A stretch of 64,000 bases of DNA from Ignavibacteria bacterium (GCA_015709655.1 CP054181.1:237262-301261); one strand, 5' to 3'; numbered from the stretch's first letter, positions 1 through 64,000 are shown. Translations and numbers: made by a program. Notes: a model not told the origin generated them from the letters alone.

Positions 1-37
1 ACCCCAGGGCTGCTGCTGTGTCTACTGTGATGTCCAT
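1..37 (-). CDS. Partial reading frame cut by the window edge, unidentified
   Basis: An ATG on the minus strand at 37 opens a frame of 12 codons (MDITVDTAAALG) that runs off the left edge. It lies 46 bases downstream of the biotin carboxylase stop and on the same strand, so it could be the next gene of that operon. There is no clear Shine-Dalgarno in front of it, and twelve residues are too few to name a family. A biotin carrier or carboxyltransferase subunit would make sense by context only. Confidence 0.25.
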   Translation of the reverse strand, partial: MDITVDTAAALG

Positions 38-83
38 AACTGCAAATATCGTGGTTTGTGATACGCGAAGGCCAGACCGATGA

Positions 84-1517
84 TTAATCCCGGGGGGTGC
101 GCCGGTTGAGTTCCTGCGAAAAGCCGCCGGCTGCGATGGATGCAACCAGGTATAGGTAGTCATCCGGCAGTGCAATTGGCCAGTTCTCATGCACAAAGCC
201 GGTACTGTAATTCCCACTGCGGAAGGGTTCGCTGTCTATAGCCAGCCGGCAAAACGGTATCGTGGTTTTTAATCCGCCCAGATGATAATTATCCAGGGCC
301 TGAATTGTGCGGTCAATACATTCTGTGCGGGTTGGCGCCCAGACAATAAGTTTTGCTATCATCGGATCGTAGTGTACACTCACCTCCGATCCAACTTCGA
401 TTGCGTGGTCGTTCCGTATGCCATCGCCTTCCGGAAGATACAGCATCTCAACCCGTCCTATCTCGGGGATAAAATCAGCAAAAACATCTTCGGCACACAC
501 CCGACACTCGATAGCGTGTCCTTTAGGCTGTTCAATATCTGTCTGTGAAATGGTAAGCGGCTTCCCTGCCGCAATCAGGAGTTGTTGTTCCACGAAATCA
601 ACACCACTGATTGCTTCGGTTACAGGATGTTCTACCTGCAAACGGGTATTCACCTCCATGAAGTAGAATTCACCCGAGGCATCCAGCAGAAACTCCAGCG
701 TACCGGCATTGGTGTATCCGGCAGCCTTAACCAGCCGAGCTGCCGCCTGGCCCATGGCCGCGCGTATCGAGGGTGTTATGGCTGTTGACGGACTTTCTTC
801 GATAACTTTTTGGTGACGTCGCTGCACCGAGCATTCCCGCTCGGGAAAGTACAGTACGGTTCCATGATGGTCAGCCAGGATCTGAATTTCGATATGACGC
901 GGATTTCGTACATATCGCTCGATAAACACACGTTCATCACTAAACGATGAAAGAGCTTCAGCTTGGGCAAGACGGAAGGCAGATTCCAATTCGGCTGCAT
1001 GCTCTACAATGCGCATGCCCTTACCGCCACCACCGGCTGCAGCCTTGATGATGACGGGAACTCCAATATCGGCAACCAACGTCTGTGCATCGTTCAACGA
1101 CTGTATTGCACCAACACTGCCAGGGGCTATTGGCACGCCACTGCTGACGGCAAGGTCACGCGCCGCTGTTTTGTCGCCCAACATGGTAATTGCTTCGGGC
1201 GAGGGACCCACAAAAACCATTCCCTCGCTAATGACCGAGCTGGCAAACGATGCGTTCTCGCTGAGGAATCCGTAGCCGGGATGCACCGCCTGGGCACCCG
1301 TTCGGCGTGCTGCTTCCAGAACTTTTTCTGCAACAAGGTAGCTTTCACGGGGAGTAAACCCGCCGATGCAGACGGCCGTATCGGCTTCTTTAACATGCAG
1401 GCTGCCGGCATCAGCGTCTGAATACACGGCAATGGTACGAATCCCCATGCGCCGACAGGTTCGAATAATACGTCGGGCAATTTCGCCACGGTTTGCAATT
1501 AAGAGCGAGGTAAACAT
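84..1517 (-). CDS. accC: Biotin carboxylase subunit of an acyl-CoA carboxylase
   Basis: ATP-dependent carboxylation of carrier-bound biotin, the first half reaction of acetyl- or propionyl-CoA carboxylase, in the cytoplasm. The 477 residues start with the typical LLIANRGEIARRI. The ATP-grasp glycine loop GGGGKGMRIV is near residue 160, and the catalytic segment EVNTRLQVEHPVTE is near residue 290. A biotin carboxylase C-terminal domain follows (AIECRVCAED onward). Length equals a stand-alone subunit of about 450 residues plus a short tail. There is no biotinyl-lysine (MKM) domain, so the carrier must be encoded elsewhere. The tail resembles the BC half of propionyl/methylcrotonyl-CoA carboxylases, so the acyl-CoA substrate is open. 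The ATG at 1517 directly precedes the conserved N-terminus. The divergent HAD gene starts 89 bases away. Confidence 0.88.
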   Translation of the reverse strand: MFTSLLIANRGEIARRIIRTCRRMGIRTIAVYSDADAGSLHVKEADTAVCIGGFTPRESYLVAEKVLEAARRTGAQAVHPGYGFLSENASFASSVISEGMVFVGPSPEAITMLGDKTAARDLAVSSGVPIAPGSVGAIQSLNDAQTLVADIGVPVIIKAAAGGGGKGMRIVEHAAELESAFRLAQAEALSSFSDERVFIERYVRNPRHIEIQILADHHGTVLYFPERECSVQRRHQKVIEESPSTAITPSIRAAMGQAAARLVKAAGYTNAGTLEFLLDASGEFYFMEVNTRLQVEHPVTEAISGVDFVEQQLLIAAGKPLTISQTDIEQPKGHAIECRVCAEDVFADFIPEIGRVEMLYLPEGDGIRNDHAIEVGSEVSVHYDPMIAKLIVWAPTRTECIDRTIQALDNYHLGGLKTTIPFCRLAIDSEPFRSGNYSTGFVHENWPIALPDDYLYLVASIAAGGFSQELNRRTPRD

Positions 1518-1594
1518 TCACGAAATTACCAATGATACCACCCTTCACTGTCCCGAAGCGTCGTTCTGCTCACCGTACCATTGTCCCGAGTTCC

Positions 1595-1602
1595 TATCTT
1601 TA
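1595..1602 (+). promoter_or_regulatory. Possible -7 box (TATCTTTA) just before the HAD gene
   Basis: TATCTTTA fits the Bacteroidota -7 consensus TAnnTTTG except for its last base, and ends 4 nt before the ATG at 1607. No TTG at the usual 17-21 bp upstream is visible. Listed because the same 4-5 nt spacing recurs in front of ccmC, the E1 gene and glyA. Confidence 0.25.
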
Positions 1603-1606
1603 CACC

Positions 1607-2281
1607 ATGATACGTGCAGTAGTTTTTGATCTCGACAATACCCTTGTGGATTTTATGGCCATGAAGCGCCAGGCTGTAGATGCCGCCATTGGTGCAATGA
1701 TGGACGCCGGGCTGCAACTCACGTTTGATCAGGTAAAGGAGCATATCGACAGTATTTATGCCGAACTGGGCATCGAATACCAGAAGGTGTTCGATATGTT
1801 ACTTGAAAACGTGCTTGGCTATGTTGACCCGCGGATTATTTCCGCAGGCATCATCGCCTACCGCCGTGCTCGCGAAGCTGCCCTCAAGCCGTATCCGCAC
1901 GTAACGGCAACGCTGATGCAGCTTAACCGTAAAGGCCTCCGTCTGGGCATTCTGAGCGATGCACCCACACGGGAAGCATGGCTGCGATTGTGCTTTATCA
2001 ACTACCATCACTTTTTTGATGAAGTGGTCACGTTTGATGACACCGGAAAACGCAAACCCGACCCTGCGCCGTTCAGGCTTATCCTGAACCGACTCAATGT
2101 TCAGCCCCACGAGGCAATTATGGTGGGCGATTGGGCAGAACGCGATATGGTGGGTGCTAAGAACGTGGGGATGAAAACTGCCTTTGCCAAGTACGGTGAT
2201 TCGTTTGGCAACCAGATTACCGAGGGTGTGGATTATGTGCTGGACGAGATAAAACAACTGCTTACCATCGTTGAGGTGTAA
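1607..2281 (+). CDS. HAD-superfamily phosphatase
   Basis: A 224-residue haloacid dehalogenase-type hydrolase that probably removes phosphate from a small metabolite; the substrate is not deducible. Motif I is DLDNTLVDF at the N-terminus, motif II is the serine of GILSDAP, motif III is the lysine in KRKPDPAPF, and motif IV is GDWAERD. The cap lies between motifs I and II, as in subfamily I. The frame is open from 1532, but the ATG at 1607 is chosen because MIRAVVFDLDNT is the normal start of the family and a -7-like box lies directly before it. The stop is 3 bases before the deformylase start, so the two genes form a transcription unit. Confidence 0.82.
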   Translation: MIRAVVFDLDNTLVDFMAMKRQAVDAAIGAMMDAGLQLTFDQVKEHIDSIYAELGIEYQKVFDMLLENVLGYVDPRIISAGIIAYRRAREAALKPYPHVTATLMQLNRKGLRLGILSDAPTREAWLRLCFINYHHFFDEVVTFDDTGKRKPDPAPFRLILNRLNVQPHEAIMVGDWAERDMVGAKNVGMKTAFAKYGDSFGNQITEGVDYVLDEIKQLLTIVEV

Positions 2282-2284
2282 TGG

Positions 2285-2830
2285 ATGAAACTACCAGTGT
2301 ACACATATAACCACCCGATCCTAAAGCAAAAAACACAGCCCGTTGCCGAGATGTCCGATACCGTACGCACGCTTATCAGCAACATGTTCGAAACCATGTA
2401 CCATGCCAATGGTGTGGGACTTGCAGCAAATCAGGTTGGTAAGGGGCTTTCACTCACGGTGATCGATATCACCGATGCCGACGAAGAAGCAGAAACCGAC
2501 GGACCCATTGTGCTGATAAACCCTGTAATCGAGGCGTTTAGCGAAGAAGAAGAAGAGTTCGAAGAAGGCTGCCTGTCACTGCCGGAATACCGCGATATTG
2601 TTGTGAGACCGGCGGCAATACAGGTACGGTACTTCGATAAAGACATGCACGATACAGTCCGCGAAGTTGATGGTTTCCTTGCCCGTGTAATGCAGCATGA
2701 AATCGACCACCTTAACGGAGTTTACTTTTTCGAGCGCCTGTCACCAGTACGCCGCATGCTGTCACAAAGCAAGCTTAAACGGATTGCAAAGGGTGACTTT
2801 GATGTTCCCTACGAAACGGTCGGCGGCTAA
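2285..2830 (+). CDS. def: Peptide deformylase
   Basis: Removes the N-formyl group from nascent proteins; an essential cytoplasmic metalloenzyme. All three family motifs are present: GVGLAANQVG (motif I, near residue 42), EEGCLSLP (motif II, with the metal-binding cysteine) and QHEIDHLNG (motif III, HExxD with two metal histidines and the catalytic glutamate). A run of acidic residues (SEEEEEFEEG) precedes motif II. The length of 181 residues is normal. The gene follows the HAD phosphatase by 3 bases. An AAGGGGCT octamer lies inside the gene at 2441, and the reverse octamer lies just after its stop at 2831. Confidence 0.95.
   Translation: MKLPVYTYNHPILKQKTQPVAEMSDTVRTLISNMFETMYHANGVGLAANQVGKGLSLTVIDITDADEEAETDGPIVLINPVIEAFSEEEEEFEEGCLSLPEYRDIVVRPAAIQVRYFDKDMHDTVREVDGFLARVMQHEIDHLNGVYFFERLSPVRRMLSQSKLKRIAKGDFDVPYETVGG
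2441..2448 (+). repeat. First copy of the over-represented octamer AAGGGGCT
   Basis: AAGGGGCT is read at 2441, 5486, 10912, 18279, 25227, 32687 and 40979 on the plus strand. It is read as AGCCCCTT at 2831, 20653, 23324, 29584, 30321, 46762, 52510, 54977, 58486 and 61694. That is 17 copies by eye, where roughly 2 are expected in 64 kb of balanced composition. A five-G form AAGGGGGCT occurs at about 14708, 46384 and 62245. Fifteen copies lie inside genes of unrelated function, in both orientations relative to coding; two lie between genes (2831, and 5486 spanning a stop codon). The role is unknown. Confidence 0.6.
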
Positions 2831-2854
2831 AGCCCCTTTCCCAATACCTAATCA

Positions 2855-4339
2855 TCAGGAATCCTGGTTGTCGATCTGCGCCCGCTGGAGGTGACCGCTA
2901 AAGTCAACATACACCGTTTTCCACTCAGTGAAGATATCAAACACCGTCCATCCGCCTTCGCGATGTCCGTTACCGGTTCCCTTAATCCCGCCAAATGGCA
3001 TGTGCGCTTCGGCACCAATGGTGGGTGCGTTGATGTAGGTGATACCTGCCTGCAGGTCGCGCATTGCAACAAAGGCACGGTTAACATCCTGGGTGTACAT
3101 ACTGCTGGATAAACCATAGTCACTGTTGTTAGCAGCGGCAACGGCTTCGGCAAACGATGACACGGTGCAAATGCTTAGCACGGGACCAAAAATCTCTTCC
3201 TGAAAGATTCTGTGATGCTGCTGCACGCCATCGAAGATTGTTGGCTGGATAAAGTAGCCGCGATCACATCCGCCCTGGGTAGCAACTCCTCCGCCTAAGA
3301 TGCACGTGGCCTCCGACTTGCCGATTTCGATATACTTCAAGATCTTGTTGAATTGCTTTTCGTTGATCACCGGTCCTACCTGTGTTCCCTCTACTCTGCC
3401 GTCACCAAGAACAAGTGTTTTGGCACGCGAGCAGAGCATGTCAACAAATGTATCATGGACGTTTTCATGCACAATCAGCCTGCTGGTGGCAGTGCATCGC
3501 TGACCGGTAGTCCCGAACGCTCCCCACAGAACCCCATCCAGTGCCAGCTCGAGATTAGCATCGTCCATAACAATCTGAGCATTTTTACCGCCCATCTCCA
3601 ATGACACACGTTTGTTCAGCGCACCACACCGCTCGGCAATTGCCTTCCCGGTGGTGGTACTGCCGGTAAAACCAATAAGGGCAACATCGGGATGTTCCAC
3701 AAGGGCAGATCCAGCGGCTACACTGCCGTGGATCACATTAAACACTCCTGCCGGTACGCCCGCTTCCTGGAGAATTTCGGCAAAAATGTTCATGCTGTGC
3801 GGACTGTCCTCGCTGGGTTTTATAACAACGGTATTCCCACAGGCAAGTGCCGGGAGGATCTTCCACGACGGAACGGCAATTGGGAAATTCCAGGCAGTAA
3901 TGATGCCGCAGACGCCAATTGGCATCCTAAAACTCAGGTTCACCTTGTTGTTCATTTCCGAGGGGACGGTGTGACCAAACAAACGTCGGGTTTCGGTTGC
4001 TGCATAGTATGCCGTGTCAATTGCCTCCTGGATATCCCCACGGGTTTCCGTCAGCGTCTTACCCATCTCACGGGTCATCACCCCGGCAAGCTCATCCTTC
4101 CGGCGGGTGAAGATATCGCCAGCCTTGCGCAGGATATCGCCCCGTTTTGGTGCCGGCATCAGCCTCCACGCGTCAAATGCATTCCGGGCTGCCGTTACGG
4201 CCGCATCAACATCAGCACTCCCCGACTCCGGGAACTTGCCGATAATATCGGTGGTATCAGCCGGATTACAGTTCTCGAAAAACAACCCGGCACTGCCGGT
4301 AACCCAGGTACCGTTAATGAAGTTTTTATATTCTTTCAT
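2855..4339 (-). CDS. NAD(P)-dependent aldehyde dehydrogenase
   Basis: Oxidises an aldehyde to the carboxylic acid. The 494 residues are full length for the ALDH superfamily. The Rossmann/NAD region has ITAWNFPIAVPSWK and FTGSTTTG. The general-base glutamate is in LEMGGKN near residue 248. The nucleophilic cysteine is in TTGQRCTATSR near residue 282, and the C-terminal PFGGIKGTGNG is intact. The C-terminus (EWKTVYVDFSG) is of a type I associate with semialdehyde dehydrogenases (alpha-ketoglutaric or succinic semialdehyde), but the substrate cannot be fixed from sequence. It is convergent with def, with only 24 bases between the stops, and divergent from the beta-barrel gene across 215 bases. 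Confidence 0.88.
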   Translation of the reverse strand: MKEYKNFINGTWVTGSAGLFFENCNPADTTDIIGKFPESGSADVDAAVTAARNAFDAWRLMPAPKRGDILRKAGDIFTRRKDELAGVMTREMGKTLTETRGDIQEAIDTAYYAATETRRLFGHTVPSEMNNKVNLSFRMPIGVCGIITAWNFPIAVPSWKILPALACGNTVVIKPSEDSPHSMNIFAEILQEAGVPAGVFNVIHGSVAAGSALVEHPDVALIGFTGSTTTGKAIAERCGALNKRVSLEMGGKNAQIVMDDANLELALDGVLWGAFGTTGQRCTATSRLIVHENVHDTFVDMLCSRAKTLVLGDGRVEGTQVGPVINEKQFNKILKYIEIGKSEATCILGGGVATQGGCDRGYFIQPTIFDGVQQHHRIFQEEIFGPVLSICTVSSFAEAVAAANNSDYGLSSSMYTQDVNRAFVAMRDLQAGITYINAPTIGAEAHMPFGGIKGTGNGHREGGWTVFDIFTEWKTVYVDFSGHLQRAQIDNQDS

Positions 4340-4554
4340 GATTTTGCAGTTAAAAATGGATCTAAACCAACCGGTTGAATCACCGGCTTATCTGCACAAA
4401 AGTAGGCATTGCCGGGACAGCAGTCCGGCTACAGCAACAATGATTATACGATACACGTAAAAAGATTGTACTTTGCACCTTTGAATTATTCACTTGATTG
4501 TTCTGATCACCTCAACCGAAAATTCATGTATTACTGGTTTCAGGGAGTTCTGCT

Positions 4555-5487
4555 ATGAACCGTAGCATACTGTTATTATGTTGTCTGTTGGTAACAACCT
4601 CACTTGTGTTTGCGCAGACGGAAGATGTCCTGCGTCCGCAAGGAAAGCCTGGCGGCTATAAGTCCCTTGGTAAGCGCTCATCCGTCATTGGCATAGAGGG
4701 TGGGATTAACATGGGGTTTTTGTCGCAAAGTATCACGCCAGTTAATCCGGATTTTCCTATTGCGAAGTCACCGGAACATGTGCTAAACAGCGGATTTGGC
4801 ATCGCACCATCGATAGGTTTGTTTACAGACATCCCGTTAACCGGTACGATTGGTATCCAGGCTCGGTTTGGCTATCAGGGCAGAACAGTCAGTAATACAA
4901 AGTCTGACGCAATTGCTGAGGCATCAATAACCCAAAACGAAGGACTCATCAATGGTTCCCTGTTCACAGAGGCAACGGTTGAGTCGTATTATAAACTGGT
5001 TTACTCTTCTGTCTCAGTTAGCCTGCTCGGACGTTTTGACATAACAAAACAGTTGTTCGTTAGCTTCGGTCCGGTGGTTGAGTGGAGAGTTTCCAATGCC
5101 GAGCGTAGTGACAGAGTTACAGTGCTCAGTCCGGACGAAGTGAACTTCACCGTTAACTACTTGGGAGAGAGCGTTAGAGAGAAGACGATCACCCGCACTG
5201 ACACGATTCAGCAGAGTATCCTGCCACAGGCGTCGTACACCGAAGCAAGCAGTTATGCCGCTTCCAGAGTTGCACTTGAATTTGGCATTGGCTACCGGTA
5301 CCAAATTTCAAAAGGAATCTATGTAGCCCCCAACGTCCGGTATCAGTATTTTCTAACCAAACTCACAACCGGCTTCTCGTCACTCGATGGATCGCGATTG
5401 TTCACTCAAGGCTCTACACAAATTGACTTTGACAAGGCCAGTCTTAATCATCTGGCAATCATTCTTCAACTTGGATTTGAAATTTAA
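4555..5487 (+). CDS. Outer-membrane beta-barrel protein with signal peptide
   Basis: A 310-residue exported protein. Residues 1-20 form a signal peptide (hydrophobic LLLCCLLVTTSLVFA, cleavage before Q21). The rest alternates short polar turns with amphipathic strands typical of porin-like barrels (GFGIAPSIGLF, IGIQARFGYQGR, LEFGIGYRYQ), and the last strand ends in aromatic/hydrophobic residues (LAIILQLGFEI), as membrane barrels do. It sits 11 bases before the PorE-like gene on the same strand, so the two are probably co-transcribed and may act together in the outer membrane. It resembles the PorT/porin-family barrels that accompany T9SS genes in Bacteroidota, but I cannot assign a specific member. 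Confidence 0.7.
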   Translation: MNRSILLLCCLLVTTSLVFAQTEDVLRPQGKPGGYKSLGKRSSVIGIEGGINMGFLSQSITPVNPDFPIAKSPEHVLNSGFGIAPSIGLFTDIPLTGTIGIQARFGYQGRTVSNTKSDAIAEASITQNEGLINGSLFTEATVESYYKLVYSSVSVSLLGRFDITKQLFVSFGPVVEWRVSNAERSDRVTVLSPDEVNFTVNYLGESVREKTITRTDTIQQSILPQASYTEASSYAASRVALEFGIGYRYQISKGIYVAPNVRYQYFLTKLTTGFSSLDGSRLFTQGSTQIDFDKASLNHLAIILQLGFEI

Positions 5488-5498
5488 GGGGCTACGTC

Positions 5499-6956
5499 AT
5501 GCGCAGTATTTTATCGTTTTTACTGGTACTTGGGTACGTGGTTGCAGCACATGCACAGGCAGTTCAGGTTAGTCCGATTGACCACAATACCTCTGCCGAT
5601 GACTTTGCACCGGCACCCACGCAAAATGGTCGCGTGCTTATCATCAGCTCCGATAAATCGGGCAGACAACAGTTGTACGGTATGGAACGCACAAGTTCCG
5701 GGTGGGATGTGCCAGTACGTCTGCGTGGGGATGTGAATGACGGAGACATGGTGGGGGCTGCTTCGTTAACATCTGACGGACAGACGATGGTATTTTCTGC
5801 TACCAATCATGATGTTGAGGGGCACGGACGTACTGATTTGTACATGGCAAAGAAATCCGGCGGAAGCTGGAACAACATTACAAATCTGGGTGGAACCGTA
5901 AACTCGCAGTATTTCGATTCGCAACCAACACTGGCGGCAGATGGTACGATCATTATTTTTACCAGTGACCGGCCTGGGGGCCTGGGCGGAACAGACCTGT
6001 ATATCAGCCAGCTTGTTAACGGCACCTGGAGTGCGGCCAGACCGTTAGACGGTGCAAACTCGCCCGCGAATGAAATGGGTGCTGTACTTAATCCCGATGG
6101 TAAAACAGTAACGTTTGCAAGTGATAAGGCAGGCGGCCTTGGCGGCTTCGATATCTATGTGGGAACGTTGTCCAACGGAAAGCTCAGCAATATCCGGGCT
6201 GCTGAGGCTCCCATTAATAGTGCAGCCAGTGAAATGTTTTATGCGTCGGTACCAAACAGTAACCAAGCGTTTTTTGCCCGTACCTCGGCATCCGGCGATT
6301 ACGACATTTATACTGCCGTCCCCAACCCATTCCCGGGAGATCCGGTTACCACCGTTGAGGGTGTTGTTCAGGATATTACAAACAAACAACCTCTTGGTGC
6401 CGATATGGTGGTTACTGACCTAACCACCCAAAAGGTGATAGCAACACTGCGCAGCGATGATCAGACTGGTGAGTACGTTGTAACGTTGCCTGCAGGACGT
6501 GTGTACTCAATTACCGCAAAATCTCCTGGGTACCTTTTTCATTCGGAACGGTACCAAGTTCCACCAAATGCAAAGTCACAGGTAATAAAGAAGGATATTT
6601 ATCTTTCTCCGTTAAAAGGCGGCGGTGCGCGTTTGCTGGTATTCTTTGATTTCGACAAGTCCGAGCTGAAAAGCGAGTCGTACCCCGAGCTGGAACGCGT
6701 TATTGAACTCCTCCGTCAAAACCCGGGAATGAAGGTACGGTTTGAGGGACATACCGATGATCAGGGCGAGGCTGCGTATAATCAAAACCTCAGCGAAAAA
6801 CGGGCAAAAGCAGTTGCCGACTATGTTGTTAGTGGCGGGATTACTGCTTCGCATGTTTCCAGCGTAGGCTTTGGCAAAACCCAGCCGCTTATGGACGGTG
6901 CAAGTGACGAAGCTCGTGCTATGAACCGACGTGTAGAAATGAAGGTTGTACAGTAG
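5499..6956 (+). CDS. PorE-like protein: PD40 propeller, carboxypeptidase-regulatory-like domain, OmpA domain
   Basis: A 485-residue exported protein that probably anchors an outer-membrane complex to peptidoglycan. Residues 1-19 are a signal peptide ending AHA. Residues of about 35-270 carry PD40 (TolB-like) propeller blades, visible as repeated ISSDKSG, FTSDRPGGLGG and FASDKAGGLGG. Residues 285-370 form a carboxypeptidase-regulatory-like beta sandwich (VEGVVQDITNKQPLGADMVV). Residues 375-485 form an OmpA C-terminal domain with the peptidoglycan-binding pattern FDFDKSEL and EGHTDDQG. This order matches the T9SS component PorE except that PorE also has N-terminal TPRs, which are absent here. 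An AAGGGGC element ends 6 bases before the ATG. The gene ends at a strong terminator. Confidence 0.8.
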   Translation: MRSILSFLLVLGYVVAAHAQAVQVSPIDHNTSADDFAPAPTQNGRVLIISSDKSGRQQLYGMERTSSGWDVPVRLRGDVNDGDMVGAASLTSDGQTMVFSATNHDVEGHGRTDLYMAKKSGGSWNNITNLGGTVNSQYFDSQPTLAADGTIIIFTSDRPGGLGGTDLYISQLVNGTWSAARPLDGANSPANEMGAVLNPDGKTVTFASDKAGGLGGFDIYVGTLSNGKLSNIRAAEAPINSAASEMFYASVPNSNQAFFARTSASGDYDIYTAVPNPFPGDPVTTVEGVVQDITNKQPLGADMVVTDLTTQKVIATLRSDDQTGEYVVTLPAGRVYSITAKSPGYLFHSERYQVPPNAKSQVIKKDIYLSPLKGGGARLLVFFDFDKSELKSESYPELERVIELLRQNPGMKVRFEGHTDDQGEAAYNQNLSEKRAKAVADYVVSGGITASHVSSVGFGKTQPLMDGASDEARAMNRRVEMKVVQ

Positions 6957-6994
6957 GGTTTCTGCGCAAAACCAACAGGTCACGACATAACAAT

Positions 6995-7041
6995 GCCCCT
7001 GAGCTGGATCACTCTACGTGTTGCTCAGGGGCTCTTTTTTT
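6995..7041 (+). terminator. Rho-independent terminator of the PorE-like operon
   Basis: A perfect 10-bp stem GCCCCTGAGC / GCTCAGGGGC (6995-7004 and 7023-7032) with an 18-nt loop is followed by TCTTTTTTTC. The T-run is on the plus strand only, so it stops transcription of the 4555-6956 genes just before the convergent tryptophanase stop at 7043. Confidence 0.85.
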
Positions 7042-7042
7042 C

Positions 7043-9876
<2,834 letters not shown>

Positions 9877-9940
9877 CTAATGAAACCTTTGCACCTGCGT
9901 GGTTGCGATGCCGCAAATCAGTTAAACAAGGGCAAACAGT

Positions 9941-10297
9941 TTACTTGCCTTGCTGCGAGGTAACCACCCAGATTCCGGCAACGATCAGAGCCATTCCGAT
10001 CGTCATTGAAAGACTTACCTTTTCACCATGAGCAAGTGCTGCATACACAAGGGTTATCAGGAATACGACACCGGTGCTTAAGGGGACAAAGACACTAACC
10101 CTGGTAAAGGTCAGAGCCATGGTGGTAAGCACAAACGAGGCTAACAGCAACGCAATTCCGGCAACGCCGTTTACAGACCACAGAGCAACCGCCATCTCTT
10201 TTGCGGATGCGTTGCGCCCGTCAAGCACCGAATGCATAAGCCCCATGCCTAAAACAGTACAGATGCTCTGGAGGACAATAAATATTATGAGTTTCAT
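9941..10297 (-). CDS. Small four-helix membrane protein of the EamA/SMR type
   Basis: A 118-residue protein with four hydrophobic segments (about residues 2-22, 36-60, 66-90 and 96-113), the size and spacing of small multidrug resistance and half-size EamA transporters. The charged glutamate in helix 1 that defines EmrE is not seen there, so transport of cationic drugs should not be assumed. It starts 4 bases after the DUF4175 stop and is the last gene of the rsmG-DUF4159-DUF4175 operon. It lies just upstream of the tyrosine phenol-lyase gene, but 133 bases separate them. Confidence 0.6.
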   Translation of the reverse strand: MKLIIFIVLQSICTVLGMGLMHSVLDGRNASAKEMAVALWSVNGVAGIALLLASFVLTTMALTFTRVSVFVPLSTGVVFLITLVYAALAHGEKVSLSMTIGMALIVAGIWVVTSQQGK

Positions 10298-10301
10298 GAT
10301 A

Positions 10302-13300
10302 TTAGTCTGTGTTTACGGGTATCGAATGGTTCCGCAACGCTTCGAAGTACGACCGAATCAGGTTCTCGTAGTCTCTGCTGTACCGTTTTCTCATTTGGTC
10401 GAGCAACTGCTTCATAGCCGATGGGTCATTCAGTTTTATGTTGAGCTCGGCTGGACTGGTTCGCATCACGTCGACCCCGGAGTTACTTTCTCGCGTTTTT
10501 TCAAAATCACGTTCGTTCATCGAGCGTGAAGCATTTAGCAGCCTGCTCAAGATACGTTCCTGACGCAATCGGGTTTCCGGGGTAACCGAACCGGTCTGCA
10601 TATCGGTCATCACTTCTTTCATATCATCGGCAATTTGCTGTAAATCGCCGATTGGCTTTCGAGTTCCGGCGATATTCCTGCGTTCCTGTTCCAGTTCCTG
10701 AATTGCTTTCAGCGCTCTTCCCTGCTGAGCTGCCAACCTTCCCAGCTCTGCCTGCTGTTGCGGTGATAGCTGTCCGCCCTGCCCGCCCTGTCCGCCCTGA
10801 CTGCCTTGCCCACCCTGCCCCTGCTGTTGTCCGCCGGGTTGTTGTCCGCCCTGTCCGGGCATCTGGTTATTGATTTGCTGCTGCATATCTGCAAGTTTTT
10901 GCAGACGCTGGAAGGGGCTTTCGCCACTGCCCTGTCCCATACCGGGGCTCTGGCCTTGTCCGCCCTGGCCACCAGCGTCTCCGCTCATCATCTGACCAAG
11001 GGCGTCACTCATTCGTTTGGCGGCACTGTTCATGGACTGCATGGCTCCTTGTTGACTGCGTTGTGCCATACTCCCCATGCGATCCTGCATCTGCTGAAGT
11101 GCGTTTTGCATGTTTTGCAAGGCATCGCCCATATCCTGTGCCATCTCCGGTGTTACACTTGTGCTGCGTTGCGACAGTTGCATCATTGAATTTGCCATAT
11201 TCATCATGGCTTCCTGAATTTGCTTTTGTCGCTGGGCAAGCTGAGTAAACTGTTGTGACGACGGGTCCACGCCCTGCATCTGCTTCATCAGCTCTTCCTG
11301 TTGTTTCGAGAGTTCAACAGCATCCTGAATACCTCGCTGCATCTGGCGCATTGCTTCACGCTGTGCATTCTTGTTCATCTGTTTTTTTACTTGCTGCATC
11401 TGTTGTGCAAAGCGCTGAAGATTTTTGGAAGCGCTGTTTTGTTTCTGGGCAGCTTTCTGCATATCGGCATGCGAGAGTTGCTCGGTAGCATCGTTCATAT
11501 CTGACGTAGTTTGCTGGGCATCCAATTCTTCCATTGCCGCATCCATTTTGTCCTGAGGCATGGTAACACCAAGATCCTTCATCATTTTTTGGAGGTCCTC
11601 AGCATCCCTGGCAAGTTTCTCCGTGTCTTCACGTAGTTTCTGCTGTTGATCGGCTAGCTTTGAACGTGCTTCCTTGTCCATTGGATTAGTGTTTTGGGTT
11701 TGCTTTGCCAGGTCATTCTGACGCTGCGCAAGCTCCTCAGCCCTCTTGGCCAGTTCGTCTGCCTTCTGCTCTGCCTGAATTCGCTTCAGCAGATTCAGTG
11801 TTCGCTCGATACTTTGCCTGAATTTCTCCTCATCGAAGGTGAAGTTCTGCATAGCCTTTTCCAACTCTTCGGGTGACAGCTGCTTCATGGCATCCTGCAT
11901 ACGTTTCTGCATCCGCTCAAGCTCTTCACTTTTTACGTGCCGCATCAGTTCCTGCAGTTCCTTGTATTTCTCCAAGGTTTCCGGACTGATTGCTTTATGT
12001 TGTTGAAGTTTATTCGACATCTGTTCAATCCTGTCGGCAAGGGTTTCCATTTTCTTTTGCAGCTCCTGGCGGCGTGCAACTAAGTCCTCGGCCTTCTTGC
12101 GGTCTGACCACTGTGTTTGGGTCTGCGACTGACTTTGCTGTTTCTGAAGCTCGCGTCGAAGTTCTTCTGACTCCCGCTGCATTTGCTCAGTTTCCTTTGC
12201 CAGCTTGGTCAGGTCTTTTGATATTGATTCATGCTCCTTGTCGGTATCAGCAAATATCTTATCCAGTGAGGGCATCCGAACGGTATAGGTCCCTGTTTTT
12301 GCAGTTTTGGGTCCCGTTACTACATCGTTGTCAGCAACCTCGACGTAAAATTCAAAAACGTCATCGGGCGTAATATCAAGTTTGGTAAGGTCCCAGGTAT
12401 ACCCAACATCCAGTGCCGTTACCTTGGGCTGCAGCGGCAGATTAATGCTCCGGAAATCTTTTTCCGGCATTGCATACCGTGACTTAACAAGCCTGTATTT
12501 TAAACGCAGGCTGCTAAACCCGTAATCATCGGCAATCGCCATAAGCATCGGGAGTCTGGCACTTGCATCAACATCAACATCCTTGGTTGGCTGAACCATC
12601 GTGATGGTGGGATAGCCGTCGGACAACACGGTAATCGTGTGCTGCACCGGGGTGGCATTCTGCTGACCGTCACTATCAAGCAGCTGAATGGAGTACCATC
12701 CTCCGGAGCGAACCGCGAATCGCACTGTTGCAATGTTGCCGGAGATTGTCATGGGAAAGCCTGTCGTATCAGTCCGGACAGAGTCGTGCCGGGTTCCTAC
12801 ATTAACCACTGCTTTCCGGAGCTTCTTGTTGCTGACAACAGTCAGATGAACAACCGAGCCGGCAAGGGCCGTAATATCAGCACGCTGATCGCTGATTTCG
12901 GCAGGGGGCTGCTGCGTGTATGCCGGTGGTACCACCTTACCAGTCAAAGAACGGATTAGCGGCCTGTCAATCACAACTATTGTTGCTGTGTCAGTGGTTA
13001 CGCCGGTATCGTTCCAGGGAGCAAATGCATATGCCTGCACCGTTGCAGTAATACCCGGGAAACGGTGAACAACACTCATCGACGTATCAAATGAAACAGC
13101 AATCGGAACGAACTGTTTACTGCCGGCTTCCCGGATATACAGCGTTGCATCCTTGGGGACAACCCCTTTTGCCTCTATGAAAATCTGTGCGTCGGATCCA
13201 CGGAGAACGGTATCGGCATCCTGAGAAATGGTTAGTGAAAATGGTGCCGGTGGAAGGTAACTTTTGTTATAGTTTAACAGGCGTACCAACGACGCTCCGA

Positions 13301-13814
13301 AAATGCCGGGAAGCGTAAAGAGTAACACAGCAAGGAGAGCGCCAGACGTTAGTGCCAGTAACCATGCCCGTCGGGCCGGCTTCCGATTAATGATGACCGT
13401 AAAATCCTTACCATCAGCAGCGTTAGAAGCTGACTGTACGGCGGCCGATACTAATTCCACCGAGCCCGTGCTACCGGCTTGCAATTGCAATGCGTTCGAA
13501 AGTGTATCACGGATATCCGGGTATGCATCACCAACGCGGAGAGCTATGCTTTCTGCCGAAGCCATCGGCAGAAGACCCAGATACCGGGCAAGCGGTAGTA
13601 ACAGGACTGACCAGGTACCGATACCGGAGCCCCCTACCCACAGCCACCAGAGAACAGTTCTGACTCCGATGCTTGCATGAGCGATCGCCTCGATGCCAAG
13701 GATGGCAATCAGTGACGCTGTCCATATCACAGTGCACACGCCTGCGGCACGATACAGATCCCACGCCTGCTCCAGGCGTCCGGTCTTCCGAAGTCGGTGT
13801 ATGATGGTTTTCAT
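10302..13814 (-). CDS. DUF4175-type large membrane and coiled-coil protein
   Basis: A 1170-residue protein of the DUF4175 class; function unknown. Two or three transmembrane helices lie near the N-terminus (about residues 25-45, 55-75 and 150-172). Then come extracytoplasmic beta-rich domains (residues about 190-500, with repeated TVIVVIDRP and HTITVLSDGYP segments). A very long coiled coil follows (about 500-930), rich in Gln, Met, Lys and Glu. Next is a Gly/Gln low-complexity linker (about 940-1025) and a short C-terminal domain ending RSYFEALRNHSIPVNTD. The start overlaps the DUF4159 stop by 4 bases. The coiled coil and repetitive linker suggest a scaffold in the envelope. The usual MoxR/DUF58 neighbours of such pairs are not in this window. 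Confidence 0.72.
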   Translation of the reverse strand: MKTIIHRLRKTGRLEQAWDLYRAAGVCTVIWTASLIAILGIEAIAHASIGVRTVLWWLWVGGSGIGTWSVLLLPLARYLGLLPMASAESIALRVGDAYPDIRDTLSNALQLQAGSTGSVELVSAAVQSASNAADGKDFTVIINRKPARRAWLLALTSGALLAVLLFTLPGIFGASLVRLLNYNKSYLPPAPFSLTISQDADTVLRGSDAQIFIEAKGVVPKDATLYIREAGSKQFVPIAVSFDTSMSVVHRFPGITATVQAYAFAPWNDTGVTTDTATIVVIDRPLIRSLTGKVVPPAYTQQPPAEISDQRADITALAGSVVHLTVVSNKKLRKAVVNVGTRHDSVRTDTTGFPMTISGNIATVRFAVRSGGWYSIQLLDSDGQQNATPVQHTITVLSDGYPTITMVQPTKDVDVDASARLPMLMAIADDYGFSSLRLKYRLVKSRYAMPEKDFRSINLPLQPKVTALDVGYTWDLTKLDITPDDVFEFYVEVADNDVVTGPKTAKTGTYTVRMPSLDKIFADTDKEHESISKDLTKLAKETEQMQRESEELRRELQKQQSQSQTQTQWSDRKKAEDLVARRQELQKKMETLADRIEQMSNKLQQHKAISPETLEKYKELQELMRHVKSEELERMQKRMQDAMKQLSPEELEKAMQNFTFDEEKFRQSIERTLNLLKRIQAEQKADELAKRAEELAQRQNDLAKQTQNTNPMDKEARSKLADQQQKLREDTEKLARDAEDLQKMMKDLGVTMPQDKMDAAMEELDAQQTTSDMNDATEQLSHADMQKAAQKQNSASKNLQRFAQQMQQVKKQMNKNAQREAMRQMQRGIQDAVELSKQQEELMKQMQGVDPSSQQFTQLAQRQKQIQEAMMNMANSMMQLSQRSTSVTPEMAQDMGDALQNMQNALQQMQDRMGSMAQRSQQGAMQSMNSAAKRMSDALGQMMSGDAGGQGGQGQSPGMGQGSGESPFQRLQKLADMQQQINNQMPGQGGQQPGGQQQGQGGQGSQGGQGGQGGQLSPQQQAELGRLAAQQGRALKAIQELEQERRNIAGTRKPIGDLQQIADDMKEVMTDMQTGSVTPETRLRQERILSRLLNASRSMNERDFEKTRESNSGVDVMRTSPAELNIKLNDPSAMKQLLDQMRKRYSRDYENLIRSYFEALRNHSIPVNTD
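10770..10860 (-). repeat. Gly/Gln low-complexity coding repeat
   Basis: Repeated tgtccgccctg-like units encode Gly-Gly-Gln blocks inside the DUF4175 gene (GGQQPGGQQQGQGGQGSQGG). A related stretch lies at 10930-10980. It is likely a flexible linker and could expand or contract by slippage. Confidence 0.75.
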
Positions 13815-14518
13815 TGCGACAGAGCGTACACGATAATGTTGGTACCAATTTTCAATGCTGCTTCCCGCTTTTCAGGCGGATCGTGATGAACGTCGGGGTC
13901 AGCCCAGCCATCCGACGGATTTGTTTCCACCGTGTAGAACACGCACAGTCTGTTTCCGCTAAACAAGCCGTATCCGCGTGGTGGCTTCCCGTCGTGTTCA
14001 TGAATTTTCGGAAGTCCGTTCGAAAACTCAAAATGCGAATGGTAAATCGGATGACTAAACGGAAGTTCGGTAAGTTCTTGCTCGGGAAAGACCTTTTTTA
14101 ATTCTTTTCTGATGCTTGCATCCATACCGTAGTCATCGTCGATATACAAGAAGCCGCCGTTATCCAGAAACGACCGCAAGCGTCGTGCTTCCTGCTCGCT
14201 GATATTCACGGTACCGTGTCCCGTCATAAACAACAGCGGATACCTGAAGATATTATCACTGGCCAAATCAACATACTCATACTCCGGTCGTACATCAATA
14301 TTGGTATGCGCCTTTACGTACCGCAGCAGATTAATCTCGGCACTGGGGTCGTTATACCAGTCACCGCCACCTCCGTATTTAACACGCGCCAGCACCAACG
14401 GCGATGCAGCAGGTTCAGGAGCAACGCGAGCGCCCGGCTGTACGCGTTGGGTACTGCCGGGTTGCGAAAACGCTACCGCTGAAACGAAGAACCACAAAAC
14501 AATCAGGAGAAACGGCAC
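13811..14518 (-). CDS. DUF4159 exported protein
   Basis: A 235-residue protein with a signal peptide (MPFLLIVLWFFVSAVAFS, residues 1-18). The DUF4159 core begins at LARVKYGGGGDWYND (near residue 43). It includes DIDVRPEYEYVDL-like and LLFMTGHGTVNIS segments and the acidic FLYIDDDYGMD. The fold is expected to resemble a class I glutamine amidotransferase-like alpha/beta domain; no catalytic role is established. A histidine/aspartate-rich stretch (WADPDVHHDPPEK) lies near the C-terminus. It overlaps rsmG by 16 bases upstream and DUF4175 by 4 bases downstream, so it is tightly coupled with DUF4175. Confidence 0.78.
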   Translation of the reverse strand: MPFLLIVLWFFVSAVAFSQPGSTQRVQPGARVAPEPAASPLVLARVKYGGGGDWYNDPSAEINLLRYVKAHTNIDVRPEYEYVDLASDNIFRYPLLFMTGHGTVNISEQEARRLRSFLDNGGFLYIDDDYGMDASIRKELKKVFPEQELTELPFSHPIYHSHFEFSNGLPKIHEHDGKPPRGYGLFSGNRLCVFYTVETNPSDGWADPDVHHDPPEKREAALKIGTNIIVYALSQ

Positions 14519-15186
14519 TCTACCACCTTCTTATTCTCCTGCTGGAACCATGGAAGACCGTGTACGTTAATGTCGTGTTCAATAACCGATACATTGGGAA
14601 ATGCAGTTTTGAATTCGTTAATTTCATCAGTCAGGTTGCCGCCCTTCAGAACAGCCAGCACAGCACCTGGTGCGCGTACTCCGCTTGACCAGTGTGCAAG
14701 ATCTTTTAAGGGGGCTACGGCACGAGATACGATAACGTTGAAGGCCGACTTGTATTTGCTGATGGTGCCCATTTCCTCAACGCGCATACGCACAGCATCC
14801 AAATCCTTTAAGCCGGTATGCCGGGCCATCATGTCAACAATTTTTATCTTCTTCGCAATACTGTCAACCAGCGTTACCCGCAGGTCCTGACGGGCAATTT
14901 TAATGGGCAGACCGGGAAGTCCGCCACCGGTACCCAGGTCCAGGACCCTGGCCTTATGCGGAAATTCAACATACCGCAACAACATGAGGGAGTGAATAAG
15001 ATGCCGCTCAATCAAAAAATCCACATCCTTCCTGCTAACAAGATTTACGCTGTTGTTCCAGTGCACCAGCTCCCGATGGTACCGTTCCAGCAAGTCAATC
15101 TGCGCCTTGTCCAGTACGATGCTGTTCATTGACAGCAGAGTCCATGCTTCAAGCAGGCTTACCTGAACTATGTTATCTTGTACCAT
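14503..15186 (-). CDS. rsmG: 16S rRNA (guanine527-N7)-methyltransferase
   Basis: SAM-dependent methylation of G527 of 16S rRNA (also known as GidB). The 227-residue form contains the SAM-binding loop DLGTGGGLPGLPIKI (near residue 80) and the family segments HWNNSVNLVSRKD, HLIHSL and VISRAVAPLKDLA-like. An internal ATG at 15132 would give 209 residues, closer to E. coli RsmG (207). It would also free a 50-base divergent promoter space from the glycosyltransferase gene. The longer form is kept because its extra residues (LLEAWTLLS) look like a normal first helix. It is the first gene of the operon leading to DUF4159 and DUF4175. Confidence 0.9.
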   Translation of the reverse strand: MVQDNIVQVSLLEAWTLLSMNSIVLDKAQIDLLERYHRELVHWNNSVNLVSRKDVDFLIERHLIHSLMLLRYVEFPHKARVLDLGTGGGLPGLPIKIARQDLRVTLVDSIAKKIKIVDMMARHTGLKDLDAVRMRVEEMGTISKYKSAFNVIVSRAVAPLKDLAHWSSGVRAPGAVLAVLKGGNLTDEINEFKTAFPNVSVIEHDINVHGLPWFQQENKKVVECRFS

Positions 15187-15811
15187 GCAACGCTCTCGTC
15201 CACTGTTCTCGGTTGTGATCTGTACATGGAACCGGGCTCACCTGCTCCCGCGCGCACTGAACTCGCTGCTTACCCAAACCTGGAGTGACTGGGAAGCCAT
15301 CGTTGTTGACGATGCCGGTACGGATTCCACTTCTGTTGTTGTACAAAACTACATGGAACGCGATCCGAGACTGCTCTACCATCGCGTTGCCCAACAGGGC
15401 GGTACGGCAGCAGCCCGCAACACGGGAATCCTGCTCACGTCGGGAGACTGGGTTACCTTTCTGGATTCGGACGACGAGTACCTGCCTTCGCACCTTGAAA
15501 AACGGATGCACCTGATAACTGACATTCCGGGTGCTGATTTGTTCCATGGCGGTTTTACCGTGATTGGCAATCCGTACGTACGCGACAAGGACAATCCAGG
15601 GGTATCTATCCATTTGGATTCATGCGTCGTGGGCGGCACGTTTGTCATCCGGCGTGATGTTTTTCGCCGTGTTGGACTGTTTCCCCGAATCCCATACGCC
15701 GATGATGCGGAATTCTTTGAACGCTGCCGCTCCCATGGCCTTATCATTGAGCGGTGCACTGCCGCTACCTACGTGTATCACCGCGACACACCCGGACAGC
15801 TCACGGGGTAA
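15185..15811 (+). CDS. Family 2 glycosyltransferase
   Basis: A 208-residue GT-A fold transferase that probably adds a sugar in surface polysaccharide synthesis. The N-terminus FSVVICTWNRAHLLPRAL is the nucleotide-binding strand. VVDDAGTDST and the acceptor-loop GTAAARNTG follow, and the DxD metal motif is in FLDSDDEYLP (near residue 100). It is shorter than most GT2 proteins because there is no C-terminal extension. An in-frame ATG at 15170 also exists; 15185 is preferred because MQRSRPLFSVV places the core at the usual distance. It is divergent from rsmG. Confidence 0.82.
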   Translation: MQRSRPLFSVVICTWNRAHLLPRALNSLLTQTWSDWEAIVVDDAGTDSTSVVVQNYMERDPRLLYHRVAQQGGTAAARNTGILLTSGDWVTFLDSDDEYLPSHLEKRMHLITDIPGADLFHGGFTVIGNPYVRDKDNPGVSIHLDSCVVGGTFVIRRDVFRRVGLFPRIPYADDAEFFERCRSHGLIIERCTAATYVYHRDTPGQLTG

Positions 15812-15859
15812 TCAGGGTTTACGATCCGGTTTTTTGTTTAACAGTCATACTTTCGCACA

Positions 15860-16492
15860 ATGCCAGTAAATGCAACTCTTACGAAAATTCTGAATCGCCT
15901 GGAAAAAGCGTACCCAGATGCAAGAGTCGGCCTGGACTTTTCGAATCCCGTTGAGCTTCTGATTGCTACGATCCTTTCGGCTCAGTGCACCGATGCAAGG
16001 GTAAATATTGTTACGAAGCAACTATTTGCCAAATATCGCCGGCCCGAAGATTACGTCCATGTTTCCAGTGAAGAGTTGCAGGCTGACATCCGGCCGACGG
16101 GTTTTTTCAAGAACAAGGCTCATCATATCAAACAGTGCTGTGCCATGCTGATCCGTGACTTTAACGGACAGGTGCCCTCCACAATGGATGATCTTCTGAA
16201 ACTACCCGGTGTGGGTAGAAAAACCGCAAACTGCGTACTGAGCAACTGTTTTAATATCCCTGGTATCACGGTTGACACCCACGTTATTCGGGTGAGCAAC
16301 CGATTGGGATTGGTTGACACTCCTGATCCCGTTAAGATTGAACTGTTGCTTTCGCAGCAAATGTTGCCAAAGCGCTGGAATCAGTTTAACCATCTCATCA
16401 TCACCCATGGGCGGACCACCTGTGTGGCCCGACGCCCAAGATGTTCAGATTGTGCAGTCTCCGATCTGTGTCCGTCTGCTTTCAACGTGTAA
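15860..16492 (+). CDS. nth: Endonuclease III (DNA glycosylase/AP lyase)
   Basis: Excises oxidised pyrimidines and cleaves the abasic site in base excision repair. The 210 residues contain helix-hairpin-helix LPGVGRKTA with the catalytic lysine (near residue 120). The catalytic aspartate is in TVDTHVIRV (near residue 139). The C-terminal iron-sulfur cluster ligands follow the C-x6-C-x2-C-x5-C pattern (CVARRPRCSDCAVSDLC). All key residues are present. A TACTTTCG box lies 4 nt before the ATG, similar to the spacing seen at other genes here. Confidence 0.95.
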   Translation: MPVNATLTKILNRLEKAYPDARVGLDFSNPVELLIATILSAQCTDARVNIVTKQLFAKYRRPEDYVHVSSEELQADIRPTGFFKNKAHHIKQCCAMLIRDFNGQVPSTMDDLLKLPGVGRKTANCVLSNCFNIPGITVDTHVIRVSNRLGLVDTPDPVKIELLLSQQMLPKRWNQFNHLIITHGRTTCVARRPRCSDCAVSDLCPSAFNV

Positions 16493-16552
16493 CACAACAA
16501 GCAATTCATGCCAACCGTCACACATCACCACCGTTCAGCCACTGTCTGCAGT

Positions 16553-18502
16553 ATGATCCCTGCAGTGATGATTGTTACGTTAGCCTTACTGGTAACCAGA
16601 CAAGCTCCGGTTACGGCACAGCACACACAGTACGGCGTTCACGGGGGGGTTGTGTACTCTTTGCACGCAGCTCAGTTTACCCAGTTGGGTGATTTCGCAT
16701 CATGCTGCCCGTCATTTACCGGCGGCTCGGGCACCGGCTTTCTTGCAGGTCTTCATGCAGCGTACCGGTTGTCTGACAAACTCTTTTTTGTTCCAAGGCT
16801 TACCCTGGTGCAGGAAAACGGGAGTATGCAGAGTGAGGAGTGGACGTTTGTGGCAGACCTGCGCGACACTCCGCGGGTGCGGCGTGCGATGTTCCTGCAC
16901 GAGTTCACCTCTTCGGTTTCTTCTGTGGGCATCGAACCAACATTCCTGCTCGGTATCGTTGGTAACCTTTCTCTAACTGGCGGTTTACGAGCTGCGTGGG
17001 TCTTTGATGGTTCGTTTACTCAGCGCGAAACTCTGGTAGAACCCGATGATTATGGCAGTTACTTGGGGTCAGCCAGGACGTGGGTTAATTACCAGGAACA
17101 GATTCCGGATTTATCACCGTTCAAAGCCGAAGTTCTCGGTGGCCTGCACTACTCACTCTCTGTAGGCAAGGCGCAACAGTGGCACCTGGGTACAGATGTT
17201 AGTATCGCCATCCCCATTACCAACGTAACCAGCTCGGCTGAGTGGCGAACTACGAACATCAGGCTTGCTATTGCAGTGTCACACGGGGCCAAAGTGCCCG
17301 AAGCAGACACCAGTATCGCACTGCCTCTGGTACCGAATGCTGACACTGTTACCTTGCCTGCGCCTCCCTCGCTGTCACCACCTGAAATAACGCTGAAGCT
17401 TGAAGGACTCATTCAGAACTACCGGGTTCCGTTTGACTCGGTTCATGTTGAAGAAACTCTGATTGTTGACTATCTGCCTGTTCTTAATCATGTTTACTTT
17501 GACGAAGGGAGCAGCACTGTCCCCGAACGGTATTCAACTGCAGCACACCGCATGGTATCCGACGCACGGCTAACTCCTGTGCAGGCTACCACGGCTATTC
17601 TCGGCATCGTGGCTAAGCGTTTTCGTGAAAAACCGCAAACGCACATCACCGTTGTTGGCTCTGCCGGTCCTGATCTCGCACTCCACGGAATACGCCTGGC
17701 GCAACAACGAGCTGAATCAGTTCGCGCTTCCCTTGTGTCGCTTGGCATTCCTAAAGAGAATATCAAGGTGCAATGGCAAGCCGACCCGCTCACGCCAACA
17801 CGCGCATCCGATCCGAAGGACTTCGCAGCAGCAGAAGCCGAAAACCGTCGCGTTGAAATTCTGGTGTCAGAATCATCACTCATGCGACCACTTGAACTCC
17901 AAACAGTACAAACGGTTGTAACACCTGACGATATTGCAGTTTCGTACAACATTTCGGCAGATACCACGCTTCGTGCTTCGCAGGTTTTTATAAATGACAG
18001 CAGTGTGCACCGCTCGACTGCACTGCAACATTCATTCACCATTCCGTCACCCACAGAGCCCGCGGAGCTGTTGGTTGTTGCAACCGATGTAGAGCACAAC
18101 ACTGCAAAAGCATCCGCATCCATACCCGTGAGCACCCTAACCATTCACCGCAAGAAAACCGAGCATCGCGGCAACCTTGAAGTTGAACGCTACAGTCTGA
18201 TTCTTTTTGGATTTAACGATGCAACTGTCACCAAACAGCACCAGGAAATCCTGCAGATTATTCGTAATAAAATCAGGAAAGGGGCTTCGGTTCGTGTTAT
18301 TGGTATGACTGATGTTGTGGGAAGCAAGGAGCATAACACCCTCCTTGCCCAACGAAGAGCAGAAGAAGTTGCGAAAGCTCTCGGTATTTCCGAATCAGAG
18401 ATCGAGGCCACAGGATCACAAGCCCCGCAATTCAGTAATAACCTACCGGAAGGACGTGCATACAACCGAACCGTGATTATCGAAATTTCGGATAAACAGT
18501 AA
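16553..18502 (+). CDS. Outer-membrane protein with N-terminal barrel and two OmpA-like domains (first paralogue)
   Basis: A 649-residue exported protein. The signal peptide MIPAVMIVTLALLVTRQAPVTA supports the start at 16553; an upstream ATG at 16508 would add 15 polar residues. Residues to about 270 form a predicted beta-barrel domain with a CCPSFTGGSGTG motif. A first, divergent OmpA-like domain covers about 310-450 (NHVYFDEGSSTVPERY, AAEAENRRVEI). A linker with a beta domain leads to a second OmpA domain (about 550-649: LILFGFNDATV, GRAYNRTVIIEI). In the second domain the usual first aspartate region reads FGFNDA and the peptidoglycan loop GMTDVVG, so binding is plausible. Its paralogue lies at 22888. 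Confidence 0.75.
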   Translation: MIPAVMIVTLALLVTRQAPVTAQHTQYGVHGGVVYSLHAAQFTQLGDFASCCPSFTGGSGTGFLAGLHAAYRLSDKLFFVPRLTLVQENGSMQSEEWTFVADLRDTPRVRRAMFLHEFTSSVSSVGIEPTFLLGIVGNLSLTGGLRAAWVFDGSFTQRETLVEPDDYGSYLGSARTWVNYQEQIPDLSPFKAEVLGGLHYSLSVGKAQQWHLGTDVSIAIPITNVTSSAEWRTTNIRLAIAVSHGAKVPEADTSIALPLVPNADTVTLPAPPSLSPPEITLKLEGLIQNYRVPFDSVHVEETLIVDYLPVLNHVYFDEGSSTVPERYSTAAHRMVSDARLTPVQATTAILGIVAKRFREKPQTHITVVGSAGPDLALHGIRLAQQRAESVRASLVSLGIPKENIKVQWQADPLTPTRASDPKDFAAAEAENRRVEILVSESSLMRPLELQTVQTVVTPDDIAVSYNISADTTLRASQVFINDSSVHRSTALQHSFTIPSPTEPAELLVVATDVEHNTAKASASIPVSTLTIHRKKTEHRGNLEVERYSLILFGFNDATVTKQHQEILQIIRNKIRKGASVRVIGMTDVVGSKEHNTLLAQRRAEEVAKALGISESEIEATGSQAPQFSNNLPEGRAYNRTVIIEISDKQ

Positions 18503-18509
18503 TCGCGGT

Positions 18510-18540
18510 TTTGCCTTACGATGGTTATGATGTACTTTTG
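18510..18540 (+). promoter_or_regulatory. Bacteroidota-type promoter of the vWA/WD40 gene
   Basis: TTTG at 18510-18513, a 19-bp spacer, then TACTTTTG at 18533-18540. This is an exact fit to the TTTG-N19-TAnnTTTG consensus known from Bacteroides and Flavobacterium. The ATG is 40 bases downstream at 18581. Confidence 0.5.
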
Positions 18541-18580
18541 ATGCTAAGCACAATGTATTCATACCTGACGAGAGCCCGAA

Positions 18581-21500
18581 ATGCGTTCTTTTGCTCTGCT
18601 TCTGATTCTGATTCTATGTTGTTTTGCACCGTTGCATACAAATGCACAGACATTTGTTGTGGTTGGTCACAAGCTTACCAACTACCCCAATGTTGAGTTG
18701 CAGGTATATGGGTATTCTAACCTGGGCATTCACACCGTAGTCTCTAATCCCGTTGTTACTGTTGACGGTACTGAAGTGCCTGCCCAGGGAGTTCTGGGAC
18801 CATCGGCATCACCACGGAACATTTCGTGCATTCTCATGTGTGATGCCTCGGCAGCACTCAACATTGGCTCGCCCTCCAACCTTCAGATTACCAAGGCCGT
18901 TGCTTTAACAGCAACAGATTACGACAATGGTCTCAGTGACGAAGTGGGACTTGGCAAATTCGATATCCGGCCAACTCTCCTGTATGGAATGAACCAAGAT
19001 AAACTCAGCTTAATACAGGCTTTGGATGATCTCAAGCCCGGTGTTGGATGCAACCTGGACAGTGCAATTCTTGAGAATACGGAGGGGGCTTTGAGTCACC
19101 TTCGTAGCAGCCGAAATGCAAGAGCACTCATTCTTACCCTGACTGGAACACCAAGTATCAATGCTGCTGAAATTATTCGCACTGCACGGAATTATCGTGT
19201 GGCAATCTATATCGTTGGTATCAGAACGGCTCTAACATCCGACGTACGGTCACTGGCCGATAGTACTGGCGGACTGTACATTGAGAATATTAACAATGAG
19301 GAAGACGCCCAGGACTTTACGCGGGCATTTATCTCGCATGCAAAGCAAACGCAGCAAACCCTAATCACGTTTACCATGCCGGATGCATGCACCAGTACCA
19401 GAGAGGTAACGGTAACATGGACCGAAACGAAGCGCAGCGTCACGCTCACACTACCATCAAACACCTTACCGACACTTGCTTGGTCTGAACCGGGAGGTGT
19501 TGATTTCGGAACCGGCACAGCCGCATCTGAACGCACCGTTCAGCTTACTGCCCTTGTCAACCCTGTTACAATAACAAATATTGCCATCAGTAACCCAGCA
19601 TTTACCCTCGTTGAACCCATCCCTGCCGGTACTGTTATCCAGCCTAACCAGAGTCTTTCGGTTCGCATCGGATATCTGGGAAGCACCAGTGGCGTAGCAG
19701 GAAGTATTACCATTACCTCTGATGCCTGTGTGTACCAGCCATTATACCTTCGAGGTGGCAGCTATATCAGCGGTGACAAGCTTGAATTAACTACTCCAAA
19801 CGGAGGCGAACAACTCAAGGCAGGTGTACCCTATAACATCACGTGGGCCAACGTCCTCCCTGCTGATGTTGTACGACTTGACCGGAGTTCTGACGGTGGG
19901 GTAACATGGACGCCTATCACGGAAACAGCGAGTGGATTACAATATCAGTGGAATGCTGGTCCGGGTACCGGAAGCAACATGATGATTCGTGTACAGCGAA
20001 CGTCGCTCTCACCCGATGCAATCATTACGCTTGCAGGACACCGCGAACCGGTGTATTCTGCCGCATTCTCCCATGACGGATCACTGGTTATTTCCGGCGG
20101 ACATGATGGAACAGTGCGTGTGTGGAATGCTGTTACCGGCGAGCAGATCCGCGAGCTGGGAATTCACGGTGCATGGGTGTGGACGGTAACCACTCATCCC
20201 ACAACAATGGTTGGTGTTAGCGGAGGTCATGATGGTATCGTGCGTGCCTATCAGTTGGAGACCGGGGAACGCCTTCAGTCAATCACCGCACCATCAAGAG
20301 TCTGGTCAGTTCGGTTTTCACCTGACGGCAGTACTCTTGCTGTTGGCACCGACAAAGCAATCAGTATTTACTCGTGGCCCGATATGAACCTTGTTAACTC
20401 GATTGCGGTTGACGGCGGCCCCGTTTATAGTGTGAAGTTCTCGGCTGATGGAACGTATATTGTAACGGCCGAAGCTTCGAAAACAGTTGTCAGAAAAACC
20501 TCTGACTACCAGGTCGTTGCTTCGTTCGATGCAGCACCTGCCACAGTGTACGCAGCTGACATCAGCCCGGATAATTCAACGGTTGCTACCGGTGGCAGCG
20601 ATTTTGTTGTACGTACCTGGAACCTGACTTCCGGTGCCATACGGAAAACCTCAGCCCCTTCCATAGCGTCGATCCTATCACTTGAATTTGCAAACGCAGG
20701 CAGCAAGTTGCTTGTTGGCGGAGGTGACGGCACAGCAAAAACCTTCAAAACAAGCTCGCTGGAATTAGAAAGTTCGTTTAGTGCCGGCCCGTCCCTGATA
20801 TACTCTGCCACCGGTGATCCTACCGGTGAACGTATCCTTACGGCAGGTACAGATTCGTTTATACGAATTTGGAATATCGCTCACGCGGAAACCGTTACGG
20901 ACCAAAGCAACAACACGTTCACCATCGTCGGCGGCGTAGGAACGTATTCGAATGTTAACCATGGCTCGGCAGAAATCGGCAGAGCCTTGCAGCGCAATTC
21001 CGTCGTGATCGAAAATACCGGGACTGACACCCTTGTAGTGAACGGCTGGCGTATGATTGCCGGTAATGTACAAGATTTTACCATCCTCAGTGCATCAGGT
21101 GTTAACCATATCGAACCGAACGGCACCCTAAACATTGCAACATCATTTCAACCCAATGCTGAAGGTGTTCGTGAAGCAATCGTAGAAATCGATGCCGGAG
21201 GCGAAACACGGCGAATTACATTGTCAGGCACTGGCATATCTCCGATTTTGTTCCTACCCCCTGTTGTGAACTTTGGTCGCAGGCTGGCCGGAGGTAATGC
21301 CGCCGACACTTCAGTCCTGATACGGGTGGGCACCACAAGCCAGCCGGTAACGATAACACGCACGCTGTTGCTGGGAGTACAGCAGGGCGCGTTTGAAATC
21401 CTTACGGGCGGCGGCGGATTTACGTTAAACTCGAACCAAAGCCGGACGATATCGCTCCGCTTTGCACCAAGCGCTGCCGGAAGATTTGCTGCCTGGGTTG

Positions 21501-22891
21501 AATTTACGCTGAGTGATGGCTCAACCAGACTCATTCGCCTGTATGGCGAGGGTGCAGGCGACGCCCGAATTCGCTCGTCAGATCAGACGCTGCTGTTCAA
21601 CTCAAATCAGTGCAACACAGAATCGTCAACAAAATCCTTCTCAATTGGAAACCGTGGCACATCACCATTGGTGATCTACTCGATTGATATTGGGGGTGTT
21701 CACAGTAGTGAGTTCAGTGTAATGGCACCAACTACGTTCCCGGTTTCTGTTAATTCGGGAGACTCAGTTGACGTTCAGGTACGCTTTGCACCACAGACAG
21801 CAAGTCAGAAAGATGCTTCGGTCGTGATTTCGTCAAATGCGATTGACTCACAGAACGGTGTAACCCAGATTGCAATTGTTGCCAGGAAGGACAGTGTCGC
21901 ATTCGAGTTGTCGAGAACAAACGTTGTGTTTGACAATGTTAACGAAAATGAGCAGGCTGAGCAGCGTATTACGATTTTCAATACAGGCTCGGTGCCATTG
22001 CGCTGGCCTGTTAACAGTACAACGATCGGAGCATTCCGTATCGAAGCAGCAACCCCGTACATTACCCCGCCCGGAGCATCCAGTGAAGTCGTCATTCGGT
22101 TTACCGGAGGCACCGTAGGCAATGAGTACAAAGGAACTTATACCTACCAGGATTCGCTCTGTGGCAGAAACATCGCACTGACGTTCGAGGCACACGTCAG
22201 GTCATACATTGGCTGCACAATTGACCTGCCCAAGACAAGTGCTTCCTTGGGAACGGTGGTGCAGGTGCCCGTTCGCATTATTAACAAGGTAAACTTTAAC
22301 CGGACAACGATTACAGAAATACAGGCGCGGTTTAGGGTAAATGGCACTATCCTTACGCCTCAGGGTATTACCAGCGAGTTTCATCCGAATGGTGACCGCA
22401 CCTTTGATGTTTCACTCCCAATTCCTACGTCCGGCGATGTATTGGCTACGATACCATTTGCTGTAACCTGGGGTTCTGATACAGCATCGGCAATTACAGT
22501 TGACTCGGTGTGGGTTAACGATACAGTCCAGGTTAGAGTCAATAACGGGCAGGTTGCCATTTCTGACCTGTGCCGGGAAGGCGGCCCCCGGCTACTGTTG
22601 CGCAACCGCAATTCGGCAGCCACGGTACATCGTCCGGCAGAGCTTCGTGTTGTCCCCCAACCCGCTTCAGCATTTGCCACCATCGATTTACATATTGTTG
22701 AGTCAGGCCCAACCACGGTTACCCTGGTTGATGCCTCCGGCAGAATCATTGCCGTGCCTGTTCAGCGTGATCTGGAAATCGGCGATTACCTTATCCCCTT
22801 CGATACTGCGATGCTAGACCCGGGAACCTATACCCTGCATCTTGTAACGCGTACTCATACAATGTCTCACCGTTTTAGTGTAATCCGATGA
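18581..22891 (+). CDS. Giant secreted vWA / WD40 / choice-of-anchor protein with T9SS sorting tail
   Basis: A 1436-residue exported protein. Residues 1-22 are the signal peptide (ending TNAQ). A von Willebrand A-like domain covers about 70-260 (ILMCDASAALN); its MIDAS reads DASAA instead of DxSxS, so metal binding is doubtful. A choice-of-anchor-like domain and a Ser-rich TWANVLPADVV module follow. A WD40 propeller covers about 483-770, with blades such as FSHDGSLVISGGHDGTVRVWN. Several choice-of-anchor D/ASH-like Ig folds (about 780-1240) repeat IENTGTDTLVV and FAPSAAGRF patterns. The last 85 residues (VVPQPASAFATIDL to the end) are a T9SS type A sorting tail. It probably displays a protein-binding platform on the cell surface. 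It overlaps the next gene by 4 bases (ATGA). Confidence 0.82.
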   Translation: MRSFALLLILILCCFAPLHTNAQTFVVVGHKLTNYPNVELQVYGYSNLGIHTVVSNPVVTVDGTEVPAQGVLGPSASPRNISCILMCDASAALNIGSPSNLQITKAVALTATDYDNGLSDEVGLGKFDIRPTLLYGMNQDKLSLIQALDDLKPGVGCNLDSAILENTEGALSHLRSSRNARALILTLTGTPSINAAEIIRTARNYRVAIYIVGIRTALTSDVRSLADSTGGLYIENINNEEDAQDFTRAFISHAKQTQQTLITFTMPDACTSTREVTVTWTETKRSVTLTLPSNTLPTLAWSEPGGVDFGTGTAASERTVQLTALVNPVTITNIAISNPAFTLVEPIPAGTVIQPNQSLSVRIGYLGSTSGVAGSITITSDACVYQPLYLRGGSYISGDKLELTTPNGGEQLKAGVPYNITWANVLPADVVRLDRSSDGGVTWTPITETASGLQYQWNAGPGTGSNMMIRVQRTSLSPDAIITLAGHREPVYSAAFSHDGSLVISGGHDGTVRVWNAVTGEQIRELGIHGAWVWTVTTHPTTMVGVSGGHDGIVRAYQLETGERLQSITAPSRVWSVRFSPDGSTLAVGTDKAISIYSWPDMNLVNSIAVDGGPVYSVKFSADGTYIVTAEASKTVVRKTSDYQVVASFDAAPATVYAADISPDNSTVATGGSDFVVRTWNLTSGAIRKTSAPSIASILSLEFANAGSKLLVGGGDGTAKTFKTSSLELESSFSAGPSLIYSATGDPTGERILTAGTDSFIRIWNIAHAETVTDQSNNTFTIVGGVGTYSNVNHGSAEIGRALQRNSVVIENTGTDTLVVNGWRMIAGNVQDFTILSASGVNHIEPNGTLNIATSFQPNAEGVREAIVEIDAGGETRRITLSGTGISPILFLPPVVNFGRRLAGGNAADTSVLIRVGTTSQPVTITRTLLLGVQQGAFEILTGGGGFTLNSNQSRTISLRFAPSAAGRFAAWVEFTLSDGSTRLIRLYGEGAGDARIRSSDQTLLFNSNQCNTESSTKSFSIGNRGTSPLVIYSIDIGGVHSSEFSVMAPTTFPVSVNSGDSVDVQVRFAPQTASQKDASVVISSNAIDSQNGVTQIAIVARKDSVAFELSRTNVVFDNVNENEQAEQRITIFNTGSVPLRWPVNSTTIGAFRIEAATPYITPPGASSEVVIRFTGGTVGNEYKGTYTYQDSLCGRNIALTFEAHVRSYIGCTIDLPKTSASLGTVVQVPVRIINKVNFNRTTITEIQARFRVNGTILTPQGITSEFHPNGDRTFDVSLPIPTSGDVLATIPFAVTWGSDTASAITVDSVWVNDTVQVRVNNGQVAISDLCREGGPRLLLRNRNSAATVHRPAELRVVPQPASAFATIDLHIVESGPTTVTLVDASGRIIAVPVQRDLEIGDYLIPFDTAMLDPGTYTLHLVTRTHTMSHRFSVIR

Positions 22892-24942
22892 AGAATTTAT
22901 CATTTGTCTTAGTATTAGCTCTGTTTTCTGCTCTGGTATTGGATGCACAAGAAACGCATAACCATGAAAAAACCACCAGGAATGCAACAGCTACTCCTAC
23001 CGTAGAGTTCAACGATGCCGCCCGCATTAGTTTGTTCGGCAATTATGACATTAGCGTGAGTAGCGCGAGTTTCCAAGGTATCCCCGGAGTATCAAGCTGT
23101 TGTCCGGAATATACAAGCACCACGGGCTCCGGTCTTGTGCTTGGTGTTGGGTACATCAAGCCGTTAAATACTGATCTGACGCTGAACCTGCGAATGCACT
23201 ATCAATCCTTCAAGACACCATTTACGTCAAACGAAACCCTCCCCATTGTGGACCTTGAAGGTGGCCCGTCGCAGGCATCAATAGAGCACCAGCTTACGGG
23301 AACCTTCCAGCAGATAAACCTTGAGCCCCTTATGGCCTACCGTCTGGCTAATAATCTGCAGGCGCTGGGAGGCGTTACACTGGGAGCCGTTTTTGCAGCT
23401 GACTTCAGCCAGAAGGAAGTTCTTGTAACACCGGTTGACGGAGCGTTTGCCAATAATTCGCGGGAGCGAAACGTGCAGAGCGGACAGATCCCGGATAACT
23501 CGGTGATTGCAGCCGGAATATCCGTGGGGCTTACATACAACCTTGCTCTCAATTCTGACCGCACACTGTTCCTGTCACCCGAGGCATTGTTTACCTTCTC
23601 ACTGTTTCCCCACGCATCCAACATGTCTTGGACCACCCATCATCTGCGTGCAGGACTTGGAATCAGCTATGCACCGCCACCTGTTGACGATTCGCTGACT
23701 GATTCTGAATTATACGAGTTTGCAACATCAATCACACCACCAACAGCAGTCAGTCCTGACGTTCCCTTTGTTAGCAGCATCAGCCATAACGGTCTCACTG
23801 AAACCGGTGTACCCACCGATGGTAGCAGTATTACTCTTGAAGAATTCCTCTCAACCCGTATCAGACCCTTGCTTCCATATGTCTTCTTCAAACCGGGCTC
23901 TGCCGAATTGCCTGAAACCTATCGTACCCTTAGCTCAGATCAGGTAGAGCGCTTCTCGATGAAGAATTTCTACAACCTCGACGCCATGATTACATACTCA
24001 CACGTTCTAAATATCATTGGCAAGAGGATGAACGAAAACCCAGCATCGGCAGTTACACTCACAGGCTGCGCCGATCCGCTGGAGAATAATGCATCCCTTG
24101 CTGCAGAAAGAGCACAGGCTGTGGCAGACTACCTGACCGATGTATGGGATATCGCGCCAAAACGAATTAACGTGATCACCCGCGGACTACCTGAAAAGCC
24201 GTCACGTTCTACTGACGCTGACGGTCTTGAAGAAAACGCGCGTGTCGAAATTTCATCTGCGTCACCCGAGCTCCTTGCATTTGTGGAAAGCTCCGATACC
24301 ATGGTTGTTACACAGCCAAGCGCAATTCGATTTGAACCCGGCATCAAGCCAAATATGCCAATAGCAAATTACACGCTCTTTATTGCCAACGGACAACAAC
24401 TACTCAAAACCTTTAGTGGCCCGGATCCGCTCCCAACAGCTATTGACTGGCGCATCAGTGAAAGCGTGCCGTGGATTCCAAAAACAGCAACACAGGTAAG
24501 CTACCTGATTGCCGTACGTGACTCCGGAGGTGCTGTCATACCGTCGGCAACGAAAACAATTCCAATTCGGCGTATCACGTCGCAAGACAAACAGCGCAGC
24601 GGTTCGCCAAATATTAAAATTGACCGCTACTCATTGATATTGTTTGGCTTCGATCAGGATGCCATTACACCCGATCATCAGGAAATTATCAGCTTGATTA
24701 AACAGCGCATTCAGCCGAATAGCACTGTTAAGGTTGTTGGTTATACAGACAGAACCGGCGATGCTGCGTACAACAAAGGGTTAAGCGAACGCCGCGCACG
24801 GTCTGTAGCTAAGGCATTAGGCGTACCTGAAAATAATGCCAGCGGTCGCGGCGAAGTGCTCCCACTGTATAACAACAACACACCCGAAGGCAGATTCTAT
24901 TCAAGAACTGTTGAAGTCTTGGTAGAAACTCCTCAGAACTAA
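22888..24942 (+). CDS. Outer-membrane protein with N-terminal barrel and two OmpA-like domains (second paralogue)
   Basis: A 684-residue protein built like the product of 16553-18502. It has a signal peptide (MKNLSFVLVLALFSALVLDAQ), a barrel of about 270 residues containing the matching CCPEYTSTTGSG motif, a first OmpA-like domain (about 320-475: PYVFFKPGSAELPETY, ENARVEISSA), an Ig-like linker, and a second OmpA domain (about 575-684: LILFGFDQDAITPDHQEI, GYTDRTGDAAYNKGLSERRA, GRFYSRTVEVLV). The second domain is the better preserved of the two. The start codon overlaps the stop of the giant WD40 protein, so the two are translated together. The likely role is to anchor the surface protein or its complex to peptidoglycan. 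Confidence 0.77.
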   Translation: MKNLSFVLVLALFSALVLDAQETHNHEKTTRNATATPTVEFNDAARISLFGNYDISVSSASFQGIPGVSSCCPEYTSTTGSGLVLGVGYIKPLNTDLTLNLRMHYQSFKTPFTSNETLPIVDLEGGPSQASIEHQLTGTFQQINLEPLMAYRLANNLQALGGVTLGAVFAADFSQKEVLVTPVDGAFANNSRERNVQSGQIPDNSVIAAGISVGLTYNLALNSDRTLFLSPEALFTFSLFPHASNMSWTTHHLRAGLGISYAPPPVDDSLTDSELYEFATSITPPTAVSPDVPFVSSISHNGLTETGVPTDGSSITLEEFLSTRIRPLLPYVFFKPGSAELPETYRTLSSDQVERFSMKNFYNLDAMITYSHVLNIIGKRMNENPASAVTLTGCADPLENNASLAAERAQAVADYLTDVWDIAPKRINVITRGLPEKPSRSTDADGLEENARVEISSASPELLAFVESSDTMVVTQPSAIRFEPGIKPNMPIANYTLFIANGQQLLKTFSGPDPLPTAIDWRISESVPWIPKTATQVSYLIAVRDSGGAVIPSATKTIPIRRITSQDKQRSGSPNIKIDRYSLILFGFDQDAITPDHQEIISLIKQRIQPNSTVKVVGYTDRTGDAAYNKGLSERRARSVAKALGVPENNASGRGEVLPLYNNNTPEGRFYSRTVEVLVETPQN

Positions 24943-24989
24943 TGCTATGAGTAACCACTGTGCATGCCGTTTAACGTACATCCACTGTC

Positions 24990-26114
24990 ATGCGCATTCT
25001 GGTTATTAATTGGCAGGATAAATCTCACCCGCAAAGCGGAGGCGCCGAGTCGCATCTGCACAGCATCTTTTCGCGCATCGCTGCAAAGGGACACCATGTT
25101 ACGTTACTCTGCTGTGGACATGGGAAGGCACCACACCGAGAAATATGCGATGGTATAAACATTGTAAGGATTGGCAGGCGGCCGTGGTTCAACTATATCG
25201 TCCCGTTATGGTGGACCCTGGTTGGTAAGGGGCTAAAGTTTGATATTGTTATTGATGATATCAATAAGCTTCCGTTCTTCACTCCCCGGTTTGTCAGAAA
25301 GATTCCTATTCTTGCAATCATTCACCATTTTTTTGGTGACAGTATTTATCAGCAGGCAGGCAGGCTCACCGGAAAGTATGTACTGTGGTTTGAAAAACAA
25401 ATTCCCCGTGTGTATGCCAACATCCCGATATGCGTTGTAAGCGAAAGTACCAAACAAGAGTGCATTGACCGTGGAATTCCGGATAAGAATATCCACATTA
25501 TTTACAATGGTATCGATGCCAGCCTCTTCCCCTTTGAAGTCACTACAAAAGCTACAACCGAAACACTGGTCTATTTTGGCAGACTAAAGCGTTATAAGAG
25601 TATTGATCATATCCTGCACGCAATGGTTAAAGTGCGCGAGCAATTTCCGAACGTTGTCCTGGATGTTATTGGTACTGGTGATGACCAGACGGCTCTTGAA
25701 GAAATTGCTACGGCACTTGGTCTGATCGACGTTGTCCGCTTTCATGGTTTTGTTGAAGACTCTGAAAAAGCAAAGCATCTGTCCCGCGCATACATCGATC
25801 TTAATCCGTCAGTGAAAGAAGGCTGGGGCATTACCAATATTGAAGCTAATGCCTGTGGCACTCCTGTAATCAGTGCCGATGTGCCCGGTTTGCGTGACTC
25901 CGTAAAACATGAATATTCTGGAATGCTCTATCCGTACGGCGATATTGATGAACTGGCCCGTCTAATCTGCCTGGTGCTTGCAGATGCCTCGCTGCGTGAA
26001 CGCCTAAGCATGAATGCTATTGAATGGGCACGACGGTTTACCTGGGATGCGGCGGCACAGCAGATGCTTGAGTTATGTGCGGATGTTATTCAACAACGAC
26101 GACAGAAGAAATAA
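24990..26114 (+). CDS. Family 4 glycosyltransferase
   Basis: A 374-residue GT-B fold retaining glycosyltransferase. The N-terminal domain has GGAESHLHSIFSRIAAKGHHV (acceptor side). The C-terminal domain has IYNGIDASLF, VYFGRLKRYKSID, and the donor-binding segment PSVKEGWGITNIEANACGTPVIS with the conserved EGWG...E pattern. It probably uses a UDP- or GDP-sugar in surface glycan synthesis. It stands 47 bases after the OmpA paralogue and overlaps the next gene by one base (TAATG), so it may be part of that long plus-strand unit. A role in glycosylating the neighbouring secreted proteins is possible but only inferred. Confidence 0.85.
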   Translation: MRILVINWQDKSHPQSGGAESHLHSIFSRIAAKGHHVTLLCCGHGKAPHREICDGINIVRIGRRPWFNYIVPLWWTLVGKGLKFDIVIDDINKLPFFTPRFVRKIPILAIIHHFFGDSIYQQAGRLTGKYVLWFEKQIPRVYANIPICVVSESTKQECIDRGIPDKNIHIIYNGIDASLFPFEVTTKATTETLVYFGRLKRYKSIDHILHAMVKVREQFPNVVLDVIGTGDDQTALEEIATALGLIDVVRFHGFVEDSEKAKHLSRAYIDLNPSVKEGWGITNIEANACGTPVISADVPGLRDSVKHEYSGMLYPYGDIDELARLICLVLADASLRERLSMNAIEWARRFTWDAAAQQMLELCADVIQQRRQKK

Positions 26115-28105
26115 TGAAAATCCTTCTTCTCATCCTTGCTGCCGTATTGGGCACCTTCTCGGTGCATAGCCAACAGTGGATGTCATCTGAAGGCCGCGAC
26201 TTCTGGCTGGCATTCCCTCCTACAGCACATACATCACGCAGCGGACGTCTGAGTATTTTCCTTTCGTCTGAGAACACAACGAATGTTACTATCGCCGCCC
26301 GATCACGCAGAGGTGTTGTAACAACGACTCGGCGGACAGTAAATGCCGGTGAGGTTGTAGAGGAGGTATTTGACCGTTCGGAGTATGAGCTGGCCTCAGC
26401 CGACTTCCCGGTGGGGTCACCCGGTGACTGCGAAATTGCTGTCCCAACCAGCATCCACATCACATCCGAAGCCGATATTTCAGTGTACGGCAGTGTGCGT
26501 GACAATCTCACCAGCGATGCCTGGCTGGCACTGCCCACGCACGTACTGGGGCTTGAATACAGGGTAATGAGCTATCCGTCGGACTACGTTTCCGGCTATA
26601 TGGGCATGGCAACGTACTACCCAAGTCAGTTTGTCATTATCGCAACTGAAGACTCTACGATAGTTGATCTTACCCTGAGTTTGTCGAGAACCCGAATTGG
26701 ACTATGGAAGAACAGGACAATAAAACTAAACCGCGGAGAAAGCTACCTTGTTCAGGCGTCAGTCTCGTCATCCAGCCGCCATGAAGACCTGACGGGAACC
26801 GTCATACGGTCAAACAAGCCAATAGGAGTACTGGGTTCGCACCTGCGCGCTCAGGTTCCGCTCTTATCCTCTGAAGCCTCACGGGATATTCTGATTGAAC
26901 AATTGCCCAGTGTTGACACGTGGGGAAAACGTTTCGTGGTTCCGCCGCTGCATTTGCCTGCCGACGCACGGCAGGCAGAAAAGAACGACGTATCAGTCAT
27001 TCGGGTCCTGGCACACTATGACAGTACTGATGTGAGTGTGAACGGCGGCGGATACTTCCCGCTGGTTCGTGCGGGCAACATCTGGGAAATGCCCCTCCAG
27101 AATGGTCGGACCATTGTTGCCACAAAACCGGTTCTGGTTGCCATTGTGGACAGGAGTACAAAACGTGACGGGAATGTGACATTTTCGGGTGATCCAAGCC
27201 TGATCATCATTCCTCCAATTGAGCAGTATCTCAGTAAGTATCGAACCATTAGTATTGAGCCGAGGCCGAATAACCAGCCGATCTATAACGAGCACTGGAT
27301 CACTGTTTTTGCTCCACTGAGCACAACCGGAATACGAGTTGACGGTAATGCCGTATCAGCACTCACACCGTTTTCTGACAGCACGTTTGGGTACGCTCAC
27401 ATCAAGGTGAACGGCGGAAGCCACTTCTCTGAATCGCCGTTGCCAGCAACGACTGACTCGGTTTCAGGGTTCGGAATTTTGGTGTACGGATATGGTCCGG
27501 CCGAATCGTATGGCTATACCGGCGGTATGGCTTTTTCGAAACTCTACCAGCCAACAATTTGGTTACGGGTAGTAGATGCAAATGCAGAGCCTGGTGACAG
27601 TGTACACATTGCCGTTGTCGTTGACAGTGTAACAGAGCAAGCCTCACTTGATGCAATGCAAATCCGGCAGTTAAACGGTAGGGCCGCCTTTAATTCCACC
27701 ATACTGGTTCCTGCCGGTCTGCACTTCCCGTCATGGTCAGTTCAGGATGCCACACATGGGATGGTAGATGCAGGAAGCTCATTTACTGCATTGAATATCG
27801 GTGACACCGTTGCGATGGTTCACGGCGTAGTGGTCCTGGGTAACATGGTTGCCGATACAGTCCGCTACGACGTAGGTCACTGGCTTAATCAGAACCAGCA
27901 AGCCGTACCGGTTACAACCCACGTGTTAAACGGATTACTTACCGTAAACGGGATTTGCCGGGAAAACGGTGAACGGTTGTTTGACCCTACAGCACCACTG
28001 CAGCACGTTCGCACTTTTGATGTACTCGGCAGAGAGGTTCCAAAAGGAACTCATGGTTTACTGTTTGAAATCAATGCCGGGACTGTGCGACCGGTATTCA
28101 GATAG
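26114..28105 (+). CDS. Secreted IgGFc-binding-like protein
   Basis: A 663-residue exported protein. Signal peptide MKILLLILAAVLGTFSVHS sets the start at 26114; the frame is open from 26075, but those 13 residues overlap the glycosyltransferase and are polar. The region from GRDFWLAFPPTAHTS (residue about 28) through residue 480 resembles the IgGFc-binding N-terminal domain family, with repeated beta strands (RVMSYPSDY, VLGSHLRAQVPL, FGILVYGYGPAESYGYTGG). A second beta domain (cohesin/Ig-like) follows at about 490-615. The C-terminus has ICRENGERLF, a motif also seen in the giant WD40 protein (LCREGGPRLL), then a short DVLGREVPKG segment that looks like a shortened T9SS tail. It is convergent with ccmF, overlapping it by 8 bases. 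Confidence 0.65.
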   Translation: MKILLLILAAVLGTFSVHSQQWMSSEGRDFWLAFPPTAHTSRSGRLSIFLSSENTTNVTIAARSRRGVVTTTRRTVNAGEVVEEVFDRSEYELASADFPVGSPGDCEIAVPTSIHITSEADISVYGSVRDNLTSDAWLALPTHVLGLEYRVMSYPSDYVSGYMGMATYYPSQFVIIATEDSTIVDLTLSLSRTRIGLWKNRTIKLNRGESYLVQASVSSSSRHEDLTGTVIRSNKPIGVLGSHLRAQVPLLSSEASRDILIEQLPSVDTWGKRFVVPPLHLPADARQAEKNDVSVIRVLAHYDSTDVSVNGGGYFPLVRAGNIWEMPLQNGRTIVATKPVLVAIVDRSTKRDGNVTFSGDPSLIIIPPIEQYLSKYRTISIEPRPNNQPIYNEHWITVFAPLSTTGIRVDGNAVSALTPFSDSTFGYAHIKVNGGSHFSESPLPATTDSVSGFGILVYGYGPAESYGYTGGMAFSKLYQPTIWLRVVDANAEPGDSVHIAVVVDSVTEQASLDAMQIRQLNGRAAFNSTILVPAGLHFPSWSVQDATHGMVDAGSSFTALNIGDTVAMVHGVVVLGNMVADTVRYDVGHWLNQNQQAVPVTTHVLNGLLTVNGICRENGERLFDPTAPLQHVRTFDVLGREVPKGTHGLLFEINAGTVRPVFR

Positions 28106-30407
28106 AAGGTTGTTCGGTCCGGCCCTGCTTCCGAATATACTTGGCAATACTAAAGCCAAACCCAAGTACCATGGTGATAACGCCAACCCACACCAGCGAT
28201 ATCCATGGCTTCACCGAAAAGTCAACCACAAAAATCTCGCGGGGTTTCTTTGGCTGAGCAGCTGAATCACGAAATCCAAGGACTGCTGTGCTTGCGTCGG
28301 GATTATCGTTATTCCTGGTAACACGCATTAGGCCTACCTGGTAGCGGGTGCCCTGAATGGTGGTCCACTCAGGTTGAAAAACCATACCCTGCTGACCGGT
28401 TGTAATCGTTGTAAGCAATGTCAGCGTATCGGTTTCATTCACACGAACCGACGCACCGAGCTGGATACCTCCTTCTGCATCAGCACCAACCGGTGTTGGC
28501 ATCACAAAACCTTCCAGGCTAAGTGATACCGAGCTGTCGTACGGCATGACTATCTGATCTGTTTTTTTTAGTTCAACCGATTTGTACACATCCTCTGTAT
28601 TTGTCGCCTTCGGCGTTAGGTAAAGGTCATTACTAATGCCCCATCGGATTCCCGGTTCCAGGAATGCACTCTCCCTGTTGTTATAGTCACTCCAGTACAA
28701 CGTTGCAACCAATGTTACCGGTTTGGCACCGGGCTGTTGATCCGGCTGCACATCAACATAGTAGCGGAACTTTTCTCTATCGGTCCACTGCTTCTCGATT
28801 TGCTCACGCCCTTTAAATGTTAACGTGTAGCCACCGACTGATACCGGTTCGCCCTCAATAAGGACTGCATGGTGCATCACGGTAAAGTTGCTGATACTAA
28901 CAACACCCAGAACAAGAAGAGCTATACCGGTGTGACTAATGTATGCACCCGCATTCGAGATCCCCCGACGTACAACCGTCCAGCCAATCTGAACATTTAC
29001 AATCAGCGCAAACAACGCCGAAAACAGAAGAGCGATCATGCCTATGGCTGTAATGCCCAGGAATATCCCCGCCACCGTAAACGGCACAGCAACCAAGGCT
29101 GCCGTAAGAGTGCGTTTGCGGAATCGTTCCATTGTCGTGCTACGCCACTGTGTGTACAGGCTTAAACCATTTACCAGCATTACAGCAGGTACCAGGAATA
29201 GGTGCACCAGATTGTAAAAATCTGTGCTGACGGCTACCTTAGGCAGCGTAAGAATTTCCATGATAACCGGCCACGACGTACCAACCGTCACAAAGATGGC
29301 ACTGGCCATGATCAATGCCGAGCCAATACTCAGGAAGAACTCCCTACTGGAAGCAGCAAACTCTTCCCTCGAGGCATTAATATCGCGGGCGCGATACAGG
29401 ACCGCCCCAACGCCAAGAGCAAAGAATGTTGCCATGAAAACCAGAAGAATCCAAAAAGCAAACGCTCCCGGATCTACAAAGGAGTGTACACTTGTATCAC
29501 CCAGAACACCGCTTCGCGTTAAGAACGTGGAGTACAGCACCAGCACAAAGGCAAGAATTGCCAGTATGATATTTGTTTTCACCAGCCCCTTGGTTCGTTT
29601 CTGAACCAGCATTGTGTGAACCAGAGCAACACTCACCAGCCATGGAATCAGGCTACTATTCTCAACAGGATCCCATCCCCAGAATCCTCCCCAGCCCAGA
29701 GTCTCATACGCCCAGAACCCACCCAGCATGATACCGAAGCCAAGAACAACGGTTGCAAACAGCGTCCACGGTAATGCCACGTCAATCCACCGGTGATACT
29801 CCCTCTTTATCAGGCCGGTCATCGAAAACACAAAGCTCACCGTCATGCTGGCAAACCCCATAAACAGAATCGGCGGGTGAATGGTAATCCAAACATTGTG
29901 GAGGAGCGGATTCATTCCCCTGCCGTTAAGCGGTACATCTGCCTGTGTTATTCCGCTTTCAGCAAATGACTCCCAGTAATACGCAAAAGGATTCTTGGCA
30001 ACAAGCAGCAAGGTCAAAAACGTTAATATAATGCCAAACAGCATCATTGACTCGTGTTCATACTGCCGCCGTCGTGCGTAGGGTGTAACAACGACAGCGA
30101 TAAGAGCAACAAACATTGCCCAGAGCAGGAAGCTTCCTTCCTGTCCGCTATAGAAGCTCGCGATAAGCAGGTGCAGGGGCATCTCGCGCGAGCTTTGCCG
30201 GAACACATAGGTAAACTGAAACTGGTGTTGGACCAGGTTGATAACCAGCATAGCTGAACAGACAACAAGTCCGCCGGCCAGCAAGAGCATTAGTGTTCTT
30301 CCAATAGCTGCGTATTGCTCAGCCCCTTTCCGGAATGCAAGTGCGTAACTCAGCGTTACACCTATACTCAGACCTAGTAACAGATGAATTACACTTTGCT
30401 CAATCAT
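28098..30407 (-). CDS. ccmF: Cytochrome c maturation protein CcmF (heme lyase subunit)
   Basis: Polytopic inner-membrane protein that ligates heme to apocytochrome c. The 769 residues include many transmembrane helices and the heme-handling tryptophan-rich motif WGGFWGWDPVENSSLIPW (near residue 235). The conserved GRGMNPLLHN...HPP segment is just before it. A large periplasmic beta domain occupies the last third (about 560-735) before a final helix. The start at 30407 (MIEQSVIHLLLG) is chosen over the longer frame because it gives the normal N-terminus and an 8-base overlap (ATGATTGA) with the upstream gene. Last gene of the ccm operon. Confidence 0.93.
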   Translation of the reverse strand: MIEQSVIHLLLGLSIGVTLSYALAFRKGAEQYAAIGRTLMLLLAGGLVVCSAMLVINLVQHQFQFTYVFRQSSREMPLHLLIASFYSGQEGSFLLWAMFVALIAVVVTPYARRRQYEHESMMLFGIILTFLTLLLVAKNPFAYYWESFAESGITQADVPLNGRGMNPLLHNVWITIHPPILFMGFASMTVSFVFSMTGLIKREYHRWIDVALPWTLFATVVLGFGIMLGGFWAYETLGWGGFWGWDPVENSSLIPWLVSVALVHTMLVQKRTKGLVKTNIILAILAFVLVLYSTFLTRSGVLGDTSVHSFVDPGAFAFWILLVFMATFFALGVGAVLYRARDINASREEFAASSREFFLSIGSALIMASAIFVTVGTSWPVIMEILTLPKVAVSTDFYNLVHLFLVPAVMLVNGLSLYTQWRSTTMERFRKRTLTAALVAVPFTVAGIFLGITAIGMIALLFSALFALIVNVQIGWTVVRRGISNAGAYISHTGIALLVLGVVSISNFTVMHHAVLIEGEPVSVGGYTLTFKGREQIEKQWTDREKFRYYVDVQPDQQPGAKPVTLVATLYWSDYNNRESAFLEPGIRWGISNDLYLTPKATNTEDVYKSVELKKTDQIVMPYDSSVSLSLEGFVMPTPVGADAEGGIQLGASVRVNETDTLTLLTTITTGQQGMVFQPEWTTIQGTRYQVGLMRVTRNNDNPDASTAVLGFRDSAAQPKKPREIFVVDFSVKPWISLVWVGVITMVLGFGFSIAKYIRKQGRTEQPSI

Positions 30408-30750
30408 TGTACACCTGGGTTGCGTGGAAGTACGGAGATGCTCCGCCATGAACATGTCCCACAAAACGCATCACTGCTCCCACTTTAAAAGGATACTGTG
30501 GCGTCTCGCCGGTATATTCAATTACAAAGGGGACGCCTGCTTTATCTGTGCATTCCATTTTGCTGCCTGCAATTGAAGCAATTGTGGCAACGATTACAAC
30601 CTTTGGGGCCTGATCGTTTTCATCGGCAGTTGAGGCAATCTGCGTTGCTGTTGCAAAATCAACCGATGCTGCTTCGCCATAGTGCCAGGCGATATAAAAA
30701 GCGGCAGGAATTAAAATAATAGTACAAATAACGATTATCCGCTTAAGCAC
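30400..30750 (-). CDS. Membrane-anchored OB-fold protein, second CcmE-like
   Basis: A 116-residue protein with an N-terminal membrane anchor (RIIVICTIILIPAAFYIAW) and a small beta domain (VVIVATIASIAG, VPFVIEYTGETPQYPFKVGAVMRFVGHVHG, ATQVYND). Its size and order resemble the periplasmic OB fold of the heme chaperone CcmE. It lacks a HxxxY or CxxxY heme motif; histidines in GHVHGG and PYFHATQ are the only possible ligands. It overlaps ccmE by 8 bases upstream and ccmF by 8 bases downstream, so it belongs to the maturation operon. It may help pass heme between CcmE and CcmF, but this is inference. Confidence 0.6.
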   Translation of the reverse strand: MLKRIIVICTIILIPAAFYIAWHYGEAASVDFATATQIASTADENDQAPKVVIVATIASIAGSKMECTDKAGVPFVIEYTGETPQYPFKVGAVMRFVGHVHGGASPYFHATQVYND

Positions 30751-31120
30751 CGGCGGCCTCGCCTTCGTACTTTGACGGGCATTTTGTGAGGACGTTTTGT
30801 GCTTTCAGGGTGCCGTTTTCAACACGACCTTTCACCACAATACTCACCGCAATTTCGAAGTTATTGGGCTTGGGACCGTTCAGTTCAACGGGGATCTTCT
30901 TCCCGTCTTCATCCTTCATTGTAAACCTGAAAATATCTTTTTGCTGGTCATAGCTGCTGCCATCTTCCTTAACCCAGGTTCCAACAATCTGTACTGTACT
31001 GCCAAGCCTTTCGGCTTTATCAACGTTAACATACTCAACGGTGCTGCCGGCAAGGGCAAACCAACCAATTAACGTAAGCATCACTATTACCAGCGCACCA
31101 AATAAATATCGTTGTTTCAT
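30743..31120 (-). CDS. ccmE: Heme chaperone CcmE, cysteine (CxxxY) type
   Basis: Periplasmic heme chaperone that carries heme from CcmC to CcmF. The 125 residues have one N-terminal helix (LFGALVIVMLTLIGWFALA) and the OB-fold pattern LGSTVQIVGTWV, DIFRFTMKDEDGKKIPVELNG and SIVVKGRV. The heme-attachment site reads KCPSKYE: Cys114 and Tyr118 in a CxxxY arrangement where E. coli has HxxxY. Such Cys-type CcmE proteins are known from some bacteria and archaea. The start overlaps the CcmD-like stop by 4 bases, and the stop overlaps the OB-fold gene by 8. Confidence 0.88.
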   Translation of the reverse strand: MKQRYLFGALVIVMLTLIGWFALAGSTVEYVNVDKAERLGSTVQIVGTWVKEDGSSYDQQKDIFRFTMKDEDGKKIPVELNGPKPNNFEIAVSIVVKGRVENGTLKAQNVLTKCPSKYEGEAAGA

Positions 31121-31245
31121 CGATGTTGCTCAAGTTTTTTAATTTTTATGTCAAGCCGCCACAAGAACGAGGCAATACCGGCCCAGATGATCAGGACGCA
31201 TGAGAGAACAATATAGGGTGCATTAAGAGCTAGAAATTCCATCAT
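31117..31245 (-). CDS. ccmD: CcmD-like small membrane protein
   Basis: A 42-residue protein with one transmembrane helix (APYIVLSCVLIIWAGIASFLW) followed by a basic, coiled-coil-like tail (RLDIKIKKLEQHR), the normal form of CcmD, which releases holo-CcmE from CcmC. The frame extends upstream to 31353, but that part overlaps ccmC. The ATG at 31245 makes the 4-base ATGA overlap with the ccmC stop, and the stop overlaps the ccmE start in the same way. Position between ccmC and ccmE is the strongest argument. Confidence 0.75.
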   Translation of the reverse strand: MMEFLALNAPYIVLSCVLIIWAGIASFLWRLDIKIKKLEQHR

Positions 31246-32258
31246 GGGTGTACTGACGAAGAAGTGTGCAATAGCTTGGCTATTCTGAACCGGACATTGG
31301 ATAGCCAGAAGAAAAGAAGTGTAAACGAAAACAACGCAAGTCCGAAAACCCACTGTTTTGTAACGTTGATCGCATCACTCTTTGCTGAAAGCAGCGGGCC
31401 GGCGCCGGTATCATCCGAGCTGCCCGGATGAAGACCCGGCATCATCCGTGGCAGGATAAAAAACAGGAACGGAACAGCAACAAAACCAAGGATACTGTAC
31501 GCCCCACTCAGTCGGGCACGTTGATGCGGATCCTGCACTGAACTGCGCAGCAAGAAATACGCACCATAAATCAGCAGCACCAGGAATATTGCTGTTTGCT
31601 TCGGGTCCCAGTTCCAAAACATCCCCCAGTTAAATCGTGCCCATACAGCACCGGTTATGGTAGCAAGGATTCCATACAGAGTAGCCACGGCTATCATGGA
31701 CATGGAAGCGTGATCGTAATCCAGGTTTCTGGTCCGAAGGTACCTGATGCCAAAAATCATTGCCACAAGGTATGCCACGGTAGCAACCCAGCTCATTGGT
31801 ACATGGAAGAAAATAATCCGTGCGCGTTCTGCCAAACCGGTTATGTACGGCATGGTCAGCACCGGATCGGTAGCCACAGTTCGGACACCGCGAAAATGGG
31901 TGTCAGTCAGCCGGCGTACCTCAACAACGGCTGTCTGATATCCGCTATGGGTATCCGATACAATGTTATCAACCTGGATTATGACACGAGAATCCCGTGC
32001 GTCAGCCCATAACCCACCGTCGGCCGGACGCAGTAATACCGGAACAACAATTTCTGAATCCATTCGGGAAGCGGTTACGGCATCAGTAACCGTACCTGCC
32101 GTTGGCGGCCATATACCCAGAACAAGCGTAACAGTGATCGTAACAATACACAGTGTCTTCCACCAACCCGGATAACCACCGTTTGCACCACGTTTCCACC
32201 AGCCAATGCCTAACCAAACTCCAAGAATCGTGGCACCCATCATGATGGCAAATTTCAT
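31242..32258 (-). CDS. ccmC: Cytochrome c maturation protein CcmC with extended N-terminus
   Basis: Inner-membrane protein that loads heme onto CcmE. The conserved CcmC part starts near residue 148 (ARIIFFHVPMSWVATVAYLVA) and contains the tryptophan-rich heme motif WGMFWNWDPKQT (near residue 215) and the paired histidine/arginine loops. In front lies an unusual 145-residue extension: two helices (about 5-22 and 33-52) and an 85-residue soluble beta-rich segment (MDSEIVVPVLLRPADGG to RTVATDPV). Typical CcmC proteins are about 220-250 residues; this one has 338. A TAGTTTTG box lies 4 nt before the ATG. First gene of the ccm operon; ccmA and ccmB are not in the window. Confidence 0.88.
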   Translation of the reverse strand: MKFAIMMGATILGVWLGIGWWKRGANGGYPGWWKTLCIVTITVTLVLGIWPPTAGTVTDAVTASRMDSEIVVPVLLRPADGGLWADARDSRVIIQVDNIVSDTHSGYQTAVVEVRRLTDTHFRGVRTVATDPVLTMPYITGLAERARIIFFHVPMSWVATVAYLVAMIFGIRYLRTRNLDYDHASMSMIAVATLYGILATITGAVWARFNWGMFWNWDPKQTAIFLVLLIYGAYFLLRSSVQDPHQRARLSGAYSILGFVAVPFLFFILPRMMPGLHPGSSDDTGAGPLLSAKSDAINVTKQWVFGLALFSFTLLFFWLSNVRFRIAKLLHTSSSVHP

Positions 32259-32262
32259 GATG

Positions 32263-32270
32263 CAAAACTA
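32263..32270 (-). promoter_or_regulatory. -7 box of the ccm operon
   Basis: On the minus strand TAGTTTTG, a full match to TAnnTTTG, is followed by CATC and the ccmC ATG. The spacing predicts a transcript starting at or within a base or two of the ATG. No TTG is found 17-20 bp further upstream, so only half of the promoter is visible. Confidence 0.35.
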
Positions 32271-32326
32271 ACACACAGGACTGGTGTGACCACTCTGATA
32301 CTCGGCACCTGTTGCGGTACCTGTAA

Positions 32327-32782
32327 TCACTTGCCTACAAGACTCACACCGGTAGCCGTCATCACCGGCATCCGAACATCACCATGAATGCCATTAACCT
32401 GTGCATCGGTCCACCCCATCGTTTCCGCCATCACTCTGGCATCATCTTCCGAAAAGACTTCCGAAGAAACGATTCCCTGCACACGCACCGTGCCTTCGAT
32501 ATCAACCGGCACCACAAACGAACTATTCGTAAATGCTATCCTTAGCCCGGTCTTCCCATCAGTTATTGCCATCCAACATCCTTCGTCAGGACATACAGCA
32601 GTAATTGTACCCTGTACCTGTACCGGCTTGCCCTGCCGACTGTCTTCTGTTGCTTCCGATACACTCAGCACCTTCATATTGTCGGAAAGGGGCTCTCCAA
32701 ACGTGGAAGGCTCCGTACACGATGGAATTACCAGGAACAGGAGAAATATGGCCGGAAGACAGATGGTGTTTATTCGACCCAT
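32327..32782 (-). CDS. DUF4920 lipoprotein
   Basis: A 151-residue protein with a lipoprotein-like signal (FLLFLVIPSC, cysteine near residue 22). The rest is an OB-like beta domain: VQVQGTITAVCPDEGCWMAITDG, LRIAFTNSSFVVPVDIEGTVRVQGIVSSE. The conserved CPDEGCWM pair of cysteines is characteristic of the DUF4920 family, whose function is unknown; the cysteines could bind a metal or form a disulfide. It lies upstream of ccmC on the same strand, 68 bases away, and downstream of tRNA-Thr, so it may be expressed with either. The neighbourhood with heme maturation proteins hints at an envelope redox or metal role, which is inference. Confidence 0.72.
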   Translation of the reverse strand: MGRINTICLPAIFLLFLVIPSCTEPSTFGEPLSDNMKVLSVSEATEDSRQGKPVQVQGTITAVCPDEGCWMAITDGKTGLRIAFTNSSFVVPVDIEGTVRVQGIVSSEVFSEDDARVMAETMGWTDAQVNGIHGDVRMPVMTATGVSLVGK

Positions 32783-32858
32783 GGCACGGCATTCATAAAA
32801 AAATGCAACAATATCTTCTCTCGCCGTTGTATCAGCAGGAATGAGGAGAGGAATAGTG

Positions 32859-32931
32859 AGCCAACTGCCGGACTTGAACCGGCGACCTGTTCATTACGAA
32901 TGAACTGCTCTACCAGCTGAGCTAAGTTGGC
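32859..32931 (-). tRNA. tRNA-Thr (anticodon CGT)
   Basis: A full cloverleaf of 73 nt is readable on the minus strand. The acceptor is GCCAACT / AGTTGGC. The D arm is GCTC-AGCTGGTA-GAGC. The anticodon arm is GTTCA-TTCGTAA-TGAAC with anticodon CGT (reads ACG). The variable loop is AGGTC, the T arm GCCGG-TTCAAGT-CCGGC, and the discriminator base T. The CCA end is not encoded and must be added after transcription. Confidence 0.96.
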
Positions 32932-32945
32932 GCTTTTTCAGGCTG

Positions 32946-32975
32946 CGAAGATATGAGAAAGTCGGCAAAGAGCAA
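32946..32975 (-). promoter_or_regulatory. Candidate promoter of tRNA-Thr
   Basis: On the minus strand TTG (32975-32973), a 19-bp spacer and TATCTTCG (32953-32946) precede the tRNA 5' end by 14 bases. The -7 box differs from TAnnTTTG at one base (C for T). Its position is right for a short leader. Confidence 0.35.
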
Positions 32976-33328
32976 GACCAAAACTTCGAAAATGGGCTGT
33001 CCGCTTCAGGAACGGTAACACAGCGTTAACAAGCTGCGAACAACAAGTTTGGCTGTTATCCGTTCGGGGGAGCCAACAACCGGACGTCGTGTGAGGGCAT
33101 CCCGAGGGTACCGTTTTGTGATTCTGCCACTGATGCAGGATCGGCCGTGGCCCGGCGGAAACACAGGTATCGGCTGGCCGCGATGGTTCATTCACCACTC
33201 AATACTTTTGTTCTGTACGGCAGGTGTGATGCCAGGAGCGTTTACTATGCCGACAACGGCGTTTGTACCACAATCTGAATTCTCTGCGTTAACTTTCAAC
33301 AATTACCAACAATCTCAACACATATCCT
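32976..33328. other. 353-base stretch without a convincing gene
   Basis: Frames on both strands are open for 60-140 codons here, but none shows a known domain, a signal peptide or a good start. The longest plus frame runs into the DoxX gene in another phase. The stretch should hold the DoxX promoter near its right end (TAACTTTC at 33291, a weak -7 match). I see no repeat or hairpin with a T-run. Confidence 0.5.
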
Positions 33329-33769
33329 ATGATGACAAAACTCTTCCAACCATTCGCCTCAGAACGGCTAACCGATGTCACCGTATTGATTCTCCGGGTC
33401 TCGTTTGCCTTCCTGCTGATCACCCACGGGTTTCCAAAGCTTTCAAAACTCCTGGGCGAGCAGCCTATTGAGTTCGCGGCCGTATTTGGCATGAGTCCGG
33501 GCTTCTCACTCACCATGGCAATGCTGGCCGAGTTTGGATGTGCGGTACTCCTGGCATTAGGACTGTTTACGCGCATTGCCGCTATCCCGATTTTTGCCAC
33601 CATGATGGTAATCTTTTTTCATATTCATAGTGGAATGCCGTTGTCGAATCGGGAGCTTCCGTTAGTGTATTTGGTTTTGGGTTTCTTTTTTATGGTGCAT
33701 GGTGCCGGTAATTACTCACTTGATGCAGTGCTCTCTAAGAAGTTAACGCATTCCGCACGAAACACATAG
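33329..33769 (+). CDS. DoxX family membrane protein
   Basis: A 146-residue protein with four hydrophobic helices (about 18-36, 58-78, 84-104 and 112-130). It has the DoxX signature: LRVSFAFLLITHGFPKL in helix 1, LAEFGCAVLLALGLFTRIAA in the middle, and MVIFFHIHSGMP before the last helix. Family members are associated with oxidative stress or respiratory quinone systems, but no firm reaction is known. It precedes the PLP decarboxylase by 14 bases on the same strand and is probably co-transcribed with it. Confidence 0.85.
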   Translation: MMTKLFQPFASERLTDVTVLILRVSFAFLLITHGFPKLSKLLGEQPIEFAAVFGMSPGFSLTMAMLAEFGCAVLLALGLFTRIAAIPIFATMMVIFFHIHSGMPLSNRELPLVYLVLGFFFMVHGAGNYSLDAVLSKKLTHSARNT

Positions 33770-33783
33770 GACAACCGGATATT

Positions 33784-35220
33784 ATGACGAAAGCGGATCT
33801 GATATCGCAGATTGAGGACCTCGAGGAGCAAAGCTCGGTTCTTGAACCGTCAGAAGGTGAGCGAGCCGCGCTCACCCGTCACGTAACCGGCTTTGCCGCA
33901 AGCTTCATCAACCGTTTGTCTTCGACCAACGCCTTTCAGTCAAAAATTTTACAATCTGTTGCAATTACCGGCAATCCAAGCCCCCTGACTGACATTCTGG
34001 AACTGTACAACTCCGAGGTCGTGGGAACCGGCATTAATGCGGCATCAGGAGGGCATCTGGGCTACATACCCGGAGGCGGCATTTACGCAGGTGCATTAGC
34101 CGACTACCTGGCAGCGGTTACGAACCCGTTTGCAGGAGCGTATTTTGCAGCACCGGGTGCTGCAGCGATCGAGAATGAAGTTGTTCACTGGCTAAAAGAA
34201 TTATTCTCGTTTCCTGAAACAGCAACGGGATGCTTGTCATCAGGTGGATCAATATCCACGCTGATTGCTCTGACGGCTGCACGTGACAAACACGGCATTA
34301 AAGGCACCCATGTTTACTCGGCAGTGGTGTACCTGAGCTCACACGTTCACCACTCTGTTCAAAAGGCACTCCGCATAATTGGTCTGGAAGATGTTGTACT
34401 TCGCAGCATCCCCACTGACACCCGCCACCGCATGGATGCCCAGGTGCTGGCAGACCAGGTTATTGCCGACGAGCAATCGGGGCTGCATCCGTTCCTTGTG
34501 GTTGGAACGGCAGGCACAACCGATACCGGTGCCGTTGATCCACTGGAGGCTCTGGCTGATATTGCGGAGAAGCACGGACTGTGGTTTCACGTTGACGCCG
34601 CCTACGGTGGCTTTTTTATTCTGACGGACAAGAAACACCTTTTTAGGGGTATTGAACGCGCTGACTCGCTCATTGTTGATCCGCACAAGGGACTGTTCCT
34701 GCCCTATGGCGTAGGAGCCGTGTTGGTAAAGGACCGTCACGCTGTACTCCAGTCGCACTTTTACACTGCCAACTACATGCAGGATGCTGCCGATGAGGAG
34801 CTGGCACTAAGCCCGGCAAACCTTTCGCCGGAGCTTACGCGCCATTTTCGTGGACTTCGTGTATGGCTGCCCCTGCAATTGTACGGTACCAAACCCTTTG
34901 CCGCATGCCTGGCAGAGAAGCTTCTTCTGGTAAACTATTTTAGATTAGGGGTACAAGAACTGGGCTTCGAGGTCGGACCTGATCCTGACTTGTCAGTGAG
35001 CTACTTTTACTATCCTTTTTCCGGCGATTCAAACCACCTTAACCGACTACTTTTAGAACAGCTCCATGCCGACGGCGAAGTCTTCTTTAGTTCGTCACAA
35101 GTTGATTCACGCTTTGTGATCCGGATTGCAATACTGTCATTCCGAACTAATCGGTCAACAGTCGATGCAGCCCTGGCAATGATTGAACGGTGCCTACAGC
35201 GGGTACGTGCGAACGCGTAA
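33784..35220 (+). CDS. Group II PLP-dependent amino acid decarboxylase
   Basis: A 478-residue enzyme of the glutamate/aromatic amino acid decarboxylase family that removes the alpha-carboxyl group from an amino acid. Key features are the SSGGSISTLIAL-type PLP phosphate loop (near residue 150), HVDAAYGGFF with the PLP-ring aspartate (near residue 270), and DPHKGLFLPYG with the Schiff-base lysine near residue 302. VGTAGTTDTGAVDPL is also conserved. The N-terminal FASTASAA-like region is replaced by GTGINAASGGHLGYIPGGG, as in bacterial members of uncertain substrate. Aromatic amino acids would match the tyrosine and tryptophan lyases elsewhere in the window, but this is conjecture. Confidence 0.82.
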   Translation: MTKADLISQIEDLEEQSSVLEPSEGERAALTRHVTGFAASFINRLSSTNAFQSKILQSVAITGNPSPLTDILELYNSEVVGTGINAASGGHLGYIPGGGIYAGALADYLAAVTNPFAGAYFAAPGAAAIENEVVHWLKELFSFPETATGCLSSGGSISTLIALTAARDKHGIKGTHVYSAVVYLSSHVHHSVQKALRIIGLEDVVLRSIPTDTRHRMDAQVLADQVIADEQSGLHPFLVVGTAGTTDTGAVDPLEALADIAEKHGLWFHVDAAYGGFFILTDKKHLFRGIERADSLIVDPHKGLFLPYGVGAVLVKDRHAVLQSHFYTANYMQDAADEELALSPANLSPELTRHFRGLRVWLPLQLYGTKPFAACLAEKLLLVNYFRLGVQELGFEVGPDPDLSVSYFYYPFSGDSNHLNRLLLEQLHADGEVFFSSSQVDSRFVIRIAILSFRTNRSTVDAALAMIERCLQRVRANA

Positions 35221-35267
35221 CGTCACAACATCCGTCGGGCATCCCTTACGGCAACAGTTCATCGCCG

Positions 35268-36758
35268 TTAAACGCCGTACACGCACGCTGCCTTAGCGCC
35301 AATGTAGTCTAAGAAATCTTTCTCGGTTAGCAGTCTGCCGCATACGCGTGAAATAATCTCAGCCGGTTTCTCAGTGCGTCCGTACTGATGGATATTGGTT
35401 CGCAGCCAACTCAGGATCGGTGCAAACGTGCCACTGCTGATTTTTGCGGCCACGTCAGGGATTTCGGTTTTCAACGAATTCCACAGCATTGCACCGTACA
35501 GCTTACCAAGTGTATATGAAGGGAAGTAACCAATTCCGCCAAAGCTCCAATGGACGTCTTGCAGGCATCCCTCGGCATCATTGGCGGGAACCACACCCAG
35601 AAGATTTCTCATGCCGGCATTCCACATCTCCGGGATGTCGGCAACCGTAAGCGTACCGTCCATCAAATCCCGTTCAATCCCAAAACGCAGGATGATGTGA
35701 AGATTGTAGGTAAGCTCATCGCTCTCAACCCTGTTCAGACTGGGACGCATTGCGTTCACTGCTTTGAAGAATGATTCCGGTGTCTGGTCAGCTAACTGAT
35801 CCGGAAAAGCATCTCGTAACTTCGGAAATGCCCAAACCCAGAATTCTTCGCTCCGGGCAATGATGTTTTCCCAGAATAACGATTGAGATTCATGAATTCC
35901 CATACTTGCACCCTCGGCAACCGCAGTGAATTCCAGCTCACGGTTTATTCCCTGCTCGTACATACCATGGCCTGACTCGTGAATGAGGCCAAACAAACAT
36001 GAACGGAGGTCGTTTTCAAAGACCCGTGTTGTCAGCCTGACATCTGTTATTGCAAACGAGGTACAAAACGGGTGGGCACTCAGATCAACGCGTCCGGTTT
36101 CGAACGAAAAGCCCAGCTGTTGAACGATGCTGCGGGCAAATTCCAGTTGCTCATTTTTCGGGTACGAACGATATAACACCGCATCGTGTACCGAACTGGT
36201 GTGCGGACCAATCTTGTCTAACAGAACGCGGGTTCCTTGCGCAAGGGCATCAAAAACCGGATTCAGTGCCTGCACCGACAAGCCGGGTTCGTACAGATCC
36301 AGCATTGCGTTGTATGGGTGTGCTTCATAGCCAAGGTACTCAGCTTCAGTACGCTTCAGCTCGGTAATGCGCTCCAGCGCAGGCTGAAACACCGTGAAGT
36401 CGGAACTGAGTCTGGCACGTTTCCATGCGTCCTGACCAAGTGAACTGGCCTTTGCAATTTCCTGAACATGTTTTTGCGGCAGCTTGGTTGCACGCTGTAC
36501 ATCGTTGGCAAACTGCCGGACAACGCCCTGCTGCAGAGGCGACAGAGCCTCTGCTCCGGCCATGGCCTCCTCTAAGGCCTTCCGTGTCTCGTCGGCAGTT
36601 ACATGCGAATGCCGCAGCCCTGCCAGTGCTGATATCTGTTCTGCTCTTGCCTCGGCAGCACCGTCCGGCATATAGGTTTCCTGATCCCATCCCAGAATAG
36701 CCATTGCGCTATCCAATGAACGGATGGTGTGCATAACCTGTTGTAAGCTTGAATTCAT
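35268..36758 (-). CDS. M32 (Taq) metallocarboxypeptidase
   Basis: Zinc carboxypeptidase that trims residues from peptide C-termini in the cytoplasm. The 496 residues are standard for the M32 family. The zinc motif is HESGH in FGLIHESGHGMYEQG (near residue 260). The family marker DxRxT is in ITDVRLTTR just before it. GIHESQSLFWEN and the late HWSFGGIGYFPSYTLG segment are both conserved. The start follows the queA stop by 6 bases, so queA and this gene form an operon. It is convergent with the PLP decarboxylase, with 47 bases between the stops. Confidence 0.93.
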   Translation of the reverse strand: MNSSLQQVMHTIRSLDSAMAILGWDQETYMPDGAAEARAEQISALAGLRHSHVTADETRKALEEAMAGAEALSPLQQGVVRQFANDVQRATKLPQKHVQEIAKASSLGQDAWKRARLSSDFTVFQPALERITELKRTEAEYLGYEAHPYNAMLDLYEPGLSVQALNPVFDALAQGTRVLLDKIGPHTSSVHDAVLYRSYPKNEQLEFARSIVQQLGFSFETGRVDLSAHPFCTSFAITDVRLTTRVFENDLRSCLFGLIHESGHGMYEQGINRELEFTAVAEGASMGIHESQSLFWENIIARSEEFWVWAFPKLRDAFPDQLADQTPESFFKAVNAMRPSLNRVESDELTYNLHIILRFGIERDLMDGTLTVADIPEMWNAGMRNLLGVVPANDAEGCLQDVHWSFGGIGYFPSYTLGKLYGAMLWNSLKTEIPDVAAKISSGTFAPILSWLRTNIHQYGRTEKPAEIISRVCGRLLTEKDFLDYIGAKAACVYGV

Positions 36759-36764
36759 GAGCGT

Positions 36765-37811
36765 TTAGATTATGAGCATGGCATCGCCATATGCATGGAA
36801 ACGGAATCCGGAACGAATTGCACGTCGGTATGCTTTAAACAAGGCCTCCCTGTCACCCAGGAAAGCAGATGCCAGCAACAAGCCCGGTGAAGCAGGCTGA
36901 TGAAAGTTAGTAATAAAACGATTGGCAATCTTAAACTCGTACGGAGGGTAGATAAATCGGTCGGTCCACCCCTTATTGGGTTTCACGATACCGCTGGTGA
37001 GCACACTGCTCTCCAGCGCACGGGCCACACTCGACCCTACGGCATAGACAAACCGCTTGCTCTTCAGCGCCTTATTGATAATGTCGGCATTATCTTTTGA
37101 AATCTCAAAATACTCACTATACATACGATGCTTGGTGAGGTCTTCCACCTCGATGGTCTCGAACACACCCTGGCCCAGATTCAGGCGGACCGTTGCAATT
37201 TTAATCCCCTTTTTTTCTGCAGCTTTTAACAGTTTGGGCGTGAAGTGCAGGCCTGCTGCCGACGGCGCAATAGACCCAACTTTTTCGGGATTCGCAAACA
37301 CGCACTGATATGCCTCTTTATCCAGCTCTTCCGCATCGCGCTTAAAGTAGTCAGGTAATGGCATCTGGCCGATCCGCTCAATTACCTCATGCAAATCTCC
37401 ATCGTAGGAAAATCGGACGGTGCGCCCTCTGGATGTTGTGTTATCAATGATTTCACAATAAATCTTGTTGTCATCAAAATAGATTTTGTTACCAATCCGT
37501 ACTTTACGGGCTGGCTCTACTAAAACATCCCATATCCGTTCCTGCTTCTTTAACTCGCGGAGCAGCATCACTTCGATTTTTGCATTGGTTTTCTCCTTGT
37601 TACCAAATAAACGAGCCGGAAAAACCTTGGCTTCATTCACCACAATAACATCACCCTTTTGCATATAGTTCAGGATGTCCCGAAAATGCTTCTCCTCGAT
37701 GTCGCCCGTTTCACGGTTAATAATCATTAGCCGCGAGCTGTCGCGCGGCTCAACAGGGTATTTTGCAACAGAGTTTTTAGGTAAAGAATATTTGTATTCA
37801 GACAACTTCAT
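36765..37811 (-). CDS. queA: S-adenosylmethionine:tRNA ribosyltransferase-isomerase
   Basis: Builds the epoxyqueuosine ring on tRNA by transferring the ribosyl part of SAM to preQ1. The start at 37811 gives 348 residues beginning MKLSEYKYSLP, the usual N-terminus. A strong Shine-Dalgarno (AAGGAGAAATC) is directly in front. The frame is open to 37910, but that part is not family-like. Conserved segments are DSSRLMIINR, GDVIVVNEAKVFPARLFG, IAPSAAGLHFTPKLL, NLGQGVF, NFHQPASPGLLLASAF and the C-terminal FRFHAYGDAMLI. It is divergent from uvrB across 116 bases. Confidence 0.95.
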   Translation of the reverse strand: MKLSEYKYSLPKNSVAKYPVEPRDSSRLMIINRETGDIEEKHFRDILNYMQKGDVIVVNEAKVFPARLFGNKEKTNAKIEVMLLRELKKQERIWDVLVEPARKVRIGNKIYFDDNKIYCEIIDNTTSRGRTVRFSYDGDLHEVIERIGQMPLPDYFKRDAEELDKEAYQCVFANPEKVGSIAPSAAGLHFTPKLLKAAEKKGIKIATVRLNLGQGVFETIEVEDLTKHRMYSEYFEISKDNADIINKALKSKRFVYAVGSSVARALESSVLTSGIVKPNKGWTDRFIYPPYEFKIANRFITNFHQPASPGLLLASAFLGDREALFKAYRRAIRSGFRFHAYGDAMLII

Positions 37812-37927
37812 GATTTCTCCTTCGTTAACCGGATTAGTACGATTATGCTGCTCTAATAGTATGCTAATGGCAAAGACTACAAAAATACGGCTTTCTGAAG
37901 CCAACGTCAACGCGTATTTTACAGGTT

Positions 37928-39964
37928 ATGTTCAAACTTGAATCCAAATACAGTCCATCCGGAGATCAGCCTAAAGCAATCGCTGAGCTGACAGACGGGC
38001 TTCGCAGTGGTGAAAAGCATCAAACGCTACTTGGAGTTACAGGCTCCGGGAAGACGTTCACGATTTCAAATGTTATTGCCCAGGTTCAACGGCCAACACT
38101 CGTGATGAGTCCGAATAAAACCTTGGCAGCCCAGCTGTATGGCGAATTCAAGTCGTTTTTCCCCAATAATGCAGTTGAGTTCTTTATCAGTTACTACGAC
38201 TACTACCAACCCGAAGCCTATGTTCCGGCAACCGACGTGTACATCGAGAAAGACATGTCGATTAACGACGAAATAGACAGGCTTCGGTTGCGTGCAACAA
38301 GTGCATTGGTGGAGGGGCGACGGGATGTTATCGTGGTAGCCAGTGTAAGCTGTATTTACGGAATCGGTGCCAAGGAAGACTTTAAAGAGCAGTTATTGTT
38401 TTTAAAAACCGGGATGCCGTTCACACGACAGCAGTTGATTTACCGGCTTAGTAATATTCACTACTCCAGAAACGATTTTGATTTCGTGCGTGGAACGTTC
38501 AGAGTGCGCGGTGATATCGTTGACGTTGCGCCCGCTGGTGAGGATAAACGGGCATTGCGCATCGAGCTGTTTGACAACGAAATCGAACGGCTGTCATGGA
38601 TTGATCAGCATTCCGGTACGCTGATTGAAAAAACCGACTCTGCACTGCTCTACCCTGCCCGCCTGTTCGTTACTACTCAGAATTCACTCAATCGTGCTAT
38701 TGGGGATATTAAGGACGAACTTGCCGATAGACTCAAAGAACTTCGAAGTTTGGGCAAACTAGTGGAAGCACAGCGTCTTGAACAGCGCACGCTCTACGAT
38801 ATCGAAATGATGAAGGAAGTGGGATATTGTTCGGGAATCGAGAATTACAGTATGCACCTCAGTGGCCGGAAGCCAGGCGATCAGCCACATGTACTGATGG
38901 ATTATTTTCCGGATGACTATTTGCTTGTGGTGGACGAAAGCCATGTTACCATACCACAGGTGCGGGCAATGTTTAATGGCGACAGGCAGCGCAAGCTAAC
39001 GCTTGTGGACCATGGTTTCCGGCTGCCTTCAGCTCTGGAAAACAGACCTTTACGGTTTGAAGAATTTGAACAAAACACCAATCAGGTCATTTACGTGAGT
39101 GCAACACCCGGTGATTACGAGCTGGAAAAATCAATGGGGGTTGTTGTGGAGCAAATCATTCGTCCTACCGGTCTGCTGGACCCGCACATTGAAATTCGTC
39201 CGGTCCACACCCAAATCGATGACTTACTCGGTGAAATCCGACGTCGCGCCGAGCGTAACGAACGCGTTCTTGTAACCACACTCACAAAACGGATGGCTGA
39301 GGACCTGACTGACTACCTTCAGAACTTCAGAATTCGTGTAGCCTATATCCACAGCGATGTTGATACACTGGAACGCGTTGAAATCATACGCGGACTTCGC
39401 TTAGGCAATTTTGACGTGCTTGTGGGCGTAAACCTTCTTCGCGAAGGACTTGATATGCCCGAGGTTTCGCTGGTGGCTATCCTTGATGCCGACAAAGAAG
39501 GTTTTTTACGAAGCCAGAGATCGCTAATGCAGACGGCGGGACGTACTGCCCGCAATGCCGGTGGTTTAGTGATTTTTTATGCTGATTCAATGACCGACTC
39601 AATGCGCAGTGTAATTGACGAAACAAACCGAAGACGCGAGCTGCAGCAACAATACAACAAAACGCATGGTATAAACCCCGTCACCGTCTATAAGTCACTC
39701 GAAGAAATTCTTGAAAGCACGTCAGTTGCTGATATCCAGCATCAAAGAGAACAAAAACTGAAGGCAGTGCAGGCGCAACAACTCCGCAAGGCGGCAGAAC
39801 CTCTGGCAAAATATCTTACGTCAGAGCAGCGCACAGATCTTGTTGAACAACTGTTTGCAGAAATGAAGTCTGCTGCCAGGGATCTGGATTTTGAAAAAGC
39901 AGCTGCTCTTCGTGACGAAATAGCAGCACTGAAAGCTCTTGACGAAGCTAAACACCAACAGTAA
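37928..39964 (+). CDS. uvrB: Excinuclease ABC subunit B
   Basis: Damage-verifying helicase of nucleotide excision repair, working with UvrA and UvrC. It has 678 residues. Walker [12 protein letters not shown] is near residue 38. The damage-sensing beta hairpin region [21 protein letters not shown] is near residue 92. The Walker B-type VVDESHV is at about 337, and helicase motifs V/VI are in [13 protein letters not shown] and QTAGRTARN. The UvrC-interacting UVR domain closes the protein ([19 protein letters not shown]). All motifs are intact. The convergent glycosyltransferase stop is only 15 bases after the uvrB stop. Confidence 0.97.
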
Positions 39965-39979
39965 CGATTGTTTTTAGTA

Positions 39980-41233
39980 TCAACGGTTGCTGTTTTTTGC
40001 TGCAATAATCTCCGAATAGATATCCAGCAGTTTCTGCGTAGCCGATCCCCATGAATAGCTGTCCACTGCCATTTCGCGAGCTGCATTAGCCATCGCCCTA
40101 CCCATAGCACCATCATGCATACAGCGAACACAGGCATCTGCAAATGCCCTGGCGGTATCAGCAATCAGAACGTGTTTGCCTGACTCAACGGGTACTCCTT
40201 CAGCACCGGCAGATGTAGAGACAACCGGGATGCCATGAGCCATATTCTCAAGAAGTTTAATACGGACACCACTGCCACTCAGAATTGGAATGATGGCAAC
40301 ATCAAGAGTTGCCAGAAATTCACCGGCATCGGCAACAGGTCCGTGAACAATTACACGGTTTCCATCATGCAGCTTAAGTATCTCATCTACGGGAGCACGG
40401 CCTGCAATGTGGACCTGAATTCCGGGATCGGATTCCCATATCAGTGGTGCTACCGACCGTACAAACCATAGAATGCCCTCAACGTTGGGCGGCCATTCAA
40501 GACTGCTTACCAGACCAAGACGTTTAGTGGGTGGGTCCGGCCGACGAACCATTGCCGGGATATCCACACCCGGTACGATGGTCCGCACGATTCTCGCATC
40601 GGTATTATGCAAAAACCAGTCTGTATCAACATCCGAAACAGTAGCAACACCGTCAACAACCTGCGCTACCTTCCTTTCGTACAGCTCTGTCTGCCGGGCT
40701 AGGAATCTCCTGTACAGCCTGTGATGCAAGGGAGTAGAGCCATCACCGGCAAGCTGCTTAATAATGCGGAATTCAACATTATGGGCGCGGTACAGCACCG
40801 GCGGGAAAACCCCCTCACCCATGATGTGTTTGGCTGCTACAACAGGCCACACCGTGGGCAAATAATCTGCATGCACAACCTCTGGCATTTCATCACCAAT
40901 CCTTCGAGCCAGCATCCTTGCCATTTCTGCACTCTGAAACCGGCGCATCGTGTAGGGAGCCCTTCCCAGTGATGAGTAAAGGGGCTCGGGCGTGCTGGTT
41001 AGTGCTTTTAGGGCTCCCGTCAGCGAAATCGACGTGTCAATATCTACAGCATCGTACCTGTCCACAAAGGGCAGAATATCCTGTGAGGTAGCACGGTGCC
41101 TGCTTGTATTCAGCGCTACAAACCAGATGGTATGGCCGGCAGCCTTCAGCTCCCGAACCTGGTAGAACGTACTTGACGAACCACCGTCCAACGGGAATGA
41201 CGGTACCCGTGGAGCTACATATAAAACTTTCAT
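39980..41233 (-). CDS. Family 4 glycosyltransferase
   Basis: A 417-residue GT-B fold enzyme similar to sugar transferases of exopolysaccharide clusters. It opens with VLYVAPRVPSFPLDGGSSSTFYQVRELKAA-type N-domain features. The C-domain has GLVSSLEWPPNVEGILWFV (nucleotide-sugar side), HIAGRAP, and the donor-binding PILSGSGVRIKLLENMAHGIPVVST with the conserved glutamate. Codons before the ATG show AAAGGAAA, a usable ribosome site. It is divergent from the Wzz-like gene and probably belongs with that polysaccharide cluster. It has the same architecture as the product of 55152-56360, so the two are likely paralogues. Confidence 0.85.
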   Translation of the reverse strand: MKVLYVAPRVPSFPLDGGSSSTFYQVRELKAAGHTIWFVALNTSRHRATSQDILPFVDRYDAVDIDTSISLTGALKALTSTPEPLYSSLGRAPYTMRRFQSAEMARMLARRIGDEMPEVVHADYLPTVWPVVAAKHIMGEGVFPPVLYRAHNVEFRIIKQLAGDGSTPLHHRLYRRFLARQTELYERKVAQVVDGVATVSDVDTDWFLHNTDARIVRTIVPGVDIPAMVRRPDPPTKRLGLVSSLEWPPNVEGILWFVRSVAPLIWESDPGIQVHIAGRAPVDEILKLHDGNRVIVHGPVADAGEFLATLDVAIIPILSGSGVRIKLLENMAHGIPVVSTSAGAEGVPVESGKHVLIADTARAFADACVRCMHDGAMGRAMANAAREMAVDSYSWGSATQKLLDIYSEIIAAKNSNR

Positions 41234-41343
41234 GGTTGTTTCCTTTCAGAACTCATCAGCTTCCCGGATGCACCGATGACAGTAAGAATCATGACATATA
41301 CTGGAGTCAACACAGGATCCACCGTTGCAAATGAGACAACCAT
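41230..41343 (-). CDS. Possible 37-residue membrane peptide upstream of the glycosyltransferase
   Basis: A short frame with one hydrophobic stretch (VVSFATVDPVLTPVYVMILTV) and a polar, basic tail (KLMSSERKQP). Its TGA overlaps the glycosyltransferase ATG as ATGA, the same junction used by many real gene pairs in this window. A TATATTTA box lies about 27 bases before the ATG. The frame could also start at 41421, adding 26 residues. There is no family match that I recognise, and chance cannot be excluded. Confidence 0.25.
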   Translation of the reverse strand: MVVSFATVDPVLTPVYVMILTVIGASGKLMSSERKQP

Positions 41344-41433
41344 ACGTGTTCTTTTTGCCCACACGAACCTAAATATACCACCGTCATCAACTGCTGTGCG
41401 TAATTTGCATCTTATTCCCAAAACACATTTTAC

Positions 41434-42552
41434 ATGACAACACTACCCCCAATGAGTGTAATCAGGAGTTTACTCCGACTGCGATGGTGGATTATTGGTG
41501 CATCCCTGGTAGCCGGTGTTGCAACCTACCTGTACACGCTGACGATGCCTAACGTTTACAAGGCAACAATCAACTGCGTACCGGCTTCAAGTGACCAGGG
41601 CATGTTTGGTGGTGCTTCAGGGTTAAGTTCGGCACTGAAAGATATCGGGCTTTCAAAACTCACCGGACCCAAGGGTAACACCTATGAATTTGTTGTGGTC
41701 CTTTTTGCGCGACAATTACGTGACTCGATGATATCGGAGTTTAGGTTAGCTGAGCAGTACGACATGGTTGGGAAACCAATGAAGGATGTCCGCGAAGCAT
41801 TCGAATCTGACCTGGAAGTGGTATTGCGGTCCGAAGGCAACTACGAAATCTCCATTTGGAGTACAGATCCTCAGAAATCCGTTACCATGTGTAACAGATT
41901 TGTTGCCCTGGCCAACACTGTTGCCAACAACGTCTTCCGTCAGGACGCTTCAAAATCACTGGTCTATCTGCAGGCCCGCCTTCATGTGATTGACTCGGTG
42001 CTTGCGGCGCTCACGGATTCAATTGGCAATTACTCAAAAACGTATTTGTTATTCTCGCCCGAAGACCAGGCTACCGCATCTGCCAAGGCATTTGCCGACG
42101 CACGTGCAAGCCTCCTCCAGCAACAAACAGTTTTAGGCATTCTGGAAGGCTCGTACGGACCGGACGATCCGCAGGCCAAGGCTCAGAGGTCATTGGTTGA
42201 CGGAATTAGCAAGCAGATTAACGACATGACCACAAAGCCCGGTTTCTTTGGCAACTTCAGTCTTAAGGATGCCGCGGGCCTGGGTGCATCGTTTATGCGG
42301 CACGCCGCCGAATTCGAAGCCTATACAAAGCTCAAAGCTTTTGTACTCCCTACGTACGAGCAAGCCAAGTTGGATCAGGCAAAGAATACTCCCAGCCTTC
42401 TTGTGCTCGACACCCCGGTCCCGGCAGAAAAGAAGGACAGACCTAAGCGTATGCTCATAACAGCCGGTGCAACACTTGGCACCGGGATCCTGTTTGTCAG
42501 CATCGTCATGTTTGTGCTGGGCTGGAAGAATATGGTACGAAAAGCAGCCTGA
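41434..42552 (+). CDS. Wzz/GNVR-type polysaccharide chain-length or transport protein
   Basis: A 372-residue inner-membrane protein that probably controls chain length or export of a surface polysaccharide. It has helices at both ends (about residues 17-36, RLRWWIIGASLVAGVATYLYT, and 340-362) flanking a long periplasmic region. The N-terminal Wzz domain includes KATINCVPASSD and the segment ending IWSTDPQKSVTMCNRFVALAN. The middle is helical. There is no C-terminal tyrosine kinase domain. It is followed 4 bases later by the O-antigen ligase-like gene, forming an operon with PBP2. Confidence 0.78.
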   Translation: MTTLPPMSVIRSLLRLRWWIIGASLVAGVATYLYTLTMPNVYKATINCVPASSDQGMFGGASGLSSALKDIGLSKLTGPKGNTYEFVVVLFARQLRDSMISEFRLAEQYDMVGKPMKDVREAFESDLEVVLRSEGNYEISIWSTDPQKSVTMCNRFVALANTVANNVFRQDASKSLVYLQARLHVIDSVLAALTDSIGNYSKTYLLFSPEDQATASAKAFADARASLLQQQTVLGILEGSYGPDDPQAKAQRSLVDGISKQINDMTTKPGFFGNFSLKDAAGLGASFMRHAAEFEAYTKLKAFVLPTYEQAKLDQAKNTPSLLVLDTPVPAEKKDRPKRMLITAGATLGTGILFVSIVMFVLGWKNMVRKAA

Positions 42553-42556
42553 TTAT

Positions 42557-43933
42557 ATGATGCCTTTGTATATCACTGGCGGTTTCCTTGCCCTTGGGTT
42601 GTTGGTTCTTGGTTCGTACCTAATGATACGCTACCCGAAGGTTTGGCTGGGTGCTGTTCTCCTCGTTCTTGTTGGTTTTTTCGCAGATACCGGCGTCGGC
42701 TTATCGGCATCTGAAGTTGTCTCGGGTGCGTTTGTCATTGGCTCTCTGATTGTTTGGACACTCTATAAAATTGGAAGTGGCTACACCTTTGTCCGTTCAT
42801 GGACCGATCGTTTCCTGGTAGCGTTTATCATTCTCTCCGTCACGAATTTGATTGTGGCCCTCCTCAATGGAATTAACGTTGGTGACTGGACCGTTGAATG
42901 GCTGATACTGTTTTTATTGCTGTATTATTTCCCGCTCCGTGAATATTTCGGACGTAGCGAGCAAACCTTCAGACAATTCTTAGTCCTTTCAGCTCTTAGT
43001 TGCCTGCTCATGTTGGGATACACTGTTGCCGATTACTATATGCGTACGCAGGACGGTTACATTTATGCGTACCAGGTCCTGAACTCGAGAAGCCGCTTGT
43101 TTGCTCCAATGTTTGTGTTTGGCGTTTTAATGGGCATACCCGTGTTATTCTATTCAAAAAGCATTGTATCACGACTCACGCTCTTTGTATTTATTCTATT
43201 AAATCTTGCAGGTATTCTCCAGTCCTTTACCCGAACGCTATGGGCATCACTCCTTGCCGGCATACCATTGCTCATACCTTTTTTTCGTCTGCGTCAAAAC
43301 CTGGTCATTGCTGCAACCACGGTTGCTCTTGGTATTAGCGTTTTTACCATTGCCAGCATTGTCAACCCCAGAATTACAAGTTTGGTTGTTCAGCTGATCG
43401 AAGAACGATTTATGTCGTCGACCCAGCTCTCCGGTGGTGACTTTTCGTTTGAAACGCGGGTGAACGAAGTAACTGCGGCAATGAAAGACATACGTCGCTA
43501 TCCGTTAGGGGGTGCCGGTCTGCATGCAAAGGTCATTTCCTGGGCGCCAATTTACAGTTACACAAATGAAGCATCGTTTATTCATATTGGCTACGTGTAT
43601 CTGTTACACAAATTTGGTCTGGGACTTACCCTGATAATGATGACGGTGCTGATCGGCTTCAGTATCCGCAATATCCTGGCAGCGTATCGTATTTTTAAAG
43701 ACCGAAAGGATTTAACCCTTGCCAGGGCTATTACAATAGCAATGCTTGCCATGCAACCAACACTGTATGCCTCAATCTTTACGGCAGAGCTATTTGATCA
43801 GCGCTACGGGATTTTTATACTGGTATTTTATTTTACGTTTATCGAAATCAGCTCATCCCTTATCAACAAAGAGGAAGAGTCTGCCAACTCCGGTAAACCG
43901 CTCATCAATCCTGAGAATGTAATTACAGCATGA
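42557..43933 (+). CDS. O-antigen ligase/polymerase-like membrane protein
   Basis: A 458-residue polytopic membrane protein with about ten to twelve hydrophobic segments and a large periplasmic loop (about residues 290-350, VNEVTAAMKDIRRYPLGGAGLHAK), the layout of Wzy/WaaL proteins. The PLGGAG segment after the RxxxxR-like stretch is typical of this family. The start MMPLYITGG at 42557 is taken because the earlier part of the frame overlaps the Wzz-like gene and is polar. The stop overlaps the PBP2 start by 4 bases (ATGA), linking polysaccharide assembly and cell-wall synthesis in one transcript. Whether it polymerises or ligates glycan cannot be told from sequence. Confidence 0.75.
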   Translation: MMPLYITGGFLALGLLVLGSYLMIRYPKVWLGAVLLVLVGFFADTGVGLSASEVVSGAFVIGSLIVWTLYKIGSGYTFVRSWTDRFLVAFIILSVTNLIVALLNGINVGDWTVEWLILFLLLYYFPLREYFGRSEQTFRQFLVLSALSCLLMLGYTVADYYMRTQDGYIYAYQVLNSRSRLFAPMFVFGVLMGIPVLFYSKSIVSRLTLFVFILLNLAGILQSFTRTLWASLLAGIPLLIPFFRLRQNLVIAATTVALGISVFTIASIVNPRITSLVVQLIEERFMSSTQLSGGDFSFETRVNEVTAAMKDIRRYPLGGAGLHAKVISWAPIYSYTNEASFIHIGYVYLLHKFGLGLTLIMMTVLIGFSIRNILAAYRIFKDRKDLTLARAITIAMLAMQPTLYASIFTAELFDQRYGIFILVFYFTFIEISSSLINKEEESANSGKPLINPENVITA

Positions 43934-45846
43934 TTGGTCAGGCTCTCCATGGTGACTTTGGTTCTACAACACGTCAGCGAATTCTGAAGTGGTTGGTTTT
44001 CCTCATGGCCGGTGTTTTTATCCTTCGCCTGGGGTGGCTTCAGATTATCCAGGGCGGTGCATATCGTCTGCGTGCCGAAGCACAGGCCATCAAGCAAATT
44101 AAAATCGAACCGTTTCGCGGAATGATGATTGACCGCAACGGTATTCCAATTGTGCAGAACATACCGGGCTTCTCCGTAACGGTAACTCCGTATCAGTTTA
44201 CCAGTGTTGTTGCCGTGCGACTGGCCAAAATTCTTGGTGTACCCGACAGTGTGATTCGGGCCGACGTTGCCAAGGCTGCACGGTTTAACAGATTTAATCC
44301 GGTAAAGTTTGCTGCCGGACGTGATATTGACTTCAGCACCATGAGTGCTATCGAGGAGCAGCGCGACTTTCTCCCGGGTGTTGACGTGATCACTGATCCC
44401 AAACGCTCGTATGATATTACCGGTAATGCCGCCCACCTTCTTGGTTATTGCAGAGAGGTTAGCGAATATCAACTAAAAGAACTTGGTGATGCCTATGACC
44501 CCGGTGACCTGACGGGAAAAACCGGACTCGAGAAGTCATACGAAGCCTACGTGCGCGGTCAGAAAGGCCTGCAGTTTGTTGCCGTGAACAACCGCGGACA
44601 GCGGGTGTCAAGTTTTAACGAAGGAAAGAGTGACGTTCCAACGCGCCGTGGTTTTGATCTGCAGCTTGGCCTGGATGCCAAACTGCAGTCATTGGCAGAA
44701 AAACTGCTGGAGGGTAAGCGTGGTGCCGTTGTTGCTATCGACCCGAATAATGGTGAAATACTTGCTTTTGCAAGTATGCCCGACTTTAGTCTGCGTGAAC
44801 TCAGCGGGCGTACGTCACGGGGGTATTACAACCAGATTGCTTCTGATCCCGACAAGCCTTTGTTTAACCGGGCATCAATGCCTAACTATCCGCCAGGCTC
44901 TACATGGAAAATGCTTGTTGCTCTGGGATGCCTGCAGGAAGGTTTAATAACCCCCAATACCGTGTTGCACTGCGGTGGTGCGTATAACTATGGAAACCGA
45001 AGCATGGCATGCCACGGTGCCCACGGTGCGGTTACACTGGAACGTGCCATCCAGGTTTCGTGTAACGTGTATTTTGCTCAGTGTGGCATGAAACTCGATG
45101 TTGAGGGCATGAAGAAGTATGGTACCCTGTTCGGCTTTGGACACAAGACCATGGCTGATATCACCGAGGAAGCCTCGGGACTGGTGCCAGGTACAGCGTA
45201 CATGGATAAGCGTTACGGTAAGAACGGATGGTCAAAATACGCTCCGGCAAACTGGGGCATCGGACAGGGCGAAATTCTTACAACTCCGCTGCAGCTTGCC
45301 CGCTACGTTGCCGCAATTGCAAATGGGGGTATCCTACTGCAGCCTCATGCCGTACGATCTGTTTACAACAATGTGTTAAACAAAACCGAAGTCATGCGCT
45401 ATGCCGCAACAGACTTGCACCTTCGGCCCGACTATGTTCGTGCCGTTCAGCAAGGTATGTACAAGGTTGTGAATGAACCCGGTGGTACGGCGTCAAGCCT
45501 GCGAATTCCGGATATCGTCATGTGCGGTAAAACAGGTACGGCTCAGAACCCTCATGGCAGGGATCACAGCTGGTTTGTCTGCTACGCTCCTATGGATAAA
45601 CCGCAAATCGCAATCTGCGCCATGGTAGAAAATGCCGGCTTTGGCTCAACAGTGGCCGCACCGATTGCCACAAAGCTTGTTGAACTATATCTGAAGGGGC
45701 GCTGGCCGGCCGACGTTCGGTCACCCGGCTTTGCTGCTCCCCCGTCTGCCGACTCGGCTCTGCCGGAACAAAAGGAAAAAAGCGATACAGTCAGGAAGCA
45801 GCCGGCATATACAAAAAAAGGACCGTTTATCGTTTCTGAGAAATGA
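43930..45846 (+). CDS. mrdA: Penicillin-binding protein 2 (peptidoglycan transpeptidase)
   Basis: Class B PBP that cross-links peptidoglycan during rod elongation. It has 638 residues with one N-terminal anchor (LVFLMAGVFILRLGWLQII) and a dimerisation domain with FRGMMIDRNGIPI. The transpeptidase domain has the active-site serine in PGSTWKM (near residue 324), the SxN motif as SCN (near 377) and KTG in CGKTGTAQ (near 534). The last 45 residues are Pro/Ser/Lys-rich. Unlike the usual mreBCD-mrdA-rodA arrangement, it stands behind a polysaccharide ligase-like gene and in front of a solute-binding lipoprotein, overlapping both by 4 bases. Confidence 0.93.
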   Translation: MIGQALHGDFGSTTRQRILKWLVFLMAGVFILRLGWLQIIQGGAYRLRAEAQAIKQIKIEPFRGMMIDRNGIPIVQNIPGFSVTVTPYQFTSVVAVRLAKILGVPDSVIRADVAKAARFNRFNPVKFAAGRDIDFSTMSAIEEQRDFLPGVDVITDPKRSYDITGNAAHLLGYCREVSEYQLKELGDAYDPGDLTGKTGLEKSYEAYVRGQKGLQFVAVNNRGQRVSSFNEGKSDVPTRRGFDLQLGLDAKLQSLAEKLLEGKRGAVVAIDPNNGEILAFASMPDFSLRELSGRTSRGYYNQIASDPDKPLFNRASMPNYPPGSTWKMLVALGCLQEGLITPNTVLHCGGAYNYGNRSMACHGAHGAVTLERAIQVSCNVYFAQCGMKLDVEGMKKYGTLFGFGHKTMADITEEASGLVPGTAYMDKRYGKNGWSKYAPANWGIGQGEILTTPLQLARYVAAIANGGILLQPHAVRSVYNNVLNKTEVMRYAATDLHLRPDYVRAVQQGMYKVVNEPGGTASSLRIPDIVMCGKTGTAQNPHGRDHSWFVCYAPMDKPQIAICAMVENAGFGSTVAAPIATKLVELYLKGRWPADVRSPGFAAPPSADSALPEQKEKSDTVRKQPAYTKKGPFIVSEK

Positions 45847-46919
45847 TAATTTTGATTGCTTCCCTGCTTGTTGCTCTGCTGTGTGGGTGCAATACCTCTC
45901 AGCAACAACAGGAAATTACACTGTGGCACTTTTGGTCAGAACCGCGTCAGCGCGAAGTGTTGGATTCTCTCATTGCCGTGTACGAGCAGCATCATGCGCA
46001 TATACGAATCAAACCCACACCACTAAGCTGGACGGATGGCTACACCAAGCTGCTCCTTGCGTTTAACTCTTCTACGCCGCCGGATATTGTCCACCTGGGG
46101 ATGGACTGGTTTGCCGAGTTTAACAACCAACATGTTCTGGCACCTGTTACGGGTCCGGTCCAGTACACACCGGAGGGTGTCCTGTGGGTTGTCAACGCCC
46201 GCACCTTTGTTCGTCATAACGGCAGTACCACAAAATTCGAATGGGGTCTGTGCGCCAGTGATGCTCATAACGTGATAAAACGCACGCTGCCGATGCTGTG
46301 GCAGTACGGTGCACCTGAGTTTTTCGGCAGCCTGCCGGTGTACAAAACAATGGATACCAACCTGGTAAATGCACTATGGACGGTAAGGGGGCTGGTCCAT
46401 GACGGTGCTGTTGTTGACAATAGTCGTGGACTTGATGAGCGATTTGCACGCGGTGAAATTCACAACCTGCTCACCGGTTCCTGGATCGTAAACATGGTTA
46501 GCGGTAGCTCTCTTGCTGCGATGGAGGTCAGGCCGGCTCCATCTGTTCTTAACGGCGACGTGCTTGCCATCACCTCCGCATCGGACGTCCATGGTGCAGC
46601 ACAAAACTTTATTCAGTGGCTAACATCGTATCAGCAGGCCAAAACATTCTGCCTTAACGTTCCGGATGCGGGTTTTCCGGCGTCTGACAGTGTTTTTGGC
46701 GACCCAGATTTCTCCGTATCCCTATTGCAGTCTGGCTTTTTGCAAACCATTCGCCTGTCAAAGCCCCTTCCCGTCACTCCTCATCTTCTTGCAATCGAAC
46801 CCATAATTGAACGGCTTATCGAGCAGTGTTATTCTGCAGCAACAAAGCAGGATGTTCATGCATGGGTTATGCAGGCAAAAGCAGCCGTACGGAATATTGA
46901 ACAGTCCCCGGCTCACTGA
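45843..46919 (+). CDS. Extracellular solute-binding lipoprotein (ABC sugar-binding type)
   Basis: A 358-residue lipoprotein with a lipobox LLCGC (cysteine at residue 16). The mature part follows the family 1 solute-binding pattern: ITLWHFWSEPRQREVLDSLIAVYEQHH, PTPLSWTDGYTKLLLAFNSSTPPDIVHLG and AMEVRPAP. It is shorter than typical sugar-binding proteins (about 420 residues). No ABC permease or ATPase is nearby, so its transport role is doubtful; it may use a distant transporter or act as a sensor. The ATG lies inside the PBP2 stop (ATGA), so it is co-translated with PBP2. It overlaps the convergent Nudix gene by 7 bases. Confidence 0.75.
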   Translation: MIILIASLLVALLCGCNTSQQQQEITLWHFWSEPRQREVLDSLIAVYEQHHAHIRIKPTPLSWTDGYTKLLLAFNSSTPPDIVHLGMDWFAEFNNQHVLAPVTGPVQYTPEGVLWVVNARTFVRHNGSTTKFEWGLCASDAHNVIKRTLPMLWQYGAPEFFGSLPVYKTMDTNLVNALWTVRGLVHDGAVVDNSRGLDERFARGEIHNLLTGSWIVNMVSGSSLAAMEVRPAPSVLNGDVLAITSASDVHGAAQNFIQWLTSYQQAKTFCLNVPDAGFPASDSVFGDPDFSVSLLQSGFLQTIRLSKPLPVTPHLLAIEPIIERLIEQCYSAATKQDVHAWVMQAKAAVRNIEQSPAH

Positions 46920-47515
46920 TTACGAGCGGACGCTACTCTGCGAAGCCACTTATCTGCCATCCTGATGACACTTGCATCACCCGTGAATTCAGAGATACCA
47001 GTGATCGGTGCCCAGGCCAGGTCATGCGACTCTTCGCTGACAACATACCGTGTGTTGCCGGCCACACAGAGATACCGCACGTCAAAGTGGAGGTGCTCAG
47101 GTACGTCGCCGATTCTGGGAATTGGATGAATATCGATATCAAAAATCGATTCAGAGAGCAGTTCAATCTTAGAAATGCCACTCTCTTCGTGCGCTTCAGT
47201 TAATGCAACTCTTGAAATACACCCATCACCATCGGCATGACCGCCCGGCTGCACCCACGTATTCAGTTTTTTATGGTGCGTTAGTAAAACATGGTGCCGG
47301 TCAGGCGACAAAAGCCAGACGCTGCCGGTTACATGTCCGTACAGATTGCTACGATGAAAGCAATGCACTGACCCGGCTACAAATTGAATAAACGCTCTGG
47401 TTGTATTTTGCTCATCCGGAAACAGAACGGCATAATCGGACAGACGGCTTAGCAGCATCTGCCGGAATTCATTTTCGATACTGTTTGGACCCGGAGTGAA
47501 TCGTTGGTCAGTCAT
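46913..47515 (-). CDS. Nudix hydrolase
   Basis: A 200-residue pyrophosphohydrolase-like protein. The Nudix box region is PGGHADGDGCISRVALTEAHEESGI. The metal-binding EExxG part (HEESG) is intact, but the first glutamate of the classical GxxxxxE is glycine and the usual arginine of RE is threonine (TE). This GGHAD form is common in a Nudix branch of unknown substrate. The strands before the box (SVWLLSPDRHHVLLTHHKKLNTWVQPGGH) are normal. The start is at 47515; the msrB gene diverges 44 bases away. Confidence 0.82.
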   Translation of the reverse strand: MTDQRFTPGPNSIENEFRQMLLSRLSDYAVLFPDEQNTTRAFIQFVAGSVHCFHRSNLYGHVTGSVWLLSPDRHHVLLTHHKKLNTWVQPGGHADGDGCISRVALTEAHEESGISKIELLSESIFDIDIHPIPRIGDVPEHLHFDVRYLCVAGNTRYVVSEESHDLAWAPITGISEFTGDASVIRMADKWLRRVASARNQ

Positions 47516-47559
47516 GAGCTGTTATAAAATCAGCAAAATACTATTCTGGTTGTACTGTA

Positions 47560-47985
47560 ATGGACAAAATTAATAAAAGTGAAGAAGAGTGGCGATCCTT
47601 ACTCACCGCTGAAGAATATCATGTTCTCCGTGAAAAAGGCACCGAGCCTCCGTTCACAGGCGAGTATGTTGATACATCTGTGCCCGGTACGTACGAGTGC
47701 AGGGCCTGCGGTGCCCAATTGTATTCAAGCGGTGCTAAGTTCGAAAGTCACTGCGGCTGGCCAAGCTTTTATGAAGCAATGAACAGCAGTGCAATAACAC
47801 AGACACCTGACCATAGTTTTGGTATGGTGCGAACCGAATTAACATGTAGTTGTTGCGGCTCGCACCTTGGACATATTTTTACTGACGGACCCAGGCCAAC
47901 CGGAATGCGTCACTGCATCAACAGTATTTCGTTACTATTTCGTTCGGATAACCAAGCACCTGATAAAACCGATGATCAGGAGTGA
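47560..47985 (+). CDS. msrB: Peptide methionine (R)-S-oxide reductase
   Basis: Repairs oxidised methionine (R-sulfoxide) in proteins. The 141 residues carry the two zinc-binding CxxC pairs (CRAC and CSCC), the substrate region HCGWPSFYEA and the catalytic cysteine in RHCINSISL near the C-terminus. It is a stand-alone MsrB; no MsrA domain is fused or adjacent. No signal peptide, so it is cytoplasmic. It overlaps the convergent RND gene by 10 bases. Confidence 0.94.
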   Translation: MDKINKSEEEWRSLLTAEEYHVLREKGTEPPFTGEYVDTSVPGTYECRACGAQLYSSGAKFESHCGWPSFYEAMNSSAITQTPDHSFGMVRTELTCSCCGSHLGHIFTDGPRPTGMRHCINSISLLFRSDNQAPDKTDDQE

Positions 47986-50900
47986 CTGAAGAATTTTCTA
48001 AGCTTCGTCGCCGTTTGAATCTGGAGCAGATACAAACATGGCACTACAATGAGCGTCAGGAACGTTGCAAACAGAAGTCCAAAAATAACGGCCCATGCCA
48101 GGGGTCCCCAGAAAGCAACACTATCCGATCCAACATGAAAATGCGGATCCCGAAGGTTTAGCATAGCCCAGAAATCAAAGTTCAGTCCGATTGCCAGCGG
48201 AACCAGTCCCAGAATTGTTGATGCAGCTGTCAGCACCACCGGATTGAAGCGAATAGCGCCACCCTCCACAATTGCTTCGCGAAGTTCTACCCCCTGGGCT
48301 AGCAAGATGTCGGTAAAGTCAACAAGAACAATTCCGTTTCTAACCACGATGCCACCCAGTGCGATAATCCCAACACCGGTGATGACAATCGAAAACTCAA
48401 TGCCAAACAGAGTAAAGCCAAGAAGCACACCAATCACGCTAAAGAGCACCGTGCTCATTATAAGCACCGGCTTGGCAAGAGAGTTAAACTGAATTACCAG
48501 GATCAGGATAATAATACCGGCAGCGATGCCAAAAGCCATACCCAGAAAGTCAGCATTGTCAGCCTGTTCTTCCTGTGCACCCGTTTGCCTTATGGAATAT
48601 CCATCAGGAACTCTCACAGTTTTGAGTGCCTTGGCAATCTGTGCATTGATGGCAGTAGCATTATATCCCTGCAGAACGTTGGATGCAAGTGTAACCACGC
48701 GCTGCTGGTTTTTCCGATGAATCCCTGAGAAGGATGACACATAATTTATGGTTGCCAGTGATGAAATCGGAACCTGGCGGAAAGCACCAGTGCTCATGTC
48801 ACGGTAGGTGACCGGTAAATTCATCATGGCGTCGATGTTGGACCGCATGTCTTCCGACACTCTGATCTGCAGAGGGTACTCATCCTCGCCCACCCGCATC
48901 TTTGTTGCCTCAAGACCATGCAGTGCACCCCGTAGCGTAAACCCTATCTGTGAGGATGTTATTCCATCGATGTTTGCCCTGGCTCGGTCAACGACAACGC
49001 TAATCTCAGGCTTATTGCGCTCAAGATCGGATTTAAGTTTCTCGATACCGGGTATATGTAGCGAGTCAATAACTAAGGCACGCACCCGCTCGGTAAGTTG
49101 TTCCAGCACGGCAAAGTCATCACCGGCAATTTCGATACTGATTTCTTTGCCGGTTGGCGGCCCATTGGCCTCTTTTTCCACGATGATTTCGGCACCGGGT
49201 ATATCGGCAACTGCCTTCCTAAATTCGGTTAGATATTTGCTGGTCTGCGGGTCACGCCGTTTTGCATATTCTTCGAAGGCTACCGAAACCTTCCCTTTGT
49301 TTGGTGCAACTGTACGGTCGGGTGAGCGCGGGTCACCCGCTCCCAGGCCCACGTTTGAAACTATGGCTGTTATATCGGGATTATCAGGTCCGATAATTTT
49401 CCGTACCCGTTGTTCCACCACCTTGGTGACCGAATCGGTTACAACTGCATCAGTCCCGATTGGAAGCTGGATATAAATGTATCCATAGTTCGGCTCCCCC
49501 GACGGGAAGAAAACCGGTGGCTTACCATACAGTGCGGCAAACACGATGGTAGCAACGAACAGAACGATAACTGATACCAGAAGGACTGCCGGTCTTTTAC
49601 CGGCTAACATGAAACGCAGAAATGATCTGTACCAGCCCATCAGGCCTGGCAGGATTTTCTCCTGAAACGGCTCGATCAGGTACGGCGATAGAACGAATTT
49701 GTTCAATGTAATAAACGCAAGCACCAGGATTGCGAGGACGGCAAACCAAAATGCACCGGCTAATAGTGCAGCAATCATCGCCAGACACACAACACCAAGA
49801 AGGACCCACATTACTCGTTTGTTCATGGCTCCTTTTTTCCTGTCCATGAAGTCAACGGCAAAAACCGGATTAATGATGTATGCAACAATGAGTGAAGCTG
49901 TAAGCGTAATGATTAATACGCTTGGCAAATACACCATGAACTCACCCACGATTCCCGGCCAGAACAATAGCGGGAAGAATGGAGCCAGTGTGGTTAGAGT
50001 ACCCGCAAACACAGGGGCAAACACTTCTGCAGCAGCATACCCAGCCGCCGTTTTTACATCGTATCCTTCCTTAACATGAAGCCGGTGTGTGTTTTCAATG
50101 ACCACAATGGCATCATCAACGATAATACCCAGTGCCAGAAGGAACGAGAAGGTCACAACAATGTTAAATGTAAAATCAAGGCCGGGCATCACCGTGAAGG
50201 CAAGAAAGGAGGAAAGCGGAGTGGCAAGCCCAATGAATAAAGAATTCGAGACCCCCATGAAGAACATCAGCACGGTGGTCACCAGCAAAAAGCCAATAAC
50301 AATTGAGTTCACAAGGTCTGCTATGTTTGACCGCGTTGCCTTACTCATGTCATTGGTTAGTTTGAGCGTAACACCGTCAGGAAGGCGCTGTGCCTGGTAG
50401 TCGGCAATGATCATCTGAATCTTATCTGACGCATCAATCAGGTTTTCACCAGATTTTTTAAGTACACTCAGCGTAACGACCGGGTGACCGTCCAGGCGGG
50501 CAAAGCTCTGCTGTTCCTTGGCCGTATCGATAACAGTTGCAATATCACGCAAGTACACAAGGTTGCCCATGCCGGACTTGACAACAGTCTCTTTGATGTC
50601 ATCAACAGTTCGATACTCACCCGAAACCTTCACATTCCTGCGGATACCACCAACGTTTAAGTCACCTGCGGAAATGTTAACATTTTCGCCGGACAACACA
50701 CTGCTTACGTCGTGGAACGATACTCCCAGCGACTGCATCCGGTACGGATCCAGATCAATCCGAATTTCTTTTTCAAGAGCGCCGATAATGTCAACACGCC
50801 GGATTTCATGCAATGACTCAATCTTGTCCTGCAATTCATCGGCATAAACTTTCAGGTTGTCAAGACCGATATCACCCGAGATGTTTACAAACATGATCGG

Positions 50901-51329
50901 GAATTCCGACATGTCGATTTCCTGAACGTCGGGCCCCTTAGTAAGTGAAACCGGCAAGTTTGCCTTGGCCCTGTCAATAGCATCCGTTACGCGTTGTTTG
51001 GCAACAGTAGGCGTAATTTCAGTCGTAAACTCTACCGTAATGATCGAAGCATCCTGAATGCTCTGACTAAGCACTTTCTTCACATCGGCAACTGACTTGA
51101 TCTGCTTTTCGATCTGCCTGGTGACCAGATTCTCCATGTCAACTGGTGCCGTGCCGGCATTGATTGTGGTAACAAGGATCGTTGGCACAACAACATCGGG
51201 AAACTGCTCCTTCGGTAATCGGACATAGACTACTGCACCGATAATAAAAATCAGCACCGTAAGTACATACACGGTTGTACGGTTGTTAACAGCCCAAGCT
51301 GTTATCGGGAAGTTTTTATGATTACTCAT
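47976..51329 (-). CDS. RND family efflux pump, inner-membrane permease
   Basis: A 1117-residue proton-driven pump of the AcrB/MMPL class. It has the N-terminal helix VYVLTVLIFIIGAVVYVRLP, two large periplasmic loops, and two sets of five to six helices. Transmembrane segments contain the proton-relay type residues (ALGIIVDDAIVVIENTHR). The second half repeats the pattern (GIIALGGIVVRNGIVLVDF). It is somewhat longer than AcrB (1049). GIIVDD...IE and the sequence of the periplasmic porter domains point to a drug or small-molecule pump rather than a heavy-metal pump, but the substrate is not known. It overlaps the fusion-protein gene by 4 bases and is the last gene of the operon. Confidence 0.92.
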   Translation of the reverse strand: MSNHKNFPITAWAVNNRTTVYVLTVLIFIIGAVVYVRLPKEQFPDVVVPTILVTTINAGTAPVDMENLVTRQIEKQIKSVADVKKVLSQSIQDASIITVEFTTEITPTVAKQRVTDAIDRAKANLPVSLTKGPDVQEIDMSEFPIMFVNISGDIGLDNLKVYADELQDKIESLHEIRRVDIIGALEKEIRIDLDPYRMQSLGVSFHDVSSVLSGENVNISAGDLNVGGIRRNVKVSGEYRTVDDIKETVVKSGMGNLVYLRDIATVIDTAKEQQSFARLDGHPVVTLSVLKKSGENLIDASDKIQMIIADYQAQRLPDGVTLKLTNDMSKATRSNIADLVNSIVIGFLLVTTVLMFFMGVSNSLFIGLATPLSSFLAFTVMPGLDFTFNIVVTFSFLLALGIIVDDAIVVIENTHRLHVKEGYDVKTAAGYAAAEVFAPVFAGTLTTLAPFFPLLFWPGIVGEFMVYLPSVLIITLTASLIVAYIINPVFAVDFMDRKKGAMNKRVMWVLLGVVCLAMIAALLAGAFWFAVLAILVLAFITLNKFVLSPYLIEPFQEKILPGLMGWYRSFLRFMLAGKRPAVLLVSVIVLFVATIVFAALYGKPPVFFPSGEPNYGYIYIQLPIGTDAVVTDSVTKVVEQRVRKIIGPDNPDITAIVSNVGLGAGDPRSPDRTVAPNKGKVSVAFEEYAKRRDPQTSKYLTEFRKAVADIPGAEIIVEKEANGPPTGKEISIEIAGDDFAVLEQLTERVRALVIDSLHIPGIEKLKSDLERNKPEISVVVDRARANIDGITSSQIGFTLRGALHGLEATKMRVGEDEYPLQIRVSEDMRSNIDAMMNLPVTYRDMSTGAFRQVPISSLATINYVSSFSGIHRKNQQRVVTLASNVLQGYNATAINAQIAKALKTVRVPDGYSIRQTGAQEEQADNADFLGMAFGIAAGIIILILVIQFNSLAKPVLIMSTVLFSVIGVLLGFTLFGIEFSIVITGVGIIALGGIVVRNGIVLVDFTDILLAQGVELREAIVEGGAIRFNPVVLTAASTILGLVPLAIGLNFDFWAMLNLRDPHFHVGSDSVAFWGPLAWAVIFGLLFATFLTLIVVPCLYLLQIQTATKLRKFFSHS

Positions 51330-52480
51330 TCAACCACCCGCACGCGTTGTCCGTCAGATACCAGCGTAACGCCATTGTGCACAATCACGTCGTCAGCCCC
51401 AACACCATCAGTTACCATTGCCGTTTCACCGCTCACCGCTCCGATAACCACTCGTGCCTTTGTAGCCTTCCCTCCGACAACTTTGTATACATAGGTACGG
51501 TCTGCATCGCGAACAACAGACGCGAGCGGAATCGTCAGGGCCTCATTAAATACTTTTTCGGTCAGCGTTATATCGCAGGTGGCGTTTGGTTTTAGTCCTG
51601 GCGAGACGGAGCGCAGTGGTATTTCAATCCGGAACGACCTGTTAACAGGGTTCACTGTTTTTGATACGATCCCCACCCTGGAGGTGATTGTATCACCGGT
51701 ATCGGGAAAGCGCACCGTGACCACATCACCAACACGTATGGTACCGGCATAGGTTTCAGCAAGGTCTGCTATAACCCGCATGTCGGACGTATTAACGATC
51801 GTCATCAACTGCATGCCGGCCATGACCATCTCGCCGGCCTTGGGACGCAATCCGTCAACAATACCAGATGTAGGAGCCTTAATCTTTGTCATGTCCAACT
51901 GTTCTCTAAGCGATGCCAGACGCTTTTCAAGTGACTCCTTGTTATTCTTTGCCTGCAGGTACTGAACCTCGCTTCCTGCTTTTTGCTCGAAAATCCGCAG
52001 TTGCTTTTCGTACAGTGTTGTTGCAAACTCAAGCTGAGTGGTCACCTCTTCGATGCCGCGCTGAATCAGAGCATCATCGAGTTCAGCCAGCAGTTGTCCC
52101 TTGGCAACGGCCTGGCCATTGACAACGCGCAGACTCACAAGCTGTCCGGACGTTTTGGGGGCTACCGCAATTGACGACCGTGAATCGACGATTGCCTTCA
52201 CGGTAACCTGCTTTTTAAAGGGGCCGGGACTTACGGTGTAAACCCCAACCGGAATTTGGCCATTTGCCGCATTCACACCCAACTGCTCTTCGAGCTGCCG
52301 GATTTTGTCATCAAGAGCATTGCGCTCGGTTCTGTACTTTTCCAAAAGCTCTCGTGACGGTTCGTGCCCTTCGTTAGAAGTACACGACACCGCAATGATC
52401 ACGACGATTGCGAAGGCTCCGACCATTCGGAACATTGATGTGGCTTTCAAGTAGTTATTAGTCATTGTTGTAATAATCAT
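51326..52480 (-). CDS. RND efflux membrane fusion protein (lipoprotein)
   Basis: A 384-residue periplasmic adaptor linking the RND pump to TolC. A lipoprotein signal ends AVSC (cysteine near residue 33). A short coiled coil (EKYRTERNALDDKIRQLEEQL) follows. The biotinyl-lipoyl halves are SGQLVSLRVVNGQAVAKGQLLAELD and APTSGIVDGLRPKAGEMV, separated by a helical hairpin. Beta-barrel and membrane-proximal domains follow to VVE. An alternative ATG at 52465 would shorten the polar head by 5 residues. It lies 19 bases after tetR and overlaps the pump gene by 4 bases. Confidence 0.9.
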   Translation of the reverse strand: MIITTMTNNYLKATSMFRMVGAFAIVVIIAVSCTSNEGHEPSRELLEKYRTERNALDDKIRQLEEQLGVNAANGQIPVGVYTVSPGPFKKQVTVKAIVDSRSSIAVAPKTSGQLVSLRVVNGQAVAKGQLLAELDDALIQRGIEEVTTQLEFATTLYEKQLRIFEQKAGSEVQYLQAKNNKESLEKRLASLREQLDMTKIKAPTSGIVDGLRPKAGEMVMAGMQLMTIVNTSDMRVIADLAETYAGTIRVGDVVTVRFPDTGDTITSRVGIVSKTVNPVNRSFRIEIPLRSVSPGLKPNATCDITLTEKVFNEALTIPLASVVRDADRTYVYKVVGGKATKARVVIGAVSGETAMVTDGVGADDVIVHNGVTLVSDGQRVRVVE

Positions 52481-52499
52481 TGTAGTATGTAGATTTAGG

Positions 52500-53141
52500 C
52501 TAGTGCATCAGCCCCTTTATCAGCAAAGAGGTTACATTGCGCACCACTTGTTCGCAGTTAATCTTACCGTATTGCGGGGGTAGCACCGAACTCTGACAGA
52601 GCAGCATCGCCCCACGGGTTGCAAGCATCAGGTCCAGAACGGTCTGATGAATCTTCGTTTTTACCGTAAAGAGACCGGAATCAACGCCTTCCTGAACAAT
52701 GTTAAGAGTTGCCGTAAATATGCGACTGTCGATTTCGGCAAATTCTTTCATGTACGGCAGATCTGCCTTACAGCACTCAGCAGAGGAATGTTCATTTCCG
52801 ATACGCACCAGTTCTTTATAAAAAATATTGTTTTCTGAAGTATACTGTAAGAACACATCAACACACCGGTGCAGTTTCTTATCAGCTTCTATCTTCCGAG
52901 CAGCTATCTTTTCAATTTTCGTTACTATTTTGTTAAAGTCTTCCGCAAGAATCGCCAGGATTAACTCATCACGATTTTTATAATACAAGTAGAGTGTTCC
53001 TTTTGCCACTTCAGCAGTACTGGCAATTCGCTCCATGGAACACTGCTGGATACCCACCTCAAGGAAAGCCGTCCTGGCTGCATCACGGATCACATCTCTG
53101 CGGTTTTCACGTTCACGTGCTTTTCGCTCACGAATCCCCAT
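52500..53141 (-). CDS. TetR family regulator of the efflux operon
   Basis: A 213-residue repressor. The start at 53141 gives MGIRERKARERENRRDVI, the normal basic lead-in of TetR proteins. The helix-turn-helix is in VGIQQCSMERIASTAEVAKGTLYLYYKNRDELI (residues about 28-60). The ligand-binding C-terminal domain is all-helical, ending LLIKGLMH. The gene starts inside the end of tolC (14-base overlap) and lies between the outer-membrane and inner-membrane components, so it is produced together with the pump it probably represses. Inverted repeats next to the tolC promoter are the obvious operator candidates. Confidence 0.88.
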   Translation of the reverse strand: MGIRERKARERENRRDVIRDAARTAFLEVGIQQCSMERIASTAEVAKGTLYLYYKNRDELILAILAEDFNKIVTKIEKIAARKIEADKKLHRCVDVFLQYTSENNIFYKELVRIGNEHSSAECCKADLPYMKEFAEIDSRIFTATLNIVQEGVDSGLFTVKTKIHQTVLDLMLATRGAMLLCQSSVLPPQYGKINCEQVVRNVTSLLIKGLMH

Positions 53142-54492
53142 GAATCTCCTCCGCATATCGAATGTACTTGTCTGGTACCTTGCCAATCGACTTTTCAAAG
53201 TCTGCCAGCCGAATGTAATAGTCGTAGAGTGCCCCAAGCCTGTTCACCTGAGCGCGAGTAAGAGCACTCTGCGAGTCGTTTATTTCAAGCTGACTGCCGG
53301 TTCCTTCGGCATATCTGATTTTGGCAATCTCATATCCCCGCTCAGCCTGCTGTACATTACCGGCCTGTGCAATGATCCGTTCCCTGGCTGACGTAAGTTC
53401 ATTAATGGAAGCGCTGACCTGCAGGCGCAGCAGGTTTTTCAGCTGGTCTACATGCTCGCCAAGCGTTTGATAGTCTATTGTAGCCTGATCCAGTTGCGAT
53501 GCCGTTCGCATGCCGTTAAAAATATTGAGACTCAGATTGAGGCCGATAAATGCCTGCGAAGCACTCACCCAGTCTTTAAAATCATCGCTCTGTCCAGAGT
53601 TTCCGTATTGTCCGATGAGCGATACCGTAGGATAATAACCAGACCGGTACACATCAATGAGTTTATCTGACACCGCAAGCTGCGATTCCATTGCAACCAG
53701 CTGGTAATTATGCTTGAGGGCGCTCTCAGTGCTCTCATTTACGTCAGGAACGCTTCCTGGTTCGGGGAGTTCCACTGACTGCGGCTCCAGGGTATCCGTT
53801 TGGTCAGCATTCATATACGTCATGAGTGCTGCAACTGCGTTTTTGTACCCAACACGGGCCGATGTAAGTTCCGGTCGGATATTCTCGAGCGCAACATTTG
53901 CCCGAATAAGGTCGTACTCGGCAACCATCCCCTGTTCAAATAGAGTTTTAACTGTTTTCTGATGTTCAGAGGCCAGGTTATATGCAGACTGAGCAATCTG
54001 AGCCATCTCCCTGGCTGCAAGAGCAGCCAGGAATCTGCGTCGCGTCTCGGTAACAACATCCGCCACAGCCGCCCTGTACTGGTCTGTTGCCGCTCCAACA
54101 TACTTAGCTGCTGCGCCAATACCAGTAAACACCGCACTATTAAACAACACCTGGTTAAAGGTTGCGGCCACGTTATACGAGTTATTTAACCCAAATCGCA
54201 TGGGCTGCATGCCGCCTTCCTGAGGGTTCAGAAAGTTGGGTACAAAAAACACAGGGGCTTCCACATTGTAGTTGTACGTTGCACTCACACCTACAAACGG
54301 GAGCGCACCCGATAGTGCTTCGGTACGCTGGGCTCGTGCTTTTGAAATGCTCAACCGGGCAATGGCAATACTCTGGTTCTTCCGGATGGCGGTTTGGATA
54401 GCTTCATCCAATGTTACCGGGACGGCAGATCGTAAGGCAGGCACGTACATCGTGCATAGCAGCACACAGGCTGTAAGTAGTTTTCTAACCAT
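53128..54492 (-). CDS. TolC family outer-membrane channel
   Basis: A 454-residue outer-membrane efflux protein with a signal peptide (MVRKLLTACVLLCTMYVPALRSA). Two repeats of long helices and short barrel strands are visible: VTLDEAIQTAIRKNQSIAIARL at residue about 27 and the matching LPEPGSVPDVNESTESALKHNYQLVAMESQL near 245. It forms the exit duct of the RND pump encoded downstream. It is the first gene of the tolC-tetR-MFP-RND operon, with a candidate promoter and operator within 80 bases upstream. Confidence 0.9.
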   Translation of the reverse strand: MVRKLLTACVLLCTMYVPALRSAVPVTLDEAIQTAIRKNQSIAIARLSISKARAQRTEALSGALPFVGVSATYNYNVEAPVFFVPNFLNPQEGGMQPMRFGLNNSYNVAATFNQVLFNSAVFTGIGAAAKYVGAATDQYRAAVADVVTETRRRFLAALAAREMAQIAQSAYNLASEHQKTVKTLFEQGMVAEYDLIRANVALENIRPELTSARVGYKNAVAALMTYMNADQTDTLEPQSVELPEPGSVPDVNESTESALKHNYQLVAMESQLAVSDKLIDVYRSGYYPTVSLIGQYGNSGQSDDFKDWVSASQAFIGLNLSLNIFNGMRTASQLDQATIDYQTLGEHVDQLKNLLRLQVSASINELTSARERIIAQAGNVQQAERGYEIAKIRYAEGTGSQLEINDSQSALTRAQVNRLGALYDYYIRLADFEKSIGKVPDKYIRYAEEIHGDS

Positions 54493-54517
54493 AGGAGAAT
54501 CCTGATTGACTGACTGA

Positions 54518-54541
54518 TGGTCTTTTAATGACCACCGGTCA
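54518..54541. promoter_or_regulatory. Candidate TetR operator of the efflux operon
   Basis: Two overlapping inverted repeats: TGGTC-N7-GACCA (54518-54534) and TGACC-N3-GGTCA (54529-54541). They lie immediately downstream of the -7 box, covering the predicted transcription start, where a bound repressor would block initiation. A third palindrome, ATCATT-TT-AATGAT, lies at 54591-54604, upstream of the promoter. Confidence 0.4.
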
Positions 54542-54571
54542 CAAAATTAAGCAAGAACAGGACAATTCAAA
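54542..54571 (-). promoter_or_regulatory. Promoter of the tolC-tetR-MFP-RND operon
   Basis: On the minus strand TTTG (54571-54568), an 18-bp spacer, then TAATTTTG (54549-54542), a full match to the Bacteroidota consensus. The tolC ATG is 49 bases downstream, leaving room for a leader and operator. Confidence 0.45.
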
Positions 54572-54633
54572 AATTTCCGTGCAGCAAACAATCATTTTAA
54601 TGATGGTATCCCAATACCTCTTTGCCGATGCTC

Positions 54634-55155
54634 TTACCTCAGATGCGGGATTAGGGCTGATGTCAGGAGGTTAAGATTGGGTGCAACGATGGTTGCATCG
54701 GTTGGATTGTGCGGTCCAACCAGCGCAGTATGAACGCCGGCAGCATGCCCGGCAGCAGCATCGGTAACAGAGTCGCCAACAAACCAGCAATGTACAGGCT
54801 GGAGCTGGTATTCACGGATAGCATCCAGAAGCATACCGGGGGCTGGTTTCCTGCGGACACTTCCGGTACCGGCAAGATCAGTACAGTAGTAGGCTGCATC
54901 AACACCAAAGCCCAGGGCTGAGCGCAACTCATCCTGCATGAAGGTATGCACTGCCTGCAGGTCAGCATCGGTCATAAGCCCCTTACCTACTCCCTGCTGA
55001 TTCGAAGCCACGATTATAAGATACCCATGCTGATGAGCATGAGTCAGCAATGGGAACACGTCGGGGAGTACGATAAATTCCGACGGTGTGGTAATGTAGC
55101 CACCAACTTTCAGTTTATTTATTACACCGTCGCGGTCAACAAACAAAGCCTTCAT
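54634..55155 (-). CDS. HAD-IIIA phosphatase resembling heptose bisphosphate phosphatase (GmhB)
   Basis: A 173-residue phosphatase probably acting on a sugar phosphate. Motif I is DRDGVINK at the N-terminus (DxDGxxN form of GmhB/HisB). Motif II is the serine in IVASNQQGVGKG. Motif III is the lysine in RRKPAPGML, and motif IV is GDSVTDAAAG. The zinc loop of true GmhB (several Cys/His before RKPxPGM) is reduced to one cysteine in YYCTDLAGTGS, so zinc is probably not bound. The start at 55155 overlaps the glycosyltransferase stop by 4 bases (ATGA); the longer frame is rejected for that reason. Last gene of the WbaP operon. Confidence 0.78.
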   Translation of the reverse strand: MKALFVDRDGVINKLKVGGYITTPSEFIVLPDVFPLLTHAHQHGYLIIVASNQQGVGKGLMTDADLQAVHTFMQDELRSALGFGVDAAYYCTDLAGTGSVRRKPAPGMLLDAIREYQLQPVHCWFVGDSVTDAAAGHAAGVHTALVGPHNPTDATIVAPNLNLLTSALIPHLR

Positions 55156-56360
55156 TGCACTGCACTTGTTAATCGGGGTTCGTGCGTCAGGAGCTGCCCC
55201 AGCTGTTTGCCGATTCGGTCCCAATTGTGGTCCTGCTGAATGACTTCATAGGCGTTTCGTGCCAGATTGGCACGCTGTTCAGCGGAGGCGAGCAGTTGTA
55301 CTGTATGAGCAGCCAGTTCAGATGGGGTTGTCCCAACCAGACAGTGTTGCCCGTGTTGTGCATTGATGCCTTGCAGACCACTTGGAGTAGTAACCACCGG
55401 ACATCCGGTGGCCATTGCCTCAAGGAGTTTGTTCTGGATTCCTGACCCACCGCGATGAGGATGAAGGAAAACGGCTGATTGATGCAGGTACGGTACGGTA
55501 TCGCTGACATTGGCAAACACTTTGGCGCCGGTACCACGAATTCGATTCAGCAGTTCCTTCTTTGGGTTTGCACCAACAAAGTGCATCTCAACCTGCGGCT
55601 CCTGGTTCCATACAAGCGGCATGATATCAGTAAGAATATGCATTGCCATAATGTGATTTGCCTCTACGTCAAGTTTTCCCACAAACACAATGTTCATTCG
55701 ATGTGCCTGCTGTGCCTGAAACGGAAACCGCTGCAGATCTACACCATTGGTAACAATATGGTATCTTCCTTTAGGATTAAGGTTGCGGGCAGCTTCAAGA
55801 TCGGTGGTGCTTACAAACGTAACCGCATCATAATCGGTCATCACCGACGCTTCGTAGCCTGAAAGTTTGCGAACTTCCCACCACCGAACCAGCCGTTGTA
55901 GGAGTGACCCTGTTGCATCGGCCGAACGTGTCTGATACAATGTCCGGCAGTCTTCGGCAACCAGGATCTTCCGTGGGCCCGTGGTATGGCGCACATACTC
56001 GGACGTACGCATGAAAAAGCTAACGATGTCGGTTATGGATTCCTGCCTCAGAATGTTGTCCACCACAACGTTAAACGAATCACGGGTGTAGTATGCTATT
56101 TCCAACGGAAGGCTGGTCCACAACGAGCGAATGCACCCGATACCGGCTGTTAACGGATTCAGCCTAACCACATGGAGCTCAACCCCCAAACGGGTGATAG
56201 CCTGAATATACTCGGCCGGGAGATCAGCCGACTGATTAAAAACCACGGCGATGACCCTGTTGTTATCGGCAAGAAGCCGAAGAAGATGAAATGCCTTTAC
56301 CCGGTCACCGCCAATCAGAGGCCAGGGAAACCTGGGTGATAAAAAGAGCACCGTGTTCAA
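55152..56360 (-). CDS. Family 4 glycosyltransferase
   Basis: A 402-residue GT-B transferase. N-domain: VLFLSPRFPWPLIGGDRVKAFHLL. C-domain: VTNGVDLQRFPF, NIVFVGKLDVEANHIM, LHPHRGGSGIQNKLLEAMATGCPVVTT with the conserved glutamate. It shares order and motifs with the 39980-41233 enzyme. It overlaps the WbaP-type gene upstream and the HAD gene downstream by 4 bases each. It probably adds the second or a later sugar to the lipid-linked unit begun by the sugar transferase. An acceptor or donor cannot be named. Confidence 0.85.
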   Translation of the reverse strand: MNTVLFLSPRFPWPLIGGDRVKAFHLLRLLADNNRVIAVVFNQSADLPAEYIQAITRLGVELHVVRLNPLTAGIGCIRSLWTSLPLEIAYYTRDSFNVVVDNILRQESITDIVSFFMRTSEYVRHTTGPRKILVAEDCRTLYQTRSADATGSLLQRLVRWWEVRKLSGYEASVMTDYDAVTFVSTTDLEAARNLNPKGRYHIVTNGVDLQRFPFQAQQAHRMNIVFVGKLDVEANHIMAMHILTDIMPLVWNQEPQVEMHFVGANPKKELLNRIRGTGAKVFANVSDTVPYLHQSAVFLHPHRGGSGIQNKLLEAMATGCPVVTTPSGLQGINAQHGQHCLVGTTPSELAAHTVQLLASAEQRANLARNAYEVIQQDHNWDRIGKQLGQLLTHEPRLTSAVQ

Positions 56361-57856
56361 TATGCGCCTCGTCCGCCCAGTACTGCCGCTGCTGTTCGGA
56401 TAACAATGTACAGGTCAAGGAAGAGCGACCAGTTGCGCATATAGTAATGGTCAATGTGCGGGCGTTCTTCAAACGGTCCGTCAGCTCGAACTGAAATCTG
56501 CCATAGTCCAGATAGCCCGGGTTTGGTGTACTCTTGCAAATTGGCAACAAGCTTCATGGTGTCTGCAGAGAGATCACCAAATTCTCGTTCTGCAAGCGGA
56601 CGTGTTCCCACAAGCGACATATCGGCTCGGATAACGTTGAACAGCTGGGGAAGTTCATCAAGTGAGTATTTACGCAGAATTCGTCCAAGCCTGGTAACGC
56701 GGGGATCCTCCTTTAGCTTATGGTATCGTTTGTACTCTTCACGGGCCCGACTATCTTCCGCAAGAATTGCCGCAAGCCTGGCCTCGGCGTTATTATGCAT
56801 CGTCCGGAATTTTAGGATGGTAAACTTCTTTCCTTTCTCGCCGATCCGCTCCTGACGGAACAGGATGGGTCTTCCATTCAACACCAAAACCAAAACCGAG
56901 ACCACAAGCATAATCGGCAGAGCAAGCATCAGCAGCGGTATTACCATCGCTATGTCAAACAGTCGCTTCTTGAGCCGAAGGGCAGGATATCGCAGACGCT
57001 GCTCTACATCTCCAATCGCCTGTGCATCGGCAGTCGTGTTTGAAATCCAGATTACCGAAGGGTTTACGTTTTCACCGATTACGGTAATATGGTCAAGGTG
57101 CTGGCAGTACTCATCAATGATTGAGCGAACCTTTTCAATACGTTTATGCGGCATCGTTACGATACCATGCTTTATCCGGTAGGTTGTACAAATCGGCTCA
57201 ATCGTCTCCAGGCCGCCAATCACCGGAACTCCTTCATGATAACCGTACTCGGCAGTTTCGCTATCAGGTTCAACGATGACCATGGGCCGCAAGCCAAGCT
57301 GGCGGTGATTTCTAAGAACATCCACCGTCCGTTTTGCCATACTGTTTACGCCGACAATTAAAACCGGAATACCGTACCAGTCGAATCGTCCCAGCCACCG
57401 TCGTAAGGCCATTCTGGCCATGGCAAGCGTAGGAACCGAAACAAGGTACGAGCCAAGCAAAATAGAACGGACGTATGGCGGCCAGTCTCTGCTAAAGAAC
57501 GAAACCGCTATAACCAGGGCAAAAACACCGGTTATCGTGTAAAATGTATTCCTGAGCTCAGCAATTGCACACGTACCATAACCGGGATAGTTTCCCCGCC
57601 AGGCCGATGCGAGCGTGTTACCCAGCACAAGGGCTGCCCCAATAAGGGCGTAGCCAGAAAACGGGATCGATGTTGGGATGCTGAAAGAGCGGATCATTAA
57701 TGCCAGCCATAGGACGGCAGTTATAACAAACGCGTCATTTGCAATGAGCAGAACAGTTGTTGCCAACCGCCCGGCACGCAGGTCAGGGGCACGTTCTATG
57801 CCCCGCGCCGTGGCTTTTACATCCTCACCAAGTTCCAGCAAAGTTGGTATGTGCAT
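56357..57856 (-). CDS. WbaP-type undecaprenyl-phosphate sugar-1-phosphate transferase
   Basis: Starts lipid-linked polysaccharide assembly by moving a sugar phosphate onto undecaprenyl phosphate. The 499 residues have about four N-terminal helices, then a cytoplasmic CoA-binding-like domain (VLIVGVNSMAKRTVDVLRNH, residues about 165-260). The catalytic domain begins with the re-entrant helix at RLKKRLFDIAMVIPLLML. Catalytic features are FRQERIGEKGKKFTILKFRTM, DELPQLFNVIRADMSLVGTRPLAE and the GLSGLWQISVR segment. First gene of a three-gene operon with a GT4 and a HAD phosphatase. A lone TAATTTTG box lies at 57911-57918 on the minus strand. Confidence 0.9.
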   Translation of the reverse strand: MHIPTLLELGEDVKATARGIERAPDLRAGRLATTVLLIANDAFVITAVLWLALMIRSFSIPTSIPFSGYALIGAALVLGNTLASAWRGNYPGYGTCAIAELRNTFYTITGVFALVIAVSFFSRDWPPYVRSILLGSYLVSVPTLAMARMALRRWLGRFDWYGIPVLIVGVNSMAKRTVDVLRNHRQLGLRPMVIVEPDSETAEYGYHEGVPVIGGLETIEPICTTYRIKHGIVTMPHKRIEKVRSIIDEYCQHLDHITVIGENVNPSVIWISNTTADAQAIGDVEQRLRYPALRLKKRLFDIAMVIPLLMLALPIMLVVSVLVLVLNGRPILFRQERIGEKGKKFTILKFRTMHNNAEARLAAILAEDSRAREEYKRYHKLKEDPRVTRLGRILRKYSLDELPQLFNVIRADMSLVGTRPLAEREFGDLSADTMKLVANLQEYTKPGLSGLWQISVRADGPFEERPHIDHYYMRNWSLFLDLYIVIRTAAAVLGGRGAY

Positions 57857-57924
57857 GCCTGATTGAGTTTCTGGATTGGCCGAATTTAATCTGCCGGCTC
57901 ATAAAAAGTCCAAAATTAGGAAGT

Positions 57925-59940
57925 TCAGCTGATACCACGACTATCCGAACCGGACATTTCATCGTCGGAATCCGTCAGAATGTATTGTAAACAATCCATA
58001 TCGGAAACCGTTTCAAGGAATCTGCTGGGCATGCCAAGCACGTCATGGTGCTCTCGTTGGTAGGTTACCAGCGGATAGGTAAGAATGAGCGTGTCTTTTG
58101 CCCTGGTACAGGCAACGTACAGCAGACGCCGTTCCTCTTCAACCATGCCTTTGCTGCCCTGACTACGTGCCGATGGGATATTGCCTTCATTAACAGATAT
58201 AACAAACACTGAGTTCCACTCGAGTCCTTTTGCACTGTGAATGGTGCTCAGGGTTAAAAATTCCTCGTCATCACCGTCGGCTGATCGTGCTTCAGCCGTA
58301 TGGCTGGGGGGCTCCAGTGCAATATCAGCCAGGAATTTCGAGGTAGAGTCATACCGGGAGCAGATATTGGTCAGTACTTCAATATCCGTCCATCGTTTCT
58401 GGGCATCATCATGTTTATGGTTCATCACAGGCTTATACCATTCTGCCAGTAGCTGGGTCCGGCTGCCGGGACGTGCATCTGCCTGAGCCCCTTTCAGGAT
58501 ATCCCGTAACTGGGTAATACTGTGAGAAACATTTTCGGGGAGATTGGGAAGGGGGCAATTCAATGGGTCGGGAGCAGCCGCAAATCCGTCAATAATGGTT
58601 CGCGCTGTTTGTGTACCCACACCGTGGAGGAGCATCAGAACCCTGTACCATGCAAGGGTATCATTCGGGTTTTCCGTGATTCGGAGCAGGGCCAGGATAT
58701 CCTTGATGTGCGCTGATTCAACAAAACGGATGCCGCCAAATTTACGATACGGGATGTTGGCTCTGTCCAGCTCGATCTCGAGATCAAACGAATGATACCC
58801 GTTCCGAAATAACACCGCAATCGATCCCAGCGGAATCCCCTGCTCACGCTGTTCAAGAACTGTCTGCACTACATATTCACTTTGCTGACGTTCGGTGGCG
58901 CATGCTACCCGGATCGGTAGGTCGCCGTGTTCGCGCGATGTTACCAGCTCCTTATTGAACATACCGGGAGCGTTTCTAATGATGGTGTTACAGATGTTTA
59001 GTATGGGTTGGGTGCTGCGGTAGTTCTGCTCAAGCGTGATAACTTCACAGTGGTCAAAGGATTGTGCAAAGGCGTGAATATTGGCGATATCGGCACCGCG
59101 AAACGAGTAGATACTTTGAGCATCATCGCCAACTGCCATCACGTTGCCGGTGCGGCCAGCCAAGGCTGTAATGATTGCATGCTGCAGCACGTTGGTATCC
59201 TGGTACTCGTCAACCATGATGAATTTGTATTGCTTTCGCAGCATGGTGCCATACGTTTCATGTTGGGCAAGACTCAGTGTAAACAACAGCAAATCGTCGT
59301 AATCAACCAATGCGTTGGCTCGTTTATACTTCTGGTACTCGCGGATAACAACAGCAATTTCATCGGTCTGTTTTACAAACCGCGGAAGATCTGTTGCGAT
59401 AATGTCCCGCAGTGGCGTCATTGTATTGATTGATTTACTTGCCAAGTTTAACAGTGTTGATGCATGCGGAAAACGGCTCTTTGGCTTTGACAGGTCAAAG
59501 CGAGCTCGTACCAGGTGCATTGCATCGGCTGCATCCATCTGATCAAGCACGGTAATGCTCTTGGTTGTGAAAAACTCCGGGAGCGCTTTACCAAAACGCT
59601 GCAGAAGCTTGTATCCAAAGGCATGAAAGGTGCCACCAGCAATCCTGTCACAGCGTTTCCCAAGCAGTGCCCCTGCACGCTGTATCATTTCGGCTGCAGC
59701 TTTTCGGGTAAAGGTCACCAGGAGAATTGATGTAGGGTCTGCACCGTCCTCTACCAACCGTGCCACACGATACGTAAGTGTGCGCGTTTTACCGGTACCC
59801 GCACCGGCAAGGACAAGGGCCGGACCATTGGTGTGCATTACAGCCTTGTACTGCGCTTCGTTCAGAACATCACGGTACGCAATTGCATAACGCTTTTCTG
59901 ACGGAGGGTTAGAGCTTCGTTTCAGAACAAGTTTTTTCAT
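57925..59940 (-). CDS. UvrD/PcrA-type DNA helicase
   Basis: Superfamily 1A 3'-5' helicase for repair and replication restart. It has 671 residues. Motif I is AGAGTGKTRTLTYRV (near residue 48). Motif II is VDEYQDTN, motif III is GDDAQSIYSFRGAD, and motif IV includes LEQNYRSTQ. Motif V is STIHSAKGLEWNSVFVI, and motif VI is LLYVACTRAKDTLIL. It opens with LNEAQYKAVMHTNGPALVLAGAG, giving a standard Q-motif. It is shorter than E. coli UvrD (720) and has no extended C-terminal RNA-polymerase-binding tail, which is common in FCB bacteria. An internal AGCCCCTT octamer lies at 58486. Confidence 0.92.
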   Translation of the reverse strand: MKKLVLKRSSNPPSEKRYAIAYRDVLNEAQYKAVMHTNGPALVLAGAGTGKTRTLTYRVARLVEDGADPTSILLVTFTRKAAAEMIQRAGALLGKRCDRIAGGTFHAFGYKLLQRFGKALPEFFTTKSITVLDQMDAADAMHLVRARFDLSKPKSRFPHASTLLNLASKSINTMTPLRDIIATDLPRFVKQTDEIAVVIREYQKYKRANALVDYDDLLLFTLSLAQHETYGTMLRKQYKFIMVDEYQDTNVLQHAIITALAGRTGNVMAVGDDAQSIYSFRGADIANIHAFAQSFDHCEVITLEQNYRSTQPILNICNTIIRNAPGMFNKELVTSREHGDLPIRVACATERQQSEYVVQTVLEQREQGIPLGSIAVLFRNGYHSFDLEIELDRANIPYRKFGGIRFVESAHIKDILALLRITENPNDTLAWYRVLMLLHGVGTQTARTIIDGFAAAPDPLNCPLPNLPENVSHSITQLRDILKGAQADARPGSRTQLLAEWYKPVMNHKHDDAQKRWTDIEVLTNICSRYDSTSKFLADIALEPPSHTAEARSADGDDEEFLTLSTIHSAKGLEWNSVFVISVNEGNIPSARSQGSKGMVEEERRLLYVACTRAKDTLILTYPLVTYQREHHDVLGMPSRFLETVSDMDCLQYILTDSDDEMSGSDSRGIS

Positions 59941-60082
59941 TAGTCACAAGAGTTCACTGCGTGGACAGTACTACGTTACACATTAACCGGAATTATGCTC
60001 ATACTGTCTGCAATACCACAGTGTTTGTGACACCCGTACACACGTCGCGCTACGCGGCCATTGCTGCCACACAAGGAAAGGG

Positions 60083-62134
60083 TTAAAATTCCATCAGGTT
60101 CCGAAGCTGATTGGCAATCGCATCAACACTGGGTAGAACCGCATTCATCATTCCCTTGTTGTACGGTATGGGAACGTTGGCCGTGGCAATTCTGATAACA
60201 GGGGCATCCAGCCATGCAAAAAGCTCCTGTGAAATTGATGCTGAGACCTCTGCACCAAAGCCACAGGCAATGGTGTCTTCATGAACAACCAAACAGCGTC
60301 CGGTGCGGCGAACACTTTCAAAGACCATCTCCTTGTCCCACGGAACAATAGTCCTCAGGTCAATCACATCAACATCGGCCCCGGTACGATCGGCCGCTTC
60401 CGTGGCACGATGAACCATCTCGCCCCATGCAACAATGGTTGCCCTGGTGCCGGATCGGTGCATCCGCGCTCTGCCAAACTCAACAACATAGTTGTCACCG
60501 GGATATTTTCCCCTGCCCGGTCTGGTATCCAGAAGATCCCTGTGTTCCAGGAAAAACGTTGGGTCGTTGCCCCGGATGGCACTTCGGAGCAATCCTACGG
60601 CATCAGCCACAGTACTCGGGAATGCCACCCGCCACCCGATCGTATGTGCAAAAATGGCTTCACCGCTCACGCTGTGCCACGGGTCGCCTGTTCGTTTGCT
60701 GTACCCTACGGGAATCCGTACAACATACGGTGCTGCAAAATCACCATTCGTGCGCCAGCGCAGTGTTCCGGTATCGTTAATGGGCTCCATTGCGGGGTCT
60801 AGATACTTCCTGAACTGGATTTCGGGAACAGGAACCAAGCCGGCAATGGCAAGGCCAATAGAGCGACCAATGATTCCTTCTTCGGATAGCGATGTGTCAA
60901 ACACCCTGTCTGGACCATGCGTCCGCTGCAGGTCAACGGTTGCGCCATGCACACCGCCCTTGACACCCACATCTTCGCCAAAAACCAGAACCCTGGGATT
61001 TACCGTAAGCTCTGAATCAAGTGTTTTTCGGATTCCGTCAATCATGTTGATACGGACGCCCTGTTCATCTGGGACATCAGATCCAGCAGGAGGCACAAGT
61101 CCGTCTGCTGCCATCCCTCCGTGCTTTGGAACCAAGGCGGGCTCTGCAAATACCTTTGAGAACGCATCTTCGGGTACCGGCTCCGGTTGCTCCAAAGCCT
61201 TGTGTGCAGCAGCCCGCACGTCTGCTTCGACCTCCGTATAGAGTGAGTTCCACCCTTCTTCGTCGAGGTACTTTTTCCTGATCAGAAATTCTTTCAGGCG
61301 CGGGACTGGGTCTTTGTTGAGTTCGTCAGTGCGCTGTTCGGGAGTCTTATACGACTGGTTATCAGCACTGGAATGTCCGCAGATTCTTGCCTCCCTAATC
61401 CGCATCAGCGTGGGTGTACTGGTTTCGCGTACATGTGCGACACTCTTTTCAATCAACCGCGATGCTTCTTCGGGATTGGTCCCGTCGATATCCACGATCC
61501 GAAGTCCGGTAAACGAAGCCAGATTTTCGGCAATGTTGCCGCCAGGAGTCTGTGCTGTACTGGGAACGCTGATCCCCCAGCCGTTATCGGCAATATAGAA
61601 AATCATGGGAAGCCGCATTGTGGTGGCAATGTTTAACGCCGACCAGAAGCCGTTTGATGCAGTAGAACCATCACCGCCATGGGCAACGGCCACAGCCCCT
61701 TTCCACTGCTCATTGCCAAGAACCTTGGTATGGTACACGATGGCCTGGGCCCATCCCACAGCAGGGGTGTACTGCGCCCCAACGTCGCCACTGGACGGAA
61801 GCACCGTAACACCACGGCGGTTCGGTAAATGGTGAACCACCCCAATGTCACGTCCACCGTTTCGGCTGCCCGCTCGGCCCAGTGGACCGGCAAATCCTTC
61901 TTCGAGTGTCATACCGGCAGCCAGCACAAACGGACGAGACCGGTAGTACACCGTGGATCCGTCGCGTCCATGCGTAAGACAGCGTGCTACAAGCACTTGC
62001 GACAGCTCGTGTCCGGTAGCGGAAAACTGATATGAGGCTAATCCCTTGGGGACAAATTCTGTTTCTTCGATTGTATCCATGATACGTGAAGCCAACACGG
62101 TGCGCGCAGCTTCGAGCCATTCACTTTTGGTCAT
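60083..62134 (-). CDS. 2-oxoacid dehydrogenase E1, alpha and beta subunits fused
   Basis: Thiamine diphosphate decarboxylase component of a branched-chain 2-oxoacid or pyruvate dehydrogenase complex. The start at 62134 gives 683 residues. The alpha half (about 1-330) has HxxGHELSQV-like features, YYRSRPF and the TPP motif GGDGSTASNGFWSALNIATTMRLPMIFYIADN. The beta half (about 370-683) has LVFGEDVGVKGGVHGAT, GRSIGLAIAGLVPVPEIQF and the late IVPWDKEMVFESVRRTGR. Such fusions occur in Bacteroidota. E2 and E3 are not nearby. The frame is open to 62200, but a TTG-N17-TAGATTTG promoter lies between, 5 nt before the chosen ATG. The substrate remains open. Confidence 0.85.
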   Translation of the reverse strand: MTKSEWLEAARTVLASRIMDTIEETEFVPKGLASYQFSATGHELSQVLVARCLTHGRDGSTVYYRSRPFVLAAGMTLEEGFAGPLGRAGSRNGGRDIGVVHHLPNRRGVTVLPSSGDVGAQYTPAVGWAQAIVYHTKVLGNEQWKGAVAVAHGGDGSTASNGFWSALNIATTMRLPMIFYIADNGWGISVPSTAQTPGGNIAENLASFTGLRIVDIDGTNPEEASRLIEKSVAHVRETSTPTLMRIREARICGHSSADNQSYKTPEQRTDELNKDPVPRLKEFLIRKKYLDEEGWNSLYTEVEADVRAAAHKALEQPEPVPEDAFSKVFAEPALVPKHGGMAADGLVPPAGSDVPDEQGVRINMIDGIRKTLDSELTVNPRVLVFGEDVGVKGGVHGATVDLQRTHGPDRVFDTSLSEEGIIGRSIGLAIAGLVPVPEIQFRKYLDPAMEPINDTGTLRWRTNGDFAAPYVVRIPVGYSKRTGDPWHSVSGEAIFAHTIGWRVAFPSTVADAVGLLRSAIRGNDPTFFLEHRDLLDTRPGRGKYPGDNYVVEFGRARMHRSGTRATIVAWGEMVHRATEAADRTGADVDVIDLRTIVPWDKEMVFESVRRTGRCLVVHEDTIACGFGAEVSASISQELFAWLDAPVIRIATANVPIPYNKGMMNAVLPSVDAIANQLRNLMEF

Positions 62135-62139
62135 GGGTA

Positions 62140-62167
62140 CAAATCTACTAAGCTCAGTTTTTGTCAA
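62140..62167 (-). promoter_or_regulatory. Promoter of the fused E1 gene
   Basis: On the minus strand TTG (62167-62165), a 17-bp spacer and TAGATTTG (62147-62140) match the consensus fully. Only 5 nt (TACCC) separate the box from the ATG at 62134, so the mRNA would be leaderless or nearly so. Confidence 0.5.
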
Positions 62168-62202
62168 TGCGTTACCAATCACTTTTTTAACGAATAGCAT
62201 CG

Positions 62203-62210
62203 TACATTTG
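62203..62210 (+). promoter_or_regulatory. -7 box upstream of the T9SS cargo gene
   Basis: TACATTTG followed by CA fits TAnnTTTG. The ATG is 45 bases downstream, and the AAGGGGGC stretch at 62245 could serve as a ribosome site. A TTG at the right distance upstream is not present (T-rich instead). Confidence 0.35.
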
Positions 62211-62255
62211 CATCAGGGTTTCCCATCTACCAACAATAGTTTTTAAGGGGGCTTT

Positions 62256-63158
62256 ATGAAGAAATTAATACTTCCGTTTTTGTTCGTGGCAACACTTGCC
62301 AGTGCTCAGTTCAGCTTCCCGGGATACCTGCCGGGAGACTGTCAGTCTGCTGCGCCTTCCATCGTTGATGGTGTCAGTGATGGCAAGGTGGTTGGCATTT
62401 TAAACGTTCGTGTGTCGTTGCCTCTGGGAACATCTCAGATAGATTTGGGAATGAGTCTTGATGACGGCAAGGCTCCGGTATGGCTGTACTTGGTCCATAG
62501 CACCGCTACCGACTCAATGTACACCGTACCGATAACACGTGCCCTGGGGTCATGCTCAAAGTTGCCGATCGACGTTCCGTCAGAAGATCTGGGCGATGAT
62601 ATGGAACTTCCGCTCATTCCGGTGCCAAATCAGTTTCTGCAAGGCACCGACCTTATGGGTAAGCTAAAGAGTAATCAGCAATTCCAGCAGTTTCAAGCTT
62701 CATATCCCGACAGCTTACCGCGAATAGTTGTGTTAGGAACAACCGAAGAAGAAGTCCTGGGCTTTCCTGAGAATACACCGGCATGGGTTTTTTCCTGGCC
62801 ATCCGAGAATGAAGAATTTGGTTTTATGTGCGTTGTTAATGCTTCCTCCGGTGAAACTGTCTGCATTGGCAATACCGTGGATAACGTTACCGAAAACACA
62901 CCGCAGGTTTCAAACCTTACAGCGTTTCCCAACCCGACAAACGACGTAGCATATCTCCAGGTACCCATCGACTGGATAACACAACCGCTGGTTGTTGATG
63001 CGGTGAACCCGGCGGGACAGTCCGTACGGGTATTCGATTCACGATTTACAATGCTGCCGGTGCAAATTCAAACCTCACAGCTGTCGGCAGGATTGTGGAC
63101 GCTGGTTGCCCGCACCACCTCCGAAACACGTGTCACCCGGATCGTTGTCAGCAAATAG
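62256..63158 (+). CDS. Secreted protein with T9SS type A sorting tail
   Basis: A 300-residue exported protein. The signal peptide is MKKLILPFLFVATLASA, with cleavage before QF. The central region (about 20-210) has no family I recognise; it contains regular beta strands and acidic loops (PSEDLGDDMELPLIP) and a CVVNASSGETVCIGN cysteine pair. Residues from about 222 (LTAFPNPTNDVAYLQV) to the end (TRVTRIVVSK) form a T9SS type A sorting domain, so the protein is exported across the outer membrane and attached or released. Function unknown. Confidence 0.75.
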   Translation: MKKLILPFLFVATLASAQFSFPGYLPGDCQSAAPSIVDGVSDGKVVGILNVRVSLPLGTSQIDLGMSLDDGKAPVWLYLVHSTATDSMYTVPITRALGSCSKLPIDVPSEDLGDDMELPLIPVPNQFLQGTDLMGKLKSNQQFQQFQASYPDSLPRIVVLGTTEEEVLGFPENTPAWVFSWPSENEEFGFMCVVNASSGETVCIGNTVDNVTENTPQVSNLTAFPNPTNDVAYLQVPIDWITQPLVVDAVNPAGQSVRVFDSRFTMLPVQIQTSQLSAGLWTLVARTTSETRVTRIVVSK

Positions 63159-63188
63159 CCTGACGCCTGATACCAACTTAGTTTATCA

Positions 63189-63216
63189 TTGCTCTACACA
63201 CCATTTACTACGTTTA
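63189..63216 (+). promoter_or_regulatory. Promoter of glyA
   Basis: TTG (63189-63191), a 17-bp spacer and TACGTTTA (63209-63216), one base off TAnnTTTG. Only CAAC separates the box from the ATG at 63221, again suggesting a leaderless or nearly leaderless transcript. Confidence 0.4.
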
Positions 63217-63220
63217 CAAC

Positions 63221-64000
63221 ATGTACGAAACCGTTGCCAGGACAGACGCGGAGGTTTTCTCCGTCCTTACAAACGAATATCAGCGCCAAAGAGACAAACT
63301 TGAGTTAATTGCCAGCGAGAACTTTACCTCGCTGGCAGTTATGGAGGCACAAGGCAGCATACTTACAAATAAGTATGCCGAAGGGTACCCGGGTAAACGG
63401 TATTACGGAGGATGCGAGTGGGTGGATGTTGTCGAGGACCTGGCTCGCGACCGGGTTAAGCAACTCTTTGGTGCGGAATATGCAAACGTTCAGCCTCACA
63501 GCGGCAGTGGCGCCAATATGGGCGTGTACTTTACGTACTTGCAGCCCGGCGATACCGTCCTGGGTATGGACCTCTCGCATGGCGGCCACCTGACGCATGG
63601 CTCACCCGTAAACTTTAGTGGTATTTTTTACAATTTCATCCCGTATGGACTTAACCGTGAAACCGGACGTATTGACTACAACGTTGTAGAAGACCTGGCG
63701 GTTAAGCACAAGCCAAAGATGATTACCGTTGGCGCCAGTGCCTATTCCCGTGAAATTGATTTTGCGGCATTCAAGGCAATTGCCAACAAGGTTGGTGCCT
63801 TTTTACTTGCCGATATTGCCCACCCTGCCGGCCTTATCGCTAAGGGCAGGCTTATGAGTCCGGTACCATACTGCGACGTAGTAACATCCACCACTCACAA
63901 AACATTACGGGGTCCGCGTGGCGGACTCATCCTTCTCGGAAAAGACGTCGAGAACCCGTTTGGGAAGGTAGCTCCCAAGAGTGGTCGCGTGAAGATGATG
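63221..64000 (+). CDS. glyA: Serine hydroxymethyltransferase, cut by the window edge
   Basis: Interconverts serine and glycine using tetrahydrofolate, the main source of one-carbon units. Only the first 260 codons are in the window. Read by hand from the ATG at 63221, the frame gives [19 protein letters not shown], the substrate-site [57 protein letters not shown] and the PLP-lysine motif [15 protein letters not shown]. No frameshift is seen. After the lysine region there is a short insertion ([16 protein letters not shown]) of the type found in Bacteroidota GlyA. The first Met-Tyr-Glu residues match usual starts. Confidence 0.95.

Follow-up and report, generated by a model that had tools for sequence, protein, structure and literature searches.

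Three adjacent genes in the genome of an Ignavibacteria bacterium (GCA_015709655.1; 2.84 Mb, a single contig) encode two related barrel proteins with OmpA-like domains and, between them, a giant protein with a T9SS tail. The cluster occupies positions 16508-24942 of the window, the whole 64,000-nucleotide stretch analyzed here (CP054181.1:237262-301261), and raises the question of how a T9SS protein may be retained at the cell surface, something known in only a few Bacteroidota. All features given window coordinates below are on the + strand, and the analysis is based throughout on sequence and single-chain structure models. The flanking proteins probably carry the middle one and anchor it to the cell wall, and a disulfide latch is proposed; the evidence, and the alternatives to this reading, are considered below.

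A conserved three-gene cluster

The cluster consists of gene 1 (P0001, 664 aa; 16508..18502, start possibly at 16553), gene 2 (P0002, 1436 aa; 18581..22891), and gene 3 (P0003, 684 aa; 22888..24942). A preliminary description of this DNA reported three collinear genes, the last two coupled, and the gene calls agree: the P0002 and P0003 reading frames overlap by ATGA.

Almost every genome of the family has a P0002 orthologue (about 36-49% identity). The preliminary description had proposed checking whether the three families co-occur in a fixed order, and the order barrel-OmpA, P0002, barrel-OmpA is kept in each of the 19 loci where the contig extends far enough, mostly with overlapping genes (as longest-ORF calls in the relatives). 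In every one of 16 loci with enough contig, the trio is followed by a gene of 368-375 aa, which in the window encodes a GT4 glycosyltransferase (24990..26114). Where hosts of P0003 orthologues carry names, these are mostly Kapabacteria or Ignavibacteria MAGs. A few such genomes bear other names and are probably mislabelled.

Paralogous barrel proteins with two OmpA domains

P0001 and P0003 share one layout: a signal peptide, an 8-stranded barrel, a first OmpA domain (OmpA1), a middle beta domain, and a second OmpA domain (OmpA2). Their barrels lie at 16622..17293 (gene 1, from the alignment to gene 3) and 23020..23682 (gene 3). The two proteins align at 28% identity over 658 columns, barrel included (E 2e-71). 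By this alignment they are full-length paralogues, and the possibility raised earlier, that they are unrelated outside their OmpA domains, does not hold. The OmpA domain was matched twice in each protein; domain scores of 70.3 and 81.3 bits, against a Pfam cut-off of 27.2, support assignment to the OmpA family. Also recovered was the CCP motif that the proteins had been said to share, with its cysteines at residues 66-67 in P0001 and 71-72 in P0003.

In the structure model of P0003 (mean pLDDT 92.4), residues 46-261 form a barrel of eight long strands (DSSP; one interrupted strand counted once), followed by two OmpA-like domains with a beta domain between them. The barrel resembles OmpA, NspA, and OmpW (VIA Z about 16-17). 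OmpA1 (23845..24267) resembles Pal (VIA 14.6), and OmpA2 (24610..24939) resembles the peptidoglycan-bound OmpA of A. baumannii (VIA 14.6). Escherichia coli OmpA and Pseudomonas aeruginosa OprF share this barrel fold (VIA Z about 16) and have a peptidoglycan-binding domain of OmpA type at the C-terminus, whereas P0001 and P0003 add the Pal-like OmpA1, the middle beta domain, a cargo neighbor, and a twin-cysteine loop.

In PorE, the residues that bind peptidoglycan are D576, N584, and R591 (PMC7192894). The corresponding positions in OmpA2 are D602/N610/R617 in P0001 (18311-18358, within the OmpA2 at 18185..18499) and D621/N629/R636 in P0003 (24748-24795). Across the family, the three residues are conserved in 83/83, 75/83, and 83/83 proteins, respectively. 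The canonical triad has been lost family-wide from OmpA1, where the pattern occurs in just 3 of 83 proteins, and we rejected peptidoglycan binding by both OmpA domains on this basis. Only OmpA2 looks fit for the role. If so, the OmpA2 of the gene 3 product, the gene 1 product, or both would tether the barrel to peptidoglycan.

A multidomain T9SS cargo

P0002 is predicted to comprise, in order, a vWA domain, an Ig-like region, a PNGGE-type domain, a WD40 propeller, Ig-like/choice-of-anchor domains, a pre-tail domain, and a T9SS C-terminal domain (CTD). Its profile matches include choice-of-anchor D and WD40 repeats. The structure modeled for residues 24-990 (mean pLDDT 89.3) contains a vWA-like region and a propeller of seven blades (about residues 481-775; 20021..20905), which superimposes on the designed 7-blade protein 7big with a TM of 0.93 and is flanked by Ig-like domains; choice-of-anchor repeats and then the tail follow the modeled part. 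The vWA metal site is degenerate in the window protein (DASAA, LTG), and the DxSxS/TDG residues are intact in several orthologues.

The tail (residues 1359-1433; 22655..22879) is type-A-like. Against TIGR04183, which has a cut-off of 23 bits, it scored 18.1 bits by hmmscan and, in a six-frame search, 22.6 bits alone and 23 with its neighbors. A CTD is supported by a lineage HMM built in this analysis and iterated on the same loci that it scored. Thus, the composition given in the preliminary description (degenerate vWA, seven-blade WD40 among Ig-like domains, T9SS tail) stands, with the tail near the cut-off. The T9SS translocon is present, as SprA was found at 876.6 bits (cut-off 200). We predict that P0002 is exported to the periplasm and then directed by its CTD through the outer membrane via this translocon, after which it would remain at the cell surface, attached to the gene 3 barrel, the gene 1 barrel, or both.

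Barrels are paired with many kinds of cargo

The barrel-double-OmpA build had been considered unusual, which proved incorrect for this lineage: it belongs to an expanded, lineage-wide family with many cargoes. Over a dozen members (fewer than 20) are encoded in this genome, and all 20 same-order genomes in the phylum sample, this one included, have at least 10 matches each, in a scan that scored no more than about 11 candidates for any genome. Members are either a barrel only or a barrel with two OmpA domains, and the same barrel, alone or fused, adjoins different cargoes. As for the possibility raised earlier that the three families occur independently in relatives, the barrel family is found elsewhere without this cargo, but the trio itself is conserved.

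For 51 of 80 barrels, the upstream same-strand neighbor has a T9SS CTD, versus 49 of 773 other genes, in loci that (the genome-wide cysteine-pattern search below excepted) were picked around barrels. Without the P0001 and P0003 orthologues, the proportion is 29/44 versus 49/773. Among non-redundant barrels (clustered at 40% identity), the immediate same-strand upstream gene has a CTD in 17/37 versus 49/773 (p 2e-10, although kinship among barrel and cargo sequences means that such p-values overstate independence). Adjacency is about seven times background, and the commonest spacings are overlaps of 4 or 1 bases, with -4 the most frequent.

These numbers bear on one alternative, that this is an ordinary envelope operon in which the barrel-OmpA proteins are structural OmpA-type proteins with no specific partnership with gene 2. 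OmpA-type barrels are indeed common as structural proteins, and many family members, about half of the non-redundant barrels, have no adjacent CTD gene. However, the sevenfold adjacency with overlapping starts, a cysteine motif specific to the cargo, and Rosetta-stone fusions (both described below) make this alternative very unlikely.

Paired cargo types include kelch, SBBP, vWA, WD40, IgGFc-binding, and Ig-only proteins. A propeller-specific platform was thus rejected. Of the peptidoglycan-anchored WD40 platform previously envisaged, the anchoring part fits the gene order, the overlap, and the OmpA2 triad, but the propeller is just one of many cargoes. There is no clear co-evolution between barrel and CTD sequences: across 19 non-orthologous pairs the Mantel r was 0.43, a control segment also correlated at a stricter cut, and within this genome no barrel-CTD Mantel signal was detected.

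Relationship to known wall anchors

In Porphyromonas gingivalis and Flavobacterium johnsoniae, separate genes encode a T9SS cargo, a PorP/SprF-like barrel, and PorE, for which a wall-anchored complex has been proposed (PMC9143113, PMC12618676). These systems, PorP-PorE-PG1035 and Fjoh_3952-3951-3950 (adjacent genes in F. johnsoniae), likewise combine a cargo, a barrel, and a peptidoglycan-binding OmpA-type protein, and static surface anchoring has been proposed for both (PMC9143113, PMC12618676). The preliminary description knew of no system of such composition, a statement that these reports overturn. The present cluster differs in that a single protein with two OmpA domains combines barrel and wall anchor, the barrel is predicted to be 8-stranded rather than of the 14-stranded FadL type, and the cargo tail is type-A-like. 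No match to the PorP/SprF model TIGR03519 (at E <= 1) or to the type-B CTD model TIGR04131 was detected in the genome. Membership of the barrels in PorP/SprF was rejected on the strand number and the lack of a TIGR03519 match. Within the literature collection searched, no paper joins choice-of-anchor, OmpA, and T9SS, and none joins DUF3494, OmpA, and Flavobacterium.

A PorE-like protein is encoded by a separate gene (locus L017, 5797-8457). It matches NF052230 (E 4e-41, below the curated cut-off), carries a PD40 propeller, and ends in the same double OmpA module as P0001 and P0003. Of 36 relatives, 34 have this protein, and its gene follows a barrel-only member of the P0001/P0003 barrel family in 26 of 29 loci. 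P0001 and P0003 themselves match NF052230 in the OmpA part only; the TPR and PD40 propeller that precede OmpA in PorE are absent from them, and a barrel is there instead. Given the shared OmpA module and the barrel neighbor, P0001 and P0003 look like a fusion of this two-gene unit from which the propeller part was dropped. Because the PorE-like unit draws on the same barrel family and OmpA pair, the cluster probably works like the PorP-PorE-cargo anchors of Bacteroidota, except that its barrel is unrelated and is fused to the wall anchor. The little-studied Kapabacteria would thus have a parallel solution of their own.

A second alternative is that the barrels are mainly shuttles for exit from the translocon, as for PorV or PorP, and the cargo need not stay held. 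Both shuttle and anchor roles have been reported for cognate PorP/SprF-like proteins (PMC12618676). Lasting attachment is favored by the conserved OmpA2 triad and by fusion of a cargo type to the OmpA pair: in two order-level genomes of one genus, vWA-WD40-Ig is joined directly to it, with neither barrel nor CTD. In addition, this genome encodes fewer than 20 barrels for about 136 CTD candidates, so most of its T9SS proteins cannot have an adjacent barrel. We consider a pure shuttle role unlikely.

The pairing of these barrels with surface proteins may be older than their pairing with T9SS cargo. Four Bacteroidota genomes, Flavobacteria-like by gene content, each encode a single full-length homologue, and the gene directly upstream of it specifies a lipoprotein that carries Big_5 and Ice_binding domains. 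In three of the four lipoproteins we identified an export-like signal (CAKDDF, CASDDF, or CAKDNF; compare PMC5080379), and no CTD was detected in any of them. In the one outgroup barrel loop examined (L206), the twin cysteine is absent.

A cysteine motif in cargo and a twin cysteine in the barrel

The first barrel loop, between strands 1 and 2, holds a twin cysteine (C66-C67 in P0001, 16703-16708; C71-C72 in P0003, 23098-23103). This loop faces outside if the N-terminus is periplasmic. It reads CC in most cargo-paired barrels and mostly CxC in barrels adjacent to PorE-like genes. On the cargo side, P0002 has the motif CREGGPRL (residues 1331-1338; 22571..22594) upstream of its CTD. Five P0002 cysteines (270, 383, 1011, 1194, and 1331) are invariant in 15 of 15 orthologues, an odd number, so that C1331 would stay free if the others pair.

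In barrel-paired cargo, the motif cysteine lies 17-28 residues, mostly 19-21, before the start of the CTD model. Of 67 barrel-adjacent CTD proteins, 42 carry the strict form, [LIVM]CxxGGx(0-2)RL, versus 2 of 57 other CTD proteins; one of these two is within a barrel operon and the other is beside an OmpA gene cut by a contig edge. In the 483,584 residues searched, every occurrence fell within the last 170 residues of its protein. When this whole genome was searched at the DNA level for the form with one-residue spacing, three in-frame matches lay in CTD proteins (P0002 and two more), and each of the three genes immediately precedes a barrel gene. The motif may derive in part from shared ancestry of the pre-tail domain.

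The two sets of cysteines tend to be kept or lost together. Among 80 barrel-cargo pairs, the cargo cysteine is present in 69 of 74 with a loop cysteine and in none of six without one. The six come from about four lineages, so joint loss represents roughly four events. Other pairs in the same genomes keep both cysteines, and genome-wide loss of oxidative folding thus does not explain the pattern. For example, three cargoes of one MAG read GLN(H/Y)AGG, with asparagine for cysteine, and their barrels lack CC (L140, L141, L163); a fourth pair (L118) keeps both.

These matching cysteines suggest a disulfide latch, in which the cysteine just before the sorting domain of the cargo would bond with the twin cysteine of the first outer loop of the barrel. 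Tentatively, and as a distinct possibility, this could constitute a cysteine-based sorting and anchoring code: cargo with [LIVM]CxxGGxRL about 20 residues ahead of the CTD would be handed to a dedicated 8-stranded carrier, captured by its strained twin-cysteine outer loop, and covalently latched to a peptidoglycan-bound anchor. There is a precedent for the chemistry. In F. johnsoniae, a covalent link arises when a GldK cysteine attacks a strained twin cysteine of SprF, and the same holds for a twin cysteine of PorG (PMC12635249). Both cases involve a twin cysteine on an outer-membrane protein of T9SS or gliding and a single partner cysteine. The SprF and PorG pairs, however, sit in periplasmic C-tails and link to the track, whereas the pair described here sits in the first outer loop, with secreted cargo as its candidate partner. 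We found no description of an outer-loop twin cysteine linking to T9SS cargo.

Alternatively, the anchor role could be the same and the binding non-covalent, as for PorP/SprF. The loop cysteines would then form their own vicinal disulfide, and the cargo cysteine would serve within its own chain or in processing. Partners are found both as barrels only and fused to OmpA, five of the 80 pairs have loop cysteines without a cargo cysteine, and the Bacteroidota homologues pair with surface proteins though without loop cysteines. Joint loss in genomes that also hold intact pairs, and the uniform spacing of the cargo cysteine, speak against this version, which we regard as possible but somewhat doubtful.

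Overall, this suggests that wall anchoring of secreted proteins is the known element and that the cysteine motif in paired cargo, with the twin cysteine in the barrel loop, is the new one. The motif predicts which cargoes use barrel anchors, and the pairing offers a function that can be tested for an expanded family of which curated models recognize only the OmpA domain. A disulfide latch, if correct, would add a covalent mode of attachment and explain the twin-cysteine loop of a large family; the code, if correct, would join A-LPS linkage and PorP-type binding as a third way of attaching proteins to the surface.

Beyond the glycosyltransferase gene, the window encodes an IgGFc-binding protein (P0004; 26075..28105), with a homologue in 14 of 16 family loci. 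P0004 has a short CTD-like tail and, as a relative of the cargo cysteine motif, the sequence ICRENGERLF.

We identified a conserved two-gene unit elsewhere in this genome (about 1,575,785-1,579,459; locus L017) that is likely a PorP/PorE counterpart in this lineage. A barrel gene whose product carries the CxC loop (L017 4786-5667) is followed by a gene for a PorE-like PD40-double OmpA protein (L017 5797-8460). Within the window, the conserved gene run of P0001-P0003 also includes an IgGFc-binding protein (26075-28105), with a cysteine motif related to that of barrel-paired cargo and a shortened CTD-like tail.

The genome also encodes a paralogue of the cargo protein P0002 with vWA and WD40 domains and without a CTD (L022 5605-9429, minus strand). 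Its C-terminal end resembles barrel strands. A 380-391 aa gene adjoins this type of paralogue, a pairing kept in L084 and L085. In two loci from other genomes of the order, a vWA-WD40-Ig protein is joined directly to the double OmpA module, without barrel or CTD (L087 6877-11424; L088 5065-9723).

Bacteroidota homologues of the barrel-double-OmpA protein (L206-L209) each lie directly 3' of a gene for an ice-binding-like lipoprotein, probably surface-exposed. The barrel family also occurs on contigs labelled Bradyrhizobiaceae (L090), Armatimonadetes (L117), and Ectothiorhodospiraceae (L147), which are probably MAGs under wrong taxon labels.
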